Below, piece after piece: positions 1 through 64,000 of a stretch of 64,000 nucleotides of DNA. Every line of letters begins with the position of its first letter. Positions within the stretch are counted from its first letter, which is position 1. This DNA comes from Elusimicrobium sp. An273 (GTDB taxonomy: Bacteria > Elusimicrobiota > Elusimicrobia > Elusimicrobiales > Elusimicrobiaceae). The stretch is taken from NCBI RefSeq assembly GCF_002159705.1, contig NZ_NFJD01000004.1:186001-250000 (forward strand), written 5' to 3'. Made by a program: the position numbers and the translations under genes. The notes below the pieces were generated by a model that worked only from the letters and a program-made list of their open reading frames with translations, did no database searches and was not told where the DNA came from.

Positions 1-285
1 CGGATGATACGCAAAATTTTTATGTGGGAAGCCATGGTGATTGCCGGGCTGGGCATTGTGCTGGGGCTGTTGCTGGCCTGCCTGCTGTGCTGGATTATCG
101 CCACGTTTAACATTGTGGAACTGCCCGGCGACATTTACTATTTAACCAAAGTGCCGGTGCGCATGCAGCTGTGGGATATTGTGGCCGTCATCGGCGGCAG
201 CTGCCTGATTTGCTTTGCGGCCGGGCTGTATCCGGCGGTGAAAGCGTCGCGCGTGCACCCCACGGACGCTATACGGTACGGATGA
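1..285 (+). CDS. Lol/MacB-type ABC transporter permease, C-terminal end (partial)
   Basis: This is the last 94 codons of a membrane permease; the reading frame is open at the left edge, so the true start lies outside the window. Two hydrophobic segments are visible, near residues 12-37 and 57-78. The closing stretch LYPAVKASRVHPTDAIRYG is the conserved cytoplasmic end of FtsX-domain permeases of the LolC/LolE/MacB type. A lolD-like ATPase gene starts one base after the stop. In a LolCDE system the permease and ATPase release lipoproteins from the inner membrane to LolA. LolC versus LolE cannot be told from this fragment, and a MacB-like exporter remains possible. Confidence 0.8.
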   Translation, partial: RMIRKIFMWEAMVIAGLGIVLGLLLACLLCWIIATFNIVELPGDIYYLTKVPVRMQLWDIVAVIGGSCLICFAAGLYPAVKASRVHPTDAIRYG

Positions 286-286
286 T

Positions 287-952
287 ATGATAAAACTGGA
301 ACATATAACCAAAATCTACGGTCAGGGCGACGAAAACCTCTGCGTGCTGGAAGACGTAACGCTTACCCTTCCGCGCGGCAAATTTACGGTGCTTTTGGGG
401 CCCAGCGGATCGGGAAAAAGCACGCTTCTAAATTTAATTGCCATGCTGGATAAGCCCACTTCCGGCACGATTTATCTGGACGGGCAGAACATTACCGCGC
501 TTAAAAGCGAAACCGCCCGCTCGGCCCTGCGGCTTAAAAAAATGGGTTTTGTTTTCCAATTTGACGGCCTGCTGCCCGAGTTTTCGCTTCTGGAAAATGT
601 AGACATGCCCGCTTTGATGCGCGGCCGTCCGGATCCTAAAAAGGCGCAGCAACTGCTGGAAAATCTGGGGCTGGGTGCCATCAGCCACAAGCTGCCGGCC
701 GATTTGTCCGGCGGCGAAAAACAGCGCGCCAGCATCGCACGCGCCCTGCGCAACGACCCGCCGCTCTTATTGGCGGACGAGCCCACCGGCAATTTGGACA
801 CCGCCCGCAAACAGCAGGTGTTTGAAGATTTTGCCCGCATGAGCCGCGAGCAAGGCCTTACGGTATTGATGGTAACGCACGACGTACACGCCGCGGATTA
901 CGCAGACGAGGTCTACACGCTGGAAAACCGGAAACTGGTAAAAACCAAATGA
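287..952 (+). CDS. lolD: ABC transporter ATP-binding protein, LolD type
   Basis: This 221-residue cytoplasmic ATPase is complete and of normal family length. It shows Walker A (GPSGSGKST, about residues 38-46), a Q-loop Gln at 91, the signature LSGGEKQR (140-147), Walker B LLLADEP (160-166) with catalytic Glu, and the switch His in VTHD (198). It matches the LolD/MacB/FtsE subgroup, and its position directly behind an FtsX-type permease supports a role in powering lipoprotein release toward the outer membrane. The coding sequence overlaps the following Sel1 gene by ATGA, so the genes are probably translationally coupled. A MacB-type substrate other than lipoproteins cannot be excluded. Confidence 0.88.
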   Translation: MIKLEHITKIYGQGDENLCVLEDVTLTLPRGKFTVLLGPSGSGKSTLLNLIAMLDKPTSGTIYLDGQNITALKSETARSALRLKKMGFVFQFDGLLPEFSLLENVDMPALMRGRPDPKKAQQLLENLGLGAISHKLPADLSGGEKQRASIARALRNDPPLLLADEPTGNLDTARKQQVFEDFARMSREQGLTVLMVTHDVHAADYADEVYTLENRKLVKTK

Positions 953-1878
953 AAAAACTATTGCTTTTGCTGCTTTTCCTCCCGCTCAGCGCCGCCGCCC
1001 TTTCGGACTGGGCTTACACCGACGCCGAACAGGAACAGCACAAACTGCGCCAAACGGCCGAAAAGCGGGCGTTTAAACAGGTAAAGGCCGAAGTAAAAGC
1101 CGGGTTTTCCGATTCTCTTGCGGATCTGGCCGATTTGTATTACAACGGCATCGGCACGAAACAGAATTATAAAAAAGCCTACAAATACTACCAACAAGCC
1201 GCGCAAAAAGGCGACGCATACGCCGCCTATTCCCAAGCTTTTATGCTGATGTACGGCCAAGGCGTAAAGAAAGACCCGCAGCTGGCATTTAACCAGTTGG
1301 AAACGCTCGCGCAAGAGGGTTCTTCCTGGGCGGCGCTGGAAATGTACCGTGCGTACCAAAACGGAAACGGCTGCCCCAAAGACCCCGTCCAAGCCCGCCA
1401 TTGGCTGGAAACAGCCGCCAATTACCGCCTGCCGGCGGCGTTGCTGTACTTGGGGATGGAAACACTGCCGGAAGATCCCGCACGCGGGTTCTTTTTGCTA
1501 AAAGAAGCGGCCGACTTGGAAAACGCCCGCGCCCAATACCTAACGGCCCGGTGCTACCGCGAAGGCACCGGCACCGCCGTTCATCCGCACCAAGCCTTTA
1601 ATTATATGCTCCTTGCCGCCAAACAGCACTACGGGCCGGCCCAATGGGAAATCGCGCAGTGGTACCGGCAGGGCTACGGCACGGAAAAGAGCCCGTACCA
1701 GGAATTTCGCTGGACGCGCTTGGCCGCCCAGGCAGGCGAAAAACCCGCCCAACAGCGCCTGGCACAAATGTACCAAGAGGGCATTGGCACGCCGGTGCAT
1801 AAAAAGTTAGCTCAAAAATGGGCGAAAGAAGCCCTTAAAAAAACCGAACAGGAGGCCTCTTATGGAACAGCTGATTGA
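949..1878 (+). CDS. exported Sel1-repeat protein
   Basis: A 309-residue protein with an N-terminal signal peptide (KK, then LLLLLLFLPL, likely cut after the SAAA region) followed by about seven Sel1-like repeats, recognisable by recurring motifs such as LYYNGIGTKQNY and CYREGTGTAVHP. Sel1 repeats are alpha-alpha superhelical protein-binding modules, so this is probably a periplasmic scaffold or adaptor. It starts inside the lolD stop and overlaps the next Sel1 gene by 17 bases, so all four left-edge genes look like one operon. No catalytic domain is visible. A role in envelope or lipoprotein handling is inferred only from position. Confidence 0.85.
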   Translation: MKKLLLLLLFLPLSAAALSDWAYTDAEQEQHKLRQTAEKRAFKQVKAEVKAGFSDSLADLADLYYNGIGTKQNYKKAYKYYQQAAQKGDAYAAYSQAFMLMYGQGVKKDPQLAFNQLETLAQEGSSWAALEMYRAYQNGNGCPKDPVQARHWLETAANYRLPAALLYLGMETLPEDPARGFFLLKEAADLENARAQYLTARCYREGTGTAVHPHQAFNYMLLAAKQHYGPAQWEIAQWYRQGYGTEKSPYQEFRWTRLAAQAGEKPAQQRLAQMYQEGIGTPVHKKLAQKWAKEALKKTEQEASYGTAD

Positions 1879-2485
1879 AACCCGCACCGGGTTAGCAATT
1901 ATTTTTATTTTGGCGCTGGCGCTCTTTTTTCTGCGCAAACATTCATATAACCCCTTTAAAAAAACGCTGGAAAAAGCCTCCGCCGGCGACCCGCAGGCCC
2001 AATTTGAAATGGGCCGCCTGTATTACCGCGGCAAACACGTCGCGCAGGATTTTGTGCAAGCCTTAAACTGGTTTGACACCGCCGCCAAAAACGGCAGTGT
2101 GCCCGCCATGAATGCCCTGGCCGGGATGTACCACGCCGGGCAAGGATGCGAAGAGCCCAACCCGCAAAAGACGTTTTCCTGGTATCAAACCGCCGCCCAC
2201 ACGGGCGATTTTGAAGCGCGGGTGAATTTGGCCGTGTGCTACCTAAACGGCATCGGCACCGAGAAAAACGAAGCAAAAGGATTTGAAGTAATGAAAGCCG
2301 CCGCCGACGAAAAAAGCCCCATCGCCCAAACGCTGACCGCGGACTTGTACGAACGGGGCCTGGGTACCGAGAAAAATGAAAAACTGGCCCTGCACTATTA
2401 TTTTTTGGCTTCCAAACAAGGCGAGCCCATGGCCAAACGGAAAATCAAAAAGCTGCAGGAAGAAGCCATGCGCCAGCTAAAATAA
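1862..2485 (+). CDS. membrane-anchored Sel1-repeat protein
   Basis: A 207-residue protein with one N-terminal transmembrane segment (about residues 11-23, no obvious cleavage site) and four to five Sel1 repeats (for example LYYRGKHVAQDF and CYLNGIGTEKNE). GGAGG lies just upstream of the ATG, inside the preceding gene's 3' end, which supports this start despite the 17-base overlap. It is the second Sel1 protein in a row, with the first secreted and this one tethered, so the two may be partners or diverged duplicates. A strong terminator follows 18 bases after the stop and closes the operon. Its specific function is unknown. Confidence 0.83.
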   Translation: MEQLIETRTGLAIIFILALALFFLRKHSYNPFKKTLEKASAGDPQAQFEMGRLYYRGKHVAQDFVQALNWFDTAAKNGSVPAMNALAGMYHAGQGCEEPNPQKTFSWYQTAAHTGDFEARVNLAVCYLNGIGTEKNEAKGFEVMKAAADEKSPIAQTLTADLYERGLGTEKNEKLALHYYFLASKQGEPMAKRKIKKLQEEAMRQLK

Positions 2486-2503
2486 TTTACCTTCCGCCCG
2501 TTA

Positions 2504-2533
2504 AAAAGGCCGCTCCTTACGGGGCGGCCTTTT
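2504..2533 (+). terminator. Rho-independent terminator
   Basis: A perfect ten-base stem AAAAGGCCGC / GCGGCCTTTT closes a short loop. It ends the Sel1/Lol operon and, because both flanks are A/T runs, can also serve the converging GH57 gene. Confidence 0.85.
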
Positions 2534-2551
2534 GACAAACAAACAAGCTCT

Positions 2552-4921
2552 TTACAGCGCAATTTTAAGCTTCCGCGCCAACGCCCGCAGAATATCTTTC
2601 TTTTTGGCTTCTTCCCCCAGCGCCCGCAGCCCAAAAAAGACAAATTCCTGGGCGCGCACGGCATCGGGTTCGAATCCGAAAATTTCGGCGTAGTTCAAAA
2701 ACTCCACCAGTTTCAGGGCGCAGGCCGTATCCGAAGGATTGCGCGCAAAAGCAAAAGCCAGCCGTTCCAGTTTCTCGCTTACGGCCTCGCGCACTGGGCC
2801 TTTGGAAACGTCCAGCCCCAGCGTTTTGACGTCTTCCATCAGTTCTTCTATTTCGTTGACGTTTACGTCCGCCGCGCGGAATTCCGCTTTCAAATCGTTG
2901 GAAAGCACAAACTCCGCCACCGTCAAAAACGGCTTGGGGATCGGCGCGCCGATTAACTGCAGGCCGCGCACCACCGGGTATTGGTCTTCAAATACTTTCG
3001 TAAATTTTTGGTCGGTTTCCTCGTCCATTTTCCGCAGTACCAAATCCACCACTTTGCGCCGTACGTCCAAAAACATGGATGACAGCGGATACTGCTTGGG
3101 AAAAGAACGGCGGATCAGCGCCGCGCAGTCTTCATATTTGGCGGCCTGAAAAAGTTCTTCCAATTGGCCGAATACGGCCCCGCGGTCCAGGGTGCCTTCC
3201 GTGCCGGCCGCGCATAAAAAGTCCGTCGCTCCGTGCTGAAAAACGGCGAAATGCATTTTCCGCTCCAACAGCGTGGTGCGGGATTTAAGGGTAATGTCCC
3301 CAAAGCACAAGTGAAACCCCGGCGCAGCAAGCTTTTTGGGGGCGTAGGCCAATACGTCGCATTCATAGGCTTTTTGCGGGTTTACCGTATCGTCTGCCAA
3401 AAGCGAGACGACGTGCTCCAGCGCAATTTTTTCAATCGGCATTACCTGCGGTTTTACATACCGTTCATATACCACGGCGCCGTTTTTAAGTTCTTTTAAA
3501 TTGCTGGGCGCGGCGGAGAGTTTCTCTACAAACGCCGGCTCCAAATCCACCCCGCTGATCGCCCGGTTTAATTCTATCGCCCGCGCGGCATACTGCATAA
3601 TCTGCACCGTTTCAATGCCGCTTATCTCGTCAAAGAACCACCCACAGCTGGTATACATCAGCATGGCGTTGCGCTGCATTTCCAGCAGGCATAGCGCGGT
3701 GGGGCGGTCGTTCCAGGCTTTTTCCGTGGCGTGTTTTAAGAAAAAGCGGTGCTGGGCGTCCAGCGAGCGGTCTAGCACCAAATCGATATAATCGTTGCGC
3801 GCGTCCCACGGGTTTTTGAAATACTGGGAGCCGACGGTCTCAAACGTTTTAATCATTTCGTCGCGCACAAAATCCAACGCTTGGCGCAGCGGCCCGCGCC
3901 ATTTTTGGTGCCAGCCCGGTTTCATGCCGGAATTGCACCCGCAGTCGGCCCGCCAGCGCTCCACCCCGTGAAAACAGCTCCACGAGGAATTTTCCACAAT
4001 CTGCGCTTCGTACAGCGGCGGATGTTTGGCCAAAAATTCGCCGTACACCGTCAGTTCCACGTCCGGCGTTTCTTCCACTTTTTTAAGGCAATATGCCAGC
4101 GCCATTTCGGCAAATTTCTGGTGGTGGCCGTAGGTTTCCCCGTCGGTAGCGATGTGCATCAGCTGGGGCTCGCCGCCCGCGTTGTAGGTGCCCAGCAGGC
4201 GGGCGGCAAATTTCTCGCCCGAGGAAAGCGTATCGGAAAACGCAATCCCCTGCGAAATGGGCCCGTCATAAAAGAAAAGCGCAATGTTCCTGCCGCTGGG
4301 CAAATTGCAGCGGTAGGCGCGTTTGGGGTCTACCCCGGCGCCGACCTCCTGCCATTTTTCTTCCCCTATTTTGCGGATCCGCTTGCATTGCCCCGGCGCC
4401 AAAATTACAAATTTCATCCCTTCCGCGGCCAATACTTCCAGCGTTTCGGTATTGCAGGCCGTTTCCGCCAGCCAGATGGCTTCGGGCTTGCGGCCAAAGC
4501 GTTTTTCAAAATCGGCAATGCCCCATTTGACTTGGGTTTCTTTGTCGCGCGCGTTGGCCAGCGGCAAAATCATATGGTTGTACACCTGGGCAATGGCGCC
4601 GCCGTGGCCGCCGAAGCGTTCGCGGCTGAGTTTATCGGCCTCCAACACGGACTGGTACACTTCGGGCTCGTTTTTTTCCATCCACGAAAGAAGCGTGGGC
4701 CCAAAGTTAAAACTGATGTGGGCGTAATTGTTGGCTAAATCAATCAGGTTTTTATTTCCGTCCAGCAGCCGCGCCAGGGCGTTGGGAGAGTAGCATTCCG
4801 CACAAATACGGCTGTTCCAATCGTGAAACGGGGCCGCACTGTCCTGCTGTTCAATTTCTTCCAACCAGGCGTTTTCGCGCGGGGGCTGGTAAAAGTGTCC
4901 GTGTATGCAAAGATATTTCAT
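2552..4921 (-). CDS. GH57-family protein with DUF3536 domain
   Basis: A 789-residue cytoplasmic protein. The N-terminal half is a glycoside hydrolase family 57 domain: HGHFYQPPRENAW near residue 7, the nucleophile-type motif WLAETACN with Glu about 153, and ATDGETYGHH with Asp about 260. Both catalytic acids expected in GH57 are therefore present. The C-terminal half matches DUF3536. GH57 enzymes include alpha-amylases, branching enzymes and 4-alpha-glucanotransferases, so a role in glycogen or maltodextrin metabolism together with the phosphorylase at 30598 is plausible. I start at MKYLCIHG rather than 12 codons upstream because the conserved domain begins there. No Shine-Dalgarno sequence is present, and TATAAA lies seven bases before the ATG, which suggests a leaderless mRNA. 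Confidence 0.82.
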   Translation of the reverse strand: MKYLCIHGHFYQPPRENAWLEEIEQQDSAAPFHDWNSRICAECYSPNALARLLDGNKNLIDLANNYAHISFNFGPTLLSWMEKNEPEVYQSVLEADKLSRERFGGHGGAIAQVYNHMILPLANARDKETQVKWGIADFEKRFGRKPEAIWLAETACNTETLEVLAAEGMKFVILAPGQCKRIRKIGEEKWQEVGAGVDPKRAYRCNLPSGRNIALFFYDGPISQGIAFSDTLSSGEKFAARLLGTYNAGGEPQLMHIATDGETYGHHQKFAEMALAYCLKKVEETPDVELTVYGEFLAKHPPLYEAQIVENSSWSCFHGVERWRADCGCNSGMKPGWHQKWRGPLRQALDFVRDEMIKTFETVGSQYFKNPWDARNDYIDLVLDRSLDAQHRFFLKHATEKAWNDRPTALCLLEMQRNAMLMYTSCGWFFDEISGIETVQIMQYAARAIELNRAISGVDLEPAFVEKLSAAPSNLKELKNGAVVYERYVKPQVMPIEKIALEHVVSLLADDTVNPQKAYECDVLAYAPKKLAAPGFHLCFGDITLKSRTTLLERKMHFAVFQHGATDFLCAAGTEGTLDRGAVFGQLEELFQAAKYEDCAALIRRSFPKQYPLSSMFLDVRRKVVDLVLRKMDEETDQKFTKVFEDQYPVVRGLQLIGAPIPKPFLTVAEFVLSNDLKAEFRAADVNVNEIEELMEDVKTLGLDVSKGPVREAVSEKLERLAFAFARNPSDTACALKLVEFLNYAEIFGFEPDAVRAQEFVFFGLRALGEEAKKKDILRALARKLKIAL

Positions 4922-4928
4922 ATATATA

Positions 4929-4934
4929 TTTATA
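4929..4934 (-). promoter_or_regulatory. -10 box TATAAA seven bases before the GH57 start
   Basis: On the minus strand TATAAA is followed by seven bases of alternating TA and then the ATG. Transcription beginning the usual 6-8 bases downstream would start at or next to the initiation codon. No ribosome binding site is present. Confidence 0.45.
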
Positions 4935-4981
4935 GCAATTAATGCTAAAATATGCACAACCCCGGGCCGCCCGAAGAGGGC

Positions 4982-5009
4982 TTGACGTCCGCCCGGACGC
5001 GGTTATACT
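4982..5009 (+). promoter_or_regulatory. sigma-70 type promoter of the phoH gene
   Basis: TTGACG, a 16-base spacer and TATACT form the clearest housekeeping promoter in the window. The leader of about 38 bases carries AAGGGG eight bases before the chosen ATG. Confidence 0.6.
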
Positions 5010-5053
5010 ATAAACAGACCCACAAAAACGTTCTGCTCAGAAGGGGTATACTT

Positions 5054-6379
5054 ATGAAAAAAACATTTATTTTGGATACAAACGTCCTATTGCACGACGT
5101 AAACTGCCTGCATGCGTTTGAGGATAACGACATTATTATCCCGATGGCCGTCATTGAAGAATTGGACGCGTTTAAAAGCGAAGGCGACACCCGCGGCAAA
5201 AACGCCCGCATGGTTTCCCGCACGCTTGATGAAATGCGCAAGCAAGGCCGTTTGAACGAAGGGGTAAAATTGCCGAAAGGCGGCATTTTAAAAATTGAGT
5301 TGGATAAGCCCAATGCCCTGCCGCAGTCGCTGGCGTTTAATAAGGCGGACAATTCTATTTTAAACATTGCCTATACCCTAAGCAAAAAAGAAGGTTCGTA
5401 CAAAAAGAACGCCGCCCCCGTGATTGTGGTCACCAAAGACATCAACATGCGCCTAAAAGCCGAGGCGTTGGGCCTCTCGGCGCAGGATTACACGTCCGAC
5501 AAAGTGAATGTGGACGAACTCTACACCGGCGTGGCGGAAATGGAAGTATCCCCCGAGCAGATTGACGCGTTCTACCGCGACAAAAAACTGCCGGTGGATC
5601 CCAACGTCTATTTTCCCAATGAGTTTATTATTTTAAAATCGTCGGACGGGAGCAAAAAGTCCGCCATTGGGCGCGTGTCCAACGGGGCGGAATTTGTGCT
5701 GCGCCCGCTTTCTTCGCAGGAACCGGTGGCGTGGGGCATTAAACCGCTGAACAAAGAACAGCGCTTTGCCATGGAACTGTTGCTAGACGACAGTTTGGAT
5801 ATCGTTACCTTGGTGGGTACCGCCGGCACGGGCAAAACCTTAATCACGCTGGCTACCGGCCTGCAGCGCACCATGGACGAAAACGCCTACCGCCGCCTGG
5901 TGGTGTGCCGCTCCATCGTGCCGGTAGGCAAAGACATCGGCTTCCTGCCCGGCACCAAGGAAGAAAAACTGGAAGCGTGGATGGGCGCTATTTACGACAA
6001 CCTGGCCTTCTTGGCAGACCGCAAAAACCCGGACGAAGGCGAAGAAAAAGCCCATTATTTGTTGGACAGCGGCAAAATTGAAATCGCCTCTGTTACCCAC
6101 ATGCGCGGCCGCTCGCTGCCCGGCCAATATATGATTGTAGACGACGCGCAAAACCTCACCCCGCACGAAATGAAAACCATTCTTACCCGCGCGGGCGAGG
6201 GCACCAAAGTGGTCGTAACCGGCGACCCGTACCAGATTGATACGCCGTATTTGGACGTGGAATCCAACGGGCTGACCTATCTGGTAGACCGCTTGAAAGG
6301 CCAAAAAAGCCACGGGCACATCACGTTTACCAAAACGGAACGCAGCCATCTGGCGGATTTGGCTTCCAAATTGTTATAG
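5054..6379 (+). CDS. PIN-PhoH family ATPase/ribonuclease
   Basis: A 441-residue cytoplasmic protein with an N-terminal PIN nuclease domain (FILDTNVLLHD, Asp8, then the acidic pair in IEELDAF near 35-38) and a C-terminal PhoH P-loop domain with Walker A VGTAGTGKT (about 254-262) and Walker B YMIVDDAQN (about 359-366). This fused architecture resembles YlaK/PhoH2 proteins, reported as RNA helicase-nucleases. The start is MKKTFILD, which has AAGGGG at a good distance. An upstream ATG in the same frame would add 34 residues unlike the family and lacks a ribosome binding site. It stands alone, divergent from the GH57 gene, with its own promoter and terminator. Confidence 0.9.
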   Translation: MKKTFILDTNVLLHDVNCLHAFEDNDIIIPMAVIEELDAFKSEGDTRGKNARMVSRTLDEMRKQGRLNEGVKLPKGGILKIELDKPNALPQSLAFNKADNSILNIAYTLSKKEGSYKKNAAPVIVVTKDINMRLKAEALGLSAQDYTSDKVNVDELYTGVAEMEVSPEQIDAFYRDKKLPVDPNVYFPNEFIILKSSDGSKKSAIGRVSNGAEFVLRPLSSQEPVAWGIKPLNKEQRFAMELLLDDSLDIVTLVGTAGTGKTLITLATGLQRTMDENAYRRLVVCRSIVPVGKDIGFLPGTKEEKLEAWMGAIYDNLAFLADRKNPDEGEEKAHYLLDSGKIEIASVTHMRGRSLPGQYMIVDDAQNLTPHEMKTILTRAGEGTKVVVTGDPYQIDTPYLDVESNGLTYLVDRLKGQKSHGHITFTKTERSHLADLASKLL

Positions 6380-6400
6380 CCGTATTTGTGATCCGTTGCA

Positions 6401-6427
6401 GGGCCTACCCGGCGGGTAGGCCCTTTT
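6401..6427 (+). terminator. Rho-independent terminator of phoH
   Basis: GGGCCTACCC and GGGTAGGCCC form a perfect ten-base stem with a three-base loop followed by TTTT. Confidence 0.85.
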
Positions 6428-6477
6428 GCTCCGAAGGCCTAGGCCTTTTGGCCTCTGGAAAAACCATCCAAAAACGG

Positions 6478-6483
6478 TACAAT
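6478..6483 (+). promoter_or_regulatory. -10 box TACAAT of the 1245-residue protein gene
   Basis: TACAAT lies 39 bases before the ATG, leaving a leader with a good ribosome binding site (AGAGGAGAA). No convincing -35 box is seen. The same TACAAT form recurs upstream of several genes here. Confidence 0.4.
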
Positions 6484-6522
6484 ATACATAAGTAAAGCTA
6501 TATCGTTTTAGAGGAGAACTTT

Positions 6523-9500
6523 ATGCAATCTTTTCTGTGCCGTGTAATGGCGTTGGTCTTTTTATTTAACTGCATGCTGCCGGCCCCGGGCGCGTGGGCG
6601 CAGCCGAGAGTGTCGTCTGATCAAATTCGCCAGCATGTAGACCAATTCGTCACTGAGTACTTGGAAAGCAGCGTGGCGGCCGCTTCCGAAGAGCTGCAGT
6701 ATGCCCAAACGCCTGCGGAAATAGCAACTGCCATTACCAAATTGCACAAAGCGGTAGAAGAGAGAGCCGCCGCCAAAAAGCAGGAAGAGGCCAAACGCCA
6801 AAAACTGAAGGAATCTCTCGTGGCTCCGCGTTCCTCTACTTACGTGGCCCCCCCGGTTAATCCGTACAAAGTTTTCAAATCGCTCAATCAAAACGAAGTG
6901 CTGCAAAAACTGGCCAAGGATGAACTGACGGTGGATGACATGATTAATTATATCGATCCGTTTGAACCGGCTGATTACAACCTTCAAAACCTCATCTACG
7001 CCAGCGAGGTGCTGGGCAACTCCATTGACGCCGTACTGGTGCAGCCGGATGAATTAGTCATCAGTCAAATGAACGGGCTCATCTTGTTTGCCCAACTGCG
7101 CGTGCTGTACCGCCTGGAAAAATTATCCAAAAAAGCGCCCGCCTCTATCTACGACGCCATGGCGCTGGGTTCTTTGCGCATTACGTTATGGAAACTGCAT
7201 AACTTTTACGTGCAAACCGGGCAGGAAGACCCCCTCTTGGCTCCGGAAATCGGAGATCCTTTGTCCAACAGCTCCATTCCGGCACCGCAATTCAACCGCG
7301 AATTGCCTTGGATTGTCATGAACTCTTGGACCCAACGGGAGATTCCCTTCCAGCTGCCGCCGGATATTTATCAGCAAATCAACCATCAATTCTTAACGGA
7401 ACTCAGCACGATTAAATCGCACAACCCCAAAGAAGGCAGTGCTGAATATCAGGTGATGCTGTCCCTGGCGGACTACGCCACCGTATACGCCATGCTGGAA
7501 GATCCGTCCCAAATTACCCCTTTAGTCAAACTGTTTGATGAGGGGCCGAAACGCTCCATGAGAGGAAAAGTTGTCCCCGGTAAATTCCAGCAGCCTTACA
7601 GCCCGGTGCTTAATGACATTTTTACCTCCGTATATGAGAGCGTCAAATACTTAGTGTCGGATTCGGCCGTCTGGTCGCAAATCATCTTTATGCTCAAAGA
7701 TTTTTCCGACCCGGCCCAATACTCCCTGCCGACCAACATCTTTGCCTTGGAAGCGGCCAGCTTGATGTACAGCCAAAGCCAAAACTGCCAAGCGGCAGCG
7801 GGTGCTGCGGCGGCGGATTATCCCGTGTTTCTGCGCTGCAACAGCGGCAACATGCAAAATGATACGCTGCGCCCCTTGTTTGCCCAGCGCACCGCCGACT
7901 TGTATGCGCCGCTGACCCGCACGCACTATTTAGGAATTGAAGACTATGGGCTTGATTCCCAACAAATGCAAATGCTGGCAGACAAATTGGCCTTTATCTA
8001 CAACGGATTTGCCAATGATGAGCTGAAATGGGATTATTCCCGCCCGCGTATGAAAGGCAGCTACGTCTTGGATAAAGGAGAGGATGGAAAATCGCTGATT
8101 TTAAACGACAAAAATTCTGTCCCGCGCTTGGTGCCGATTAACCGCGGCCACCAATTCCAATTGCCGGACGGATCGCTGAAAACCATCAGCGGCTTTGCCC
8201 GCATGTCCGACGGGACGTGGGTGGAAATGCAGCTTAAAAACGGATTAAACGCCAAAAAAGCATCCGATGAAGCAAACGCCAAGTTCTTTTGGTTTGTCGG
8301 AAACGCCATTTTCTGGATTTACGGCGGCGAGGTACTTACCTTCATCGGTACCGCCTACCGCACCACCAAAGGCGCCATGCTGGCCCTGCCCAAAGCGTTA
8401 AAAGCTGCGGCTCAAGCCAACAAAGGCCGCCGCGCGCTGAGCTTTGGCGTAGAAATTCAAAAGGGCGTGCGCTTTGCCAATTTGGCCAAAACGTTAAAGA
8501 AAAACGCTGTCACTTTGCAAGTGGAACGCATAACGGAAAAAACCGTTAAAGGCTCCCAAAAACGCATGCCGGCTCCCCAATCTTATACCCCGGCCATGGA
8601 GTCCAATTTTAAAACCATTACCACCCAACACGCTTTGGAAGGGAAGTATTCCAAATGGAATCCCAAACGCTGGGTCGGCAAAGAACCGGCGCCCATTACC
8701 CGTTTCTCCTTTGAGCAACCTATCCCCGGATTTGGCGGGGTTCGGCAAGGAACCGTAGAGGTAACGGGCACCTCGTTGGATAAGGGCGTGCGCAGCTGGG
8801 ATGATTGGCGCAAACTGCGCAGCAGTTTCCGTCCGCTGGACGTTCCGCCTCCGAACACTTCCACAGAGGCGCTTTCCACCTTTACGAGAGGTTTCCGATC
8901 TTCCGCGGATCCGAAGGCCATCGTTTTTCCGCGGTTCTACGATTACACCACACGCAAAGGATTGATACAGGAACTGCTCTTAACCAATGCTATTACCAAG
9001 GCCGCAAAAGGTGGAGCCTTCAATGCCTGGGTACCGATTAAAACCCCCGTTTTTGAAGGAACGGCCGGCACGGCCAGCGGCGAAACGGTAACGTGGTGGA
9101 ACGTCACCCGCTTAGGGGCGCCCGGCAATGAATTGGCGGCAGGATTTAACCACATTGTGTTAACGCCGGCCATTGGCGGCAAGGCGGCCCGCATCACGTC
9201 AATTGACCCGACCAAACTGAAAAATGCCATTGAAATTCCCCTGCAGCGAGTAACCAGCAATACCTGGCAGCCGACGGTCATCCACCATTATTTCAACGAG
9301 GTCGAGCGCACCGGCATCGGCAAATACTTATTGCCTAAATATGTGCCCAATGCCAATTATTGGCAGACGGCAAAATCCAACTGGCGTTTTGCTTTGCCGG
9401 TTCTCAAAAATACTGCTTCCAACACCCGTTTCTGGCAGGGGCTGGTAGGCAATATGGTGTTCTTCGGGACATGGGCGGGCTTGGATATGGTTACTTATCC

Positions 9501-10260
9501 GTCTATGCAAGGATGGATTATGTCCGCCGCGAAAGAAGACCAGGAAAAAGCAATGGCTAAATTTGGCGATGCTTTTGACCCGGAAAAATTAAAGGAAGAC
9601 GTGCAGCGCCAGGAGGAACAAGCCCAGCAGGCCGGAGTAGATGCCTCGCAAAACGCCTCGTTGAGTACGTATCAAGACGTCTCGGCGGCGGTAAAACAAA
9701 GCTCGGAAGGGGCCTCGCTGACCTTCCCCATTATCAGCGTCAGACACGCGCTTCCGGAAGGATTTGGCAATTTGTCCTTTGTAACCGAACAAGATGAAGC
9801 CAAATTGGCGCAAATGGCTTCCCAACTGCAACTGAACCGGGCCCTTGTCAAACAGGCACAAGCCCAACAGGAAAAGTTTGCTCAGGCCGAAAAAGAGATG
9901 AAAGAAGAGTACTTGCAAATGATACTGGCCACCGTTGAAATAGATCAGGCGTCCTATGAAGACTATGCCTCGCGTTATGGAGGAGAAAATTATAAAAAAG
10001 ACATCACGGCTATTTTCAACGAGTATAAAAAGCGCATTACGCAGACGATGAATTCTGATGAGCCGCTGGAAACCGTTAACAACAAATTGAATACCATCCA
10101 GCAGGATATTCAAAACAAGCTGACGCAGAAAATAGAAGAAATAGCCCGCATGATTGAATTGTTGCAGCAGCAAGCCGTAGAGGAAGAAGAATATCTCCCC
10201 TATGGCGATGACGGCGGAACGGAAGGCTATTTTGAAGAAACGCCGGTAGAAGCCTATTAA
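6523..10260 (+). CDS. large exported protein of unknown function
   Basis: A 1245-residue protein that I do not recognise. It begins with a clear signal peptide (hydrophobic core, then PAPGAWA before QPRV). An Ala/Lys/Glu-rich helical stretch follows at about 40-105. Two long hydrophobic segments lie near residues 587-612 and 969-992 and could be membrane-spanning. About 1130-1225 is predicted coiled coil by its Gln/Glu/Ala composition, and the tail is short and acidic. It contains no visible enzyme motif. AGAGGAGAA before the ATG, its own -10 box and a terminator immediately downstream make it a single-gene unit. Its size and codon use resemble its neighbours, so it looks native. A surface or inner-membrane structural role is a guess. 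Confidence 0.85.
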   Translation: MQSFLCRVMALVFLFNCMLPAPGAWAQPRVSSDQIRQHVDQFVTEYLESSVAAASEELQYAQTPAEIATAITKLHKAVEERAAAKKQEEAKRQKLKESLVAPRSSTYVAPPVNPYKVFKSLNQNEVLQKLAKDELTVDDMINYIDPFEPADYNLQNLIYASEVLGNSIDAVLVQPDELVISQMNGLILFAQLRVLYRLEKLSKKAPASIYDAMALGSLRITLWKLHNFYVQTGQEDPLLAPEIGDPLSNSSIPAPQFNRELPWIVMNSWTQREIPFQLPPDIYQQINHQFLTELSTIKSHNPKEGSAEYQVMLSLADYATVYAMLEDPSQITPLVKLFDEGPKRSMRGKVVPGKFQQPYSPVLNDIFTSVYESVKYLVSDSAVWSQIIFMLKDFSDPAQYSLPTNIFALEAASLMYSQSQNCQAAAGAAAADYPVFLRCNSGNMQNDTLRPLFAQRTADLYAPLTRTHYLGIEDYGLDSQQMQMLADKLAFIYNGFANDELKWDYSRPRMKGSYVLDKGEDGKSLILNDKNSVPRLVPINRGHQFQLPDGSLKTISGFARMSDGTWVEMQLKNGLNAKKASDEANAKFFWFVGNAIFWIYGGEVLTFIGTAYRTTKGAMLALPKALKAAAQANKGRRALSFGVEIQKGVRFANLAKTLKKNAVTLQVERITEKTVKGSQKRMPAPQSYTPAMESNFKTITTQHALEGKYSKWNPKRWVGKEPAPITRFSFEQPIPGFGGVRQGTVEVTGTSLDKGVRSWDDWRKLRSSFRPLDVPPPNTSTEALSTFTRGFRSSADPKAIVFPRFYDYTTRKGLIQELLLTNAITKAAKGGAFNAWVPIKTPVFEGTAGTASGETVTWWNVTRLGAPGNELAAGFNHIVLTPAIGGKAARITSIDPTKLKNAIEIPLQRVTSNTWQPTVIHHYFNEVERTGIGKYLLPKYVPNANYWQTAKSNWRFALPVLKNTASNTRFWQGLVGNMVFFGTWAGLDMVTYPSMQGWIMSAAKEDQEKAMAKFGDAFDPEKLKEDVQRQEEQAQQAGVDASQNASLSTYQDVSAAVKQSSEGASLTFPIISVRHALPEGFGNLSFVTEQDEAKLAQMASQLQLNRALVKQAQAQQEKFAQAEKEMKEEYLQMILATVEIDQASYEDYASRYGGENYKKDITAIFNEYKKRITQTMNSDEPLETVNNKLNTIQQDIQNKLTQKIEEIARMIELLQQQAVEEEEYLPYGDDGGTEGYFEETPVEAY

Positions 10261-10272
10261 AACTTTGCCAAC

Positions 10273-10304
10273 AAAAAAGCCCGCCTGAACCGGCGGGCTT
10301 TTTT
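10273..10304. terminator. bidirectional Rho-independent terminator
   Basis: AAAAAAGCCCGCC pairs with GGCGGGCTTTTTT around a six-base loop. It separates the convergent 1245-residue protein gene and nfnA and works in both directions. Confidence 0.85.
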
Positions 10305-10317
10305 ATGCGTTGCTAAA

Positions 10318-11172
10318 TTAATGCAAGCCGCATTTGCAAACGTGATCTTTTTCGTAGAGCTTCAGGCTTTCCGCTTCCTGCGGGCGGTACTCGCTGGTGC
10401 GGCGGATGAGTTCGTCAAAATCAATGGTTTTTGACGGGAACATCGGGCCATCCACACACGCAAAGCGCACCTTGCCTTCCACCGTTACGCGGCAGCAGCC
10501 GCACATGCCGGTGCCGTCTAGCATAATAGGGTTCAAGCTGGCGTGGGGTTCCATGCCCAGTTTGTCCATTAAGCGGGAAGTAAACTTCATCATCGGAATC
10601 GGGCCGATGATAAACCCCGCATTAATTTTTTCGCCCTCATCGTGCAGCTTTTGGATAGCATCCGTTACCATGCCTTTCATCCCGTAACTGCCGTCATCGG
10701 TGGTGCTTACGGTTTTGTCGCACAAAGCTTTCATTTCATCTTCCAAAATCAAGAGCGACTTGGTGCGCGCGCCCAACACGGCAATCACACGGTTGCCGGC
10801 CTCCTTAAACGCGCGGGCAATCGGGTACACTTCGGCAATACCCACCCCGCCGCCTACCACGGCCACCGTACCGTAGTTTTTAATTTCCACGGGTGTGCCC
10901 AGCGGGCCGGCGATATTTAAGAATTTTTCGCCTTGTTTAAACGAATTAAACATAGAGGTGGATTTGCCGATGGCCTGAATGATAATGGTGATGGTGCCTT
11001 TTTCTTTATCCCAGTCCACCAGCGTAACCGGCACGCGTTCGCCCCCTTCGCGCCCGCGCAGAATAACAAACTGCCCGGCCTTGGCCGAAGCGGCCACCAG
11101 CGGTTTGTAAATCACAAACTTTACCACGACATCGCTTAAATTTTCTTTAACTAAAATGGTATTTTCTTCCAT
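10318..11172 (-). CDS. nfnA: NfnA-like ferredoxin:NADP+ oxidoreductase small subunit
   Basis: A 284-residue flavoprotein of the dihydroorotate dehydrogenase electron-transfer (PyrK/SudB/NfnA) family. An N-terminal FAD-binding barrel is followed by a nucleotide-binding domain with VGGGVGIAEVYPIAR (about 106-120), and by a C-terminal [2Fe-2S] site with MCGCCRV (Cys224, 226, 227) and Cys239. With NfnB it catalyses electron bifurcation between NADPH, NADH and ferredoxin. The gene starts one base after the nfnB stop. The gene order (large subunit first) is the reverse of the commonly described nfnAB order. The protein ends in CKCGLH, an extra cysteine pair of unknown meaning. Confidence 0.87.
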   Translation of the reverse strand: MEENTILVKENLSDVVVKFVIYKPLVAASAKAGQFVILRGREGGERVPVTLVDWDKEKGTITIIIQAIGKSTSMFNSFKQGEKFLNIAGPLGTPVEIKNYGTVAVVGGGVGIAEVYPIARAFKEAGNRVIAVLGARTKSLLILEDEMKALCDKTVSTTDDGSYGMKGMVTDAIQKLHDEGEKINAGFIIGPIPMMKFTSRLMDKLGMEPHASLNPIMLDGTGMCGCCRVTVEGKVRFACVDGPMFPSKTIDFDELIRRTSEYRPQEAESLKLYEKDHVCKCGLH

Positions 11173-11173
11173 A

Positions 11174-12565
11174 TTATTTTCCCTCTTTCAAATAAGCGTT
11201 AATCCGGCGCGCGGCCTCAATGCCGTCTTTCATGGCCAACAGCACCGTGGCCCCTCCGCGGATGATGTCCCCCCCGGCATATACGCCCGGCAAGGTGGTT
11301 TTCCCTTCTTCATCCAAGGCAAGCACGCCGCGTTCGGTCGTTTTCAGTTCCGGCGTGGTTTTAGCAATAATCGGGTTGGGTTTCTGCCCGATGGCCACAA
11401 TAATCGTATCCACCGGCATCACAAATTCCGAACCGGGGATTTCCACCGGTCTTCTGCGGCCTCTTTCATCGGGTTCGCCCAATTGGTTGCGCGTGCATTT
11501 TAACCCGGTTACGCGGCCCTTATCGTCCATCAGTACTTCTTTGGGCGTTACCAGGTATTCAAATTGGACGCCTTCTTCTTTGGCGTGTTCCACTTCTGCG
11601 GCGCGGGCGGGCATTTCGGCCGCGCTTCTGCGGTAAGCGATGGTTACGCTGTCCGGCCCCAGGCGCATGGCGCAGCGGGCCGCATCCATGGCGCTGTTCC
11701 CGCCGCCCAAAACGGCCACGTGTTTGCCCACCTGAATGGGCGTATCCGTTTCCGGGAATTTATACGCCTGCATTAAATTGACGCGGGTCAAAAATTCGTT
11801 GGCGCTGTATACGCCCACGGCATTTTCACCGGGGATTCCGGTCATCGTAGGAAGCCCCGCGCCGCTGCCCACATACACGGCGTCAAACTGTTTTAAAAGA
11901 TCCGCCACTTTTTCCGTAGCGCCGATTAATACGTCGGTTACAAACTTTACGCCCATGGATTTGACGGTTTCAATTTCGTGGTCAATCACTTCCCGCGGCA
12001 AGCGGAAAGAGGGAATCCCGTAGCGAAGCACGCCGCCAAAGGCGTGGAGCGCTTCAAACACGGTTACTTCATGCCCGGCGCGGGCCAGCTCCGCCGCGGC
12101 CGCAATGGAAGACGGGCCCGAACCGATGCACGCCACTTTTTTGCCGGTGGGAGCGGCGGTTTTGGGGGCTTTTAACAAGCCTTCTTTGCGGGCGGTGTCG
12201 GCGGTGTAGCGTTCAAGCATGCCGATATTGACCGAGCCGAAACGGTCTTTTAAAATACAATTGCCTTCGCAGTGTTTTTCCTGCGGGCAAACACGGCCGC
12301 AAATGGCGGGCAGCAAGCTGGTTTCCATAATTTTGCTGGCGGCTTCGCCTACTTTGCCTTCCTTTAACAAAGCAATAAAGTCCGGAATTTGCACTCCTAC
12401 CGGGCAGTTGGCCTGACAATGCGCATTTTTGCAATGCAGGCAGCGGTCGGCCTCGGCCATGGCTTCTTCTTTGGTGAAGATTTGAGCCACTTCTTCAAAG
12501 TTATGTTTGCGCACTTCGGGGTCTAATTGCTTCCCGTTGTGGCGCGGTGCGGACGGATTTGGCAT
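11174..12565 (-). CDS. nfnB: NfnB-like NADPH-dependent oxidoreductase (GltD family)
   Basis: A 463-residue protein of the glutamate synthase small-subunit family. The N-terminus carries the two [4Fe-4S] cysteine sets (CLHCKNAHCQANCP near 42-55, and CGRVCPQEKHCEGNC near 89-103). It is followed by an FAD-binding fingerprint GSGPSSIAAAAELARAG (about 153) and a second Rossmann fold for NADPH with LGGGNSAMDAARCA. Because its partner is an NfnA-type flavoprotein and no large glutamate synthase subunit is nearby, an electron-bifurcating transhydrogenase is more likely than glutamate synthase. ATGGAGGAACCG before the ATG supplies a good ribosome binding site. Confidence 0.87.
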   Translation of the reverse strand: MPNPSAPRHNGKQLDPEVRKHNFEEVAQIFTKEEAMAEADRCLHCKNAHCQANCPVGVQIPDFIALLKEGKVGEAASKIMETSLLPAICGRVCPQEKHCEGNCILKDRFGSVNIGMLERYTADTARKEGLLKAPKTAAPTGKKVACIGSGPSSIAAAAELARAGHEVTVFEALHAFGGVLRYGIPSFRLPREVIDHEIETVKSMGVKFVTDVLIGATEKVADLLKQFDAVYVGSGAGLPTMTGIPGENAVGVYSANEFLTRVNLMQAYKFPETDTPIQVGKHVAVLGGGNSAMDAARCAMRLGPDSVTIAYRRSAAEMPARAAEVEHAKEEGVQFEYLVTPKEVLMDDKGRVTGLKCTRNQLGEPDERGRRRPVEIPGSEFVMPVDTIIVAIGQKPNPIIAKTTPELKTTERGVLALDEEGKTTLPGVYAGGDIIRGGATVLLAMKDGIEAARRINAYLKEGK

Positions 12566-12627
12566 ACGGTTCCTCCATCTAATTCAAAATAGTAAGAGCA
12601 AAAAATATATTTTACAGCTATACTATT

Positions 12628-12650
12628 AACAGGAACGGAAGTTCCCTGTT
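12628..12650. promoter_or_regulatory. inverted repeat between divergent nfnB and ytxH-like genes
   Basis: AACAGGAAC and GTTCCCTGTT face each other around four bases, with one bulge. The element ends eight bases before the plus-strand -10 box and sits near where an nfnB promoter would be. It could be an operator; the T-run following on the plus strand also gives it a terminator-like look. Confidence 0.4.
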
Positions 12651-12657
12651 TTTGTTG

Positions 12658-12663
12658 TACAAT
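12658..12663 (+). promoter_or_regulatory. -10 box TACAAT of the YtxH-like gene
   Basis: TTTTTGTTGTACAATAT precedes a leader with AAGGAGGGGG. The same T-rich plus TACAAT arrangement occurs before the peptide transporter gene. Confidence 0.45.
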
Positions 12664-12702
12664 ATATATACATTATAGCAAAGCCACAAGGAGGGGGATT
12701 AT

Positions 12703-13053
12703 ATGTGCCATAAATGCGATTGTGCCGGAAAAGGACTGGCCGCTTTCTTATTGGGCGCCATTGTAGGCGCGGCAGCGGGCGTATTGTTTGCGCCGGCCAA
12801 AGGGGAAACCACCCGCCGCAAACTCAAACGCTGGGCCGACGATACGTATGAAGAACAAAAAGAATACGTCTTGGAACATGCGGAAGATTTAAAGGGAAGA
12901 ATCAAAGAACACGCGGCGGATTTGAAAGAAAAAATTTCCGCCCATGCCGAAGACGCCCGCGAACGCCTGGCGGAAGGAAAAGACAAAGTGGTAAAAGAAT
13001 TCAACCGCCGCAAAGACGAAATCGCCGCGAAATTTAAAAAAGACGAAGAGTAA
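12703..13053 (+). CDS. YtxH-domain small membrane protein
   Basis: A 116-residue protein with a short Cys-rich N-terminus (CHKCDC), one glycine/alanine-rich transmembrane helix (about 12-29, GAIVGAAAGVLFAPAKGE, the YtxH signature) and a long charged amphipathic helix rich in Lys/Glu with 11-residue periodicity (EHAADLKEKISAHAEDARE). YtxH proteins are general-stress membrane proteins in Firmicutes with unknown molecular function. A strong AAGGAGGGGG supports the start. It is a monocistronic unit, divergent from nfnB, closed by a strong terminator. Confidence 0.8.
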   Translation: MCHKCDCAGKGLAAFLLGAIVGAAAGVLFAPAKGETTRRKLKRWADDTYEEQKEYVLEHAEDLKGRIKEHAADLKEKISAHAEDARERLAEGKDKVVKEFNRRKDEIAAKFKKDEE

Positions 13054-13062
13054 CCTCCCTAT

Positions 13063-13097
13063 ACAAAAGCCCCAGCCGATCGGCTGGGGCTTTTTGT
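13063..13097. terminator. bidirectional Rho-independent terminator
   Basis: AAAAGCCCCAGCCGATCGGC and its complement form a nearly perfect palindrome flanked by A and T runs between convergent genes. Confidence 0.9.
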
Positions 13098-13101
13098 ACG
13101 G

Positions 13102-14049
13102 TTATTTTTTGCAAAACGCTTTTGCCATTTCAAAGGCTTCCGCAATATCGGGCGGTTCCGGCCCCACGTATACTTTGCTGATAAACATTTCATGGTTGGA
13201 AACCGCATGGATAATTTCGTCCATCAGCAGGCCTTTATCCGCCTCTTTCTCCACGGCGTCCACCACGGAAGAAGCGTTCTTGGGTGCCAGGATATTCTCC
13301 ACCCCGCAGTGCAGCATTTTAATGGCGCTCGCGTCTTCGTAGCGAAGCCGCCCCTTAAAAAGCGGAAAACTGACCACGCAGCCTTTATAATTGAGCCGTT
13401 TTTTGAGCAATCCCTTAATCACCCGATCGGAAAGCATGGCTTGGTGGTCGTTGTCTATATTCGGGAAGATCATATCCGAGGGCATAATGGCGTCCGCCCG
13501 GCGGAAAATATGTTTGTACGGCACAAATTCGGCGTCTTCCATCTGGGCCAGCGTTTTAAGCACGCCCGACACGCCGGGGAAATACTTAATGCAGTTAAGC
13601 GCCCCCCCGTTGGAAAGCCCGGCGATAAAATCCCCCGCCAGGTGGGTAACCGTCAGCGGTACGTCGGAAAAAGCCGGCGGGGCGTATCCCAAATCCACTA
13701 CGGGGCAAAGCACCCAGTCCAGCCCCATGCTGCGCGCCATGCGCGCAATTAAATTGCCTTTGCGGTAAGCCCCGTCCTGCGGGCAGGAAAAATGCTGCAG
13801 CGTTTCATTGGCCGGCAGAGCGGGGGCGTCGGTTACGATTTCGCTTAAATCTTCGTCAATATCGGCGCAGAATAACAATTTCCCGTACGGGGACAGGTCG
13901 TTCATGCGCTTGGTAAAATCTTTGGTTTCTTGGGCCGTTCCCCCGTACACGCAAAATCCGCCCACTCCGCGGCGGGTCAACTCTTCCGCTTCCTGCAGAC
14001 TGCTTTGACCAAACCAAAAACCGGGAAAAACAATGCGAGCGGGCTTCAT
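13102..14049 (-). CDS. GH3-like protein lacking catalytic residues
   Basis: A 315-residue protein resembling the N-terminal domain of glycoside hydrolase family 3 (NagZ-like beta-N-acetylhexosaminidases): a barrel beginning FPGFWFG, then KYFPG (155-159) where NagZ has KHFPG, then IMPSDMIF and a late strand GCVVSFPL. In NagZ that strand carries the nucleophile aspartate (SDDL-like); here Phe and Pro stand there, and the NagZ His-Asp acid/base loop after KHFPG is absent. It is therefore probably not a hydrolase. No signal peptide is seen. I start at MKPARIVF, with AGGAGA upstream. A start 57 codons earlier would run over the neighbouring gene. It follows the alpha/beta hydrolase gene by 14 bases. 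Confidence 0.7.
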   Translation of the reverse strand: MKPARIVFPGFWFGQSSLQEAEELTRRGVGGFCVYGGTAQETKDFTKRMNDLSPYGKLLFCADIDEDLSEIVTDAPALPANETLQHFSCPQDGAYRKGNLIARMARSMGLDWVLCPVVDLGYAPPAFSDVPLTVTHLAGDFIAGLSNGGALNCIKYFPGVSGVLKTLAQMEDAEFVPYKHIFRRADAIMPSDMIFPNIDNDHQAMLSDRVIKGLLKKRLNYKGCVVSFPLFKGRLRYEDASAIKMLHCGVENILAPKNASSVVDAVEKEADKGLLMDEIIHAVSNHEMFISKVYVGPEPPDIAEAFEMAKAFCKK

Positions 14050-14063
14050 ATTTATCTCCTGGG

Positions 14064-14942
14064 TTATAAGGCGCCTTGCTGCACGCCCAAGACGGACGGC
14101 ACGAGCGACTCTTCCGTTCCGGACGGCGGCACCAGCAATCCCTGCGTGTTGGTAGGAACGGTCAAATCCACCGCCGGGGCGTCCGGCAATACTTCCGGCT
14201 TGTGCGGCGTTTTGAGCCATTGGATTACCGCCGGGCGCAGGTATTTATCCAACATATCGTGCGAGGTTAAATCATAAGCGGTTAAGAAAGTTACTTTGCC
14301 TTCTCCCGCCGTTAAAAACGCCACATTGCGGATGACGCTGGCTTCCAAAAAACTTTTTTTGTCGGCGGCGCCGGCGGCAATCAAAATATCGCCTTTGTAC
14401 AGACGCATGGCCGGAATGGAAAGAACATCTCGGTTATTGGTGGTGGGGCTGATTAAGGCCACCCCGCCGATATCCGGCGAAAAACTCATGCTTTTTGCCG
14501 CCACGTTGGCGCCCAGCCCGGCCCCCAGCACCACCATATCCTGCTGGGAAACGCCTTTCTTGTCCAGAAAGGAAACGGCGGCTTCTACGTCGCGCGTCAT
14601 TTTGTTATATTCGTTGTCCACCCCTTCCCGGGCAAACGAAAAGGCCTCTCCTTTGTTGGTGCTTTGTCCGTGGCCGCGCAAGTCCAGGGCCAAGTAGCCA
14701 AAGCCTTCACTGCCCAGGTTGGCTTTAAACGTGGAAAATTCTTCTTTATTTTTGCCTAAATCATGCAACAAAATAACCGTCCGCTTCCCCTCATCCGCCG
14801 GGCGGTACAGCGCGGCAAGCGCCCATCCGTCCTGCGTGGAAAGCGAAACGGCCTGTTCTTTAGCGTCCGCACCGGCGGCCGGCAGCGCCAAAAGCGCCAG
14901 CGCCCATACCGGTGCGGCAAACTTTAATATGCGGCAAAACAT
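14064..14942 (-). CDS. exported alpha/beta-hydrolase-fold protein without nucleophile serine
   Basis: A 292-residue protein with a signal peptide (core ILKFAAPVWALALLALPAAG) and an alpha/beta hydrolase fold: oxyanion region VILLHDLGKNKEEF, then ALDLRGHGQS, and a late His in TSHDML. The nucleophile elbow reads LGAGLGAN, so the usual GxSxG serine is glycine (codon GGG). The fold is kept but classical esterase or peptidase chemistry is not expected. Start chosen at MFCRILKF, one base after the ndk stop; a longer form would overlap ndk. It probably shares a transcript with ndk and the GH3-like gene. It may act as a binding protein; this is inference. Confidence 0.78.
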   Translation of the reverse strand: MFCRILKFAAPVWALALLALPAAGADAKEQAVSLSTQDGWALAALYRPADEGKRTVILLHDLGKNKEEFSTFKANLGSEGFGYLALDLRGHGQSTNKGEAFSFAREGVDNEYNKMTRDVEAAVSFLDKKGVSQQDMVVLGAGLGANVAAKSMSFSPDIGGVALISPTTNNRDVLSIPAMRLYKGDILIAAGAADKKSFLEASVIRNVAFLTAGEGKVTFLTAYDLTSHDMLDKYLRPAVIQWLKTPHKPEVLPDAPAVDLTVPTNTQGLLVPPSGTEESLVPSVLGVQQGAL

Positions 14943-14943
14943 G

Positions 14944-15402
14944 TTAACGGTCCAAAACCTCTTCGGGTTTAAACCAGAGCGCAATTTCTTTTTCCGCATC
15001 TTCCGGCGAGCCGGACGCGTGCACGCAGTTTTGCATTACATCGCCGATAAAGCGCCCAAAGCTGCCGCGGATCGTCCACGGAGCGGCTTTTTCGGGGTTG
15101 GTGCTGCCGATTTCCTGGCGCACTTTGGCAATGGCGTTTTCGCCCTGGAAAACGAATGCGTAAATTTTGTGGTTGGGCACATTGTTAAATTCACCCATCA
15201 TATACTGGATGACTTCTTCCAAGAAAGGTTTCCCTTCCAAATTCTTATAGTGCGCCCGCGCCAATTCTTCAGTCAGCGAAACCACTTTTGCCCCGGTCAT
15301 TTGCAGTCCGAGGTGATCCAACCGGTCTAAAATAAGACCGCTGATGCGTTTTTCAATCGCATCCGGTTTAATTAGAACAAGTGTTCTTTCCATATATCTC
15401 AT
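14944..15402 (-). CDS. ndk: nucleoside diphosphate kinase
   Basis: This 152-residue enzyme equilibrates nucleoside di- and triphosphates in the cytoplasm. Family hallmarks are ERTLVLIKPDA at the N-terminus and NCVHASGSPEDAEKEI with the phospho-accepting His near 118. Length is slightly above the usual 140 or so. Two starts are possible: MRYMERT or, three codons later, MERT, which matches homologues. No ribosome binding site serves either. TATAAT lies eight bases before the first ATG, so a near-leaderless mRNA starting at or beside the upstream ATG is likely and I use that start. It heads a probable operon with the two pseudoenzyme genes. Confidence 0.93.
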   Translation of the reverse strand: MRYMERTLVLIKPDAIEKRISGLILDRLDHLGLQMTGAKVVSLTEELARAHYKNLEGKPFLEEVIQYMMGEFNNVPNHKIYAFVFQGENAIAKVRQEIGSTNPEKAAPWTIRGSFGRFIGDVMQNCVHASGSPEDAEKEIALWFKPEEVLDR

Positions 15403-15410
15403 ATGTAAAC

Positions 15411-15416
15411 ATTATA
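15411..15416 (-). promoter_or_regulatory. -10 box TATAAT of ndk
   Basis: A perfect TATAAT on the minus strand is followed after eight bases by the first ndk ATG, leaving almost no leader. Confidence 0.5.
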
Positions 15417-15488
15417 CCAATCTAAAAAAACCTGTCAATCTTTTTACGAACGCGAAGGATTTTTGCCCAATAGACGGGCACTTTAAGG

Positions 15489-15494
15489 TATAAT
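15489..15494 (+). promoter_or_regulatory. -10 box TATAAT of the oxidoreductase-lpxB operon
   Basis: GGTATAATAG precedes a short leader with CGGAG. The nearest -35-like TTGCCC has a spacer of 20 bases, so it is doubtful. Confidence 0.45.
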
Positions 15495-15516
15495 AGAAAA
15501 AACGGAGATGATTTTT

Positions 15517-16581
15517 ATGGCCCAAGACAAACCCCTTAAATTCGGCGTCATCGGCGCCGGCAAAATTGGCACTTTTCACACCCGCACGCTGGCAAATATG
15601 AAAGGCGTTTCGCTGGTGGGCGTATGCGACCCCGATTTAATGCGCGCCCAAAAACTGGCGTGGGAACACAACTGCACCCCCTACTCCAAGCCGGAAGAAC
15701 TGGTGGGGCAGGTGGACGCCGTCATTGTAGCGGCGCCTACGCAGCTGCACCATCAAATTGGGATGTATTGCCTGGAACACGGCGTGCATACGCTGGTGGA
15801 AAAACCCATTGCCGTAACCATGCAGGAAGCGCGCGACTTAATCCAATGCGCCAAACGCCAGGGCCTGGTGCTGCAGGTGGGGCATGTGGAGCGGTTTAAC
15901 CCCGCCGTAGTGGAAGCGGTAAAATACATTGAAGATCCCCGTTTTATTACCATCACCCGCCAAGGCCCGTATGACGGCCGCATGGCCAACATCAGCGTGG
16001 TGCTGGACTTAATGATTCACGATTTGGATTTGCTCTACACCATTGTGCCCAGCGAAGTGGTGTCCATTGATGCGGTGGGGCTGAGTGTTTTCTCCCCTCA
16101 CGAAGACATCGCCAACGTGCGCCTGCACTTTGCCAACGGCGCCGTGGCCGACGTTACCGCCAGCCGCGCCAGCTTTGAACGGGCCCGCTTTATGCACTTG
16201 TTTCAGCCCAGCGGGTATGTGTCGGTGGATTTTATGAATGCGCGGGTAAAAACCTACCGCAAGGAAAAACCGGTCATTGAAAACATGAACGATTTGACCG
16301 TTACTTACCCCAAAGTGGAAAAGCAATTGCCGATTACGGCGGAAATTTTGCACTTTATCGATTGCATCAAAACGGCCAAAACGCCGGCCCCCAGCGGCGA
16401 AAAAGGTATGAAAGCGCTGGATTTGGCCCTGCAAATTTGCGAAAAAATGAACCGCTTTGACATTCCCAAAACCGGCCACCTGCACACGCCCAGGCCGCTG
16501 CAGGCCATCAGCACCGTTGCCCGCGCCGCACAGGCCGTGCTGGACGAAACGCTGGGGCATTTAAAAGGAGACGATAAATAA
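15517..16581 (+). CDS. Gfo/Idh/MocA family oxidoreductase
   Basis: A 354-residue NAD(P)-dependent sugar oxidoreductase. It shows an N-terminal Rossmann fold FGVIGAGKIGTFH, the family EKPIAVTM motif, and a central HDLDLLYTI region typical of the substrate domain. It shares its last base with lpxB, so the two are coupled. Gfo/Idh enzymes next to lipid A genes include GnnA, which oxidises UDP-GlcNAc toward the 3-amino sugar used for amide-linked lipid A; no GnnB aminotransferase lies in the window, so this remains a hypothesis. The start is the second ATG, because GGAG touches the first one and is correctly spaced only for MAQDKP. Confidence 0.85.
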   Translation: MAQDKPLKFGVIGAGKIGTFHTRTLANMKGVSLVGVCDPDLMRAQKLAWEHNCTPYSKPEELVGQVDAVIVAAPTQLHHQIGMYCLEHGVHTLVEKPIAVTMQEARDLIQCAKRQGLVLQVGHVERFNPAVVEAVKYIEDPRFITITRQGPYDGRMANISVVLDLMIHDLDLLYTIVPSEVVSIDAVGLSVFSPHEDIANVRLHFANGAVADVTASRASFERARFMHLFQPSGYVSVDFMNARVKTYRKEKPVIENMNDLTVTYPKVEKQLPITAEILHFIDCIKTAKTPAPSGEKGMKALDLALQICEKMNRFDIPKTGHLHTPRPLQAISTVARAAQAVLDETLGHLKGDDK

Positions 16582-17735
16582 TGTCTACCATTACGCCGAT
16601 TACCAAAAATATCCTGTTTGTGGCGGGAGACGTTTCCGGCGACATTCACGCCGCCGGGCTTATCGAGGCGATCAAAGAAGCCGACCCGGATGTGCGCATT
16701 ACGTCCGTAGGCGGCAAACGGATGCAGGCCGTCAGCGACGAATTTCTGTATGATTTGGCCAGCAAAGGCGCCAGCGGGTTTATTGAGCCCCTCAAAAAAA
16801 TGCCGCTTTGGATTCGGCTGATGAACCAAATCCGCGAATATATGGAAACGCAAAACCCCGTTGCGCTGGTGGTGGTGGATTTTTACGGGTTTAACCACCA
16901 AATTTTGGGCATGGCCAAACACCGCCATATCCCGGCGTATTATTACGTAACCCCTCAAGTATGGGCCAGCCGCCAATACCGCGCCAAGCGCCTGGCGGAA
17001 CTGACCCGCAAAATGTTTACGATTTATCCGTTTGAACCAGAATTTCATAAAAAATTTGGCGGAAATGCGGTCTTTCTGGGCAACCCGCTTTTAGACCAGC
17101 TTCCCTTGCCTACGGAAAAGGACTATCACATCCCCGACCACAAAAACCACGCGTGGAAACTCGGCATGCTGCCCGGCAGCCGCATGGGCGAAATCAAACG
17201 CTTAACGCCGGTGTTTTACCAAGCCTATAAAGAAGTTTTAAAAGAATTCCCCAATACGCAAGCCTATATGTTTCTGCTGCCGGATGCGGACGAAAAAGTG
17301 TTCTTAGATTTAATCGGCGAAAAACCGCACGCGAATTTTCATTTGGTAAAAGACCTGCATTACGAGCTCCGCTCGCAAATGGATTTTTTGCTGGCTTGCT
17401 CCGGCACGGCTACCTTGGAAAATGCCCTCTTGGGCATCCCGATGGTGGTGGCGTACAAACTATTTTGGCCCACCTACCAAATTGCCAAACGGGTCATCAA
17501 GGTACCGTACATTTCGCTGGTCAATCTGCTGTCTAAAAAACCGTTGGTAAAGGAACTGATTCAATACGACGCCACCCCGCGCGCCTTGGCGGCGGAAACG
17601 ATGGCGATGTTCCAAAATCCGGCCAAACTGGCCCAAATGCGCAAAGAACTGTTAAAACTGCGCGCCTCGCTGGGCGAGCCCGGTGTGGCCAAACGGGCGG
17701 CGGCGGAAATTTTAAATGATTTAAAACATGAGTAA
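16581..17735 (+). CDS. lpxB: lipid-A-disaccharide synthase
   Basis: A 384-residue GT19 glycosyltransferase of the inner-membrane face that joins UDP-2,3-diacylglucosamine and lipid X to make the lipid A disaccharide. Signatures include FVAGDVSGDIHAAGL at the N-terminus, VDFYGFNHQI, YYVTPQVWASRQYRAKRLAE, LLPGSRMGEIKR and CSGTATLENALLGIPMVV, all in the usual order. The length is normal. Its presence shows an LPS-type outer membrane. It overlaps its upstream neighbour by one base and the downstream Rel gene by eight bases, so lipid A and (p)ppGpp genes appear to be in one transcript. Confidence 0.95.
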   Translation: MSTITPITKNILFVAGDVSGDIHAAGLIEAIKEADPDVRITSVGGKRMQAVSDEFLYDLASKGASGFIEPLKKMPLWIRLMNQIREYMETQNPVALVVVDFYGFNHQILGMAKHRHIPAYYYVTPQVWASRQYRAKRLAELTRKMFTIYPFEPEFHKKFGGNAVFLGNPLLDQLPLPTEKDYHIPDHKNHAWKLGMLPGSRMGEIKRLTPVFYQAYKEVLKEFPNTQAYMFLLPDADEKVFLDLIGEKPHANFHLVKDLHYELRSQMDFLLACSGTATLENALLGIPMVVAYKLFWPTYQIAKRVIKVPYISLVNLLSKKPLVKELIQYDATPRALAAETMAMFQNPAKLAQMRKELLKLRASLGEPGVAKRAAAEILNDLKHE

Positions 17736-19194
17736 CCCTATGCAAGACGCACCTGATTTGTCCGCTTTACTGCGTAAATTTAAAGAATATAACCCCAATC
17801 AGGATACTTCGCTGATTGAGAAAGCCTACCATTTTGCCGAAAAAGCACACGAAGGGCAAAAACGCGAAAGCGGCGAGCCGTATTTTACGCATTGCTGCCA
17901 CGTGGCCAACATCCTGATGGACTTTAACCTGGACGCCGACACCATCTGCGCCGGCCTTTTGCACGATACGGTGGAGGATACCCCGGTTACGCTGGAAGAT
18001 CTGCGGCGGGAATTTAATAAAGAAATTGCCCACATGGTGCAAGGGGTTACCAAAATAAGCGATTTAAAGTTTTCCTCCACCGACGAAGAAACCGTGGAAA
18101 ACTGGCGCAAAATGCTTATTGCCGTAGCCGAAGACGTGCGCGTCATTTTAATTAAACTGGCCGACCGCACCCACAACATGCGGACCATGGATGTCATGCC
18201 TCCCGACCGCCAAAAATTTAAAGCCTACGAAACCATTTCCTTATATGCGCCCTTGGCCCAGCGGCTGGGGATGTTTACCATCAAGACCGACCTAGAAGAC
18301 CTTTCTTTCAAATACCTGCACCCGCAGGAATACGCCAGCATCAAAAACCAGGTGGAAGCCCGCACGGCCGACCGCCAGGCCGCGCTGGACGCTTTTAAAA
18401 AGCAGCTGGAACCCGCCCTGCAGGCCGAGCATATGGACTTTCGCATTTTGGCCCGCGCCAAAAATTACTATTCCATTTACCGCAAAATGCAAAAACACCA
18501 CTGTTCCTTTGCGGAAATTCAAGATTCGCTGGGCGTGCGCATTATTACCAAAACCGTGCAGGATTGTTACCGCGCCCTCGGCCTGGTGCACAGCGTGTTT
18601 AAGCCGATTGCCGGCACGTTTACCGATTATATCGCCACGCCCAAAGCCAATATGTACCAAAGCATTCACACCACGGTACTGGCCCCCACGGGCGACATTA
18701 TCGAAATTCAAATCCGCACCGAAGACATGCACCGCACCTGCGAATACGGTATCGCCGCGCATTGGCGCTACAAAATGGGCAACGTAAAGCCGGATAAAAA
18801 CTTTGACGAAAAAATAAACTGGATCCGCCGCTGGATTGAGTGGCAGCAGGATTTAACCGCCCCGCGGGAATTTTTGGAAGGATTTAAAACGGACGTCAAC
18901 CTGCAGCAAATTTTCGTTTTTACGCCGCGGGCGGACGTAAAATCCCTTCCGGAAGGCTCCACCCCGATCGATTTTGCCTACGCCATTCATACCGACATCG
19001 GCGACCACTATGTGGGCGCCAAGGTAAACAACCGCATGGTGCGTATGGATTACGCCTTTAAAACGGGCGACGTATGCGAAATTATCACCCGCAAAAACGG
19101 CGAACCCAAGCGCGACTGGCTGGAATTTGCCAAAACCGCCGGCGCGCGCAGCCATATCAAGCGCTACCTGCGAAGCAAAGGAGTAGAGTTATGA
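17728..19194 (+). CDS. short RelA/SpoT-family (p)ppGpp synthetase/hydrolase
   Basis: A 488-residue cytoplasmic alarmone enzyme. An N-terminal HD hydrolase domain has HCCHVANI (His55) and LLHDTVEDT (His79-Asp80). The synthetase domain follows (about 230-350: YYSIYRKMQKH, LGVRIIT, then IEIQIRTEDMH), and a TGS domain (about 395-455: IFVFTPRADVKSLPEGSTP). The chain stops soon after TGS, so the helical, zinc-finger and ACT domains of full-length Rel (700 or more residues) are missing, without any sign of a frameshift. Both catalytic centres look intact. Translation may start at MSNP inside the lpxB end or four codons later at MQDA. Ribosome-linked control by the C-terminal region would be reduced or different. 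Confidence 0.9.
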   Translation: MSNPMQDAPDLSALLRKFKEYNPNQDTSLIEKAYHFAEKAHEGQKRESGEPYFTHCCHVANILMDFNLDADTICAGLLHDTVEDTPVTLEDLRREFNKEIAHMVQGVTKISDLKFSSTDEETVENWRKMLIAVAEDVRVILIKLADRTHNMRTMDVMPPDRQKFKAYETISLYAPLAQRLGMFTIKTDLEDLSFKYLHPQEYASIKNQVEARTADRQAALDAFKKQLEPALQAEHMDFRILARAKNYYSIYRKMQKHHCSFAEIQDSLGVRIITKTVQDCYRALGLVHSVFKPIAGTFTDYIATPKANMYQSIHTTVLAPTGDIIEIQIRTEDMHRTCEYGIAAHWRYKMGNVKPDKNFDEKINWIRRWIEWQQDLTAPREFLEGFKTDVNLQQIFVFTPRADVKSLPEGSTPIDFAYAIHTDIGDHYVGAKVNNRMVRMDYAFKTGDVCEIITRKNGEPKRDWLEFAKTAGARSHIKRYLRSKGVEL

Positions 19195-19496
19195 ACACCT
19201 GCCCCCGCTGCCAAAACCCGACCGACGAAACCGATAACTACTGCCGCCACTGCGGCCGCAGTTTAAAACCGGGCACGGGTTTTTTGTTCTCGCACACGGG
19301 CATTATTCTGTTGGCCTTTGTATTGGGGCCGTTTGCCCTGCCGTTTGTATGGATGTCCAAAACCATCGGGCTGGGCGCCAAGTGGATTTACACCGCTTTG
19401 CTGGCGCTGATCAGCGTATATTTTGTCATGGTATGCTACCGCTCGTTTCTAATGCTGCAGGAAGCCGCTCAAACGCTTATGACCGTCCCTCTCTGA
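19191..19496 (+). CDS. zinc-ribbon membrane protein
   Basis: A 101-residue protein that starts in the Rel stop codon (ATGA overlap). A zinc ribbon at the N-terminus has CPRC (Cys4, Cys7) and CRHC (Cys18, Cys21), followed by two transmembrane helices (about 39-56 and 64-84). Small zinc-ribbon membrane proteins of this kind are common, but their function is generally unknown. The conserved overlap suggests co-expression with the alarmone gene. A much longer reading frame upstream would overlap the TGS coding region and is not needed. Confidence 0.75.
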   Translation: MNTCPRCQNPTDETDNYCRHCGRSLKPGTGFLFSHTGIILLAFVLGPFALPFVWMSKTIGLGAKWIYTALLALISVYFVMVCYRSFLMLQEAAQTLMTVPL

Positions 19497-19527
19497 TTTT
19501 TTCCCCGCTCAATCCATCATATTTTTG

Positions 19528-19533
19528 TACAAT
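19528..19533 (+). promoter_or_regulatory. -10 box TACAAT of the peptide transporter gene
   Basis: TTTTTGTACAATAT lies 35 bases before the ATG, and AAGGAG sits in the leader. It closely resembles the box before the YtxH-like gene. Confidence 0.45.
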
Positions 19534-19568
19534 ATGGAGTACCCTGTTAAAATTGCAAGGAGAAATCA

Positions 19569-20882
19569 ATGACATCAGAAGTAGCAACCGTTAAAACCGA
19601 AAAGCAGCCCACCGGTTTGTATATTCTGTTTTTAACCGAAATGTGGGAACGCTTCAGCTACTACGCCATGCGCGGTATTCTCGTGCTGTATTTGATTAAA
19701 GTCATGCAGTTTTCGGAATCTCACGCCAGTAAAGTTTACGGCGCAGTAACCAGTCTTATTTACCTCAGCCCTCTGTTGGGCGGCTATATTGCCGACCGTT
19801 TCTGGGGCCAAAGACGCGCCATTATCGTGGGCGGCATTTTAATTGCTTTAGGGCAATTTGCCATCGCCTCCAACCCGACGCTGTCCTTCTTATACACGGG
19901 TCTTTTCCTGTTGATTTTGGGGAACGGGCTTTTTAAACCGAACATCTCCACGATTGTAGGCGAACTCTATGAAAAGAATGACTCCCGCCGCGATGCTGGT
20001 TTCACCATTTTCTATATGGGTATCAACTTGGGTGCCTTTATCTGCAACTTTGTAGCGGGCACCTTGGCGGAAAAAGTAGGTTTTGGCTGGGGCTTTGCCA
20101 CGGCCGGTTTCGGGATGATTTTGGGCTTGGGTATTTTTATCTGGGCAAAAGACAAATACCTCCAGGGCCAGGGCAAAAAACCCAAAAAACTGACGAAAGA
20201 AGAAAAACTGGAACACCCCACCAATCCGCTGACCACGGAAGAAAAACAGCGCATTGCCGTCATTTTCATTATGGCGTTCTTCAGCATTTTCTTCTGGTCT
20301 GCTTTTGAACAGGCCGGCGCTTCCTTGACGATTTTCGCCGAAAAATTCACCGACCGCTTCATTTTTGGCTGGGAAATGCCTACTTCTTGGTTCCAGAGCG
20401 TCAACCCGATGTTCATCATTCTCTTGGCGCCTGTTTTCTCCAAACTGTGGTTAAAACTGGCTAAAAAAGGCTTAGAACCCTCTACCCCGGCCAAATTCGT
20501 ATGGGCGTTTATGTCCTTGGCGTTTGGCTTCTTGATTTTGGTGGCGGCTTCTTACGTCATCCAAACCACGGGTGCCAAAGTGGGTATTTTCTGGCTGGTG
20601 TTTGCGTACATGTTCCACACGATGGGCGAGCTGTGTTTGTCCCCGGTGGGGCTGTCGCTGGTAACCAAATTGGCGCCGCTGCGCTTTGCTTCCCTGCTGA
20701 TGGGAACTTGGTTCCTGGCGAACGCGCTGGCTAACTTTACCGCCGGCTTCTACTCCGGCTACTTTGGCCACATCAGCAATGTCCAGTTCTTTACGTGGCT
20801 GGTTATCATGCCGGTGTGCGGCGGGTTAATCCTGCTGTCCATTAAGAAATTCGTAATCAAATGGATGAACGGCATTCAATAA
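19569..20882 (+). CDS. POT-family peptide:H+ symporter
   Basis: A 437-residue inner-membrane transporter of the proton-dependent oligopeptide (PTR2) family. The hallmark TEMWERFSYYAMRGIL (ExxERFxYY, near residues 21-33) is present, as are the helix 2-3 loop GGYIADRFWGQRR and the GNGLFKPN motif of helix 4. About 12 to 14 hydrophobic segments are visible, and a charged loop rich in Lys/Glu divides the halves near residues 197-226. It should import di- and tripeptides with protons, which fits an organism that ferments amino acids. GGAGAA precedes the ATG. It is a single-gene unit with its own promoter and terminator. Confidence 0.92.
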   Translation: MTSEVATVKTEKQPTGLYILFLTEMWERFSYYAMRGILVLYLIKVMQFSESHASKVYGAVTSLIYLSPLLGGYIADRFWGQRRAIIVGGILIALGQFAIASNPTLSFLYTGLFLLILGNGLFKPNISTIVGELYEKNDSRRDAGFTIFYMGINLGAFICNFVAGTLAEKVGFGWGFATAGFGMILGLGIFIWAKDKYLQGQGKKPKKLTKEEKLEHPTNPLTTEEKQRIAVIFIMAFFSIFFWSAFEQAGASLTIFAEKFTDRFIFGWEMPTSWFQSVNPMFIILLAPVFSKLWLKLAKKGLEPSTPAKFVWAFMSLAFGFLILVAASYVIQTTGAKVGIFWLVFAYMFHTMGELCLSPVGLSLVTKLAPLRFASLLMGTWFLANALANFTAGFYSGYFGHISNVQFFTWLVIMPVCGGLILLSIKKFVIKWMNGIQ

Positions 20883-20902
20883 GTATTTGCTGTAAATCAA
20901 AC

Positions 20903-20931
20903 AAAACCCCGCCCAAAAGGCGGGGTTTTTT
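20903..20931 (+). terminator. Rho-independent terminator of the peptide transporter
   Basis: AAAACCCCGCC and GGCGGGGTTTTT form an eleven-base stem with a T run. Confidence 0.88.
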
Positions 20932-20984
20932 ATTATTACAAGAAAGATTACACAAAAAAGCAACCTTTCGTTTTTCTGATAAAT

Positions 20985-21015
20985 AAAAACCGGAACAACA
21001 GACGTTCCGGTTTTT
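20985..21015. terminator. Rho-independent terminator, serves the Nudix/gat operon
   Basis: AAAAACCGGAAC and GTTCCGGTTTTT pair perfectly. Placed 21 bases after the Nudix stop it ends the minus-strand operon and backs up the transporter terminator. Confidence 0.85.
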
Positions 21016-21036
21016 ACTTTTTCCGTGCAGCAATCT

Positions 21037-21489
21037 TTATTCTTCCGGCATTTCCGTTTCGGGCTCTTCCGCCGGTTCAATATGCAGGCTGGCCAGCAGC
21101 ATATCCACCAGCCGTATATCGCTGGGATACTGTACCAGTTCCCGTGCTTTTATCAACGATACCCAGCGGATGGCCAAAATCTCGGACGCATCGTGCTTGC
21201 CGATGCGGCCCAGCTTCTTCATCAAATACCACTGCACCATCTTTTTGACGTAATTGCCCTGAAACGTAAATGCGTATTTCACCCGAATCATCGGCCGGAC
21301 GATAACCGCCTTGTAGCCGGTTTCCTCCAGCACTTCGCGCAGCGCGGCCTGCCGGGGCGTTTCTCCCGGCTCAATATGGCCTTTGGGGAACGTCCAAATC
21401 TTTTTCCCCTTCATATTCTTGACTTGCACGAGCAACACCTTCCGCCCGTCCAAAATCACGCCGCCGCACGAAAATTCGGAAACAATCAT
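21037..21489 (-). CDS. Nudix hydrolase
   Basis: A 150-residue pyrophosphohydrolase with a full Nudix box, GHIEPGETPRQAALREVLEE followed by TGY (about 37-59), including the metal-binding REVLEE glutamates. The preceding WTFPKGHIEPGE resembles diadenosine polyphosphate hydrolases (MutT/Ap4A group), so nucleotide sanitation or Ap4A removal is possible; the exact substrate cannot be read from the sequence. The C-terminus is rich in Glu/Pro. It overlaps the gatA stop by four bases and ends the gatC-gatA-nudix operon. Confidence 0.88.
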   Translation of the reverse strand: MIVSEFSCGGVILDGRKVLLVQVKNMKGKKIWTFPKGHIEPGETPRQAALREVLEETGYKAVIVRPMIRVKYAFTFQGNYVKKMVQWYLMKKLGRIGKHDASEILAIRWVSLIKARELVQYPSDIRLVDMLLASLHIEPAEEPETEMPEE

Positions 21490-22901
21490 AATCCTTTCTC
21501 TAAATTATAGGCCGCATTCAGAATTTTTTCTTCTTTTAAAATCGGCCCGTAAAACTGCACGCCTATCGGCAGTCCTTTGGCGTCTTTCCCAAACGGCACG
21601 CTAATGCCCGCCAAACCGCCGATATTGCCCTGGCACGTGTACAAATCCGCCAGATACAAAGCCAGCGGGTCTTCGTCGTGCTGGCCCAATTTAAAAGCCG
21701 TCGTGGGCGAGGTGGGCGTAAGCAAAACGTCCACTTTTTCAAACGCTTTTTTAAAATCTTCGCGAATCAGCTCACGCACTTTCATCGCTTTTAAAAAGCA
21801 TTCTTCGTACCGCTCCGACGTCAGCGCATACGTGCCGATAATCAGGCGTTTTTTTACTTCCAGCCCAAACGGCGCGCGGGAGCCTTCATAATATGTATTT
21901 AAATCCTTGGCGGCGTTGTCGGCATACCCGTAGCGGATGCCGTCGTAGCGGCCCAGGTTGGAGCTGGCTTCGGCGCTGGTAATAATGTAATAGCAGGGAG
22001 CGGCATATTTTGCCAGCGGCACTTCTACTTCCACCAATTCGGCGCCCAAATCTTTTAAGCGGGCAGCGGCTTGGGTTACTTTTTCTTTAATATCCTGCCC
22101 AAGGCCGTCCAAAAATCCTTTAGGAAGGCCCACTTTCATTCCTTTTAACCCGTTTGTAAACTGGGCGTCATACTGCGGAACAGGCGCCTCCAGCGAAGTG
22201 GAGTCGTGCACGTCTTTGCCGGAGATAATTTCCAGCACTTTGGCTGCGTCCGCCACGGTGGAGGACAAAATACCCACCTGGTCGGCGCTGGACGCAAAAG
22301 CGATAATCCCATAGCGGGAAATACGCCCGTATCCGGGCTTAATGCCTACTACGCCGCAAAAACCGGCCGGCTGACGCACCGATCCGCCCGTATCCGTCCC
22401 TAACGCAACCGGCACCATGCCCGCCGCCACGGCTGCAGCACTGCCGCCGGAAGAACCGCCCGGCACACATTCCAGATTAGCCGGGTTCTTCACCGGGCCG
22501 TACACGGAGGTTTGGTTGGTGCTGCCCATGGCAAATTCGTCCATATTCGTGCGGCCGATAATGACCGCATCCGCCGCCAAGAGGCGTTCCACCACGGTAG
22601 ACGTATACGAAGCAACGTAATTTTCCAACATTTTGGAACAGCAGGTTGCTTTGTGCCCTTTGTAAAGGATGTTATCTTTAATCCCCACCGGCACGCCCGC
22701 CAGGGCGCCCAATTTTTCGCCGCGGGCGCGTTTGGCGTCTATTTCTTTGGCGCGGGCCAGTGCGTCTTGTTCAAAAACTTCTACAAAAGCGTTCACGTCC
22801 GGATTTTTTTGGGCAATGGCCGCAAGGGCCTGCCGGGTAATTTCTTCGGCGGTTTTTTCGCCGGCAGAAACGGCTTTTACAATTTCTAAAGCGGTCATCA
22901 T
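21486..22901 (-). CDS. gatA: aspartyl/glutamyl-tRNA amidotransferase subunit A
   Basis: A 471-residue amidase-signature enzyme that releases ammonia from glutamine for conversion of Glu-tRNA(Gln) or Asp-tRNA(Asn). The Ser-cisSer-Lys triad is visible: Lys75 in VGIKDN, Ser150 in PGGSSGGSAAAVAAG and Ser174 in TDTGGSVRQPA, with family spacing of 75 and 24 residues. Length is normal. It starts one base after the gatC stop. No gatB gene is found in the window, so subunit B must be encoded elsewhere. The organism probably makes Gln-tRNA or Asn-tRNA by the indirect route. Confidence 0.95.
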   Translation of the reverse strand: MMTALEIVKAVSAGEKTAEEITRQALAAIAQKNPDVNAFVEVFEQDALARAKEIDAKRARGEKLGALAGVPVGIKDNILYKGHKATCCSKMLENYVASYTSTVVERLLAADAVIIGRTNMDEFAMGSTNQTSVYGPVKNPANLECVPGGSSGGSAAAVAAGMVPVALGTDTGGSVRQPAGFCGVVGIKPGYGRISRYGIIAFASSADQVGILSSTVADAAKVLEIISGKDVHDSTSLEAPVPQYDAQFTNGLKGMKVGLPKGFLDGLGQDIKEKVTQAAARLKDLGAELVEVEVPLAKYAAPCYYIITSAEASSNLGRYDGIRYGYADNAAKDLNTYYEGSRAPFGLEVKKRLIIGTYALTSERYEECFLKAMKVRELIREDFKKAFEKVDVLLTPTSPTTAFKLGQHDEDPLALYLADLYTCQGNIGGLAGISVPFGKDAKGLPIGVQFYGPILKEEKILNAAYNLEKGL

Positions 22902-22902
22902 A

Positions 22903-23184
22903 TTACAATACCTTTTTCACCTTGGCGCACTGATCTTGTTCTTCATCAAACGCGCGGCGCAATTCTTCCGCCAGCGCAGGATGAGAAGAAGCAACGTCCG
23001 GGCGCAGGTGCGCACAGTGGTTCACGTTGGTCAATTTTACGGCATCGGTATTCACGGCGGCAAGTTCCGCCACCCATTTAAAAAGGGCTTCCAGTTGGGC
23101 TTGGTAAATGGAGACTTCCTGCTCGCTGACGCGCATTTTGGCCAGCTTGGCGGCAAGCTCCACGTCTTTTTTAGTTATTTCCAT
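22903..23184 (-). CDS. gatC: aspartyl/glutamyl-tRNA amidotransferase subunit C
   Basis: A 93-residue subunit that stabilises GatA-GatB. It begins MEITKKDVELAAKLAKMRVSE as in the family, and the C-terminal half includes LRPDVAS, which matches the usual LR.D conserved region. A GGGAGC ribosome binding site lies nine bases before the ATG, and TATAAT-like sequence is found about 20 bases further upstream. It is the first gene of the gat operon, divergent from a small membrane protein gene. Confidence 0.92.
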   Translation of the reverse strand: MEITKKDVELAAKLAKMRVSEQEVSIYQAQLEALFKWVAELAAVNTDAVKLTNVNHCAHLRPDVASSHPALAEELRRAFDEEQDQCAKVKKVL

Positions 23185-23292
23185 ATAAAATGCTCCCTTT
23201 GAAAGTATATTTTATATAATAATGTGGCCGTTTGGCTACCCAAAGCGAAAGGATCCTTTCAGCACAGGCACGCCCGACGGAAGGGGGATTGT

Positions 23293-23646
23293 ATGACAGA
23301 AGAAAAAGAAACGGCGCCGCGCGCCAAAAATACGGACGACTATAAATGCGGCTTAAACGGGGAAGGCTGTTTAAACAGCCGTTTTACCCTGTCCATTATA
23401 GCGGTTATTTTATCTTGCTTTACGGGATTTTTTACGATTCCCATTGCTTTGGCGGCGCTGATTTTATCGCTGCGCGCGCAGGACTGGGCCCGCGACGGCA
23501 GAATGGCAGAAGCCCAACGGGTGGCCTGGTGGGCCGGCTTTTGCGGCTGGCTGACGGTAATTATTGCCTTAATTCCCATCTTCTTGATTATCTTTTTCGG
23601 CGGCACGATTATCGCCTTTTTAACCGCCATGCTGGCCGCGGCCTGA
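23293..23646 (+). CDS. small two-helix membrane protein (DUF4190-like)
   Basis: A 117-residue protein with a charged N-terminus containing two cysteines (YKCGLNGEGCLN) and two transmembrane regions (about 37-60 and 79-112). Its layout, two helices separated by a short charged loop with RAQDWARDGR, resembles small DUF4190-type membrane proteins, but I cannot identify it. GGAAGGGGG fits the start MTEEKE; 23 upstream codons in frame are not needed. It runs toward the frameshifted pilin gene with only two bases between the stops and no clear terminator. Confidence 0.7.
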   Translation: MTEEKETAPRAKNTDDYKCGLNGEGCLNSRFTLSIIAVILSCFTGFFTIPIALAALILSLRAQDWARDGRMAEAQRVAWWAGFCGWLTVIIALIPIFLIIFFGGTIIAFLTAMLAAA

Positions 23647-23648
23647 TC

Positions 23649-24213
23649 CTAGTCAATCCACAAGTCTTCCGCGTTTAGGCTTTTGATATTGTTGCACACG
23701 GATTTTCCTAACGGGGTATACGGCACACAAAGTACTCCGTTAGGAACCGAAGCATGCGCATACCACAACAGCAGGAAAAAGTCCTGTACGGAGTCTTTTT
23801 CAGACGGCATTTCTTCAGGCGTCGCACTGGAAGAGGGCGTTTGCCATCTGCTAAAAAACTTAATTTGAGCCGACCCCTGATTTTCGCCTTCAAAAGTTGT
23901 CGCCACATTGCTGATTTCCGCAAAAGGGCACTCCAGCATCCACGGGGCATCTTTACGAATTTGGCATACGTGGGAATAATCTACATCCAAATCGCTTAAA
24001 TTTTCGGCATAGGCTCCGTTGGCCAGATAATAAACTTCCTGCTGGCGGCGCAAATCCAGCGCCATTTGATAGTACTTCATACTTCGGCTGTAAAAACCGC
24101 CGTTTGATAGCGGGGCACGGCCACCGCCGCCAAAATGCCGATAATCAATACCACCACCAACAGCTCTATCAGCGTAAACCCGCCGCAATTTAAACAGAAA
24201 GTTTTTTCTTCAT
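23649..24213 (-). pseudogene. type IV pilin-like gene with two frameshifts
   Basis: Three reading frames together encode one pilin-like protein. From the ATG the frame reads MKKKLSV and stops. One extra A in the six-A tract at 24202-24207 would give MKKKTFCLNCG joined to GFTLIELLVVVLIIG and ILAAVAVPRYQTAVFTAEV, a textbook prepilin N-terminus with Glu5. A second one-base loss near 24081 then shifts into MKYYQMALDLRRQQEVYYLA, which runs to a normal stop. As written it cannot make a full pilin. It could be a decayed gene, a phase-variable A-tract or an assembly error. TACATT lies six bases before the ATG. It resembles the intact pilin gene at 51996. Confidence 0.8.
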
Positions 24214-24219
24214 AAATAG

Positions 24220-24225
24220 AATGTA
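24220..24225 (-). promoter_or_regulatory. -10 box TACATT six bases before the pilin ATG
   Basis: TACATT, six bases (CTATTT) and ATG, with no ribosome binding site, match the spacing seen before the genes at 39897 and 51269. Confidence 0.4.
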
Positions 24226-24279
24226 GCAAAATCTTTTGGACAAAAAAAGACGCGCGCCTGTTCGTGCGCCAGATCCCGT

Positions 24280-26754
24280 TTACAACAGCTCCAGCGGGGC
24301 GAACTTGAGCATAAACGTGCGCCGCACGCCGTTGCCAAACAGGACGGTAATTTTGGCGCTGTCGCCCGAGCCGGCGATAGACACGATTTTCCCCTGCCCA
24401 AACACCCCGTGCTTGACTAATCCCCCCACGGCGGGTTCGCCGTTTTTCTGGGCGGGCGGAGTGGGCGCCTCTTGCGAAGCGGAAGCAGGCGAAGGGGCCG
24501 GGCGGGAAAAAGCGGGCTTTGCATACAGCGAGCCCAACCCGGAAGAACCACCGTAAGAGGAAGACGTATAGTCCAAATCGTCATCTTCCTGAATTTCGTA
24601 TCCGTCCGCGTCATAGCGTTTTTGAAAACGGCTCTTAGAGGCATACCCTTCAAACGTTTGGTAGCGGTTGGCGCCAAAATTATTTTTGCCGCGCGCATAC
24701 CCGCCGCCGTAATGGCCGCCGGAATAGGAACCGCCCGCCCCGGCGCCGTAAAGGCCGTAGCGGGAATGGTAATCGGTGTATCGCGGCTGGGAAGCGCGGG
24801 CTTCCTGCACTTCGCTTTCGTCCAAAAGGCCGCTTTCAAACAAAAAGCGCGAAGGCAAATTGTCCTGCAGCTGCCCGAATTTGCGCCGGGTGCGGGCATA
24901 GGTTAAAAAGAGTCTTTCGCGCGCGCGCGTCATGGCTACGTAGCACAGGCGGCGTTCTTCTTCCAGGTCGTCTTCGTTGTCGCGCCCGATGGGGAACAAA
25001 TTCTCTTCCAACCCGGTTACAAAAACATTGTTAAACTCCAACCCTTTGGCCAAGTGCACCGTCATCAGCGTAACAGCGCCGTTTTCATCCGCCTGCGAAT
25101 CGTCCTCCCCGGACAAAAGTGAAATTTCCTGCAGAAAATCCGCCACCGACGGCTCTTTTTCCCCTTTTTGGCAGCGTTCTTCGTATTCTTTTACGGCGTT
25201 GATCAAAGCGTCCAAGTTTTGCAGGCGGCTTTCGGCCTCGGGGTCTTTTTCCATTTCGGCTTTCACGGCGTCCATATAGCCGGATTCCGTCATAATTTTA
25301 TGGAAGATATCCGCCGGATCGGTCAGCAGCATGTCGCCGCGCCAATTTTCAAACAGCTGCACCAGCTTAACCGCCGCTTTGCACGCCGCCGAGCTAAGCC
25401 CCGGCACATAGGCGGCGTTTTTTAACGCTTCATACAGGGAAATGTGGTTGTTTTCGGCATACTCCAGCAGCCGCTCCTGGGCTACTTTGCCCAACCCGCG
25501 CGTGGGCGTATTGATAATGCGCAAGAGGCTTACGTTGTCGGCCGGGTTGACCAGCATGCGGGCGTAGCACATGATGTCTTTGATTTCTTTGCGGTCGTAG
25601 AAACGCACCGTTCCCACCAGGCGGTACGGAATTTGGTAACGGCGGAACGAATCTTCAAAGCTGCGGCTCTGGGCGTTGGTGCGGTAGAAAACGGCAATTT
25701 CCTTCAGGCTCGCCCCCTCATTTACCAAAGCCTTGATGTTCTGGCTGACCCAGCGGGCTTCGTCGCCTTCGCTCATCAGTTCGCGCACTTCAATGGGATC
25801 GCCTTGGGATTTATCGGTAAAAAGATTTTTTTCTTTGCGTTTTTTGTTTTTGGTAATCAGGCGGTTGGACGCATCCAAAATGGCCTTGGTGGAACGGTAG
25901 TTTTGTTCCAAGGTAATGGTTTTTACGTCTTGGAAATCTTTTTCAAATTCCAAAATGTTGCGGATATTGGCCCCGCGCCAGGAGTAAATACTCTGGTCGG
26001 GGTCGCCCACCACGCACAGTTTGCGGCGTTTGGCGGCCAGCATTTTGGTAATTAGGTATTGGGTGTGGTTGGTGTCCTGGTATTCGTCCACCAAGATGTA
26101 TTGGAAAAAATCCTGGTAATAGTTGCGGACGTCTTCGTGGTCGCGCAGCAAAACAACGGTTTTGACGAGCAAATCGCCAAAATCCAATGCACCCGCTTCC
26201 TTGAGTTTTTGCTCGTAGCGGCGGTACACTTCGGCCGCGCGGATTTTAAAATCCAATCCGCTGGCCGTGGCGCTTTGCATCATGGTTTCAGGCGAGACCA
26301 TATCGTCCTTGGCGCGGGAAATCAGGCTGACGATTTGATTGATTTCTTTTTTGGGGTCTTTAATGCCCATTTGTTCCAAAATCAGGCTGACCACTTTTTT
26401 CTGGTCGGAATCGTCGTAAATGGCGAAATCGCGCGAAAGGCCCAGCGCCTGCGCGTTCTGGCGCAGCAAACGCACGCCGAACGAGTGAAACGTGTGAATC
26501 CATACGCGGTTGCCCGTTCCGGGCACCAACGCTTCCACGCGTTCGCGCATTTCCTGGGCGGCCTTGTTGGTAAACGTTACCGCCAAAATACGCGCCGGGT
26601 GGTAGCCGTCGGCAATCAGCTTGGCGATTTTGGTCGTCAGCGTTTTGGTTTTGCCGGTGCCGGCCCCGGCCACAATCAGGCACGGGCCGCCGTCGTAATT
26701 GACGGCTTCCAACTGCTGGGGGTTTAATGATTTTAAAGCGTCTTGCAAATCCAT
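24280..26754 (-). CDS. UvrD/PcrA-type superfamily 1 DNA helicase
   Basis: An 824-residue ATP-dependent 3'-5' helicase for DNA repair and replication-fork maintenance. Motif order is complete: Q motif LNPQQLEAV, motif I AGAGTGKTKTL (about 29), Ia TFTNKAAQEMRERV, II LVDEYQDTN, III VGDPDQSIYSWRGA, IV LEQNYRST, V TLMTVHLAKGLEF and VI VAMTRARERLFLTYA. After about residue 670 comes a Gly/Tyr/Ser-rich linker, then a short C-terminal module (VKHGVFGQGKIVSI) typical of PcrA, which binds RNA polymerase. The start at MDLQDALK has CAGGA upstream. The following rlmD gene is 51 bases upstream in the same direction. Confidence 0.93.
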   Translation of the reverse strand: MDLQDALKSLNPQQLEAVNYDGGPCLIVAGAGTGKTKTLTTKIAKLIADGYHPARILAVTFTNKAAQEMRERVEALVPGTGNRVWIHTFHSFGVRLLRQNAQALGLSRDFAIYDDSDQKKVVSLILEQMGIKDPKKEINQIVSLISRAKDDMVSPETMMQSATASGLDFKIRAAEVYRRYEQKLKEAGALDFGDLLVKTVVLLRDHEDVRNYYQDFFQYILVDEYQDTNHTQYLITKMLAAKRRKLCVVGDPDQSIYSWRGANIRNILEFEKDFQDVKTITLEQNYRSTKAILDASNRLITKNKKRKEKNLFTDKSQGDPIEVRELMSEGDEARWVSQNIKALVNEGASLKEIAVFYRTNAQSRSFEDSFRRYQIPYRLVGTVRFYDRKEIKDIMCYARMLVNPADNVSLLRIINTPTRGLGKVAQERLLEYAENNHISLYEALKNAAYVPGLSSAACKAAVKLVQLFENWRGDMLLTDPADIFHKIMTESGYMDAVKAEMEKDPEAESRLQNLDALINAVKEYEERCQKGEKEPSVADFLQEISLLSGEDDSQADENGAVTLMTVHLAKGLEFNNVFVTGLEENLFPIGRDNEDDLEEERRLCYVAMTRARERLFLTYARTRRKFGQLQDNLPSRFLFESGLLDESEVQEARASQPRYTDYHSRYGLYGAGAGGSYSGGHYGGGYARGKNNFGANRYQTFEGYASKSRFQKRYDADGYEIQEDDDLDYTSSSYGGSSGLGSLYAKPAFSRPAPSPASASQEAPTPPAQKNGEPAVGGLVKHGVFGQGKIVSIAGSGDSAKITVLFGNGVRRTFMLKFAPLELL

Positions 26755-26805
26755 AACTATCCTGCTGCGGGCCGGCGGTATGCACGGCATACGCGCCCCG
26801 CCCGG

Positions 26806-28026
26806 TTATTTTAATTTCATTTGAACAAAGGTTTCAATATGTTCGCTGTGCGGAAAGAAGTCAAACGCTTCTACCTGCAAAATGTCGTAATGCGGCGTGA
26901 GAATTTTAAGGTCGGCCGCCAAGGTAACCGGATTGCAGGAAATGTAGAGCACCCGCTCCACGCCCGACTCCGCCACCGCCTTGGCCGCTTTGGGGTGCAT
27001 CCCGCCGCGGGGCGGATCCAAAATAATCAGCGCGTCTTTGCGTTCAATGGGGTGTTGTTTGACGAAATCTTCCACTTTGGAGCAGAAAAACTGCACATTG
27101 CTTACGCCGTTTAGATTGGCGTTTTCAATCCCGTTGTAAATGGCGGGGGCCACGCTTTCCACGCAAATGCTTTTTTCGCACAAGTCGGCGCAGGAAAGCG
27201 AAAAACTGCCCGCCCCGCCGTACAAATCATAAATGCGTTTGGGCGCCAACGCCTTGACCACGCGCCGCACGCGGGAATACATTTTTTGCGCGGTGAGGGT
27301 GTTGGTTTGAAAAAACGACTGCGGCGAAAGCTGGAAAACCACCTCGCGTTCGGTTTTGCCGGACGCGTCGGTTAAAAAGATTTTTTCAAAAATATGGTCT
27401 TTGCCTTTCAGCACCCGCAGCGATTCCGGCGCCGCCGTATCGGCCAGCCCGGTGTTGACTGCCGCCATGATGTTGGCCTGCGGCAAAACGCTTTGCACGG
27501 CCTGCACAAATGTTTTTTCGTTAAAATCGTCCGTTACGAACAGCACCACAATTTCTTCGCCGGTGTTTTTGCCTTCGCGCACCATCAGGTGGCGCAGCAC
27601 GCCGGTGTGTTTGCGCTGGTCGTAATAGTCCAAATTTTCGGCCTTAGCCCAGGCGCGGATGGCATTTAGAAGCGGGATTAACTTGTCATTAAACAAAACG
27701 CATTCGGTAATGTCCACCGCTCTGTCCCAGCGGCCTTTTAACTTAAAACCCAGGGCATTTTCAAACTCCAGCGGGCGGGTTTTGTTGGCGGGGTCTTTTT
27801 TGTCGTAATCGGGGCGCCATTTTACCTGGTGGCAAAAGCCCAGCTCCACCTTGTTGCGAAAGTTTTTCGGGTCGTCCGTTACGGTAACGGGAATGTCCCC
27901 CGTCCAAAATTCGCTCAGCGTTTGCTGCAGCTTGGCCCGTTTCCGGGCGACTTGTTCTTCGTAAGGCAAGTCCAGCAGCGCGCAGCCGCCGCATTGGCCG
28001 AAATGGGAGCAGGTCATCTTAGGCAT
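26806..28026 (-). CDS. rlmD: 23S rRNA (uracil-C5)-methyltransferase, RlmD family
   Basis: A 406-residue SAM-dependent methyltransferase. The N-terminal region has the [4Fe-4S] cysteines (CSHFGQCGGC, Cys6, 12 and 15, and TECVLF). SAM-domain motifs follow: SPQSFFQTN, DLYGGAGSFSL, LDPPRGGMHPK and the catalytic cysteine in YISCNPVTLAADL. Length and order fit the RumA/RlmD/RlmCD group, which methylates U1939 and/or U747; which position cannot be decided. It overlaps ychF by eight bases, so the two are co-translated. Confidence 0.9.
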   Translation of the reverse strand: MPKMTCSHFGQCGGCALLDLPYEEQVARKRAKLQQTLSEFWTGDIPVTVTDDPKNFRNKVELGFCHQVKWRPDYDKKDPANKTRPLEFENALGFKLKGRWDRAVDITECVLFNDKLIPLLNAIRAWAKAENLDYYDQRKHTGVLRHLMVREGKNTGEEIVVLFVTDDFNEKTFVQAVQSVLPQANIMAAVNTGLADTAAPESLRVLKGKDHIFEKIFLTDASGKTEREVVFQLSPQSFFQTNTLTAQKMYSRVRRVVKALAPKRIYDLYGGAGSFSLSCADLCEKSICVESVAPAIYNGIENANLNGVSNVQFFCSKVEDFVKQHPIERKDALIILDPPRGGMHPKAAKAVAESGVERVLYISCNPVTLAADLKILTPHYDILQVEAFDFFPHSEHIETFVQMKLK

Positions 28027-29092
28027 TTACTTTAAACAGGCAAACGTCGCCGTCCTTTACAATATAGTCTTTGCCTTCGGAGCGGATCAACCCGTGCTCG
28101 CGAAGGGCTTTTTCGCTGCCGTATTTGACGAGGTCGTCAAACGTATACACGTCGGCGCGGATGAAGCCTTTTTCAAAATCGCTGTGAATTTTGCCCGCCG
28201 CCTGCGGCGCCGTACAGCCCACCGGTATCAGCCAGCTGCGCACTTCCACTTCTTCGCCGGCGGTAAAATACGTACACAGGTTTAACAGTTTCATCCCTTC
28301 GCGCACGATTTTTTCAAGCCCGGTATAATCGTTGCCGGTTTCGGCCAGGAAAGCCTTCTTTTCTTCTTCCGAAAATTCCGCGATGTCGGCTTCAAACTTC
28401 ACGCACAGCTCCACAAACCCCGCGCCGTTTTCCCGCGCGTAGTTGGCCACTTTTTCGGCGTTTTGCACGTTGCGTTTTTCGGAATTGTTGCCCACGTAAA
28501 GCACCGGTTTGGCGGTTAAAAATTGGTAGTCTTTCAGTTCTTCTTTTTCCAGCCCCAGCGAGCTGACGGGTTTGCCGTTTTCCAGCGCGGCTTTAATTTC
28601 TTTCATCCGCTCCCACGCGGCCACGGCGTCTTTCTTGCCGCTTTTGGCGTTGGAGGCCAGCCGGTCGCAGACTTTGGTGGCCGTTTCCAAATCGGCCAGC
28701 ATCAGCTCGGTATTGATAATTTCAATATCGCGCAGCGGGTCTACGGAGTTCATCACGTGGGTTACGTTCTCGTCTTCAAACAAGCGCACCACATGGATAA
28801 TCGCGTCCACCTCACGGATATTGGCCAAAAATTTATTTCCCAGCCCTTCGCCTTGGCTCGCCCCTTTGACGATGCCGGCAATATCCACAAATTTAATAAA
28901 CGCGGCCGTCTTCTTGGGCGGTTTAAACATTTCAAACAGTTTGTCCAGGCGTTTGTCCGGAATGGGCACAATGCCCACATTGGGCTCAATGGTGCAGAAC
29001 GGATAGTTGCTGGCTTCCGCTCCGGCGCAGGTAAGCGCATTAAAAAGGGTGGATTTGCCTACGTTGGGCAGGCCGACGATACCAATTTCCAT
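28019..29092 (-). CDS. ychF: ribosome-associated P-loop ATPase YchF
   Basis: A 357-residue Obg-family ATPase. The P-loop GLPNVGKSTLFNAL (about 6-19), ASNYPFCTIEPNVGIVPIPD, DIAGIVKGASQGEGLGNKFL (G3 region), an inserted coiled coil and a C-terminal TGS domain (EVRSWLIPVGCTAPQAAGKI, ending YIVKDGDVCLFKVNA) are all present. YchF/OLA1 binds ribosomes and is linked to stress and redox responses. AAGGAG precedes the ATG. The gene heads the ychF-rlmD pair, and the tRNA-Glu gene lies upstream on the same strand. Confidence 0.95.
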   Translation of the reverse strand: MEIGIVGLPNVGKSTLFNALTCAGAEASNYPFCTIEPNVGIVPIPDKRLDKLFEMFKPPKKTAAFIKFVDIAGIVKGASQGEGLGNKFLANIREVDAIIHVVRLFEDENVTHVMNSVDPLRDIEIINTELMLADLETATKVCDRLASNAKSGKKDAVAAWERMKEIKAALENGKPVSSLGLEKEELKDYQFLTAKPVLYVGNNSEKRNVQNAEKVANYARENGAGFVELCVKFEADIAEFSEEEKKAFLAETGNDYTGLEKIVREGMKLLNLCTYFTAGEEVEVRSWLIPVGCTAPQAAGKIHSDFEKGFIRADVYTFDDLVKYGSEKALREHGLIRSEGKDYIVKDGDVCLFKVNA

Positions 29093-29182
29093 AAAATACA
29101 GACTCCTTAGACAATAATAAAACGGAATAATTACTTATATTTTACCATTTTACAACGCCCCCTACCACGCAAAACGCCCCAT

Positions 29183-29206
29183 AAAAAACCCCGCCTGAGG
29201 CGGGGT
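29183..29206 (-). terminator. Rho-independent terminator of tRNA-Glu
   Basis: CCCCGCC and GGCGGGG pair around TCA and are followed by TTTTTT on the minus strand, 13 bases after the tRNA end. Confidence 0.85.
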
Positions 29207-29218
29207 AAAATAAAAAAA

Positions 29219-29292
29219 CGTCCCGTACGAGATTCGAACTCGTGATCTCCGCCTTGAGAGGGCGGCGTCCTAGACCACTAGACGAACGGGAC
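29219..29292 (-). tRNA. tRNA-Glu (anticodon CTC)
   Basis: The 74-base gene folds as a standard cloverleaf: acceptor GTCCCGT/ACGGGAC with discriminator G, anticodon stem CCGCC/GGCGG with loop CTCTCAA (anticodon CTC, reading GAG), and T arm CGAGTTCGAATCTCG. The 3' CCA is not encoded. The terminator follows directly. Confidence 0.95.
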
Positions 29293-29359
29293 TTCTTTAT
29301 TTATTTTACCATATTTTGTTTTTATGCGGCGGGCACACGGTTAATAAGCTCATTTTTTA

Positions 29360-29365
29360 TATAAT
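29360..29365 (+). promoter_or_regulatory. -10 box TATAAT of the DUF1646 gene
   Basis: TTTTTTATATAATAAC stands 49 bases before the ATG, and GAGGTG in the leader serves as ribosome binding site. No clear -35 box is seen. Confidence 0.4.
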
Positions 29366-29414
29366 AACTAGGCTGGCCGCCGCACGCGCGGCCTATCTTA
29401 TGAAGAGGTGCCGT

Positions 29415-30476
29415 ATGGAATTATCCGTTCTTCAAACCGTCTTACTTGCTTTACTGATTGTAGTGGTCTTGTTTTTGCCGCTTACGGTGCACAAAGTGGA
29501 AGAAAACTTGGAAGCGTTTCTCTTCCTCTGCGGCGCGTTTGCGGTTACCGTTTCCAAAAGCTGGAGCGGGCAACTGGTGCTGACTGCGCTGGAAGACCCC
29601 ATTAAAATTACCATCGCCGTATTGGTGGCGGGGCTTTTATTTCGCAAATTTAACAAAAGTTTGCAGAAACTGACGCAAAAAGCCGTCAAAGGCTTGGGCC
29701 TGCGCTGTACGCTGTTTGGCATTGTGTTTGTGCTGGGGCTTACGTCCAGCTTAATTACCGCAATTATTGCGGCGCTGGTGCTGTCAGAAGTGGCGGTTAT
29801 GCTGCCGCTGGAGCGCAAAGGCCGCGTGAAACTGGTGGTGTATGCGTGTTTTTCCATCGGCATGGGGGCCGTGCTTACTTCCATCGGCGAGCCGCTGGGC
29901 ACGGTGGTGCTTTCCAAACTTTCCGGCGCGCCGCACTATGCGGATTTCTTCTTTTTGATTGACCATTTGGGCTGGTTTGTGCTGGGCGGCATCCTGTTTA
30001 TGGCGGGCTTGGCCAGTGCCATCCGCGACAACCCCATCCAAAAAGCCCCCGGCCCCAAACCGGCCGAAACCGCACAGGACGAACATTCCGTCAAAAGCAT
30101 CGTCATCCGGGCGGCAAAGGTATATTTGTTTGTAATGGCCCTGGTCTTTTTGGGGGACGGTTTAAAACCGCTTGCCATGCAGACCATTTCCCACTTGTCC
30201 GCCGGGTGGCTGTACTGGATTAACACCTTGTCGGCCGTGTTGGACAACGCCACCCTGGCCGCCATTGAGGTAACGCCCGACATCAGCACCCGCACGCTGA
30301 CTTTCCTGCTGATGAGTTTAATCATCTCCGGCGGCATGCTGATCCCGGGCAACATTCCCAACATTATTTGCGCCTCCAAATTGGGAATCAAAAGCAAAGA
30401 ATGGGCCAAAGCCGCCGTGGCGTTGGGCGCGCTGGTGATGTTGGTGTTCTTTGTGATTTTAAATGCCGTTTTATAA
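29415..30476 (+). CDS. DUF1646-family permease
   Basis: A 353-residue inner-membrane protein with about ten hydrophobic helices. The paired motifs LGLTSSLITAIIAALVLSE, GMGAVLTSIGEPLGTVV and LSAVLDNATLAAIEV followed by GGMLIPGNIPNIICA are characteristic of the DUF1646 family, which is related to ion-transporter superfamily permeases (CitMHS/ArsB-like fold). A cation or anion transport role is likely, substrate unknown. I start at MELSVLQT, where GAGGTG is well placed, rather than 33 codons upstream. It is a single-gene unit, divergent from tRNA-Glu and closed by a terminator. Confidence 0.78.
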   Translation: MELSVLQTVLLALLIVVVLFLPLTVHKVEENLEAFLFLCGAFAVTVSKSWSGQLVLTALEDPIKITIAVLVAGLLFRKFNKSLQKLTQKAVKGLGLRCTLFGIVFVLGLTSSLITAIIAALVLSEVAVMLPLERKGRVKLVVYACFSIGMGAVLTSIGEPLGTVVLSKLSGAPHYADFFFLIDHLGWFVLGGILFMAGLASAIRDNPIQKAPGPKPAETAQDEHSVKSIVIRAAKVYLFVMALVFLGDGLKPLAMQTISHLSAGWLYWINTLSAVLDNATLAAIEVTPDISTRTLTFLLMSLIISGGMLIPGNIPNIICASKLGIKSKEWAKAAVALGALVMLVFFVILNAVL

Positions 30477-30491
30477 CACACGCCGTTCTTC

Positions 30492-30526
30492 AAAAAGCCG
30501 CTCCTTTTTAAAGGGGCGGCTTTTTT
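30492..30526 (+). terminator. Rho-independent terminator of the DUF1646 gene
   Basis: AAAAAGCCGCTCC pairs with GGGGCGGCTTTTTT (one G-T wobble). Confidence 0.85.
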
Positions 30527-30560
30527 GCAGGTTGCGGGGGCAAGTACGCCGCTAATTTTA

Positions 30561-30566
30561 TATAAT
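30561..30566 (+). promoter_or_regulatory. -10 box TATAAT of glgP
   Basis: TTTTATATAATCTGG lies 32 bases before the ATG; the leader holds AGGGGAG. A second A/T-rich TATATT eleven bases downstream is an alternative. Confidence 0.4.
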
Positions 30567-30597
30567 CTGGTTATATTATTCTATCAGGGGAGATTTT

Positions 30598-33153
30598 ATG
30601 AAAATCCATTCTTTCAACGTACAGCCCAACTTGCCCGAAAACATCAAGTTCCTGGAAGAGTTGGCCAACGATATGTGGTTTACCTGGAACTGGCAGGCCA
30701 TTTTGCTGTTTGTGCAGGTAGACCCCAAACTCTGGACGTCCGCCAAACGCAACCCCAAATGGTTCTTGGGCTGTGTGCCGCAAAAACGCTTTGAAGAATT
30801 AAGCAAAGACGAAAAATTTGTACACGATTTAAACCAAGTCAAAGAAGCCTATTACAACTACAAAAACAACCAGCACACCTGGTACAAAGAACACCGCCAC
30901 GAAAACGGCAACCTGCTGACGGCCTACTTCTCCATGGAGTACGGCATCGGCGAAGGGCTGCCCATTTATTCGGGCGGCTTAGGCATGCTGGCCGGCGACC
31001 ATATGAAATCCGCCAGCGACTTGGATATGCCGATCATCGGCGTGGGTTTGTTCTACAAACAGGGCTACGTGCAGCAGGTGCTCAACCGCGAAGGCTGGCA
31101 GAATGAAGAATACCCCGATAACGACTGGGCGCATATGCCGGTGGAACGCGTAACGAAAGACGGAAAAGAAATTACCGTAGATATTCCGCTGGGAAATGAA
31201 ACCGTCAAAGCCTGCATCTGGCGCGTGCCCGTAGGGCGCACGTCCCTTTATTTGCTGGACACCAACTTGCAGGAAAACACCCCCGCCCAGCGCGCCATTA
31301 CCGAGAAACTCTACGGCGGCGACCGCGAAAACCGCATCCGCCAAGAAGTGGTGCTTGGTATCGGCGGCGTAAAAGCCTTAAGCGCCATGGGCATCCGCCC
31401 CACCGTTTACCACATCAACGAAGGGCACAGCGCGTTCCTGCTTTTCCAGCGCATTATTGATATTATGAAAGAGAAAAACCTCTCTTTCGCCCAAGCGCGC
31501 GAAATTGTGTGGGCTACGTCCGTCTTCACCACCCACACGCCCGTCATTGCCGGCAACGAACATTTTGACCCGGCCTTGGTGCGCAAATATATGGATTTTT
31601 ACGCCCGCGAGATGGGCATTTCCTGGGACGAGTTTTTGGCCCTGGGCAAAGAAAAAGCCGACTCCGCCACCTATTGCATGACGGTGGTTGCGCTGCGCCT
31701 GTCGGCCTTCTGCAACGGGGTGGCCAAATTGCACGGCAAAGTAAGCCGCGAAATGTGGCACAACCTGTGGCCCGGCCTGCCCGTCAGCGAAGTGCCGATT
31801 ACCAGCATTACCAACGGCATTCACAGCGCTTCGTGGATTTCGCACGAACTCAACGAGCTGTACCGCAAATATCTGTTTAACAACAATCAGCGCGGCGAAG
31901 TAGATCCTTCGGACGAAAAAATCTGGGCGAAAATTTCCGACATTCCGGACGCCGAACTGTGGAACGTGCACACAATCCGCAAAAACAAACTGATTGACAT
32001 GGTGCGCGGCCGCTTAAAACGCCAGCTCACCCGCCAAGGCTTTGACGTGATGAGCGTCAAAAAAGCAAGCAAAGTCCTCCGCCCCGACACGCTGACCATC
32101 GGCTTTGCCCGCCGCTTTGCCACTTACAAGCGCGCCACGCTGCTTTTTAAAGATTTAAACCGCTTGGACAAAATCGTCAACAATCCGCAGCGCCCGGTGC
32201 AGTTCGTCTTTGCCGGCAAGGCGCACCCGGCCGATACCGCCGGAAAAGAATTTATCAAAATGATTGTAGGCCTGACGCAAAACGACCCGCGCTTTAAAGG
32301 GAAAATCGTGTTTGTGGAAGACTATAACATGAACACCGCCCGCTATATGGTGCAGGGGGTGGACGTGTGGCTCAACAACCCGATCCGCCCGATGGAAGCC
32401 AGCGGCACCAGCGGTATGAAAGCGGCGCTGAACGGGGCGCTTGCGCTGTCCATCTTAGACGGCTGGTGGGACGAAGTAGGCCCGTGCGACTTTGGGTGGT
32501 CTATCGGCGGAGCCGAAAATTATAAGTCCGACGCGGAACGCGACACCGTAGAATCCGAAGCGATGTACAACCTGATTGAGCAGGATATCGCCCCCGCCTA
32601 TTACGCCAAGGAAAACGGCTCGGAGTATTCGCTGCCGTGGCTGTCTTTGATGAAAGAATCCATCAAGCACATCGCGCCTGTTTTTAACACCAACCGCATG
32701 GTAAAAGAATACTACGAACGCTTCTACGTGCCGGCCAACAATTACGGCCTTATTTTAAACGAGCCCGGCAAAGCCGAAGCCGTGGCCGCGTGGCGGCGCA
32801 GAATTGCGGAAAACTGGTACCGCGTAAGCGTAACGGACATTACGCCGCAGCCGGAAACAGCCATTTTGATGGGCGACAAGGTACACTTTAAAGCCCGCGT
32901 GGTATTGGGGGCTTTAACGCCGGAAGAAATCCAGGTAGAGCTGTACCTGGGCCAGCGGGGCACCTTGGGCGACATCGTCAAAGAAGACGCCATTGATATG
33001 ACCTGCACCGGCAAAGACGGCGATGCGTATTTGTACGAAGTGTCCATGTCGCCGCTTAACAGCGGGCGGCAGGACTATGCCCTGCGCATTCTGCCCTTTA
33101 ATAACGACATTCCCAACGTGCTGACGCCGTTGTTCATCCGCTGGGAAGAGTAG
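30598..33153 (+). CDS. glgP: alpha-glucan (glycogen/maltodextrin) phosphorylase
   Basis: An 851-residue GT35 enzyme that phosphorolyses alpha-1,4-glucans to glucose-1-phosphate. It belongs to the TIGR02094 type (long prokaryotic branch): LANDMWFTWNW at the N-terminus, AYFSMEYGIGEGLPIYSGGL and GDHMKSASDL near 110-140, HINEGHSAFL, TTHTPVIAGNEHF, TNGIHSASW, FARRFATYKRATLL and the pyridoxal-phosphate site MEASGTSGMKAALNGAL with Lys about 610. A C-terminal beta domain (from about 720) is typical. AGGGGAG precedes the ATG. Together with the GH57 protein it indicates storage-glucan or maltodextrin use. A large hairpin separates it from trmL. Confidence 0.95.
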   Translation: MKIHSFNVQPNLPENIKFLEELANDMWFTWNWQAILLFVQVDPKLWTSAKRNPKWFLGCVPQKRFEELSKDEKFVHDLNQVKEAYYNYKNNQHTWYKEHRHENGNLLTAYFSMEYGIGEGLPIYSGGLGMLAGDHMKSASDLDMPIIGVGLFYKQGYVQQVLNREGWQNEEYPDNDWAHMPVERVTKDGKEITVDIPLGNETVKACIWRVPVGRTSLYLLDTNLQENTPAQRAITEKLYGGDRENRIRQEVVLGIGGVKALSAMGIRPTVYHINEGHSAFLLFQRIIDIMKEKNLSFAQAREIVWATSVFTTHTPVIAGNEHFDPALVRKYMDFYAREMGISWDEFLALGKEKADSATYCMTVVALRLSAFCNGVAKLHGKVSREMWHNLWPGLPVSEVPITSITNGIHSASWISHELNELYRKYLFNNNQRGEVDPSDEKIWAKISDIPDAELWNVHTIRKNKLIDMVRGRLKRQLTRQGFDVMSVKKASKVLRPDTLTIGFARRFATYKRATLLFKDLNRLDKIVNNPQRPVQFVFAGKAHPADTAGKEFIKMIVGLTQNDPRFKGKIVFVEDYNMNTARYMVQGVDVWLNNPIRPMEASGTSGMKAALNGALALSILDGWWDEVGPCDFGWSIGGAENYKSDAERDTVESEAMYNLIEQDIAPAYYAKENGSEYSLPWLSLMKESIKHIAPVFNTNRMVKEYYERFYVPANNYGLILNEPGKAEAVAAWRRRIAENWYRVSVTDITPQPETAILMGDKVHFKARVVLGALTPEEIQVELYLGQRGTLGDIVKEDAIDMTCTGKDGDAYLYEVSMSPLNSGRQDYALRILPFNNDIPNVLTPLFIRWEE

Positions 33154-33194
33154 TTGTCCGCTCCCGTACGGGACGGAACAAATCTGACGCAATA

Positions 33195-33243
33195 CGGCCG
33201 GAGAAATGTCCGCTTGCGCGCAAGCCAGCCATTTTTCCGGCCG
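33195..33243. repeat. nested inverted repeat between glgP and trmL
   Basis: Outer arms CGGCCGGA and TCCGGCCG are extended inward by GAAATG/CATTTT. The loop itself contains a perfect 14-base palindrome, GCTTGCGCGCAAGC. Only four T residues follow, so it may be a weak terminator or a stable 3' end structure. Confidence 0.6.
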
Positions 33244-33254
33244 ATTTTACTGAT

Positions 33255-33713
33255 ATGCTAAACATTGTTCTTGTAAATCCGGAAATTCCTTTCAACACCG
33301 GCAACATCGGCCGCTCGTGCGTGGCCACGGGCACGCGGCTGCATTTGGTAGGGAAACTAGGCTTTAAAATCGCTTCCAAAGAAATACGCCGCTCGGGGCT
33401 GGACTATTGGCCCCATTTGGACTACCGCCGCTACGACACGTGGGAAGCGTTTTTGGAGGCGGAAAAGCCGACGGAAGACAACATGTTTTTCCTCTCCACC
33501 AAAGGCAAAACCGCGTATTGGGACGCGTCATTTCCGCCGGATGCTTTTTTGATTTTCGGGGCGGAATCGTGCGGCCTGCCCAAAGATTTCTACGAGCGCT
33601 ACCGCCACCGCCTGTTTACCATCCCGATGCCGGGGCCGGTGCGGTCGCTTAATTTATCGTCTTCGGCGGCAATCGTGCTGTTTGAAGCAATTCGGCAAAA
33701 CCATTTCAAATAA
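33255..33713 (+). CDS. trmL: tRNA (cytidine/uridine(34)-2'-O)-methyltransferase
   Basis: A 152-residue SPOUT methyltransferase that modifies the wobble ribose of tRNA-Leu. The hallmarks are NPEIPFNTGNIGRSC (about 8-22), FGAESCGLPKDF and the knot motif IPMPGPVRSLNLSSSAAIVL. Size is normal for TrmL/YibK dimers. No ribosome binding site precedes the ATG, and a long hairpin stands twelve bases upstream, so translation may depend on read-through from glgP. It converges on a pilin-like gene. Confidence 0.93.
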   Translation: MLNIVLVNPEIPFNTGNIGRSCVATGTRLHLVGKLGFKIASKEIRRSGLDYWPHLDYRRYDTWEAFLEAEKPTEDNMFFLSTKGKTAYWDASFPPDAFLIFGAESCGLPKDFYERYRHRLFTIPMPGPVRSLNLSSSAAIVLFEAIRQNHFK

Positions 33714-33723
33714 ACACCCAGAA

Positions 33724-33757
33724 AAACCCCCTCGCTTTCGTGAGGGGGTTTCTTTTT
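33724..33757. terminator. Rho-independent terminator between trmL and pilin-like gene
   Basis: AAACCCCCTC and GAGGGGGTTT pair around a GCTTTCGT-type loop and are followed by TCTTTTT. Confidence 0.85.
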
Positions 33758-33768
33758 GGGCTTTTTGT

Positions 33769-34239
33769 TTATTGAAAATTTAAAATTAAATTACTGTTGC
33801 TGTAGCTGTCTGTAAAAGTAGCTTCTTCCATCCCGGCGTTTTTACAGAGTTCTGCATCGCCCGAACAGGCAATATATTTCAACTCGCCGTCTTGATTGAT
33901 GGCATACAAGTCGTAGCTGCCGTCTGCGCGGCTGGTAAAAATAACCGCCGTGTCGGAACTTAACGAATAAAGCAAAGGAAAGCCAAAATACGATCTTTTG
34001 GTCGTATCTCCCCCCAAAAGTCTGTCAGAGGTATCGGCAATACTGTTTTTGACGTATTGGTTGCCTTGCATCACGTATTTGGCATTTACAAAATCGCTGG
34101 CCGCCCGCAAATTGCTGATTCCTTCCAAGGCGCGGCCGCGCTCCATGGACGAATAGTATTTAGGCAGGGCCACCGTTACCAAAATGCCCACCACCACCAT
34201 TACAATCAATAATTCAATTAAAGTAAAACCTTTTTTCAT
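33769..34239 (-). CDS. type IV pilin-like protein
   Basis: A 156-residue prepilin or pseudopilin. A two-lysine leader MKKG is cut before FTLIELLIVMVVVGILVTVALPKYY, with Glu5 of the mature protein present, so it should be processed by a PilD-type peptidase and methylated. The globular C-terminal part contains a cysteine pair (ACSGDAELCKN, near 126-134) that may form a disulfide loop. GGAGGCGTT is correctly placed for this start. It is a lone gene with no pilus-assembly neighbours. Whether it is a major or minor pilin, or belongs to a secretion or uptake system, is not visible here. Confidence 0.88.
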   Translation of the reverse strand: MKKGFTLIELLIVMVVVGILVTVALPKYYSSMERGRALEGISNLRAASDFVNAKYVMQGNQYVKNSIADTSDRLLGGDTTKRSYFGFPLLYSLSSDTAVIFTSRADGSYDLYAINQDGELKYIACSGDAELCKNAGMEEATFTDSYSNSNLILNFQ

Positions 34240-34348
34240 AACGCCTCCTAAGAGATAGTTTATTATATAAATTTGCCCCTTTGCTGAACAGGCCCATACG
34301 TTTGCGCTTGTAATTTTATAGAATAAAAAAGCCCTTCCCGGCAGCGTT

Positions 34349-35557
34349 ATGAACACGAAACATTTGTTTTGGATTTTATTTCTGTTAAACCTGTTTAATT
34401 ATATAGACCGGCAGGTTCTCTATTCCGTATTTCCGCTGTTGCAAACCGATTTGCACCTAAGCGACTGGCAGCTGGGCACCTTGGCCTCGGTCTTTATGCT
34501 GGTGTATATGTGTTACGCTCCCGTCGTGGGCTATTTTGCGGATCGTTCCCCCCGGCAAAAATGGATTGGCGCCAGTGCGCTTATTTGGAGTGCGGCTACC
34601 CTGGCCTGCGCCACGGCAAGAAACTATTTTTCCTTGTTGTTTACGCGGGGCCTTATTGGCGTGGGAGAAGCCGGGTTTACTACCATTGCCCAGCCCTTTT
34701 TAGCGGAGAACTATCCTAAGAAAAAACGGGCCACCATTTTAGCCGTTTTCGGGCTGGCCATGCCGGCCGGCAGCGCCTTAGGCTACATGTGGGGCGGCGC
34801 CATAGGCTTGCATTGGGGGTGGAGAACCGCCTTTTTGCTGGCCGGAGTTCCGGGGCTGGTGCTGGGGATATTATCCCTGACACATCTAAAAGACATTCGC
34901 CGCGCGCAGCAAACCGCCGCCGAAAAACCCTCCCGGCACGATTATAAAGCGCTGTTTCAAAACAAGCCCTTCCTGTTTATTTGCCTGGCCCATGCCATGA
35001 TTACTTTTATTATTGGCGGCCTTTCTGCCTGGATGCCCACTTACCTGCACCGCTACCTGCAAATGGATGTGGCGCAGGCCGGCACATGGTTTGGGGCGTT
35101 GGTTATTTGCTGCGGCGCGGCCGGAACCTACGCCGGAGGAAAACTGGCCGACAAATGGCTGGAATTTTCGCCCAAGGCTTATTTTTGGGTCATCGGAGTA
35201 TCCTTTCTGGCGTTGCTTCCCCCCGCGTGGCTAGGCATACAAACCAACCGCCCCGCACTGGCGCTCGGCTGTTTTGGGCTGGCTATTATTTGCCTCTTTT
35301 TGCCCACCGGCCCCATTGCCGCCGCGTTGGTGGCGTCCACCCGCAACAAAGTGCACGCCATGGCTTTTGCCGTAAATATCTTTATCATCCACGCACTGGG
35401 GGATGCGCTGTCCCCCATGCTTTTGGGGCATGCCTCGGATCTGTGGAATTTAAAAATTGCCGTTTTACTGTGCTCTTTGGCGGCGGTGCCCGGCCTGGTG
35501 TTTACGTGGATGGCCGCCAGCTTTGAGCGACGCCTGCCCGAGCCGCCGCTTCCTTAA
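34349..35557 (+). CDS. major facilitator superfamily transporter
   Basis: A 402-residue inner-membrane transporter with about 12 helices. LFNYIDRQVLYSV in helix 1, GYFADRSPRQKW in the helix 2-3 loop and FTRGLIGVGEAGFTT in helix 4 are typical of the Spinster-like MFS group. The halves are joined by a charged loop (about 185-205), and AYAGGKLADKWLE marks the repeat of the loop motif in the second half. The substrate is unknown. The ATG lacks an obvious ribosome binding site. The gene diverges from the pilin gene, and a TATAGAAT-like box is about 25 bases before the start. Confidence 0.88.
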   Translation: MNTKHLFWILFLLNLFNYIDRQVLYSVFPLLQTDLHLSDWQLGTLASVFMLVYMCYAPVVGYFADRSPRQKWIGASALIWSAATLACATARNYFSLLFTRGLIGVGEAGFTTIAQPFLAENYPKKKRATILAVFGLAMPAGSALGYMWGGAIGLHWGWRTAFLLAGVPGLVLGILSLTHLKDIRRAQQTAAEKPSRHDYKALFQNKPFLFICLAHAMITFIIGGLSAWMPTYLHRYLQMDVAQAGTWFGALVICCGAAGTYAGGKLADKWLEFSPKAYFWVIGVSFLALLPPAWLGIQTNRPALALGCFGLAIICLFLPTGPIAAALVASTRNKVHAMAFAVNIFIIHALGDALSPMLLGHASDLWNLKIAVLLCSLAAVPGLVFTWMAASFERRLPEPPLP

Positions 35558-35584
35558 CTAAGACCTCTTTCATTAGAAAACAAA

Positions 35585-35611
35585 AAAGGGAAGGATAAAC
35601 TCCTTTCCTTT
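35585..35611. terminator. probable bidirectional terminator
   Basis: AAAGGGAAGGA and TCCTTTCCTTT pair (one G-T wobble) around TAAAC between two convergent genes. The stem is A/T-flanked but GC-poor. Confidence 0.5.
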
Positions 35612-35639
35612 CTGTATACGGAGCAAAAGGCAAAACAGA

Positions 35640-36749
35640 TTAATGTTTGCTATGCGGCGTAAGCGCGGCGCGCCCATGCAGCTGCATATAATTGTACAGG
35701 GCGTTTGCAATACGGGCGCCGCCGTTATCTGCACGAAAGCCGACCGAGGATATAAATCCGTCCGCTCCGTGTTCAAACAAATCTTCCGCCGGCACCTCAT
35801 CGTCCATCAAGGCGCTGTTTACCAAAATGACGGTCTCTTTATCCCCCTCCATGCGCAGGCGGTCTATCATAAAAACGCTGATTCCGTCTTCCAACACGTA
35901 ATCCATTAAAATCACGTCGTATTTTACTTCTTTTGTCCACTCCATTAATTTGGTAAGCGAGTCAAATACCGCCACCCGGCTGCCGGGCCCGAAGAAACCT
36001 TGGGCATTCCAATTACGCGCCCATTCTAAAATTTCCGGATCGTCATTAAGCACGGCAATCGTCATCGCCGGCAGCTGCGCCGCCATTTGGCGGGCCTGGG
36101 TAAATCCTTCCGAGCCGGGAGAAGTGTTTTTCATAGTTAAAGAAGTTCCGTTTGCATCTTTCAATAAAAACTTATTTACATCAAACGAATTTTCCGCACG
36201 CAGCCGCTCCGGCATGGAGATTTTGCCCGAGGCACCAGACCACGCATAGGTCGGCTTTATGGCGTTCATTACCCGTTCAATGTATAATTTGCCAAAATGC
36301 ACGCCCGGATCCCGCGCGCCCACAATGCGTTCCATCCGCTGCAGGGCTTCTTTGCCCTCACGTGCATATTCCCAGCGGGCATTGGCTTCGGCCGCGCTGA
36401 TCTTTTGCGGCTCAAGCAATTGGTAACGAAGAAAAATATCCATTTCTTTTTTGACTTCTAAAAATTTATTTAAATTTTCGCGGTATTGCTCGGATTTGCG
36501 CAGGCTTTCCTCTATGCCGTGTGCCACCAAACTGCTGCGGATTGCCTCCGGCGTTTTAAACTGGGTAATGGCAAGCGGAACGGGATTAGCAAAAAACTCC
36601 CGGGCGGCAATTTGCGAAAACTTGCTTCCGTGGGACACTACACCCGTCCGAATGGCCTGCATCGCAGTGGTATAACGGTTTTGTGCCCGGCTCTCCCCCG
36701 CCAGCAATAGAAAACAAAAAAAGAATAAAACAACCGGCATTTTTTTCAT
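35640..36749 (-). CDS. exported protein with C-terminal receiver domain
   Basis: A 369-residue protein. A standard signal peptide (MKKMPVVLFFFCFLLLAG, cut near SRA|Q, residue 22) is followed by about 200 mostly helical residues without a known domain. From about residue 229 to 352 there is a clear CheY-like receiver: IAVLNDDPEIL with the acid pair 236-237, YDVILMDYVLEDGISV with the phospho-acceptor Asp283, ILVNS with Ser312, and GADGFISS. The conserved lysine of the last motif is Ser335. Receivers normally work in the cytoplasm, so export is unusual. GGAGGAAAT fits the start. It is a single-gene unit upstream of nothing obviously related. Confidence 0.82.
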   Translation of the reverse strand: MKKMPVVLFFFCFLLLAGESRAQNRYTTAMQAIRTGVVSHGSKFSQIAAREFFANPVPLAITQFKTPEAIRSSLVAHGIEESLRKSEQYRENLNKFLEVKKEMDIFLRYQLLEPQKISAAEANARWEYAREGKEALQRMERIVGARDPGVHFGKLYIERVMNAIKPTYAWSGASGKISMPERLRAENSFDVNKFLLKDANGTSLTMKNTSPGSEGFTQARQMAAQLPAMTIAVLNDDPEILEWARNWNAQGFFGPGSRVAVFDSLTKLMEWTKEVKYDVILMDYVLEDGISVFMIDRLRMEGDKETVILVNSALMDDEVPAEDLFEHGADGFISSVGFRADNGGARIANALYNYMQLHGRAALTPHSKH

Positions 36750-36853
36750 GCAAATTTCCTCCTGCCAGGAATTACTTATAAATTAACTCTTTATCCAAAC
36801 GGGCACAAGGGAAAAAAGACCTACTTGTTTGATAGGCCTATAAGTACATAAAA

Positions 36854-36882
36854 ATTCCCCGGGCTCTTCACTCCCGGGGAAT
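36854..36882 (-). terminator. terminator hairpin, repeat unit 1
   Basis: ATTCCCCGGG and CCCGGGGAAT form a ten-base stem, followed by TTTT on the minus strand; an extra copy of the korC terminator. Confidence 0.75.
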
Positions 36883-36959
36883 AAATTTTGCACTTCTTGC
36901 GTCTATTTATTTCACTGCGTCGTATCCGGCCTGCAGCGCTTTTTTCACGAGGCATTAAA

Positions 36960-36988
36960 ATTCCCCGGGCTCTTCGCTCCCGGGGAAT
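36960..36988 (-). terminator. terminator hairpin, repeat unit 2
   Basis: Same stem ATTCCCCGGG / CCCGGGGAAT as in units 1 and 3. Confidence 0.75.
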
Positions 36989-37065
36989 AAATTTTGCACT
37001 TCTTGCATCTATTTATTTTACTGCGTCGTATCCGGCCTGCAGCGCTTTTTTCACGAGGCATTAAA

Positions 37066-37094
37066 ATTCCCCGGGCTCTTCGCTCCCGGGGAAT
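37066..37094 (-). terminator. korC terminator, repeat unit 3
   Basis: The original terminator of the kor operon, 25 bases after the korC stop, with the same ten-base stem and TTTT. Confidence 0.85.
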
Positions 37095-37118
37095 AAATTT
37101 TGCACTTCTTGCGTCTAT

Positions 37119-37655
37119 TTATTTCACTGCGTCGTATCCGGCCTGCAGCGCTTTTTTGTTCAGCTCCAGCATTTCCGGTTTGGCGCGCTTATACACTTTT
37201 TTCATCGCATGCTCTACGCTTGTCAGCGTAACGGCACCCGTTTTTTTAATAAACGCACCCAACGCCACCAGGTTGGCAATACGATCCATCCCCAATTCTT
37301 CCGCAATTTTATTGCACGGCACGCACACCACGGTAATATCGGTGCGGGTGGGGCGGGAGTTGATAAGCGAGCTGTTGATAATCATCAGTCCGCCTTTTTT
37401 GAGCAAGGGCTCAAATTTAGGAAGCGACGGCTCGTTCATAATAATTACCGTATCGGGGGCCGATACAATAGGCGTATAGACTTCCCCGTCCGATATCACC
37501 ACCGAGCAGTTGGCCGTTCCGCCGCGCATTTCCGGCCCGTAAGAAGGCAGCCAGCTGGCGTTTTTCTTGTCTTCCACGCCGGCTTGCGCGAGGAGAATCC
37601 CCGCCGAAATCACGCCTTGTCCGCCGAAACCGGCAATTCTGATTCCTTGATACAT
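37119..37655 (-). CDS. korC: 2-oxoacid:ferredoxin oxidoreductase subunit gamma
   Basis: A 178-residue subunit with the family start IRIAGFGGQGVISAG and the conserved SYGPEMRGGTANCSVVIS stretch. It joins KorA, KorB and the ferredoxin-like KorD in the complex that oxidatively decarboxylates 2-oxoacids to acyl-CoA and reduces ferredoxin. It shares a base with the korB stop, so it is the last gene of the operon. Its final 13 codons and terminator have been copied twice downstream in a tandem repeat, without disturbing this gene. Confidence 0.92.
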   Translation of the reverse strand: MYQGIRIAGFGGQGVISAGILLAQAGVEDKKNASWLPSYGPEMRGGTANCSVVISDGEVYTPIVSAPDTVIIMNEPSLPKFEPLLKKGGLMIINSSLINSRPTRTDITVVCVPCNKIAEELGMDRIANLVALGAFIKKTGAVTLTSVEHAMKKVYKRAKPEMLELNKKALQAGYDAVK

Positions 37656-38398
37656 TATTTGCCTCCCTCGTCTTTAAAGACGCCCAGCGGATACTGCGGA
37701 ATCATCTTCGTCCGCACAAATTCTAACGACTGCGGCACGCTGGCATACCAGTTGGTCGGGCATTGCGAAATCACTTCCACCATCGAAAAGCCCACGCCAT
37801 TCACCTGGTTTTCAAAGGCTTTTTTAATGGCTTTCTTGGCCTGCATCACGTGCTGGGGCGAATCCACCGCCACCCGCTCCAGGTATTTGGCGCCGGTAAT
37901 CTGCGCGAGCATTTCGCACATATTAATCGGCCAGCCCTGCAATTTTGGGTCACGCCCTTTGGGGGCCGTGGTGGCTACTTGGCCCACCAGCGTGGTGGGA
38001 GCCATTTGGCCGCCGGTCATACCGTAAATGGCGTTGTTGATGAAAATAACGGTAATGTTTTCACTGCGCACCGCAGCGTGAACGATTTCCGCCATGCCGA
38101 TGGAAGCCAAGTCCCCGTCGCCCTGATACGAGAAAACAATCGCTTCGGGTTTGGAGCGCTTGATGCCGGTGGCAATGGCCGGGCCGCGCCCGTGCGCGCC
38201 CTGCACCATATCACAGGCAAAATAAGAGTCCGCAAACACCGCGCATCCCACCGGGGCTACCCCGATCACGCGGTCTGCAATTTTCAATTCATCAAAAGTT
38301 TCCCCCATCAAACGATGGACAATTCCGTGCCCGCAGCCCGGGCAGTAATGCATGGGCAAATCGGTTAAGCTGGCCGGTTTTTTGGCGATAATAGTCAT
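37655..38398 (-). CDS. korB: 2-oxoacid:ferredoxin oxidoreductase subunit beta (TPP-binding)
   Basis: A 247-residue thiamine-diphosphate subunit. It carries the iron-sulfur/TPP start HYCPGCGHGIVHRL (Cys19, Cys22 region) and the TPP motif GDGDLASIGMAEIVHAA followed by IFINN. With the alpha subunit it forms the active site. The four-gene set D-A-B-C with separate alpha and beta corresponds to 2-oxoglutarate or branched-chain 2-oxoacid (VOR) enzymes; the substrate cannot be fixed from sequence reading. It begins one base after the korA stop. Confidence 0.93.
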   Translation of the reverse strand: MTIIAKKPASLTDLPMHYCPGCGHGIVHRLMGETFDELKIADRVIGVAPVGCAVFADSYFACDMVQGAHGRGPAIATGIKRSKPEAIVFSYQGDGDLASIGMAEIVHAAVRSENITVIFINNAIYGMTGGQMAPTTLVGQVATTAPKGRDPKLQGWPINMCEMLAQITGAKYLERVAVDSPQHVMQAKKAIKKAFENQVNGVGFSMVEVISQCPTNWYASVPQSLEFVRTKMIPQYPLGVFKDEGGK

Positions 38399-38399
38399 C

Positions 38400-39563
38400 T
38401 TATTTGCCTCCTTTCAAATCGCCCTGCATGCCAAGCGACGTATCGCGCTTGCATTCATAGCTAAAGCCTGCGGCGTGTTCCTGCAAGTCAAACAGGCCTT
38501 CTTTGCCGCCGTTTAAAATAGAGCGAACGGCCGTAAGGATGGTGTTGCCGTCCGGCTGGCCGCCGGCAGGATAAGCGTTTAAATAAACCGGCGTTTTACC
38601 GTTGACGGCCAGTTTGATATCCTGCACCAGTTGGCCCAAGCTCTGCTCCACCGAGAGCACCCCTTTGGCCTTGGCCGCCAATTCCGCCAAGCGTTTGGAC
38701 GGGAAGGGCCACAGCGTAATCGGGCGGAACAAGCCCACCTTTAACCCTTCTTCTTTGGCTTTGTTGACCGCTTCCAAGCATGCACGGGACGAAAGGCCGT
38801 AGGCCACCAATAACACATCGCAGTCTTCGGCGTCGCGTTCTTCCCAGCGGGCTTCCGTTTTTTCAATCAGGCCGTAGCGTTTGGCGCGTTCCACCACATC
38901 GGCGATTAAATTATCGCCTTTGTAGGAAAACACATTGTTTTTCTTGCGGCCGTTTTTGTGGATATCCACCGCCCAGTCAAATTTGCCCAGTTTGTTGGGG
39001 TCAATCGGATCAAAATTAAACGACATGCTCTCCATCATCTGCCCCAAAATGCCGTCCGCCAAAATCATACAAGGCATCCGATACTTTTCGGCCAGTTCAA
39101 ACCCCAATTTGGGGAAATTGCCCAGCTCTTCCACCGAGTTCGGCGCCAGCACAATCACGTGATAATCCCCGTTGCCGCCCCCGCGCGTGGCCTGGAAATA
39201 ATCCCCCTGCGAGCCGGAGATGCTGCCCAGCCCCGGGCCGCCGCGCATTACGTTTACAATCAGGCACGGCAAATCCGCACTGGCCAAATAGGTAATACCT
39301 TCCTGCTTAAGGCTGATGCCCGGCGAGGAAGAAGACGTCATGCTGCGCGTCCCCGTAGAAGCGGCGCCGTACACCATATTGATGGCGGCCACTTCGCTTT
39401 CGGCCTGCACAAACGCACCGCCCGCATCGGCCATATAGGCCGACATGTATTCCGGCACTTCGTTTTGCGGAGTAATCGGATAACCGGCAAAAAAGCGCGC
39501 CCCGGCGCGGATAGCGCCTTCGGCCAACGCTTCATTGCCTTTTCGTAATGTTTTTTCGGTCAT
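38400..39563 (-). CDS. korA: 2-oxoacid:ferredoxin oxidoreductase subunit alpha
   Basis: A 387-residue subunit that contains the pyrimidine-binding and transketolase C-like domains. The motif FFAGYPITPQNEVPEYM with the conserved GYPITPxxE is at about residues 24-40, QAESEVAAINMVYGAASTGTRSMTSSSSPG follows in two adjoining stretches, and LLVAYGLSSRACLEAV marks the C-terminal domain. It is the second gene of korDABC, 19 bases after the ferredoxin gene, with AAGGA before the ATG. In this organism it most likely serves amino-acid or pyruvate-derived 2-oxoacid fermentation. Confidence 0.93.
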   Translation of the reverse strand: MTEKTLRKGNEALAEGAIRAGARFFAGYPITPQNEVPEYMSAYMADAGGAFVQAESEVAAINMVYGAASTGTRSMTSSSSPGISLKQEGITYLASADLPCLIVNVMRGGPGLGSISGSQGDYFQATRGGGNGDYHVIVLAPNSVEELGNFPKLGFELAEKYRMPCMILADGILGQMMESMSFNFDPIDPNKLGKFDWAVDIHKNGRKKNNVFSYKGDNLIADVVERAKRYGLIEKTEARWEERDAEDCDVLLVAYGLSSRACLEAVNKAKEEGLKVGLFRPITLWPFPSKRLAELAAKAKGVLSVEQSLGQLVQDIKLAVNGKTPVYLNAYPAGGQPDGNTILTAVRSILNGGKEGLFDLQEHAAGFSYECKRDTSLGMQGDLKGGK

Positions 39564-39582
39564 AGTTAAAATCCTTAAATTG

Positions 39583-39789
39583 TCAGTCTTTAATTACCGT
39601 AATGGCAATATCGGGGCACATCATGTAGCACATGGCGCAGCCAATGCAATTTTCCGGGTGTTCCATTTCCGCCGGAAAATACCCTTTTTTGCTAATGGTT
39701 TTGGATTTGCCCAAACATTTTTTGGGGCAGGCGTTGACGCATAAATAGCAAGCTTTGCATTTGTTGGCGTCTACTTCAATTCTTGGCAT
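39583..39789 (-). CDS. korD: 2x[4Fe-4S] ferredoxin-like subunit (KorD type)
   Basis: A 68-residue protein with two full cluster motifs, CKACYLCVNACP (about 11-22) and CIGCAMCYMMCP (about 47-58), and little else. It is the electron-transfer subunit of the 2-oxoacid oxidoreductase and heads the operon. The start MPRIEVD has AGGAGAAC at the right distance; an upstream extension of 43 codons would run into the divergent promoter region and does not resemble the family. Confidence 0.92.
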   Translation of the reverse strand: MPRIEVDANKCKACYLCVNACPKKCLGKSKTISKKGYFPAEMEHPENCIGCAMCYMMCPDIAITVIKD

Positions 39790-39884
39790 AGTTCTCCTGT
39801 GGGCCCGGGGATATACCCGTAAAAACCCATACATAAAGTATATTTCTTTTGCATACGAATGCGCAATAATCAAATTGCTTTTGC

Positions 39885-39890
39885 TACAAT
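39885..39890 (+). promoter_or_regulatory. -10 box TACAAT exactly six bases before the msrC ATG
   Basis: TACAAT, ACCCGT and ATG leave no room for a leader, and no ribosome binding site exists. The arrangement is the same as at 51257. Confidence 0.5.
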
Positions 39891-39896
39891 ACCCGT

Positions 39897-40367
39897 ATGA
39901 CCGCTGTTTCCAAAACACAACTATACCACGATTTATTGCGCCAGGCCCAAGCTTTGCTGGAAATAGAGCGCGACCCCGTAGCCAATATGGCCAATTTGGC
40001 GGCCGTGCTATATAACGGGCTGCCCCAGATTAACTGGGCTGGATTTTACGTGCTAAAAGAAAATGTGCTGGTGCTGGGCCCGTTTCAGGGAAAACCGGCC
40101 TGCGTGCGCATTGCCTTGGGAAAAGGCGTATGCGGAACGGCCGCGCAAACGCAGGGAATCCAATGCGTGGCGGATGTGCACGCGTTTGCGGGGCACATTG
40201 CCTGCGACAGCGCTTCCCGCAGCGAAGTGGTGCTCCCTGTCTTTAAAAACAAAAGCCTTTGGGGCGTATTGGATATAGACGCACCCGTCCAAGCGCGGTT
40301 TGACGAAGAAGACTGCAAAAATCTGGCAGAAATAGTGCGCTTGTTTGAGCAAAACAGCGCGTTATAA
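39897..40367 (+). CDS. msrC: free methionine-(R)-sulfoxide reductase (GAF domain)
   Basis: A 156-residue single-GAF enzyme that reduces free Met-R-sulfoxide in the cytoplasm. The three redox cysteines are present with family spacing: Cys69 (GKPACVRI), Cys79 (GKGVCGTAA) and Cys103 (GHIACDS), 10 and 24 residues apart as in the E. coli enzyme. WAGFYVLKENVLVLGPFQG matches the family core. For an anaerobe it is an oxidative-stress repair enzyme. It diverges from the kor operon and seems to be translated from a leaderless mRNA. Confidence 0.93.
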   Translation: MTAVSKTQLYHDLLRQAQALLEIERDPVANMANLAAVLYNGLPQINWAGFYVLKENVLVLGPFQGKPACVRIALGKGVCGTAAQTQGIQCVADVHAFAGHIACDSASRSEVVLPVFKNKSLWGVLDIDAPVQARFDEEDCKNLAEIVRLFEQNSAL

Positions 40368-40398
40368 CCGATTTTCCCGTCGGTAATTGCAATTTTAT

Positions 40399-40426
40399 TG
40401 CCGAAGGTTTTTAAATTTTGTATGAT
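40399..40426 (+). promoter_or_regulatory. tRNA-Phe promoter
   Basis: TTGCCG, a 16-base spacer and TATGAT end eleven bases before the tRNA. GATAAT three bases later is an alternative -10. Confidence 0.55.
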
Positions 40427-40437
40427 AATTAGGTAAT

Positions 40438-40509
40438 GCCGAGGTAGCTCAGTGGTAGAGCACCGGTCTGAAAAACCGGGTGTCGACAGTTCGATCCTGT
40501 CCCTCGGCA
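40438..40509 (+). tRNA. tRNA-Phe (anticodon GAA)
   Basis: The 72-base gene folds normally: acceptor GCCGAGG/CCTCGGC with discriminator A, D arm GCTCAGTGGTAGAGC, anticodon stem CCGGT/ACCGG with loop CTGAAAA (anticodon GAA), and T arm GACAGTTCGATCCTGTC. The 3' CCA is not encoded. Confidence 0.95.
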
Positions 40510-40535
40510 TTTCTTTTTTTGATTTGAAACCGATT

Positions 40536-40563
40536 AAAAACCCCGCCGAAAAGCGGGGTTTTT
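40536..40563. terminator. bidirectional Rho-independent terminator
   Basis: AAAAACCCCGC and GCGGGGTTTTT pair around CGAAAA between tRNA-Phe and the converging exported-protein gene. Confidence 0.87.
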
Positions 40564-40565
40564 GT

Positions 40566-41249
40566 TTATTTCGTAAAAGCGCTTACCAACGAGTTGCGCA
40601 CATACTGGCGGGCTAATTCCCGGCGCGCTTTGGAAAGCCCGGCCGAAGCATAGGAAAACAGCAAATTATACATCCGCGGCATATTCCCCATTTGATAGGT
40701 GGTTTGCAGCATTTTTTGCTGTTCCGAAGAAAGGCGGGCCGCCGCCGGATTGGCGTGGTAGATTTTTAAATACAGCAAATAGGACGTCATCATTTCTTCC
40801 AGGGCTTCATCTTCTTGAAACAGCCGGAGCAAATACTCATCGGTTAAGTTTACCGCATTGTCCGGATAGGCTTTTAAAAATTCCAGCAGTAATTTTTTAT
40901 TGGCGGTTAATTTCTTTAAATTTTCCAGCGGCAGCGTATTAAACGTAACAAACGGCACCGTTTGGCTTTTTTGCAGTTCCTGGCGCAGTTCTTTTCTGAA
41001 TTGGCTGATTTCCTGCCGTCTTAAATCCGGAAAATTTTGATACAGCTGTTGGCGGATTTCCCGCGCTTCTTTCGTCTTATACATGGCCATCAGTTTAGGC
41101 GCCATCGGATGTTCCGTTTCCCACGCCAGCAACTCCTGCCGCTGGGCCACCAATTGCTTATAGGTGGCTTCTCGGGTGGTTTTGTCTCCGGCGAAACCGG
41201 CCGTAAACATCAAGATAAAAGCAACGAATAAAAAAGAAACTTTACGCAT
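40566..41249 (-). CDS. exported helical protein of unknown function
   Basis: A 227-residue protein with a signal peptide (MRKVSFLFVAFILMFTAGFAG, cut about residue 21) and an almost wholly helical, Gln/Leu/Lys-rich mature part (for example ISQFRKELRQELQKSQ, and SEQQKMLQTTYQMGN). It has no cysteines in the mature region and no recognised domain. GAGGAGGAATGT gives an excellent ribosome binding site for this start. It stands alone between a terminator on either side. Its style, a signal peptide followed by a helical domain, resembles the N-terminal part of the exported receiver protein at 35640, but I cannot show homology by eye. Confidence 0.8.
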   Translation of the reverse strand: MRKVSFLFVAFILMFTAGFAGDKTTREATYKQLVAQRQELLAWETEHPMAPKLMAMYKTKEAREIRQQLYQNFPDLRRQEISQFRKELRQELQKSQTVPFVTFNTLPLENLKKLTANKKLLLEFLKAYPDNAVNLTDEYLLRLFQEDEALEEMMTSYLLYLKIYHANPAAARLSSEQQKMLQTTYQMGNMPRMYNLLFSYASAGLSKARRELARQYVRNSLVSAFTK

Positions 41250-41320
41250 ACATTCCTCCTCTTGCAACGACCTTCTTCCACCATTATGCAATAATTGCCC
41301 CTTCTGAAACAATTCCCCAC

Positions 41321-41351
41321 AAAAAAACCCGGCCGCAAAGCCGGGTTTTTT
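41321..41351 (-). terminator. Rho-independent terminator of the rRNA methyltransferase operon
   Basis: AAAAACCCGGC and GCCGGGTTTTTTT pair around CGCAAA and end the long minus-strand gene run that starts near gcvT. Confidence 0.87.
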
Positions 41352-41368
41352 AAAATGTGTCGGAAGTG

Positions 41369-42541
41369 TTACCGAAGCTGAACCAGTGCAAAATGCAGGT
41401 ATTCCGTTTCCGGCATGCCAATCAGCACTGGGTGGTCTTTAGCTTGCCCGCGCAGTTCTACCAGCACGGCCTTGCGCCCCGACTTGCTGACCCCTTGCCG
41501 AATAATGTCCACAAACAGCTCCCGCGAAATATGATGCGAGCACGTGGAAAAGGCCAAATATCCGCCCGCTTTAATTCCTTCCAAGGCCATTTTAACCAGC
41601 TTTACATACAGCCCCACCGCCTGCGGAAGCGCCTTGCGGCTTTTGACAAATGCCGGCGGATCCAGCAATACGATGTCGGGCTGATCGGGCAGTTCGCCTT
41701 TTTTGAGGGCGGAAAGCAGGCGCTCGGCATCGTCGCGGTGGAAAACCACCGAGTCGGACACGCCGTTAAGCGCGGCGTTTTTCTGGGCACACTCCACGGC
41801 GGCCGCGGAAGAATCGCACCCCCACACCTGGCTGGCGCCTGCCAAGGCGGCCGTAATGCCAAAAGACCCGATGTAACAATATAAGTCCAGCACCAGTTTG
41901 TCTTTAAAATACGGTTTTAAAAATTCGCGGTTTTCGCGCTGGTCAAAATAAAAACCCGTTTTCTGCCCGCCGCGAAGCGGAACCAGATATTTTACTTTGT
42001 TTTCTTCTATTTCCACCGTTTCCGGCACGTCGCCAATGATTTCGGGCGTATTAGTCAAGCCTTCCAGCGCGCGGAAAGAACTGTCGTTTTTGTAATAAAT
42101 GCCTTTGGGCTTAAAAATTTTCTGGACTGCCTTGGTAATGGCCGGTTTTAATTTTTCCATACCGGCCGTCAGCACGTCAATCACCAGCACGTCGCCGTAG
42201 CGGTCAATCACCAAACCGGGCATATTGTCGGCCTCGCCGTAGCACATCCGCCCGTATTTGCGCACGCCGATTTCTTTGCGGTAGGAATAGGCGTTGTCTA
42301 AATTTTCAAATACAAAGTCCTCCGGCAGTTCGCCCTCGCCTTTCATCAGCAGGCGCACCGAAATTAAGCTGTGCGGGTTAAAGTAGCCAATGCCCACTTG
42401 TTTGCCTTCGTGGTTCAGCACCCGCACCAGCGTGCCCGGTTCCACCGAAGTGTCCAATCCGTCAATTTCGTTGGAAAACACCCACCAATGGCCGGCCTGC
42501 AGGCGTCTTTCTTCTTTGGCTTTTAATTTAATTTCAATCAT
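41369..42541 (-). CDS. rlmI: 23S rRNA (cytosine-C5)-methyltransferase, RlmI family
   Basis: A 390-residue enzyme with an N-terminal PUA domain (ERRLQAGHWWVFSNEIDGL, then GTLVRVLNHEGKQVGIGYFNPHS) and a SAM-dependent methyltransferase domain: VLDLYCYIGSFGITAALAGA (motif I), DIVLLDPPAFVKSRKA (motif IV) and YLAFSTCSHHISRELF with a catalytic-type cysteine. It should methylate a 23S rRNA cytosine (C1962 in E. coli). GAGGGA precedes the ATG at good spacing; an upstream extension of 26 codons overlaps pyrE and is unlikely. It follows pyrE by 20 bases. Confidence 0.9.
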   Translation of the reverse strand: MIEIKLKAKEERRLQAGHWWVFSNEIDGLDTSVEPGTLVRVLNHEGKQVGIGYFNPHSLISVRLLMKGEGELPEDFVFENLDNAYSYRKEIGVRKYGRMCYGEADNMPGLVIDRYGDVLVIDVLTAGMEKLKPAITKAVQKIFKPKGIYYKNDSSFRALEGLTNTPEIIGDVPETVEIEENKVKYLVPLRGGQKTGFYFDQRENREFLKPYFKDKLVLDLYCYIGSFGITAALAGASQVWGCDSSAAAVECAQKNAALNGVSDSVVFHRDDAERLLSALKKGELPDQPDIVLLDPPAFVKSRKALPQAVGLYVKLVKMALEGIKAGGYLAFSTCSHHISRELFVDIIRQGVSKSGRKAVLVELRGQAKDHPVLIGMPETEYLHFALVQLR

Positions 42542-42561
42542 ACGATAAATCCCTCTGTCAG

Positions 42562-43140
42562 TTATTTTCCCGTTTCTTCCAGTTTTGAAAACGGCAGCCC
42601 CGCCGCACACAGCGGGCATTCCTTGGCGGTAAACGTTTGCATCGGGTACGACAGCAAGGCCCTCAGCGGTACGGCCAGCGGCAGATATCCCATCGAGCGG
42701 TCTACAATCACGCCTACGCCGATTACGTTGCCGCCCATTTTGCCCACCAGTTCAATGGCCTTGTTGATTTTGCGGCCGGAAACGGCCACATCGTCCACGA
42801 TTAACACGTTTTCCCCTTCTTTAATGGTGAAATTGTGTTTCAGCAGCATTTCGCCGTTGTCGGCGCGGGAGGCGAAAATAGCGCGTACGCCGCGGGCGCG
42901 CGCCACTTCCTGCGCCAGCACGGAATCCGAAGGCGTCAGTGCCATAATCACATCGGCTTTTTTAGTAAATTTATCCGAAAGCGCCCCCGCAATGCGCTGC
43001 GCCAAATGGGGGTGCTGCATAAGCAGAGAAGTCTGAATATAGGTTTGGCTGTGAAACCCGGAAGGCATTACAAAATGGCCTTCCAAAATCGCTCCGTGTT
43101 CTTGCAGGAGGCAAAGCACGTCCATATTATTTCTTGGCAT
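42562..43140 (-). CDS. pyrE: orotate phosphoribosyltransferase-type PRTase
   Basis: A 192-residue phosphoribosyltransferase that forms OMP from orotate and PRPP in pyrimidine synthesis. The region GAILEGHFVMPSGFHSQTYIQ at the N-terminus matches the long PyrE form, and the PRPP loop reads VLIVDDVAVSGRKI. The C-terminus has a CPLC cysteine pair (ECPLCAAGLPF) seen in some OPRTases. CAAGGAG is spaced for the first ATG, which makes the gene overlap the AsmA-like stop by 14 bases. No other pyrimidine genes are close by. Confidence 0.88.
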   Translation of the reverse strand: MPRNNMDVLCLLQEHGAILEGHFVMPSGFHSQTYIQTSLLMQHPHLAQRIAGALSDKFTKKADVIMALTPSDSVLAQEVARARGVRAIFASRADNGEMLLKHNFTIKEGENVLIVDDVAVSGRKINKAIELVGKMGGNVIGVGVIVDRSMGYLPLAVPLRALLSYPMQTFTAKECPLCAAGLPFSKLEETGK

Positions 43141-45427
43141 GAAAATCTCCTTGGATAAATTCCTGTGCGGCTTTAAAACTGGTATTTAACCCCTGTTCCT
43201 GGGCGGTGCGAATGGTTTGGCCGGTTTTTTTGGCGCGCATCATTTCCAGCTTGGGTTTCAGCATGGAAGACGACACGCGAAACGCCAGCGCCGGATTGCC
43301 CGATTCATCCGTCAGGTTCTCCGCCAACGCGCCCGAACGCGAGGTATTGTTAAACATCGTCCATATAATGATATCAAAATTTTCGTTTACCCAGTCCGTC
43401 CATCCGCTGACCGCGGCCGAAATGGTGGGCCCCACCGTATAGGCGTTATTGATTTGCATGCGGCCTTTGTCAAAATTCACCGACACCGCCATATCGTTAA
43501 ACGGCACATCTTTTAACACTTGCCCCACTTTAAAACTTCCGGCCCGTTCCATGCGGTGCATCAGAATAAACGGCTGGAACGTGATGTTAAGCGCCTGCTG
43601 TTCTTCGGCCAATTTTTCCATCTGGTGAATCACGCCGCCCTCCAAGCGCGCTTCCAGCGGGCCGGAGAGGTTTTTCATCCCGGCGCTCATGCCGGTAAAA
43701 TCAAACTCGGCGCTGAAGCGGTTGCCGGAAAGCACTTGAGTGGAAAACGTATCCGCCGTTAAGTTCCCGGCAAAGTTGGGCATAAATTTGGGCAGCCGGT
43801 CGCGGAAGTTGCGCAGCCACGCCAATTCCCCTTCCACCGGCTCTTTAAATTTGGCGCCCTTTTTAAGAAGCGGCGTAATGACCGTAACAAAATCTTTTAC
43901 CGTATCAATAAACGCCAGCGGATCCAGATCCTTCCAGTAAATGGACGTACGGATTTTGCGGCGGGCGCTTTTTAAATTATTGACCGACAGGCTCAGCTTA
44001 AACGGCACCTTGTTCAGCTCGGTGGACGCAATATAGGCATACAAGTTGCCTTTGCGCCAGCTGGCGCTCAGGTCTAGCTTGTCAAACACCGAATTATGAA
44101 CGGTTACCTTGCCTGCCGTAGTGCGGGCGTACAAGTCCGAAAAATTTTGTTTGGCCTGGAATTCGCCGTCTATATTTTCGGCCTTAAAGCCGTAGAACAA
44201 ACCCGAGACGTCTTTCCCTTGTACGTTTAGAAGCGGCAGCGAAAATTTGCCTTTTTGCCGCTGCAGCTGGGCCGAAACGGCGGCTTGACCGGTGAGCTTA
44301 TATTGGCGGATGTCCGGATAATACGTGTGTTTGTCCGCGAGTTTAAAGAAATTTGTCTTTGCAGACAGATCCGCCGTAAAAGGCGTCTGCGTAAAATCAA
44401 GCGTGCCGGAGCCCTGCGCCTGTACGTCTGCCGCCGAGACCGACACTTGGCTAAGCGTCAGCAGGCGGTAATCCTGTTCCAGCTTGCCTTGGGCGGTAAG
44501 CTGGGCCTTGGGAATAGAAAAGCCCAGTTCTTTTTCGTGGAAGAGCGACAAGTCTTTGCTTGCAAACGCCGGCACGCTGGCCTTGACGTTAAAATAGGGC
44601 GTGCGCAAATTATCCAAATCAATCAGCAAATCCACCGGTTTTTGGAACAAAAATACTTGCGTGCGCAAACTGCGCAGGGCAAATTTGCTCCAGTCAAAAT
44701 TGGCGAAATTGACGTGCCCCGTTCCCTTGATCTCCATATCGGAGATATTGTCTCCCCATTTGTTGCGCAAAATCATTTCCGCCTGGAAGCGGGAAAGTTC
44801 GTTAAAGCGCAGCTGTTCAAAATGCATATTCAGCCCGTAAATGGCGTGCGACACGCCGGAGGCCAAATCTTTGTAGCTCAGCACCCCGTTATGTACCGAC
44901 CAGTCCTCCACGCTGACCGCCAACTTGCGCCCGGTCAGCTCGCTGGTATAGACGGATTTTTCCTTAGGCGTGCGGATTTGCGGCATGTTATAGGTGCCGT
45001 CTGGCAAACGTACGATGTTAAAACGGGGAGAATTGAGGGAAACTTCATCAATAATCAACTGCTGGTCTAACAGCGGGAGCAATTTAAACTGCAAGGTAAC
45101 CGAATCGGCCGACAGCAGCGCATACCCCGGCGCGCCTTCGGTATCCACCACCGAAAAGCCTTTGAGTTCCACCGTATTGATAAATTTTAAATCCAGCGAA
45201 GAAATAATAACCGGCCGGTCTAAGCGTTTTTGCAGTTCTTCCGTAATCAGCTCGCTGATGTGCTGGGCGTTGAACGTTTTTAAGAAAAGCAGCCACAGCC
45301 CCGCCGCAATCAGCAACAGGAGCATCACGGTAAACAGCACCGTGCGCAGGCTTAACACCACGCACGATTTGATAAACCGCCACACCCAAGACCAAAAGCT
45401 TCGTTTTTTCTTTTTCTTTTTACTCAT
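43127..45427 (-). CDS. AsmA-family envelope protein
   Basis: A 766-residue protein: a Lys-rich N-terminus, one transmembrane anchor (about 20-52) and a long periplasmic beta-rich repeat region starting VIISSLDLKFINTVELKGFSV, then LLSADSVTLQFKLLPLLDQ and IIDEVSLNSPRFNIVRLPDG. These are hallmarks of the AsmA/TamB-like (repeating beta-groove) proteins that move phospholipids or assist outer-membrane biogenesis. The C-terminal DUF3971/AsmA_2-like part ends before a hydrophilic tail. It lies four bases from the HEXXH membrane protein gene and overlaps pyrE. A bridge role between membranes is inferred from the family. Confidence 0.82.
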   Translation of the reverse strand: MSKKKKKKRSFWSWVWRFIKSCVVLSLRTVLFTVMLLLLIAAGLWLLFLKTFNAQHISELITEELQKRLDRPVIISSLDLKFINTVELKGFSVVDTEGAPGYALLSADSVTLQFKLLPLLDQQLIIDEVSLNSPRFNIVRLPDGTYNMPQIRTPKEKSVYTSELTGRKLAVSVEDWSVHNGVLSYKDLASGVSHAIYGLNMHFEQLRFNELSRFQAEMILRNKWGDNISDMEIKGTGHVNFANFDWSKFALRSLRTQVFLFQKPVDLLIDLDNLRTPYFNVKASVPAFASKDLSLFHEKELGFSIPKAQLTAQGKLEQDYRLLTLSQVSVSAADVQAQGSGTLDFTQTPFTADLSAKTNFFKLADKHTYYPDIRQYKLTGQAAVSAQLQRQKGKFSLPLLNVQGKDVSGLFYGFKAENIDGEFQAKQNFSDLYARTTAGKVTVHNSVFDKLDLSASWRKGNLYAYIASTELNKVPFKLSLSVNNLKSARRKIRTSIYWKDLDPLAFIDTVKDFVTVITPLLKKGAKFKEPVEGELAWLRNFRDRLPKFMPNFAGNLTADTFSTQVLSGNRFSAEFDFTGMSAGMKNLSGPLEARLEGGVIHQMEKLAEEQQALNITFQPFILMHRMERAGSFKVGQVLKDVPFNDMAVSVNFDKGRMQINNAYTVGPTISAAVSGWTDWVNENFDIIIWTMFNNTSRSGALAENLTDESGNPALAFRVSSSMLKPKLEMMRAKKTGQTIRTAQEQGLNTSFKAAQEFIQGDFHAKK

Positions 45428-45430
45428 TTG

Positions 45431-46117
45431 CTAGGCCGCGTTGATCGCTTTCTCCACTATATAGTTTACTATAATTCGCCATATATTGACGGTTCCCGCC
45501 AGCACGTTTTTCCCCGCTTCCAGCAAAGAAACCGTTTCCGGAAACAACGCCTTTAACACCACCGCCAGCACCACCAAATTGGCCAGCGTAATCATCACGA
45601 CCGAAAACACTTTCCCGCCGGCTAATTTTAAATCGGGCTGGTCGGCCTCGAACAAGGTTTTAAACGTTTGGATAAAATGAAAAGCCATAAAAAAACCGAT
45701 GACAAACAAAAAAACTTGCCGGTAAGGCGATACGTCCACAAACAAATCCGCAATCACATACACCAGCGCCGCCGCAATGACGTACGCCGGCACAAAATAC
45801 GGCGCCAGCACCACAAACGCATTGCAGCGATCCATCTTCACGTATCCGCTGTCCTGCCCGATGGACACATCTTTAATGCGGCACCCGCACAACAGCGCCG
45901 CCAGGGCGTGCGTTATTTCGTGCGCAAAAACATACGGGCGCGAAAAATTATAATACCCGTAATGGATCCCGCTGTATACCACCAGCCCGGCAATAAAACT
46001 GACCGCCGCCGACAGCTGCCCCAAAACCGCAAGCAAAATCCGCACGGTTTGGGCAAACGTCAGCACCGCGGTAGGCAGCAGCAAAAGCGCAATTAACAGT
46101 TTAAGCAAGCGAACCAT
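45431..46117 (-). CDS. multi-pass membrane protein with HEXXH motif (M50-like)
   Basis: A 228-residue protein with about five hydrophobic helices. The third contains FAHEITHALAALLCG, that is His66-Glu67-x-x-His70, the zinc-site signature placed inside or at the edge of a membrane helix as in site-2 (M50) proteases. A third ligand could come from the conserved-looking ADQPDLKLAG near residue 167, but the classical NPDG is missing. It begins in the stop of the lipoate transferase gene (TAATG) and is followed by the AsmA-like gene, so envelope quality control is a possible role. Protease activity is unproven. Confidence 0.7.
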   Translation of the reverse strand: MVRLLKLLIALLLLPTAVLTFAQTVRILLAVLGQLSAAVSFIAGLVVYSGIHYGYYNFSRPYVFAHEITHALAALLCGCRIKDVSIGQDSGYVKMDRCNAFVVLAPYFVPAYVIAAALVYVIADLFVDVSPYRQVFLFVIGFFMAFHFIQTFKTLFEADQPDLKLAGGKVFSVVMITLANLVVLAVVLKALFPETVSLLEAGKNVLAGTVNIWRIIVNYIVEKAINAA

Positions 46118-46815
46118 TAAAATTTCTCCGTCCACGCCTGGGTATGATATTGGGCGCGGGCCAATTCTTTTGCTTGCAGCACCCATTCTTCGGTGGCCCG
46201 GTGCGGATGCAAATCTGCCGCCAGGTAGGCACGCACCGCCGCAATAATGGCGTTTTTATAAGCCGGGTTTTCCCGCGCCTGCGGCAGCTGCAAAGAGCCT
46301 TGATACAGCACCGTCGTGCCAAACCGGCGCAGGGCGCCGCCCAAAATTTTATGCCCGTTTGCGGCTAACAGATCGTTTTCCACCGGGTTTGAAAAACACG
46401 CACTGGCCGTATGGTTGACGCTGGGCGCATAGGCCGAAGCGGGCAGAGTTTTATCAAAAATTTCTCCCTTTTCGCCCAAGCGGTTTAACTGGGCATGGAT
46501 GTGGGCATGGAAATTTTTATAAATATCCGCCGGGCGGCCCGGCGCCTCAAACACGAGCGAAAAAGTTAAATCGTCCTCGTGAAACACGATTCCGCCCCCC
46601 GTCGGCCGGCGCGCGGCGGGGCCGCTAAAACGGCGCTGCGCCAGGGTGCGGCGCACTTCGCTTATAAATTGGGCGTAGCCAAACGTAACCGCCGGGCCGG
46701 GCGTCCAGCGGTAAAACCGAAGCGTTACCGCCTGCGGGTGCACCCGCACCAGGGTTTCGTCCAAGGCCATTTGTTCAAATACGTCCAATTGGGGAGATGC
46801 CAGCAAAATATCCAT
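46117..46815 (-). CDS. lipoate/octanoate transferase (LplA/LipM family)
   Basis: A 232-residue BPL/LplA/LipB-fold protein. RRPTGGGIVFHEDDLTFSL (about 69-87) is the acyl-binding motif, followed by ASACFSNPVENDLL with Cys140 and HKILGGALRR with Lys156, then YQGSLQL. LplA ligases use the lysine and LipM octanoyltransferases use a cysteine at just this place, so both activities are conceivable. Its location after the glycine-cleavage genes fits lipoylation of GcvH. A hairpin carrying GGAGG in its 3' arm lies ten bases before the ATG. Confidence 0.85.
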   Translation of the reverse strand: MDILLASPQLDVFEQMALDETLVRVHPQAVTLRFYRWTPGPAVTFGYAQFISEVRRTLAQRRFSGPAARRPTGGGIVFHEDDLTFSLVFEAPGRPADIYKNFHAHIHAQLNRLGEKGEIFDKTLPASAYAPSVNHTASACFSNPVENDLLAANGHKILGGALRRFGTTVLYQGSLQLPQARENPAYKNAIIAAVRAYLAADLHPHRATEEWVLQAKELARAQYHTQAWTEKF

Positions 46816-46824
46816 ATTCTCAGC

Positions 46825-46850
46825 GGCCTCCGCCCGCAGGGACGGAGGCC
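46825..46850 (-). promoter_or_regulatory. hairpin before the lipoate transferase start, hides GGAGG
   Basis: GGCCTCCG and CGGAGGCC form a perfect eight-base stem. On the mRNA, the GGAGG that could act as ribosome binding site lies in the 3' arm, eleven bases before the ATG. No T run follows, so it is not a terminator. Confidence 0.45.
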
Positions 46851-46895
46851 GTACCGTTTCAAACCTGTCCGCCCGCTAATCGGACGGAGCCGCTT

Positions 46896-48344
46896 TTACC
46901 AACGCAAGTTGGGTTCTCTGGCGGCGGAAACTTCGTCAATGCGGGCTACGCATTGGCTGTGCGGGGCGTCTTTTACCGTTTGGGGCTCGGTCTGGATTTC
47001 GTCATAGATTTTTTCCATAACGGCCACAAACGCGTCCAGCATTTGTTTGCTTTCTGTTTCCGTCGGCTCCACCATCATCGCTTCGGGCACAATCAGCGGG
47101 AAATAAATGGTGGGCGCGTAAAACCCGTAGTCCAGCAGGCGCTTGGCAATGTCGGACGTATGCACCCCGTTCATCTCGGCCGGGCGAATGCTCAGCACAC
47201 ACTCGTGCATACACGTGCGGTCAAAGAACGCATTAAATTTGCCTTTCAGCGCCGCCCGTACATAGTTGGCGTTTAAAATGGCATTTTCGGCAATTTCTTT
47301 AAAGGTACTGTCGTCAAACTGACGCAAGTAGCAATATCCGCGCAGGCAAACGGCGATGTTGCCGTAAAACGCTTTCATTTTGCCTAGGCTCTTGGGCATT
47401 TTGCCGCTTAGCGTATATTTCCCGTTTTTATATTCCACAATCGGCTTGGGCAAAAACGGCGCCACATGCGCCGCCGCGCCCACCGGCCCCGCGCCCGGGC
47501 CGCCGCCGCCATGCGGGGCGGCAAAGCTCTTGTGCACGTTTAGGTGCATTAAGTCCGCCCCCAAATCGGCCGGCTTTACCAAGCCCGCCAACGCGTTGAA
47601 GTTGGCCCCGTCCAAATAGAACAGCGCCCCCGCTTTATGCACCATCTGGGCAATTTCGCGGATGTCTTTTTCAAAAAGGCCCACCGTGTTGGGCACCGTC
47701 AGCATCACGACGGCCGTTTTGTCCGACAAGGCTTTTTGAAGGGCCTCTTTGTCCACGCAGCCGTCCGGCGCCGAGGGAATGTTCACCACCGTATAGCCCG
47801 CCATATGGGCGGTAGCCGGGTTGGTGCCGTGGGCAGTGTCGGGCACGATGACTTCCGTGCGGTTAAAATCTTTGTGCGCGTCGTGATAGGCCCGCGCCGT
47901 CAAAATCCCCGTCAGCTCGCCCTGTGCGCCCGCCGCCGGCTGCAGCGTAAAAGCGGCAAACCCGGTTACTTGTTTAAGCAGTTCTTGGAAGTGATACATC
48001 ATTTCCAAGGTGCCCTGCACCGAAGATTCCGGCGCAAACGGATGCATTTGGGTAAAGCCTTCCAGCGCGCTTAACGCATCATACGCTTTGGGGTTATATT
48101 TCATTGTGCAAGACCCCAGCGGGTAGAACTCGCCGTCCAAGCAATAGTTCAGCTCGGAAAGCCGCGTAAAATGGCGCACCGTTTCAAACTCGGACAGTTC
48201 TGGCAGTTTGGGCGCCGTTTTGCGCAAGTATTCCTGCGGCACATACGCCGAAGCCGGTTTTTGGGCCCATTCAAACCGTACGCCGCGCCGCCCGGGGCGG
48301 GATTTTTCAATAGAAAGCTGATTGTGTGTTAAAATCGGTTCCAT
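46896..48344 (-). CDS. gcvPB: glycine dehydrogenase (decarboxylating) subunit 2
   Basis: A 482-residue PLP-binding half of the split glycine decarboxylase (P protein). The PLP lysine lies in LNVHKSFAAPHGGGGPGAGP, and the N-terminal part (SIEKSRPGRRGVRF, EMYHFQELLKQVTGF-type region) and PAAGAQGELTGIL match the GcvPB family. It removes CO2 from glycine and passes the aminomethyl group to lipoyl-GcvH. The start MEPILTHN follows the gcvPA stop by one base, with GGGGGTA upstream. The subunits are encoded in the order T-H-PA-PB. Confidence 0.95.
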   Translation of the reverse strand: MEPILTHNQLSIEKSRPGRRGVRFEWAQKPASAYVPQEYLRKTAPKLPELSEFETVRHFTRLSELNYCLDGEFYPLGSCTMKYNPKAYDALSALEGFTQMHPFAPESSVQGTLEMMYHFQELLKQVTGFAAFTLQPAAGAQGELTGILTARAYHDAHKDFNRTEVIVPDTAHGTNPATAHMAGYTVVNIPSAPDGCVDKEALQKALSDKTAVVMLTVPNTVGLFEKDIREIAQMVHKAGALFYLDGANFNALAGLVKPADLGADLMHLNVHKSFAAPHGGGGPGAGPVGAAAHVAPFLPKPIVEYKNGKYTLSGKMPKSLGKMKAFYGNIAVCLRGYCYLRQFDDSTFKEIAENAILNANYVRAALKGKFNAFFDRTCMHECVLSIRPAEMNGVHTSDIAKRLLDYGFYAPTIYFPLIVPEAMMVEPTETESKQMLDAFVAVMEKIYDEIQTEPQTVKDAPHSQCVARIDEVSAAREPNLRW

Positions 48345-48345
48345 T

Positions 48346-49674
48346 TTAAATACCCCCCAGCGCATCGGCATATGCCTGCAAATCGGCCGCGGTTTTGGTT
48401 TCCGTAGCGCAGACGAGCAGGCAGTTTTTCAGTTCCTTAAAGTCCGTTCCCAAGGCATACCCGGCACTGATGCCTTTTTTGGCCAGTTTTTTAATGACCT
48501 GCTGGGCCGGGATCGGGCACTCCAGCACAAATTCGTTAAAAAAAGGCGCCGTAAACTTTACGCGAAAGCCCGGAATGTTGCCCGCTAAATCCGCCAACTG
48601 ATGTGCGCGTTCCAAATTCAGCTCCGCCACTTCCCGCAAGCCTTGCGGGCCCAGAAGCGTTAAATAAATCACGGCGTTTAACGCACACAACGCCTCGTTG
48701 GAACAAATGTTGGAGGAAGCTTTTTCGCGGCGGATATGCTGCTCGCGCGCCTGCAGCGTCAGCACAAAAGCGCGGCGGCCGTTTTTGTCTTTGGCAATAC
48801 CCACCATGCGCCCCGGCAACTGGCGCATATACATTTTTTTAGCCGTCATAATGCCCAACCCGGGCCCGCCAAAGTTCATGGCGTTGCCCAACGGCTGGCC
48901 TTCGGCTACGGCAAAATCGGCGTTATAAGCGCCCGGCGTTTGCAGTACGCCCAAAGCCAGCGGATTGACTACCGCCGTCAACAGCGCCCCGGCCTGATGC
49001 ACGCGGGAAGAAATTTCTTCGGCGTGTTCCAAACAACCCAAAAAATTGGGATTGGGCAACACAAAACAGGCCGTTTTTTCGGAAAGTTCCTGAGAAAGGA
49101 TTTCCAAATCAAGCGTGCCGTCTTGCTGAAAAGGAATTTCTTTGACGCAAACGCCTTTTTGGTGGCGCACATACGTCTTAAGCACTTCTTTATAGTGCGG
49201 ATGCAGGGCGGCCGAAATCAAAATTTCGCTGCGCCCCGTAATGCGCAGACACGCCAGCACGGATTCGGCCAAGGCGGTGGCGCCGTCGTAGTGAGAGGCA
49301 GTGGCCACATCCATATCAAACAGCGAGCAAATGCAGCTTTGAAATTCGTAAATGGTTTGCAGGGTGCCTTGGCTGGCTTCGGCCTGGTAAGGGGTATAGG
49401 CGGTTAAAAATTCCCCGCGCGAAGAAAGCGCGCCGACTGCGGCGGGAATAAAATGTTCGTAAATGCCTGCGCCGATAAAATTTTTAAGCGGCTGGTTGCG
49501 GGCGGCTAGTTCGTGCACGTGGGCCGTCAGTTCCTGTTCCGTAAGCGCTTTGGGCAGGCCTAAGGCAGGGTATAAGAGTTCCTGCGGAATTTGTGAAAGC
49601 AAATCTTTAACGGAGGAAACGCCGATTTTGCGCAGCATTTCTTCGCGGTCTTGGGAAGTGTGAGCAATAAACAT
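48346..49674 (-). CDS. gcvPA: glycine dehydrogenase (decarboxylating) subunit 1
   Basis: A 442-residue partner of GcvPB, beginning MFIAHTSQDREEMLRKIGVSS with the family motif FIGAGIYEHFIPA and TAYTPYQAEASQGTLQTIYEFQ spread over two neighbouring stretches, then ASHYDGATALAE and NFGGPGLGIM. The two-subunit arrangement is usual in anaerobes and Gram-positive bacteria. AGGA precedes the ATG. A stable hairpin with a TTCG loop stands between gcvH and this gene and may lower its expression relative to gcvH and gcvT. Confidence 0.95.
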   Translation of the reverse strand: MFIAHTSQDREEMLRKIGVSSVKDLLSQIPQELLYPALGLPKALTEQELTAHVHELAARNQPLKNFIGAGIYEHFIPAAVGALSSRGEFLTAYTPYQAEASQGTLQTIYEFQSCICSLFDMDVATASHYDGATALAESVLACLRITGRSEILISAALHPHYKEVLKTYVRHQKGVCVKEIPFQQDGTLDLEILSQELSEKTACFVLPNPNFLGCLEHAEEISSRVHQAGALLTAVVNPLALGVLQTPGAYNADFAVAEGQPLGNAMNFGGPGLGIMTAKKMYMRQLPGRMVGIAKDKNGRRAFVLTLQAREQHIRREKASSNICSNEALCALNAVIYLTLLGPQGLREVAELNLERAHQLADLAGNIPGFRVKFTAPFFNEFVLECPIPAQQVIKKLAKKGISAGYALGTDFKELKNCLLVCATETKTAADLQAYADALGGI

Positions 49675-49690
49675 AAAAATCCTGGTGAAA

Positions 49691-49712
49691 ATCCCCCGCC
49701 GAAGCGGGGGAT
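49691..49712 (-). promoter_or_regulatory. intercistronic hairpin between gcvH and gcvPA
   Basis: ATCCCCCGC and GCGGGGGAT pair perfectly around a TTCG tetraloop (minus strand), followed by TTTTC. It could be a partial terminator or an mRNA-processing/stability element. Confidence 0.55.
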
Positions 49713-49725
49713 GCGTTTTTAAACC

Positions 49726-50106
49726 TTATTTGCCAAGCGTAGCTTTGTACGCGCTCAGATCCATTAAGTTTTCGTATTCAGCCGGGGCCGACATTTTGAT
49801 TTTAAACAGCCAGCCGTTTCCGTGCGGTTCGCGGTTGACGAGGGCCGGATCGTTGGCCAGCGCAGTGTTTACTTCCACCACTTCGCCGCTGACGGGGGCG
49901 TAAATTTCGGAAGCGGATTTGACGGACTCAATCACGCAGCAGTTCTGCCCCGCTGTTACCTGCTGGCCCACTTTGGGAAGATCCACAAATACGATATCGC
50001 TGATTTCTTCCTGCGCGTGGTTGCTGATGCCCACGGTGGCAATGTCGCCCTCCATATGGGCCCATTCGTGTGTTTTGGCAAAACGGCAATTTTCTTCGCT
50101 ATGCAT
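49726..50106 (-). CDS. gcvH: glycine cleavage system H protein
   Basis: A 126-residue carrier protein. The lipoyl-lysine is Lys63 in VIESVKSASEIYAPVSGEV; THEWAHMEGDIATVGISNHAQEEISD marks the N-terminal part over two stretches. Its lipoyl group shuttles aminomethyl and electrons between GcvP, GcvT and dihydrolipoamide dehydrogenase (the last is not in this window). AAAGGAG precedes the ATG at 16 bases from the gcvT stop. Confidence 0.95.
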   Translation of the reverse strand: MHSEENCRFAKTHEWAHMEGDIATVGISNHAQEEISDIVFVDLPKVGQQVTAGQNCCVIESVKSASEIYAPVSGEVVEVNTALANDPALVNREPHGNGWLFKIKMSAPAEYENLMDLSAYKATLGK

Positions 50107-50122
50107 AAGCTCTCCTTTCTAG

Positions 50123-51205
50123 TTAAACTCGGTTTTTATAAAAGGGTGTTTTTACGACTTCGGCTTTGGCGCGGCGGCCGTGGATTTCAATTTCCACTTC
50201 CGTGCCCGGCACCGCGGCTTCCGCCGCCAAATAACCTACGGCGATTCCCTTAAACAGCGGCGAAAAAGTGCCGCTGGTCAGTACACCTTTTTCCTGTCCG
50301 CCGGCAAACACCTTGCAGCCGGCGCGCGGCACGCCGGGGCTTTTAAGCACAAATCCGGTTAGTTTTTCTTTTACCCCCTGTGCTTTTTGCGCCGCCAGCG
50401 CGTCTTTTCCTACAAAATTTTCTTTGGCTAACTTTACCACCCAGCCGCATCCGGCTTCATACGGGGTGCGGGTTTGGTCGGCATCGGCGCCGTTTAGCAA
50501 GTATCCCGCTTCCAGGCGCAGCACGTCCCGCGCGCCCAGCCCGCAGGGCTTTACACCTTGCTGCAAGAGGGCATTCCACAAATTTTCTATTTTGTCGCCG
50601 GGCAGCATAATTTCCACGCCGTCCTCGCCGGTATATCCGGTGCGCGTCAAATAGCCTTTGACGCCAAACAGTTCAATTTCTATAATATGAAACCGCGCCA
50701 CCTCTTTGGCTTGCGGCAGCAGTTTGGCCGCCTGTTCCAACGCCTGCGGCCCCTGCAGGGCAATCATTCCCCAGCTGGCGCTTTCGTTGCGGACGGTTAC
50801 GTTAAATTTTGCGGCCTGTTTTTCAAACCAGGCAAAATCTTCGGCAATGCAGGCGGCGTTGACCACGACCAAAAACTTTTCCGGCGTTAAGCAAAACGAA
50901 ATGGCGTCGTCAATAATCGTGCCTTTTTCGGTCAGGATATGGGAATACACGCCCGCTCCGGGTTCGTTTTTGATGTTGTTGCAGTTGATATACTGCAAAA
51001 AAGGCCACGCGTCTTTGCCTTCCACAAAAATCTGCCCCATGTGCGACACGTCAAACATACCGGATTGGCTGCGCACGGCATGATGTTCGGCGATAATCCC
51101 CTCAAACTGCACGGGCAGCAGCCACCCGTGGAAGTCCACCATTTTGCCGCCGGCTTTTTCGCAAGCAGAGCAAAGCGGCGTTTTTTGTAAATCGGTATGG
51201 TTCAC
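50123..51205 (-). CDS. gcvT: aminomethyltransferase (glycine cleavage T protein)
   Basis: A 360-residue folate enzyme that moves the aminomethyl carbon to tetrahydrofolate. Visible motifs include HGWLLPVQFEGIIAEHHAVRS, GMFDVSHMGQI, the catalytic-type Asp in that region, GYTGEDGVEIMLP and the barrel end PLFKGIAVGYLA. I choose a GTG start (VNHTDLQK): GGAGG lies six bases before it, and the ATG nine codons upstream sits inside the -10 box and cannot be transcribed into the mRNA. The gene opens the gcv operon from a palindromic divergent promoter. Confidence 0.92.
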   Translation of the reverse strand: MNHTDLQKTPLCSACEKAGGKMVDFHGWLLPVQFEGIIAEHHAVRSQSGMFDVSHMGQIFVEGKDAWPFLQYINCNNIKNEPGAGVYSHILTEKGTIIDDAISFCLTPEKFLVVVNAACIAEDFAWFEKQAAKFNVTVRNESASWGMIALQGPQALEQAAKLLPQAKEVARFHIIEIELFGVKGYLTRTGYTGEDGVEIMLPGDKIENLWNALLQQGVKPCGLGARDVLRLEAGYLLNGADADQTRTPYEAGCGWVVKLAKENFVGKDALAAQKAQGVKEKLTGFVLKSPGVPRAGCKVFAGGQEKGVLTSGTFSPLFKGIAVGYLAAEAAVPGTEVEIEIHGRRAKAEVVKTPFYKNRV

Positions 51206-51230
51206 AGGACGCCTCCAAAAGTATACGTCC

Positions 51231-51262
51231 ATTGTATAAAATTTAACCGTTTTTTATACAAT
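51231..51262. promoter_or_regulatory. palindromic divergent promoter of gcvT and the metallopeptidase gene
   Basis: ATTGTATAAAA (51231-51241) and its exact complement TTTTATACAAT (51252-51262) form an 11-base inverted repeat. Each arm supplies a TACAAT -10 box, one for gcvT (minus strand, 51236-51231), one for the plus-strand gene (51257-51262). Each -10 lies in the other promoter's -35 position, so one polymerase should exclude the other. Confidence 0.6.
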
Positions 51263-51268
51263 ATATAT

Positions 51269-51937
51269 ATGGCAGACACCCAAAGCGTCATCAGCGACGT
51301 AAAACTGTTTATCGAACGGCTCAAAAAAGAGCTGCCGGAGGTATTCGGCCAGCCGGACGCCAAACCGGGCGCCGCCTCTGTGCAAACGCCTTCCGACACG
51401 GACAACAAAGTGCTCTATAACGGCGATTTGTTTGAAGCCCGCATGTACGTAACGCCCGACCAAGAAGAGGGCGTGGCGTTTGACGGAACAATTTTTCACA
51501 TCTACTTGCATTCCAAAGATTCCGACCCGTCTGCACTGGTAACGGAGTGGCTTCGCAACAAAGCCAACGAAACGCTGAAAGCCAAAACAAAAGAATGGGC
51601 GGAGAAAATTGGGGTAGAGTTTAACAACATCGTCATTAAAGACCAAAAGACCTGCTGGGCCAGCTGTTCGGGCAAGAAAAACATCAATTATTCCTACCGC
51701 ATCATCAAAATGCCGCTGGCCGTACAGGATTATTTAATGGTGCATGAACTCTGCCATTTGGTGCATATGAACCACGGGCAGGAATACTGGCAGTTGGTGG
51801 CGCAGTTTAGCCCAGACTACAAAAGCCACCGCCGCTGGTTAAACGAAAATAAAGGCTCTATTTTTGCGGAAGTGGAACTGACTTACCGCGAAGAACCGCA
51901 GGAAGACGCCCGGCTCAAAGATGAAACCACAACCTAA
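51269..51937 (+). CDS. YgjP-like (DUF45/M48) metallopeptidase
   Basis: A 222-residue protein. The C-terminal half is the YgjP-like metallopeptidase domain: KTCWASCSGKKNINYSYRI, then the zinc motif VHELCHLVHMNHGQEYW (His159, Glu160, His163, third ligand His169) and the closing PDYKSHRRWLNEN. The N-terminal 45 residues are unlike the family. The substrate is unknown; homologues sit near restriction or housekeeping genes. TACAAT ends seven bases before the ATG, so the mRNA should be leaderless; the 24 upstream codons in frame are therefore untranscribed. It diverges from gcvT. Confidence 0.88.
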   Translation: MADTQSVISDVKLFIERLKKELPEVFGQPDAKPGAASVQTPSDTDNKVLYNGDLFEARMYVTPDQEEGVAFDGTIFHIYLHSKDSDPSALVTEWLRNKANETLKAKTKEWAEKIGVEFNNIVIKDQKTCWASCSGKKNINYSYRIIKMPLAVQDYLMVHELCHLVHMNHGQEYWQLVAQFSPDYKSHRRWLNENKGSIFAEVELTYREEPQEDARLKDETTT

Positions 51938-51995
51938 TAACGACGGCACAAGCAGCTGGACGCTATCCCTTCAAATAGGTGGACACACTCTAACA

Positions 51996-52589
51996 CTATT
52001 GATTGACTTGCTGATAACACAGGTAAGTTCCCACCACTACATCTTGATAGCCCATACTTTGTAAGAATTTCTTCCATTCGGGCCAGTTGGGATTCGTACA
52101 TTGCTTTATAACCCCCCCTACTTTTCTGTCTTCCCGCGGGAGCGACAAATAGACTCCAAACCCATGCTCGGCGTATTTCCCCGCAGAAAATACCACGCGG
52201 ATAAACTGTCCCTCCGTCATAAGTGTCATCCCGGGAAAATCATTTTCCGTTGCAACTGTCATTACGCAGTCATTCGCCCAGTGGCCGCCGTCCCAATATC
52301 CCGACTCTTGGGTAATCACTTTAGAAAATGTTTTTTGATAATCTATATCCAGTAAATCCAAACAGCGGGTATAGCGCCCGTTAGCCATATAATAGGCTTC
52401 CTGCGCTTCCAATAAATTCTTGGCCCATACCTGTAAGGGAACGGAACGGCTTTTCCATACAGCTTGTTCATACAGCGGCACCGCAACGGCCGCCAGAATG
52501 CCTATAATTAACACCACTACCAACAGCTCTATAAGCGTAAATCCGACATTTTTCCCTTCAGAGAATAATTTTTGATAATTTTCGTCCAT
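51996..52589 (-). CDS. type IV pilin-like protein
   Basis: A 197-residue prepilin-like protein. A leader of 14 residues (MDENYQKLFSEGKNVG) precedes FTLIELLVVVLIIGILAAVAVPLYE, with Glu5 present and the cleavage Gly intact. The globular part (AQEAYYMANGRYTRCLDLLDIDY) resembles the product of the frameshifted gene at 23649 and may share its fold. Cysteines in KQCTNPN and TYLCYQQ could form a C-terminal disulfide. I use the ATG rather than a TTG two codons upstream. The leader is longer than in the pilin at 33769. No assembly genes are close. Confidence 0.85.
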   Translation of the reverse strand: MDENYQKLFSEGKNVGFTLIELLVVVLIIGILAAVAVPLYEQAVWKSRSVPLQVWAKNLLEAQEAYYMANGRYTRCLDLLDIDYQKTFSKVITQESGYWDGGHWANDCVMTVATENDFPGMTLMTEGQFIRVVFSAGKYAEHGFGVYLSLPREDRKVGGVIKQCTNPNWPEWKKFLQSMGYQDVVVGTYLCYQQVNQ

Positions 52590-52822
52590 AGACAAAATTT
52601 ATCAAAAAAAAAATGAGTCAAGCTCAACAGGAGCTTCATTTCCATTCATGCATGCGCTTCAAATCACATGTTTGATGGACCCAAAATTTTTTCTGCAAGA
52701 AATCACAAACACACACCTCCAAATATATTCCTATGCACAATTAAGGAAATCCCCATGTTGTTGCATGGACTGTCTGCCGTCCTTTTCATACGCCGTATTT
52801 TACGTTTTACATTTGAATTCGG
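52590..52822. other. AT-rich intergenic stretch without recognisable genes
   Basis: This part of the 307-base gap between the pilin and pseudo-trypsin genes has a lower GC content than its surroundings. It holds two short hairpins (AAGCTC/GAGCTT near 52628 and CCATG/CATGG near 52754) but no convincing gene or promoter on either strand. Confidence 0.5.
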
Positions 52823-52853
52823 TAAAAAACCGCCGGCTGCAAACCGGCGGTTT
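52823..52853 (-). terminator. Rho-independent terminator of the pseudo-trypsin gene
   Basis: On the minus strand ACCGCCGG and CCGGCGGT pair around a TTTGCAG loop and are followed by TTTTTT. Confidence 0.85.
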
Positions 52854-52896
52854 ATAGGAGACCCCCTCGTCCCTGGCTTGAGGAGAGGAAGTTTTG

Positions 52897-53667
52897 CTAT
52901 CTGAACGCAAACAGCCCTTTTTGGTGTTGCGTGCGTAAAAGAGTCAGCGGTTTTTCGGAAACGCCGCCCCAAAAAGAAACGGGCAGGCGGGAGGGAACTT
53001 CCCGCACCAAAGCAACCACCTTTCCTTGATAAAAGAAGGGATCGCCCACTTGCAGGGTATTTTTTGTCCCCGTTATTCGGTTCGCCCGCCCCGATACTAC
53101 CCCCCGATTAATAAAAAATTGCAACAATTCATCCAAAACGCTGTTTCCAAAAGCATCCGCCAAACTTTCCCCCGGGGCCACTGTTGCCAGCGGAACACCT
53201 TTTAACCCTTTTGTTACTTGCGGCGAAACCCAAATTTCCGCCAATTCACCATTCATAGATACCGTCCGCTTGGAACCTAGCCCTTTTTGTCCATTGGAAA
53301 AAAGAAGCGTAACGGACTTAAGCGTAAATCCCTCCGGCGCTTGCGCACATTGCACAGGCGTCAGCACGCGGCGGCCGCCTTCCACCAAAACCCCGCGGCA
53401 AGAGGTATTTTTTTGTTTCCGTTGAATGAACGTGTCTTTAAACCCCGGGCGGCGGCGGGAAACAAAGTCGCTCAAGTACACCTCTTTTTCCCAGCGGAAA
53501 TTTAAATTTACAACGGACGTTTGCATCCGATGCTTCTTTTCGGCTTGAACGGCTGCCCGATCTAGAGCCGGTTTCATCTCTTTTACGGTCTGGGCCGCCC
53601 CCCAGCCGGCAAATCCGGTAAGTACGGCAAAAACAACCACTGCTTTTGTGTAAAAATTACTGTTCAT
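52897..53667 (-). CDS. exported trypsin-like protein without catalytic residues
   Basis: A 256-residue protein with a signal peptide (about 1-25, ending WGAAQ). CRGVLVEGGRRVLTPVQC (Cys90 to Cys107) matches the first strand pair and Cys42-Cys58 disulfide of chymotrypsin-fold proteases, but the His57 place is Gln106 (TAAHC became TPVQC). The place of GDSGGP reads VGDPFFYQGKVVAL, so the Ser195 equivalent is Pro210. The fold therefore looks kept and the triad lost. GGGAGGACTCC supports this ATG. It is a single-gene unit with a terminator; function would be binding rather than proteolysis. Confidence 0.75.
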   Translation of the reverse strand: MNSNFYTKAVVVFAVLTGFAGWGAAQTVKEMKPALDRAAVQAEKKHRMQTSVVNLNFRWEKEVYLSDFVSRRRPGFKDTFIQRKQKNTSCRGVLVEGGRRVLTPVQCAQAPEGFTLKSVTLLFSNGQKGLGSKRTVSMNGELAEIWVSPQVTKGLKGVPLATVAPGESLADAFGNSVLDELLQFFINRGVVSGRANRITGTKNTLQVGDPFFYQGKVVALVREVPSRLPVSFWGGVSEKPLTLLRTQHQKGLFAFR

Positions 53668-53711
53668 GGAGTCCTCCCTTGCTTAGGTATATTTATTATA
53701 CAAAAGTTAGG

Positions 53712-53804
53712 ATAAACTAACAAGTATTTTAATAAAAAAGCAAAATACCGTCGGCATAAATAGTATTTTGCTTTACTTGTTTTATTTTGAAAAAGTTAGT
53801 TTAT
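53712..53804. repeat. imperfect AT-rich inverted repeat
   Basis: Outer arms ATAAACTAAC (53712-53721) and GTTAGTTTAT (53795-53804) match perfectly. Inner arms AGCAAAATAC and GTATTTTGCT form the terminator described separately. Between them the arms are only partly complementary. It lies between the chromate transporter stop and the pseudo-trypsin gene start. Confidence 0.5.
53734..53772 (-). terminator. Rho-independent terminator of the chromate transporter genes
   Basis: On the minus strand AGCAAAATAC and GTATTTTGCT pair around 14 bases and are followed by TTTTTT. Confidence 0.7.
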
Positions 53805-53811
53805 TCTATCT

Positions 53812-54336
53812 TTAATATACTATCCACCCCGCCAGCCCACATACGGCTATCACGCTGATGGGGCCCAGTTTGTATTTCCACACCGCCACAAATGCCGCCG
53901 CAAAGAAAAGAAGACTTTTTACATCCACAAAATTTTCCCGGTTGCACAGCACCAACGCCGCCGCCGCAATCAGCCCTATTACCGCGGGGCGAAGACCGCT
54001 AAACACCGCCTCTACGGATGCGGCCTTGCGGTATTTTAAAAAGAATTTGCTGACTGCCAGCATCAAAATAAAAGAAGGCAAACACACCGCCAGCGTGGCC
54101 ACACACGCCCCCCACACGCCGTCCGCCGCCGTATAGCCCGTATACGTAGCCAGGTTAATGCCTACCGGGCCAGGGGTTACTTGGCTGATGGCTACCACGT
54201 CGGTAAACTCGGCCGTGGTCAGCCACGCGTGCTTAAAAACTACTTCGTTTTGCATAAACGAAATCATTGCGTATCCGCCGCCAAAATTAAACAGGCCGAT
54301 CTTAAAAAACGTAACAAATAATTTCCAGTAGATCAC
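53812..54336 (-). CDS. chromate-transporter domain protein (second half)
   Basis: A 174-residue membrane protein with one CHR (chromate transporter) domain: NFGGGYAMISFMQNEVV near the N-terminus, then VAISQVTPGPVGINLATYTGY and five or so hydrophobic helices. Single-domain CHR proteins work as heterologous pairs that equal one fused ChrA. It overlaps its partner gene by four bases. The family exports chromate or imports sulfate-like anions; the substrate here is unknown. Confidence 0.88.
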   Translation of the reverse strand: MIYWKLFVTFFKIGLFNFGGGYAMISFMQNEVVFKHAWLTTAEFTDVVAISQVTPGPVGINLATYTGYTAADGVWGACVATLAVCLPSFILMLAVSKFFLKYRKAASVEAVFSGLRPAVIGLIAAAALVLCNRENFVDVKSLLFFAAAFVAVWKYKLGPISVIAVCGLAGWIVY

Positions 54337-54875
54337 GGATGCCTCCGGCTATGCCTTGCATAGAGAAAACCGCCCAACCCCGCCGCCAAAATAATATATA
54401 CCGGCGACACCTTCAGCAGCCACACCAGCCCCGCGCAAACGGCCGGGATCCACACCGTCCTATACGTAATGCCGGCCGCTTTGGATAAATTAAACACCGG
54501 CACCGCAATCAGCGCCACCACCGCCGGGCGAATGCCCATAAACACCCGCTGCACCACGGGGTTATGTTCATACTCGTTAAAGAACAGGGCAATTAATAAA
54601 ATAATCACAAAAGAGGGCAGCGCCGCCCCCAAAGAAGCAATCACGCTGCCCCAAAAATTTTTAATCTTATATCCGGCCAGTATCGCCACGTTGATGGCCA
54701 AAATGCCCGGCGCCGCCTGCGCCACCGCCACGCAATCCAAGAATTCTTTTCTGTCCAGCCAGGCCTGTTTGTCCACGAGCTCTTTTTCAATAAGTGGCAG
54801 CATGGCGTACCCGCCGCCTAACGTAAACGTGCCGATTTTGGCAAAAATCCAAAACAAAACCAGAAATGCTTTCAT
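54333..54875 (-). CDS. chromate-transporter domain protein (first half)
   Basis: A 180-residue CHR-domain membrane protein, with FTLGGGYAMLPLIEKELVD, then CVAVAQAAPGILAINVAILAGYK. It is the antiparallel partner of the following gene, translationally coupled by an ATGA-type overlap. AAAGGAACGG lies before the ATG. No regulator or other metal-resistance gene is adjacent, so a general anion transporter is as likely as chromate resistance. Confidence 0.88.
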   Translation of the reverse strand: MKAFLVLFWIFAKIGTFTLGGGYAMLPLIEKELVDKQAWLDRKEFLDCVAVAQAAPGILAINVAILAGYKIKNFWGSVIASLGAALPSFVIILLIALFFNEYEHNPVVQRVFMGIRPAVVALIAVPVFNLSKAAGITYRTVWIPAVCAGLVWLLKVSPVYIILAAGLGGFLYARHSRRHP

Positions 54876-54905
54876 GAAGAGGCCGTTCCTTTGTGCTAAG
54901 CAGTT

Positions 54906-54931
54906 AAAAACCCGCGGGCAAGCGGGTTTTT
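54906..54931 (-). terminator. Rho-independent terminator of the cell-wall gene run
   Basis: AAAAACCCGC and GCGGGTTTTT pair around GGGCAA, just after the amidase gene. Confidence 0.87.
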
Positions 54932-54935
54932 AAGT

Positions 54936-56612
54936 TTAATCAATCCAACCTTCTTTCTTGGCATAATTGACAATGCCGGTGTAAATGCCTTTTGCCGTGC
55001 GGTCGCGCACGGTGCCGTTGGCCAGGCGGCCGCGGTCTTTGCTGCTGCTGATGTAGCCCATTTCCACCAAAATGGCCGGACTGTTGACGCCCTTTAATAC
55101 GTAGAAATTGGCTTGCCGCACGCTGTTGTTTTGGTTTACGGCAATCCCGATGCCCGGCTGTTTATACACCGCATTGCGCACATAGCCGGCCAGTTTGGAA
55201 CTTTCGTTAATGTACTCGTTCTTCGCCATGGACTGCAGCAGCGCGTCTACAAAGTTGTAGTGCACCTCTTCGTATTGCATGGCTTCGTTTTCCAAGGCGG
55301 CAACTTCGGCAGCTTCCTTGTCGGTGGCTTTTTCCGAGCGGAAATAGACTTGAAAGCCGTTTGCACTGCGGTTTTTGGACGCGTTGGTGTGGATGGACAC
55401 AAACAAATCGGCTTTAAACTGGTTGGCTTTTTTGGAGCGTTCAGACAGGGCGATAAACGTGTCGTTGTCGCGTGTCATTTGCACTTCAAACCCGCCTTTT
55501 TTAAGCAGGCGCGCAAGCTCCTTGGCTACGTCCAAATTCCAGTCTTTCTCGCGGTAGCGCCCGCGCACGGCACCCGGGTCTTTCCCGCCGTGGCCGGGGT
55601 CTACCATAATGCGCATTTTTTTATGGGCCGTACGAATGGCCAACGGGTTCGGCTCCGCTTTAATAACCGGCGCCGGTTTGGACGCCGCGGGTTTTTCCGC
55701 CTTCATAACGGGCTGAACCGCGGGGGCCGCTTTCATTTCAATAAAACCGTCATCTTCCATTAAAACGGAAGGCTTTTCGTTGGCAAGAGAAGGCCCTTTA
55801 AGGGCAGGTTTTGCGTCCGGCTGAGAAGTGGGCGCTTCGGCCTTTTGCGCGGCGGGCGCCGCCGCCAATACGGGCGCCGCTTTTTGCGCCCCGGCACGAA
55901 ATACCAGTTTTCCATCCGTTTCGGTAAAGCTCCAGTCTTTGGCGTTTTTGCCCAAAATCACTTTCAAAACGGCTTCCCCGTTGCGCCCTTGCCGTACGTC
56001 CATAGACGCGATGAAATCCGTCCGCGTGCGCGAGTGCAAATCCCGCTTGAGCGTCACGTTGGGAAACGTAACCGTTACCGTATGTTTGTTAAGTTGTTTT
56101 GTTTCGTACGCGATTTTTTTTCGGGCGTCAAACACCAGCAAAGTGTCCGTTTTGTTTTTTTGCTCGCCGGAAAATTCCAAATTAAAACGCCGCTCTACGT
56201 AGAAAGCTCCGTCTTGAAAAGAGACATATTTGTCCACCGCTTCCTGAAACTGCGGCAGGAGAAAAAATTCCGCCGGCACCATCATTTTACTGCCCTGAAT
56301 CAATACCGGGGCGGAAAGCGTGTGCGGCTGGGCGTTGATGATAATTTCCGCCAGCGGCGCCGTTAAAATGGCATAAAAGCCTTTGGTGGAAATTTTGGCT
56401 TGCTTGGATTGTGCAAACAGTTCAATGCCGGTGCCAAATTTGCGGGCCGTTTTCTGTACGTCCACATAGGTTACGCCGTTGGATTCCAGCGCCGATACGG
56501 AGCCTTTATCCCGCCCGGAAACGATAAAATCCACTTTTTCCAAGGCGTGCCCCGCCCCGGAAACGAACAAGCACAACAGCCCCGACAATAAAAATTTACA
56601 CAGACGTTTCAT
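54936..56612 (-). CDS. N-acetylmuramoyl-L-alanine amidase (AMIN + Amidase_3)
   Basis: A 558-residue exported enzyme that cleaves septal or lateral peptidoglycan. A signal peptide (LCKFLLSGLLCLFVSGAG) is followed by a copper-amine-oxidase-N-like region, an AMIN-like region near residues 165-230 (HTVTVTFPNVTL, VLKVILGKNAKDW), a low-complexity Ala/Pro/Lys linker, and the catalytic domain from about 332. Zinc ligands are in VDPGHGGKDPG, REKDWNLDV and FVSIHTNA, with the catalytic Glu in LVEMGYIS. No ribosome binding site is visible; a ten-base-pair hairpin takes that space 12 bases before the ATG. It follows rng. Confidence 0.9.
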   Translation of the reverse strand: MKRLCKFLLSGLLCLFVSGAGHALEKVDFIVSGRDKGSVSALESNGVTYVDVQKTARKFGTGIELFAQSKQAKISTKGFYAILTAPLAEIIINAQPHTLSAPVLIQGSKMMVPAEFFLLPQFQEAVDKYVSFQDGAFYVERRFNLEFSGEQKNKTDTLLVFDARKKIAYETKQLNKHTVTVTFPNVTLKRDLHSRTRTDFIASMDVRQGRNGEAVLKVILGKNAKDWSFTETDGKLVFRAGAQKAAPVLAAAPAAQKAEAPTSQPDAKPALKGPSLANEKPSVLMEDDGFIEMKAAPAVQPVMKAEKPAASKPAPVIKAEPNPLAIRTAHKKMRIMVDPGHGGKDPGAVRGRYREKDWNLDVAKELARLLKKGGFEVQMTRDNDTFIALSERSKKANQFKADLFVSIHTNASKNRSANGFQVYFRSEKATDKEAAEVAALENEAMQYEEVHYNFVDALLQSMAKNEYINESSKLAGYVRNAVYKQPGIGIAVNQNNSVRQANFYVLKGVNSPAILVEMGYISSSKDRGRLANGTVRDRTAKGIYTGIVNYAKKEGWID

Positions 56613-56624
56613 AGTAAGCAAGAA

Positions 56625-56649
56625 ACGTCCGGCCCTAGCGGCCGGACGT
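56625..56649 (-). promoter_or_regulatory. intercistronic hairpin between rng and the amidase gene
   Basis: ACGTCCGGCC and GGCCGGACGT pair perfectly around five bases between the rng stop and the amidase ATG. The T-rich stretch TTTCTTGCTT follows, so it may stop part of the transcripts or act as an RNase processing site. Confidence 0.5.
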
Positions 56650-56656
56650 ATATCGG

Positions 56657-58111
56657 TTATTCCAAGACGATTTTGTAGTCTTCCCACGCAAGCTGCGGAT
56701 CCGCCTGGATTTTAAGCGTGCGGTGGATGTTTTGTTCAATGTCTTCCTGGCGCGCCTTAATAGCCTCTGCCAGCACCGGATGGAGCACCACCCGCAGATT
56801 GCCGCCGGGGCGGCCGCTGGTCAGGTCGTAAATTTCGCGCTGAATTTTGATGCGCATGCTCTCGGCCGAGAGAACACGCCCCGAACCGTGGCACTGCGGG
56901 CATTCTTCGCTGATAAAGCTGCCTGTGCTGGCGCGTTTTCGTTCGCGGGTCATTTCCACCAAACCCAAGCGCGTAATGGGCAGAATGCGGATTTTGGCGC
57001 GGTCGCCGTGGACGGCCTGCGCCAGCGCTTCCACCACGCGGTGGCGGCTGGAGGCTTTGCGCATATCAATAAAGTCAATCACGATAATCCCCCCGATGTT
57101 GCGCAGGCGCAGCTGGTGGGCGATTTCGTTGGCGGCCTCAATGTTGGTTTGGGTAACGGTTTCTTCCTGCGACTTGTTGCCGGTAAATTTGCCGGTGTTT
57201 ACGTCAATAGCGCAGAGGGATTCGGCCTCTTGGATAATGATGCTGCCGCCGTTTGGCAAGGGCAGTTTGGTTTTGCGCAGGTTGTCGATTTCCGTTTCAA
57301 TGTCGTACGCTTCAAAAATAGGGGTTTTGCCTTTGTAGAGTTTTACGCGGTCGGCCAGATCGGGCGAGTTTTTCTCCACAAAATCCAAGACGCGTTCATA
57401 GTCTTTTTTGCTGTCCAGCAAATACACCTTGGCATTTTCGGACAGCACGTCCCGCGCTACCTGCAGCACGGCGTCCATATCTTCGTGCAGCAGTTTGGGG
57501 CCGCGGGCCGCTTCAAATTTTTTCACGATGGACTGCCACTGCCGGTACAGGTATTTCACTTCCCGTTCCAGTTCTTCTTTGGTGGCTTCCTCGGCTTCCG
57601 TGCGCACGATGCAGCCCATGCCGTCCAAGTGTTTGGCGGCCAGTTCCTGCATAATTTCGTTTAATTTATGGCGCGCTTCGGAGTCTTCAATGTTTTTGGA
57701 TACGCCCACAAAGCTTTGGTGCGGCGTCAGTACCAAATAGCGCCCGGGAAGGGTAACGTCCATCGTTACTTTCATGCCTTTGGTGCTGATGGCGTCTTTG
57801 ACGACTTGCACCATCACTTCCTGTCCTTTGTGGAGCACTTTGTCGATATTTTTTTTGTCGCCGCCCAACACATCGGAAATATACAGGTAGGCGTTTTTCT
57901 CATACCCGATGTTTAAAAATGCACTGGAAATGCCGGGCAGTACGTTTTCCACCACGCCTTTATAGATGTTGCCTACGATATTGAGTGCGCCGCGGCGCTC
58001 CCAAATCAGTTCGTTGACGCGTTCATCTTCCAAAATCGCGATGCGCGTTTCTTCAAAAGACGTATTCACCAATACTTCTACGGTGGGCTGTCCTTCCAAA
58101 TTTTTACTCAT
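56657..58111 (-). CDS. rng: ribonuclease G/E family endoribonuclease
   Basis: A 484-residue RNase that matures rRNA and starts mRNA decay. An S1-like start (GNIYKGVVENVLPGISSAFLNIG over about 45-67) is followed by the metal-binding catalytic block CAIDVNTGKFTG and IVIDFIDMRKASSRHRVVE, with DFID aspartates. The zinc link is CPQCHG near residue 410. The length matches RNase G (no RNase E C-terminal scaffold). AGAGAGGA precedes the ATG. Upstream is the DUF2344 gene, a common neighbour of rng in several phyla. Confidence 0.93.
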   Translation of the reverse strand: MSKNLEGQPTVEVLVNTSFEETRIAILEDERVNELIWERRGALNIVGNIYKGVVENVLPGISSAFLNIGYEKNAYLYISDVLGGDKKNIDKVLHKGQEVMVQVVKDAISTKGMKVTMDVTLPGRYLVLTPHQSFVGVSKNIEDSEARHKLNEIMQELAAKHLDGMGCIVRTEAEEATKEELEREVKYLYRQWQSIVKKFEAARGPKLLHEDMDAVLQVARDVLSENAKVYLLDSKKDYERVLDFVEKNSPDLADRVKLYKGKTPIFEAYDIETEIDNLRKTKLPLPNGGSIIIQEAESLCAIDVNTGKFTGNKSQEETVTQTNIEAANEIAHQLRLRNIGGIIVIDFIDMRKASSRHRVVEALAQAVHGDRAKIRILPITRLGLVEMTRERKRASTGSFISEECPQCHGSGRVLSAESMRIKIQREIYDLTSGRPGGNLRVVLHPVLAEAIKARQEDIEQNIHRTLKIQADPQLAWEDYKIVLE

Positions 58112-58148
58112 AATTCAAATCCTCTCTGTTCCCCAAATGTGGGGCGTG

Positions 58149-58817
58149 TTAAATCAAATGAAGCGCTCCCTGGCTGTCCTGCCAGAAGAGTCCTTCCCTT
58201 ATAAACGATAAACCTTCTACCGTAAACAGCTCGTCCTGCAGCGGCACATTCAGCCCCAGCCACGCGGCTACCGCCGTTTGCGGTTTGATCCATTTCCCTT
58301 CCACGCACGTCAGCGTCATGCGCAACACACGCGGCGAAAGGAGCTCGGCCCCCGCCACGTACGCTTTTACATCCTGTGTAAGGCTCAGGCCGTTTTCTGC
58401 CCGGCGCACCAAATCAATGCGGGGGGCATTAAAAAATTCTTCCGGCGTTTTTTCCGGGCCGTACAATTCAAAATTTCCTTCCACCCGGTAACGGGCCGCA
58501 GCCGCCAGATGCTGCACCGAAGGCAAGGCATACGGAACCCGATCCACGCCAAGCAGTGCCACTCCCTGCGGCAATACCCGCTGCAGCGCTTGGCGCACGT
58601 GTTCGGCCGAAACAGGCTGCGTCAGGTAAATATCCAAATACTCCCGTTCCGCACGCTGGCCAAAAGCCGGTGCCGGGCCGTACGCCAGGCGGGGCCAGTT
58701 TTTATTAATCTTGGCCGGCTCAAACGCAAGCCCGCTCGCCAGCACCATATTCCTTAGCGCGTTAAAAAGGTTCGTGTGCCCCGTGCCTTTTTCAGGCCCG
58801 CTTAGCACTATACGCAT
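58149..58817 (-). CDS. DUF2344 (TIGR03936-type) protein
   Basis: A 222-residue protein whose N-terminus (MRIVLSGPEKGTGHTNLFNALRNMVLASGL, in two stretches) and EYLDIYLTQPVSAEHVRQAL match DUF2344, a domain that in many bacteria is the partner or C-terminal part of a TIGR03960 radical-SAM protein. No radical-SAM gene is adjacent here. The family is found near rng and rplU, so an RNA-related role is suspected. I start at MRIVLSGP; an ATG nine codons upstream is also possible. Neither has a clear ribosome binding site. The rodA stop is 31 bases upstream. Confidence 0.72.
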   Translation of the reverse strand: MRIVLSGPEKGTGHTNLFNALRNMVLASGLAFEPAKINKNWPRLAYGPAPAFGQRAEREYLDIYLTQPVSAEHVRQALQRVLPQGVALLGVDRVPYALPSVQHLAAAARYRVEGNFELYGPEKTPEEFFNAPRIDLVRRAENGLSLTQDVKAYVAGAELLSPRVLRMTLTCVEGKWIKPQTAVAAWLGLNVPLQDELFTVEGLSFIREGLFWQDSQGALHLI

Positions 58818-58848
58818 TTTATAAATTTTTGGCGTATTTATCATCTTT

Positions 58849-60192
58849 TTATGCCCGTATGCGGCGCGCATATACGGACTGCACCACCCCCAGCGCCCAC
58901 AAACTGGCCACCAGGTTGGAACCTCCGTACGAAATAAACGGCAGGGGAATCCCCGCCACCGGCACAATGCCAATCAGCATGCCGAAATTGACTAGCATAT
59001 ACGTAAAAAACATGCCGAAAATGCCCGCACACACCAGATAGCCGTATCGGTCGCTGGCGCTGTAGGCCACCACAATCGTCCGCCACAAAATTAGCAGATA
59101 AAGCCCCAGCACCATCAGCGTGCCCCACAGGCCCAGTTCTTCGCCGACTACGGCCAAAATAAAATCGGTATGTTTTTCCGGCACGAACCCCAAGCGCGAC
59201 TGCGTGCCCGAAAAAAGCCCCGTGCCCAAAATGCCACCCGCTCCCATGGCGATTTGTGCCTGCAGCACGTTGTATCCCGCGCCTTGCGGGTCGGAACGGG
59301 GGGCTAAAAACGTTTCCACGCGTTTGCGCTGGTGGGGTTTCATTTGATGGTCTACCACAATTCCGCCAAACAGCCCCGCCAACACCACCAGCGTAGCCAC
59401 CACAAAATAAAACGACGGCAAAAAGATGCGAAGCTGTTTAAAAAACCACCACGCCCCGTAGCCGCCCAACATCACCAACACCGAAAATCCCGCCATATAC
59501 CACGGGCTGTGCGCCAGCTGATAAAAAGCGTTTACAATCCAATAATCCAACAGCTCCGGATGCAGGTAAATATACGTCCACCCCACGGTAAAAACGCCCA
59601 CCACGCCGACAAACAAACCGATAAGCCCCAAATAAAATACGTTTACTCCCGTGCAAAACAGCAGCACCAACAGCGCCGGCAGCGTAACCACAACCGAAGA
59701 AAAATCCGGCTGCATCATAATCAGCCCGAAAATAGGCAGCAACAGCAGCCCCAGCCCAAACAGGCTGGACACGTCCCGAATCCGCTGGCCGCGGCGGTCT
59801 AAGTATGCCGCCGCCACCAAAATGGTGCACACGCGGCAAATTTCGGAAGGCTGCATGGAAAAGAACGGAAACACAAACCACGAGCGCGACCCGCGCTGAT
59901 AGGAACCAAACAAAAGAACGCCTATCAACAGCGCCAAAATAAACCCATACAGGTACTTCCACTGTTCGTCAAAAATCTGATAGTTAAAACTCCACCCCAC
60001 AAAAAAGGCCAGCGCCCCTATCGGAAGCGCGACCAGGTGCGTCCGCACCACGGGGTTGGAAAAAGACAAGCTGTTAACCGCCGACATAATACACAGCGCC
60101 CCCAACACCACCAGTGCAATCATCGCGCCAAACAAAATATAATCCAACCGGCTGCGGCCGGAGCGCAAAGTAAAATTTCTAAATGCTGCCAT
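58849..60192 (-). CDS. rodA: peptidoglycan glycosyltransferase RodA
   Basis: A 447-residue SEDS-family membrane protein with about ten helices. It polymerises lipid II in the elongasome together with PBP2. FPFFSMQPSEICRV, MQPDFSSVVV and the C-terminal LPFISYGGSNLVASL are family signatures, and the extracellular loop with EKHTDFILAVVGEELGL is typical. It overlaps mrdA by 14 bases, so polymerase and transpeptidase are coupled in translation. The N-terminal part has the double helix repeat usual for RodA rather than FtsW by gene context. Confidence 0.93.
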   Translation of the reverse strand: MAAFRNFTLRSGRSRLDYILFGAMIALVVLGALCIMSAVNSLSFSNPVVRTHLVALPIGALAFFVGWSFNYQIFDEQWKYLYGFILALLIGVLLFGSYQRGSRSWFVFPFFSMQPSEICRVCTILVAAAYLDRRGQRIRDVSSLFGLGLLLLPIFGLIMMQPDFSSVVVTLPALLVLLFCTGVNVFYLGLIGLFVGVVGVFTVGWTYIYLHPELLDYWIVNAFYQLAHSPWYMAGFSVLVMLGGYGAWWFFKQLRIFLPSFYFVVATLVVLAGLFGGIVVDHQMKPHQRKRVETFLAPRSDPQGAGYNVLQAQIAMGAGGILGTGLFSGTQSRLGFVPEKHTDFILAVVGEELGLWGTLMVLGLYLLILWRTIVVAYSASDRYGYLVCAGIFGMFFTYMLVNFGMLIGIVPVAGIPLPFISYGGSNLVASLWALGVVQSVYARRIRA

Positions 60193-62035
60193 CTTGTTCT
60201 CCCGGAGTCAACAATTCTTCGTAATCCTCTTCCGTCCGCTGGGGCACTTTGGCCGCGGCCGGCTTTGGCGCGGGCTTTTCAACACCAAAATAGGCCTCCA
60301 GCATGGAGCGGGCAATCGGCCCGGCGGCGGAACTGCCGCCTTTTCCAAATTCCACAAATACCGCCAAAGCAATGGAAGGCTCCTCCCCCTTCCGCCCGGC
60401 AAAAGCCAAAAACCAGCCGTGGTCGTCCCCGTGAGGGTTTTGGGCCGTGCCGGTCTTGCCGTATACGTCCAAGCCTTCAATGCGCACCCGCGCGGCGGTG
60501 CCGTGGTCTACGGTGTGTTTGAGCGCTTGAAAGAGCAAATCGTAAGTTTCCGGCTTTAAATCGGCTTTTTGCAAAATTTCCGTCTTGCCGATTTGCTGGA
60601 CTTTGCCGGTTTGGTTGCTGACGATTTTGTCCACATAATAAGGCCGGTATACGTTGCCCCGGCTGGCCACGGCCGCCGCAAACTGCGCCAGTTTAAGCGG
60701 CGTAACCAGCAGTTCCCCCTGCCCGATAGACAGGTTTAACGTATCGCCGATGAACCAATAGGTTTTGTTGCGGGCACGGCGGGTGGGGCCGTAGAGGTTG
60801 CCTGCTTTTTCCCCCGGAAGGTCAATCCCGGTTTGGCGGCCAAACATAAATTTGCGCTGCACCCGTTCAATGGCGGCCGAGCCCGTTTGGGCGGCCACTT
60901 GGTAAAAATAAACGTCGCAGGAATTGCTCATCCCGTCAAAAAAATCCACCGGGCCGTGGGTGCCCCAACACTTAAACACCCGCGGGCCGGAATCATAATA
61001 GCCGGGACAGTTGATTTTGCGGTGCACATCCAGGTGGCCGTATTCCAGCGCGGCCGCCGCCGTGATGATTTTAAACGTGGAGGCCGGCGGATAAGTGCCT
61101 TGAATGGCTAAATTGTATTCGCTTATTTTTTTGGACTGCTTGGGGTTTTCTTCGTCGCTGTACTGCACAAAAATATTCGGGTCGTACGCGGGCGCGCTGG
61201 CCATAGCAAGCACCGCCCCCGTGCGCGGATCCAGCGCCACGGCGGCGCCGCGGCCCGTGTTCGATTTTTTGAGGCCTTCTTCCGCCGCCTGCTGCAGTTT
61301 AAAATCAAGCGTCAGGTAGACGTCACTTCCGGCCGACCATTTTTTGTCTTGAATAATGCTTTTGACGCGCCCGCGGTAATCCACTTCCAAATACACGCCG
61401 CCGTCGCGCCCTTTCAATTCTTTTTCAAATTTTTTCTCAATCCCGTTCTTGCCGATCTTGGAATTTAACCGATACCCCATCCGCAAATCGCGGTTGCGCC
61501 ATTCCCGGTCGTCCATACTGCCGATATATCCCAGCAAATGGCTGGCAAACCCGCCATACGGATAGGTTCGCTTGGTTTCTTCAATCAAATAAACACCGGG
61601 GTAATACAGCTGCAGTTCCTGCAAGGCGACCGTGCTTTTGGTAGACAAGTTTTCCGCCAGCAGCGTGGCTTTTCCGGTTTTGACGCCCTGCTCCAACTTG
61701 GCAAGAATTTCCTGCGGCGTCATTTTAAGCCGCGGGGCAAAATCGCGCGCCAGCTGTTCCAAGTACGCGGGGTCTGTATTTCCCGCGCCCAAGTAATAAA
61801 AACTAAAAGAAGGGGCATTGGTGGCCACGGCCACGCCGTCTGCCGTAAACACACGTCCGCGCGGCGCCGTTTGATAGATAACTTGGGTGCGGTTTCGCTC
61901 CGCCATTTGCAAGTAAGCTTGGTGGCGAAGTACTTGTATGTCCACCAGGCGCAGCGCAATCACGCCGCCTGCAATGCAAGCCAGGGCCATCATCACTTTT
62001 AAACGCGCGTTAAAAAAAATCTTGGTAACAGCCAT
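60179..62035 (-). CDS. mrdA: penicillin-binding protein 2 (elongasome transpeptidase)
   Basis: A 618-residue class B PBP anchored by one N-terminal helix (about 9-28). The pedestal domain starts APRGRVFTADGVAVATN. The transpeptidase domain has PPASTFKIITA with the active-site Ser near 317, MSNSCDVYF (SxN) and VYGKTGTAQNPH (KTG), all intact. A C-terminal Ala/Pro/Lys tail (about 585-618) is added. It cross-links new glycan of the lateral wall with RodA and MreBCD. It begins 12 bases after the mreD stop; TACAAT is four bases before the ATG. Confidence 0.95.
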   Translation of the reverse strand: MAVTKIFFNARLKVMMALACIAGGVIALRLVDIQVLRHQAYLQMAERNRTQVIYQTAPRGRVFTADGVAVATNAPSFSFYYLGAGNTDPAYLEQLARDFAPRLKMTPQEILAKLEQGVKTGKATLLAENLSTKSTVALQELQLYYPGVYLIEETKRTYPYGGFASHLLGYIGSMDDREWRNRDLRMGYRLNSKIGKNGIEKKFEKELKGRDGGVYLEVDYRGRVKSIIQDKKWSAGSDVYLTLDFKLQQAAEEGLKKSNTGRGAAVALDPRTGAVLAMASAPAYDPNIFVQYSDEENPKQSKKISEYNLAIQGTYPPASTFKIITAAAALEYGHLDVHRKINCPGYYDSGPRVFKCWGTHGPVDFFDGMSNSCDVYFYQVAAQTGSAAIERVQRKFMFGRQTGIDLPGEKAGNLYGPTRRARNKTYWFIGDTLNLSIGQGELLVTPLKLAQFAAAVASRGNVYRPYYVDKIVSNQTGKVQQIGKTEILQKADLKPETYDLLFQALKHTVDHGTAARVRIEGLDVYGKTGTAQNPHGDDHGWFLAFAGRKGEEPSIALAVFVEFGKGGSSAAGPIARSMLEAYFGVEKPAPKPAAAKVPQRTEEDYEELLTPGEQDGSI

Positions 62036-62047
62036 GTTGATTGTACT

Positions 62048-62542
62048 CTACAACTGCCGGCAGATGCTTCCTTTGCCCAGCACCCGTCGCACCAGCCAAA
62101 AAACGACCGGCGCAAAAACGGCGCTTACAAAAGCCCCGCCCAATAAGCTCCAAAATCCCGGCCACAGGGCGGCCGACGTAAACCACAGGAAAAGCAAACT
62201 GTTCAATACCCCCGCCAGGAAGGTAAGCCCAAAGACGGTAACAATTTGCGGGAAGAACGCATCAAAATCAAATCGTTCGGACAAATTATAAACAATACAC
62301 GCGCACACCGTAAACGTAAAGGCGTTGTTGCCAAAAAGTTTCGTACCGAAAAAATCCAAAAACAGCCCACAGAAAAAAGCCGCCGGATAGCCGAAAGCCG
62401 GTTTTAAAACGGCGCAAAACGCCGCCGCAAACGCGAGCAAAATGTTTACGCTCAGCCCCCAGTACGAAAAAATAGACGCAAACGCCCAGTGAAAAACAGT
62501 GGCCAGTACAAATAAAAAAACCAGTTTTACAAAACTCCACAT
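62048..62542 (-). CDS. mreD: rod shape-determining protein MreD
   Basis: A 164-residue integral membrane protein with five to six helices, beginning MWSFVKLVFLFVLATVFHWAF. FCGLFLDFFGTKLFGNNAF and the closing LVRRVLGKGSICRQL resemble MreD proteins, which link MreC, MreB and PBP2/RodA. Sequence conservation in this family is low, so the assignment rests largely on its place between mreC and mrdA. It starts two bases after the mreC stop, with GAGGCGA upstream. Confidence 0.87.
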   Translation of the reverse strand: MWSFVKLVFLFVLATVFHWAFASIFSYWGLSVNILLAFAAAFCAVLKPAFGYPAAFFCGLFLDFFGTKLFGNNAFTFTVCACIVYNLSERFDFDAFFPQIVTVFGLTFLAGVLNSLLFLWFTSAALWPGFWSLLGGAFVSAVFAPVVFWLVRRVLGKGSICRQL

Positions 62543-62544
62543 AG

Positions 62545-63405
62545 TTATTTTTTCGCCTCGTTATCCAAAATCACAAACACTTCTTTGACCGCCGCCGAAG
62601 ACACAAGCGGATCGACATTGACCGTAAGCGCCGTTTGGAAACTTTCATCTTCCCGCACGCCGCTTACTTCCCCCACTAAAATCCCCGCCGGAAAAATGCT
62701 GCTGGTGGAGGCCGTAAACACTTTGTCGCCTTTTTCCACGTGTGTTAAAAGCGGGATATACTTAATGCGCACCGGCCGGGGCCCGTTTCCTACCAAAAGG
62801 CCTTCTTCCTGACCACGCTCCAGATAAACGGCCGCCGAAAAATCTTCATCCCGCACCAGCAACACCTTGGACGTATTTTCCGTTACTTCCACCACTACGC
62901 CCGCCAGGCCCTCTTTCCCTTCCTGCATGGAAATGACGGCGCTTCTTTCGCGGATGCCGTCGCGGCTGCCTTTGTCAATAATGACCGTGTTCCACTGCGT
63001 AGGCTCCCGGTACGCCACTTTGGCCCAAACCCCCGTCCAGCGGCGGGCCGGATTTAAACGCAAAATTTCCGTCAGCCGTCCGTTTTCGTCCAAAATTGCT
63101 TCCGCCTGCGAGGCCAGCAATTTGGTCATTTCAATTTCTTGCTTGAGTTCGCGGTTTTCGCGGTGGGCGTCTAACAGTTCCCGCACCGTTTGATGCACAT
63201 TTTCGGCATATTTTGCCGTCCCGTGCGCCAAACGCACCTGCGGAATAAAAACGTACGCCAATACCGCTTTGACCGAAGACACAAAGCCTTCCAGCGGCAA
63301 GATCATCAATAAAAAGGAAAGCAGCAAAAACGACAGGGGCAGCAAAAACCGCCGCCGGGCCCCCGGCGTGGTTTGTTTTTTAGGTGTTTTTTTTCGCAAT
63401 GACAT
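62545..63405 (-). CDS. mreC: rod shape-determining protein MreC
   Basis: A 286-residue protein with a basic cytoplasmic start (KKTPKKQTTPGARRR), one transmembrane helix (about 20-38), a coiled coil (about 60-110, NRELKQEIEMTKLLASQAEA) and the periplasmic beta domain (RWTGVWAKVAYREPTQWNTVIIDKG over two stretches, LLTHVEKGDKVFTASTSSIFPAG). It couples MreB filaments to PBP2/RodA. The ATG has no ribosome binding site, and TTTAAA stands six bases upstream, which may be a weak leaderless promoter. Confidence 0.92.
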   Translation of the reverse strand: MSLRKKTPKKQTTPGARRRFLLPLSFLLLSFLLMILPLEGFVSSVKAVLAYVFIPQVRLAHGTAKYAENVHQTVRELLDAHRENRELKQEIEMTKLLASQAEAILDENGRLTEILRLNPARRWTGVWAKVAYREPTQWNTVIIDKGSRDGIRERSAVISMQEGKEGLAGVVVEVTENTSKVLLVRDEDFSAAVYLERGQEEGLLVGNGPRPVRIKYIPLLTHVEKGDKVFTASTSSIFPAGILVGEVSGVREDESFQTALTVNVDPLVSSAAVKEVFVILDNEAKK

Positions 63406-63533
63406 ATCAAATTTAAAATTTCTTTTCCCCGCAAAATTTGTGTTTTCCGGCTATCGGGGCCGGACAAAGTACGCCTGTAAACTTAAAATTTAAATTTACC
63501 GGGGAAACCCATATAGGCAAAATATCAAAAATC

Positions 63534-63573
63534 AAAAAGCGGACACTGTCCCCGAAAGAACCGTGTCCGCTTT
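63534..63573 (-). terminator. Rho-independent terminator of mreB
   Basis: AAAGCGGACAC and GTGTCCGCTTT pair perfectly around 16 bases, followed by TTTTTG on the minus strand. mreB transcripts therefore largely end before mreC. Confidence 0.82.
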
Positions 63574-63595
63574 AAATGTTTTCAGCAACCGTCCG

Positions 63596-64000
63596 CTAGA
63601 AAGATTTGTGGCGGGAACCAAAGAACCGGGAGCCTTTTTCGTTCAACTGTTCCAAGAATTTTCCCGTACCCAACGCCACACAGCTCAGCGGATCCGCCGC
63701 ACGGTGAACGGGAATGTCCGTTTCTTTGCGGATCAGCTCGGTAATGCCTCTTAGCAGGCTGCCGCCGCCGGCCACTACCAAGCCTCTGTCCACCAGGTCG
63801 GCCGCGAGCTCGGGCGGAGTTTCTTCCAAGGTGCTCTTGATGACGTCAATAATCAGCCGCACCGGTTCCATGAGCGCTTGGCGGATTTCTTCCGAAGTTA
63901 CCGTCAGCGTGCGGGGCAGGCCTTGCGTCTGGTCGCGCCCTTTTACTTCCATGGATTTTTCTTCTTTCAAGGGATAGACGGAGCCTAAATTGATTTTTAC
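63596..64000 (-). CDS. mreB: rod shape-determining protein MreB, C-terminal part (partial)
   Basis: The frame is open at the right edge and encodes the last 134 residues of the actin-like filament protein MreB. Visible are INLGSVYPLKEEKSMEVKGRD, then LADRGLVVAGGGS-type phosphate-binding sequence (ADLVDRGLVVAGGGSLLRGI) and the final ADPLSCVALGTGKFLE. MreB directs lateral-wall synthesis by MreCD, RodA and PBP2 encoded next to it. A terminator follows the stop, and the mreC gene starts 190 bases further on. Confidence 0.95.
   Translation of the reverse strand, partial: VKINLGSVYPLKEEKSMEVKGRDQTQGLPRTLTVTSEEIRQALMEPVRLIIDVIKSTLEETPPELAADLVDRGLVVAGGGSLLRGITELIRKETDIPVHRAADPLSCVALGTGKFLEQLNEKGSRFFGSRHKSF

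Follow-up and report, generated by a model that had tools for sequence, protein, structure and literature searches.

Few protein domains are commoner than receivers, which are viewed as cytoplasmic because their phosphodonors are. Two of their acids, DD2 and the phospho-accepting aspartate, are direct metal ligands, and the conserved lysine contacts the phosphoryl group. A receiver counts as a pseudo-receiver if any of its five active-site residues (D-D, D, T/S and K) is missing, and in a survey of such domains DD2 was non-acidic in about 80%, with D, T and K each kept in about 65% (PMC12632262). Aspartate-less receivers (ALRs) form a related group (PMC4395418). The main text of neither paper mentions the periplasm or signal peptides. 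Searches of the open-access literature turned up no account of an exported receiver, which agrees with an earlier reading of the present locus (hereafter the original prediction) that knew of no family with a signal peptide ahead of a receiver.

A protein with this layout is encoded in the window, a stretch of 64,000 nucleotides from the gut bacterium Elusimicrobium sp. An273 (Table 1). As judged from its sequence, it begins with a predicted Sec signal peptide, continues in a helical region and closes with a domain of CheY fold, in which D236, D283 and a Ser/Thr are kept but the lysine and one acid (D to N) are lost. Because AGGAGG precedes the ATG by 8 nt, the signal peptide is placed at the real N-terminus. 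A mis-called start or a fusion artefact is ruled out by this strong ribosome-binding site and by the conservation of the layout in orthologs. The gene is flanked by pyruvate:ferredoxin oxidoreductase-type genes on one side and an MFS transporter on the other, the same place that its orthologs occupy. No conserved gene partner, operon partner or nearby histidine kinase was seen, the syntenic loci being flanked by metabolic/transport genes. Upstream of the gene, positions 36847-37130 hold about 2.7 tandem copies of a 106-nt unit. In each copy lie the 3' end of the adjacent oxidoreductase gene and a hairpin that is rich in GC and resembles a terminator.

Table 1. Features of the gene and its predicted product (positions within the window; residue numbers refer to the protein).
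Feature	Position	Strand	Basis
CDS, putative exported pseudo-receiver protein, 369 aa	35640..36749	(-)	Translated ORF; orthologs in syntenic position in other genomes; omega of the receiver part
Shine-Dalgarno AGGAGG, 8 nt before ATG	36758..36763	(-)	Sequence read
Predicted Sec signal peptide, residues 1-22 (MKKMPVVLFFFCFLLLAGESRA, then Q23)	36684..36749	(-)	A22-Q23 invariant; family layout
Conserved helical region, residues 85-196 (Y89, Y109, P166, F194 conserved)	36162..36497	(-)	Column conservation; AlphaFold
C-terminal receiver-like domain, residues 230-363	35661..36062	(-)	Pfam, PDB profile search, AlphaFold and Foldseek
N235-D236, equivalents of CheY D12-D13 (DD1-DD2)	36042..36047	(-)	Alignment to CheY; N 73/82, D 82/82
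D283, equivalent of the phospho-acceptor Asp (CheY D57)	35901..35903	(-)	D in 82/82 and 47/47
S312, equivalent of CheY T87	35814..35816	(-)	S/T in 77/82
S335, replacing CheY K109	35745..35747	(-)	Lys in 1/82; conservation rank 136 of 157

The C-terminal CheY-like receiver of the original prediction is borne out at the level of both sequence and predicted structure. Pfam Response_reg (PF00072) matches residues 232-334 with E=6.5e-7 and 30.0 bits, just under the curated cut-off of 30.2; a six-frame search gave 31.3 bits, slightly over it. PF00072 is also matched individually by 19 of 21 relatives (best 2.9e-13). The absence of any receiver match in a profile search had been named as grounds for rejection; the profile built from the 21 relatives instead retrieved 68 PDB sequences at E<=0.001, nearly all of them receivers. 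AlphaFold models, built from 9 sequences and of moderate confidence only (pLDDT 67 for the whole protein and 70 for the domain alone; pTM 0.73), show a (beta-alpha)5 alternation. In the structural comparison that had been proposed, carried out here with Foldseek, the top matches of both models are receivers (TM 0.6-0.8), and the structural matches include the Ca2+-bound receiver KdpE (1zh2). The Pfam match, the PDB profile search, the relatives' own matches and Foldseek together rule out a chance resemblance. No domain besides Response_reg was found in a Pfam search of the full 369-aa protein, and the helical region, modelled as long helices with pLDDT mostly 70-97, gave nothing significant in Pfam and belongs to no family there.

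The five active-site residues are incomplete, DD1 being N and K being S. Asp283, Ser312 and the replacement of Lys by Ser335 are as first described, whereas the acid pair assigned to residues 236-237 has to be moved: alignment to CheY gives N235-D236, and residue 237 is variable. Among 47 family members with <60% identity, D236 (47/47) and D283 are two of the five invariant columns of 157, Ser/Thr is kept at the S312 position in 94%, and the Lys column is among the most variable. Tyr/Phe is kept at the Y-T coupling position in only 52%. Since the phospho-Asp D283 is invariant, the family is not one of ALRs. The same genome also encodes seven strong ordinary receivers in separate proteins (68-107 bits to PF00072); those that were read (L096 left out) carry a DD/ED pair together with D and Lys, and lack a signal peptide.

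Export was predicted by rule. The putative signal peptide has a K/R n-region, a hydrophobic core and a small-x-A motif, and ends in ..RA with cleavage before Q. A22-Q23 is invariant among nine aligned close relatives, in which the signal region is only 27-52% identical; the receiver part evolves slowly (73-89% identity; omega 0.03-0.1 where estimable). By a simple rule, K/R and a hydrophobic core occur in 68 of the 76 relatives whose 5' end is complete, and in 50 of these 68 the core is followed by A-Q. A better downstream start exists for four of the eight exceptions, which brings the count to 72/76; in the other four members the called ORF shows no clear signal peptide. As background, 33 of 121 ORFs also pass the rule, but A-Q is present in only 4 of these 33. 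Beyond residue 40, cysteine makes up 0.28% of the family, compared with 2.2% of cytoplasm-like neighbours (p=3e-23, an eightfold loss) and 1.0% of exported-like ones. The conserved cleavage sites, the fast-evolving signal sequence and the depletion of cysteine support the predicted export of this receiver-like protein from the cytoplasm, and with it the textbook Sec signal peptide of the original prediction. The cytoplasm is the usual site of receiver action, and residues 1-22 might serve as an anchor for a receiver facing that compartment. This arrangement, which had been raised as a possible refutation, is very unlikely: Lys/Arg before the hydrophobic core predicts an N-in/C-out orientation, the A-Q cleavage sites are conserved, and the cysteine depletion is unlike that of cytoplasmic proteins.

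Around 82 non-redundant relatives share a layout of signal peptide, variable region and receiver at the extreme C-terminus. A search of Elusimicrobiota for the layout had been suggested; when 341 genomes of the phylum were scanned with a profile, convincing relatives turned up in 43 of 66 genus genomes and in two sister-genus genomes. Weaker profile matches elsewhere in the phylum are partial and resemble ordinary receivers, and a single scan with the query protein that reached beyond the phylum returned only uncultured or Elusimicrobia-labelled records. In the genus genomes, members often number 2-5 per genome and lie in arrays; the genome studied here has three paralogs, two of them in tandem. 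Of its four family members, two have type IV pilin-like genes close by (33769-34356 and L004:205-762). The family is vertically inherited, expanded and under strong purifying selection. Its large, paralogous character and the place of the retained Asp pair among its most conserved features were both absent from the original prediction.

Several relatives are giants with predicted export. Five of them (L042, L043, L044, L045 and L061; 1819-2168 aa) have the receiver-like domain as their C-terminal part; each also includes one or two Cys/His domains (mostly HG ... C.SG) that look by eye like clan CD peptidases and have no Pfam or PDB match. In the sister genus, two giants of about 2350 aa (L077:7110-14165 and L078:1005-8078) start with a signal peptide and finish with a receiver-like domain, and the former contains two Trypsin_2 domains. 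A kinase-like stretch seen by eye in the same protein was dropped, as a PDB search gave no support.

The receiver-like domain is always the protein's end (the Asp is followed by 77-116 residues, median 83), in proteins of about 343 to 2357 aa with differing N-terminal parts, and often finishes in NYF.Y....W.R. These properties, together with a SprA-like protein in 87 of 90 Elusimicrobiaceae, would suit a receiver-derived sorting domain that marks exported proteins for outer-membrane crossing or attachment. Like type IX secretion C-terminal domains (TIGR04183), it is a C-terminal domain of exported proteins of varied size. Type IX C-terminal domains, however, have a fold other than the receiver, and a TIGR04183 search of the genome gave no match, so the protein does not qualify as type IX cargo. 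Only a handful of such proteins occur per genome, many genomes with a SprA-like protein are without them, and the invariance of D236/D283 is left unexplained. We consider a sorting role unlikely; a general type IX sorting tag, weakly supported, is kept as a rival. One SprA-like protein (L108:3657-9308 on G000:C1, minus strand; 1884 aa) scores 108.8 bits against TIGR04189, below the cut-off of 200.

The loss of Lys across the family makes normal phospho-switching unlikely on the aligned residues, and predicted export makes phosphorylation by a cytoplasmic histidine kinase unlikely too. A functional extracytoplasmic phospho-switch, supplied by an exported kinase or a small phosphodonor, is highly improbable despite the retention of Asp, DD2 and Ser/Thr: Lys is absent in 81 of 82 members, no kinase partner was found, and we know of no supply of ATP or acyl phosphate in the periplasm. 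In its favour, phosphorylation can survive substitution of DD, T or K (PMC12632262).

We propose that the protein is probably an exported pseudo-receiver, with a metal-stabilised, phosphorylation-independent interaction domain. Once its signal peptide is cleaved, the protein would fold in the periplasm or on the surface, where D236/D283 would coordinate Ca2+ or Mg2+ as a divalent cation; stabilised by this metal, the domain could act as an interaction or regulatory module rather than a phosphorelay receiver. In the giant relatives the domain would terminate multi-domain exported proteins, some with trypsin-like domains. The family-wide loss of Lys and the predicted export features support the earlier suggestion that usual phosphotransfer is lacking and that the fold may be reused for binding. 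That the Asp pair is among the most conserved features speaks for metal binding and against a simple relic of the fold; on the other side, the Asn at DD1 makes the metal site weaker than in normal receivers. The fold might also have been reused purely as a stable scaffold, with structural acids and no metal. The loss of Lys and one acid, and of the Y-T coupling residue in nearly half of the members, fits such a scaffold and suggests that any receiver-type allostery is weak, but core positions vary whereas D236 and D283 never do, and among published pseudo-receivers about 80% have lost the acid at DD2 and about 35% have lost D (PMC12632262); this reading has a low probability. Slightly lower still is that of receivers recruited in this lineage as a C-terminal module of secreted proteins, a module that still switches outside the cell, via Ca2+/Mg2+ binding or even Asp phosphorylation, which, if true, would place two-component-type logic outside the cytoplasm.

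Compared with PF00072 receivers such as CheY, KdpE and PhoP, the family has in common the fold, DD2, the phospho-Asp, the Ser/Thr and a significant profile match; it differs in the loss of Lys, the Asn at DD1, the preceding signal peptide and the absence of a DNA-binding or enzyme output domain. PhyR-type regulators (9cb6, the top Foldseek match of the full model) likewise have a helical region followed by a C-terminal receiver. PhyR is cytoplasmic, however, and with an rmsd of 23 Å over the whole model only the receiver is comparable.

With published pseudo-receivers (PMC12632262) and aspartate-less receivers (PMC4395418) the family shares an incomplete set of the five active-site residues, and by the published definition it belongs to an already known category, the pseudo-receivers (PMC12632262). 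Their regulation in bacteria is an open question according to a 2025 review (PMC12632262), and the family offers a natural experiment in what a receiver can do without phosphotransfer. Its residue pattern is unusual given the frequencies in the survey: published pseudo-receivers usually lose DD2 and often D, whereas here both are invariant and Lys is lost. What is new is the predicted extracytoplasmic location, combined with a pattern in which the two metal-ligand acids are kept and Lys is lost.

What the first reader, a model, noticed from the sequence alone, without database searches (positions are those of the whole stretch)
39885..39899. A -10 box exactly six bases before ATG: leaderless mRNA class
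At msrC (TACAAT/6/ATG) and at the metallopeptidase gene (51257, TACAAT/6/ATG) the spacing is identical. The pilin remnant (24220, TACATT/6/ATG), GH57 gene (4929, TATAAA/7/ATG) and ndk (15411, TATAAT/8/ATG) are close, and mreC (TTTAAA/6/ATG) is a weak case. None has a Shine-Dalgarno sequence, while most other genes here have strong GGAGG. This points to a set of genes initiated by leaderless mRNAs. Such a class is known in Actinobacteria, Deinococcus and archaea; I do not know of a description for this phylum.
Basis: partly seen in the sequence, partly recalled or inferred. Interest (0 to 1): 0.62.

Follow-up and report, generated by a model that had tools for sequence, protein, structure and literature searches.

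The report
Leaderless gene starts in Elusimicrobiota
In this gut bacterium of the little-studied phylum Elusimicrobiota, a minority of genes carry their promoter directly against the start codon, so their messages probably begin at the start codon itself with no leader, a gene layout known from several other bacterial groups.

Summary
The core observation is real and far beyond chance. At msrC (39885) and ygjP (51257) a -10 hexamer ends exactly 6 bases before ATG, with no Shine-Dalgarno (SD) sequence. Across the genus this spacing holds at ygjP in 29 of 29 genomes and at msrC in 24 of 29 (the other 5 at 5, 7 or 8), although the six bases between vary. In a 404-kb sample of the genome, TANNNT at 6/7 bases precedes 31 of 161 SD-lacking genes against about 7 expected, and 1 of 173 SD genes. 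Genome-wide, TGNTANAAT/6/ATG occurs 32 times; its reversed control twice, spacing 10 three times. The base before ATG is a pyrimidine in 69 of 77 such genes. E. coli shows none; three further lineages of the same class show it; two other classes are inconclusive. Best explanation: sigma70-type, often extended -10, promoters starting transcription at the A of AUG: leaderless mRNAs beside an intact SD system. A known kind, apparently undescribed for this phylum; no transcript data.

The parts
39882..39890 (+). Extended -10 promoter element of msrC, TGC-TACAAT (hexamer 39885-39890)
   Evidence: Sequence; TANNNT at spacing 5-8 in 29 of 29 genus orthologues, 24 of them exactly 6 (4 of the 24 re-read by eye)
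39891..39896 (+). Six-base spacer; predicted transcription start at the A of ATG 39897
   Evidence: Sequence; start position inferred from usual sigma70 spacing (recalled), not measured
   Evidence: Pfam GAF; no SD
51257..51262 (+). -10 hexamer TACAAT of ygjP; spacer 51263-51268
   Evidence: Sequence; TATAAT (19) or TACAAT (10) at exactly 6 bases in 29 of 29 genus genomes, 19 distinct spacers
51269..51937 (+). YgjP-like metallopeptidase gene, predicted leaderless
   Evidence: Pfam PF01863; conserved from codon 1, third positions of codons 2-12 vary most, 0.207 against 0.069 and 0.063
4929..4934 (-). -10-like TATAAA (TGC before it), 7 bases before ATG 4921 of the GH57/DUF3536 gene (2552-4921)
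   Evidence: Conserved in 4 of 4 orthologues found (7 bases in three, 8 in one); Pfam; lacks the last T of TANNNT
15411..15416 (-). -10 TATAAT of ndk, 8 bases before ATG 15402, with TTGACA 16 bases upstream; predicted 5' leader about 2 bases (gene 14944-15402)
   Evidence: TATAAT 6, 6, 7 and 8 bases before the same ATG in 4 of 4 orthologues found; Pfam NDK
24220..24225 (-). TACATT/6/ATG of the pilin remnant; not evaluable as a gene start
   Evidence: The ATG frame ends after 7 codons; the pilin frame is another one with an internal stop
63412..63417 (-).
   Evidence: No TANNNT at 5-8 in 5 of 5 relatives

Best explanation
msrC, ygjP and some tens of other mostly first-in-operon genes of this Elusimicrobiota genome have a housekeeping-type -10 element, often the extended form TGNTANAAT, placed so that RNA polymerase starts at the A of the start codon or one base before it. 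The mRNA then has no leader and no SD, and is translated from its 5'-terminal AUG by the leaderless route. Shown: the motif, its exact spacing, its restriction to SD-lacking first genes, its conservation, and the pyrimidine before ATG. Inferred: the 5' end, and translation from it by 30S with initiator tRNA or by 70S.
For: Own sample: TGNTANNNT at 6/7 in 16 of 148 SD-lacking genes, 0.6 expected from spacings 15-60, and in 0 of 173 SD genes. Whole genome: TGNTANAAT/6/ATG 32 sites against 2 for the reversed pattern and 3 for spacing 10; all 7 such sites in the sample open ORFs of 60 aa or more. Only 2 of 31 leaderless-like genes are operonic, against 145 of 334 genes in all. Conservation: ygjP 29 of 29 at 6, msrC 24 of 29, nif3 30 of 30, PIF1-like helicase 16 of 29 at 6 and 26 of 29 at 5-8, birA 16 of 30 at 6 and 25 of 30 at 5-8, with many different spacers in the last two. 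Initiator signal: pyrimidine before ATG in 69 of 77 spacing-6 genes against 384 of 581 SD genes, p = 1e-5. E. coli negative control 0 of 64 SD-lacking genes; Deinococcus positive control 4 of 38 against 0.4 expected.
Against: No mapped 5' end in this phylum was found. Spacing 7 alone shows no significant pyrimidine bias (17 of 23, p = 0.5). A good -35 is no rarer than at leadered promoters (31 of 100 against 34 of 112), so 'extended -10 in place of -35' is not shown. rplU has the strict box at 6 in only 23 of the 69 family genomes (of 90 searched) that hold its start pattern. The gene caller was home-made and matched the annotated start of 27 of 37 E. coli genes it found, out of 47 annotated in that stretch.
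Confidence: 0.87

Rival explanations
1. The box is an A/T-rich translation signal of leadered, SD-less mRNAs (S1 binding or an unstructured start, as in Bacteroidetes), transcribed from a promoter further upstream.
For: The genes lack SD, and the region -20 to -2 is A/T-rich. Nakagawa et al. 2017 (PMC5397173, passages read) say such biases cannot simply be attributed to leaderless promoters.
Against: The signal is a fixed hexamer with, beside it, the TG of an extended -10, at a fixed spacing with variable spacer. It is rare at operon-internal genes (2 of 31), where a translation signal should still be useful. Dinucleotide shuffles do not reproduce it.
Confidence: 0.07
2. The promoters are real but the start codons are misplaced: true translation begins downstream, after a short leader with its own SD.
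For: ndk has a second ATG at 15393 that would start MERTLVLIKPDA; my caller mis-set some starts (27 of 37 right in E. coli).
Against: ygjP is conserved from codon 1 in 29 genomes, with third codon positions most variable from codon 2 on; L21 begins at this ATG and matches its Pfam family from residue 1; misplaced starts would smear a peak, not sharpen it at 6.
Confidence: 0.05
3. Chance: A/T-rich intergenic DNA in front of ATGs yields TANNNT at any spacing.
For: TANNNT alone is common upstream of starts, about 8 per spacing in the sample of 321 genes.
Against: The peak sits at 6-7 only, p about 1e-17 for TGNTANNNT in SD-lacking genes; non-start ATGs show no peak; conservation.
Confidence: 0.01

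Closest known systems
-10-motif adjacent to ORFs, leaderless mRNAs of Deinococcus-Thermus (PMC12340547; outline and section 7 read)
   Same: TANNNT about 6-7 bases before the start, a separate GGAG class of genes beside it
   Different: In D. radiodurans the motif is in nearly one-third of genes and was tested experimentally; here about 5-7%, a TANAAT core and a frequent TG extension, untested
TA-led (leaderless) genes in bacteria, Zheng et al. 2011 (PMC3160421; abstract, section 7 and passages with Table 2 read)
   Same: Pribnow-like box about 10 bp upstream of the start taken as leaderless; a TG peak before the box noted in Lactococcus; several groups at a few percent of genes
   Different: The groups listed in the text do not include Elusimicrobia; 8 of 20 'Other Bacteria' genomes are positive without names in the text I saw, so E. 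minutum may be among them (supplement not open to me)
Leaderless transcriptome of Mycobacterium tuberculosis (PMC3898074; listing and start of abstract only)
   Same: Leaderless and SD genes side by side (recalled)
   Different: There mapped by 5'-end RNA-seq; another phylum

Membership tests
Bacterial leaderless genes | -10 element ending 6-7 bases before the start codon, above chance | tested here: met
Bacterial leaderless genes | No Shine-Dalgarno before the start | tested here: met
   TANNNT at 6/7 in 1-2 of 173 SD genes against 30 of 148 or 31 of 161 SD-lacking genes; no SD in 5 of 5 relatives at msrC and at ygjP
Bacterial leaderless genes | Spacing kept in orthologues while the spacer sequence changes | tested here: met
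   ygjP 29 of 29 with 19 spacers; msrC 24 of 29; nif3, birA and PIF1-like helicase
Bacterial leaderless genes | mRNA 5' end at the first base of the start codon | not testable with these tools
   No RNA data; the pyrimidine-A step at the ATG is indirect support
Bacterial leaderless genes | Translation from a 5'-terminal AUG | not testable with these tools
   Needs ribosome profiling or N-terminal proteomics
Extended -10 promoters that need no -35 | TG one base before the -10, and absence of a -35 | tested here: inconclusive
   TGn in 37 of 100 leaderless-like against 21 of 112 leadered -10s; -35 match of 4 or more in 31 of 100 against 34 of 112

The most novel reading that the evidence does not exclude
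Leaderless initiation is an ancestral trait of one class of Elusimicrobiota, and the retained gene set (ribosomal protein L21, peptide deformylase, biotin ligase, NIF3, MsrC, Ndk and others) is kept leaderless as a co-regulated group, whose translation relative to SD genes shifts with initiation-factor or 70S levels in the gut environment.
Probability: 0.1. Interest if true: 0.65.

Novelty: new member of a known kind. Interest (0 to 1): 0.45.

Why it matters
It extends leaderless genes to a phylum for which two literature searches of the held library found no description. In practice, gene callers tuned to SD would misplace some starts here. The presence within one class and the unclear state of sister classes make gain and loss of leaderless initiation testable, and per-gene switching between leaderless and SD starts can be followed.

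Tried and rejected
mreC as a member: rejected, no conserved box. Pilin remnant: not a usable gene start. The second start of ndk (ATG 15393) was considered; the first ATG is favoured because TATAAT stays 6-8 bases from it in 4 of 4 orthologues found. An RNA element in the intergenic regions: Rfam gave only two tRNAs in the window. A functional theme: Pfam of 18 leaderless-like proteins (17 with a hit) showed mixed functions; no theme was tested formally. Deep orthologue comparison gave only four usable pairs for leaderless genes, 3 of 4 with a -10 at 5-8. Smaller samples with a stricter caller gave low power for several lineages; they were replaced by larger samples, and the small samples of G103/G144, G109 and G064 were not taken further (each without significant excess). 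Minus-strand loci were read in the wrong orientation and corrected.

Searches for prior description: 'leaderless' with 'Elusimicrobi' gave 2 papers, neither describing it as far as seen (one by passages; the other by listing and start of abstract only); 'Elusimicrobium minutum' with 'transcription start' gave 1 paper, on sigma-54 (listing and start of abstract). The GeneMarkS-2 paper is not held; its genome-wide predictions, quoted in PMC9581028 (passages), could already include this phylum.

Full report
What was checked. The window is G000:C4:186001-250000 of a 1.50-Mb, 14-contig genome. Its closest named msrC relatives are Elusimicrobiaceae/Elusimicrobiales metagenome assemblies, so the phylum is taken to be Elusimicrobiota. 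The two exact cases are as stated: TACAAT, six bases, ATG at msrC and at the YgjP-like metallopeptidase gene (Pfam). GH57 (7 bases) and ndk (8 bases) are as quoted, on the minus strand.

Conservation. In 29 genomes of the genus whose start could be read (of 35 genus genomes with a match, the own one included, 30 of which became loci), ygjP has TATAAT or TACAAT exactly six bases before ATG in 29 of 29, with 19 different spacers. msrC has TANNNT at exactly six in 24 of 29 genus genomes read: 20 by script, and four (L098, L099, L100, L102) re-read by eye because the script took an upstream ATG. The other five stand at 5, 7, 7, 7 and 8. A 30th msrC hit, from another family, has no box. Three further candidates of the own genome were searched in 61 genomes and the best 30 loci of each read: nif3 30 of 30 at six (its upstream region is conserved more widely, with only 6 spacers, so this is weaker evidence); PIF1-like helicase 16 of 29 at six and 26 of 29 at 5-8 (one further locus cut off by a contig end); birA 16 of 30 at six and 25 of 30 at 5-8. 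In the five syntenic relatives, ndk (4 of 4 found) and GH57 (4 of 4 found) keep the box near the start, and mreC does not in 5 of 5.

Statistics in the own genome. Genes were called by a coding-only model that does not look upstream, on 404 kb: the window plus 340 kb of what fetched, three tiny contigs left out. First run, 321 genes: TGNTANNNT at 6/7 in 16 of 148 SD-lacking genes against 0.6 expected from spacings 15-60, none in 173 SD genes; 9332 non-start ATGs show no such peak. Second run with a lower threshold, 334 genes: TANNNT at 6/7 in 31 of 161 SD-lacking genes against 7.2 expected, and in 1 of 173 SD genes; dinucleotide shuffles give 6.7 +- 2.7, maximum 16 in 300. Of the 31, two are operonic, against 145 of 334 overall. 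Over the whole genome TGNTANAAT/6/ATG occurs 32 times against 2 for the pattern read backwards, and with spacing 10 only 3 times. In the sample all 7 such sites open ORFs of at least 60 aa; two of them, rplU (L21) and a carbonic anhydrase, had been missed or mis-started by my caller. The excess corresponds to about 5-7% of genes in the sample.

Signal anatomy. In 77 pooled spacing-6 genes of five sample groups the positions that were not used for selection show G at -14 (51%) and T at -15 (64%), an extended -10, and T or C at -1 (70% and 19%). Pyrimidine at -1 is 69 of 77 against 384 of 581 for SD genes, p = 1e-5; for spacing 7 it is 17 of 23, not significant. -35 matches are no rarer than at leadered promoters. 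The 16S tail pattern with the anti-SD core is present once in the own genome, so the SD route is intact, as the many SD genes show.

Range. The same analysis: another genus of the family, G090, 32 of 124 SD-lacking genes against 9.9 expected; order-mate G046, 13 of 95 against 2.8; class-mate G151, 17 of 128 against 1.6; five genus relatives, 26 of 176 against shuffles 7.6 (these are syntenic stretches, so not independent genes). Two genomes of other classes are inconclusive: G081 12 of 107 against 6.3, G072 10 of 119 against 5.7, both without extended boxes at 6/7. E. coli K-12 (200 kb) 0 of 64 against 2.0. Deinococcus plasmids (100 kb) 4 of 38 against 0.4. rplU carries the strict box at six in 23 of the 69 family genomes (of 90) in which its start pattern was found, two of the 23 in another genus; the other 46 do not match the strict pattern and were not read further.

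Mechanism. A -10 hexamer ending six bases before ATG puts the usual start point of sigma70 transcription, seven bases after the hexamer, on the A of ATG (textbook knowledge). The pyrimidine-A step, the restriction to first genes and the absence of SD all fit. Translation from a 5'-terminal AUG is then the established leaderless route. The 5' ends themselves are inferred, not measured.

Known or new. Leaderless genes in bacteria are well known: Zheng et al. 2011 report them in 207 of 953 bacterial genomes, list groups without Elusimicrobia, and note the TG peak in Lactococcus; in D. radiodurans the box lies 6-7 bases before ORFs; GeneMarkS-2 predictions quoted in PMC9581028 give 21.6% of bacterial species. 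Two literature searches found no account for this phylum, but unnamed 'Other Bacteria' in Zheng's table and unseen supplements could include it. Hence: a new member of a known kind, solidly supported by sequence, of moderate interest.

Noticed in passing
window about 39834-39870, minus strand: A block conserved upstream of msrC in many relatives reads on the minus strand as TTGCGC, 18 bases, TATACT: probably the ordinary leadered promoter of the divergent small gene 39583-39789, which has an SD.
   Followed up: partly
G000:C4:81197-81240 (upstream of nif3): The region upstream of nif3 is conserved to about -40 in 30 genomes, well beyond the -10 box, which suggests an added regulatory site or a divergent promoter.
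   Followed up: no
window 54333-54875, minus strand: Orthologues in G028 and G031 have a -10 box 6 or 7 bases before ATG, G024 scores as SD-led by the 4-base criterion, and G021 and G035 have neither: a possible case of switching between leaderless and leadered starts.
   Followed up: no
window 23649-24225, minus strand: A broken type IV pilin-like gene: FTLIELLVVV lies in another frame than the ATG and has an internal stop; an intact pilin with a strong SD lies at 33769-34239.
   Followed up: partly
G000:C5:7096-7142, minus strand: The gene for ribosomal protein L21 (rplU) has TATAAT six bases before its ATG, conserved in part of the family; Zheng et al. found translation genes less often leaderless.
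   Followed up: partly
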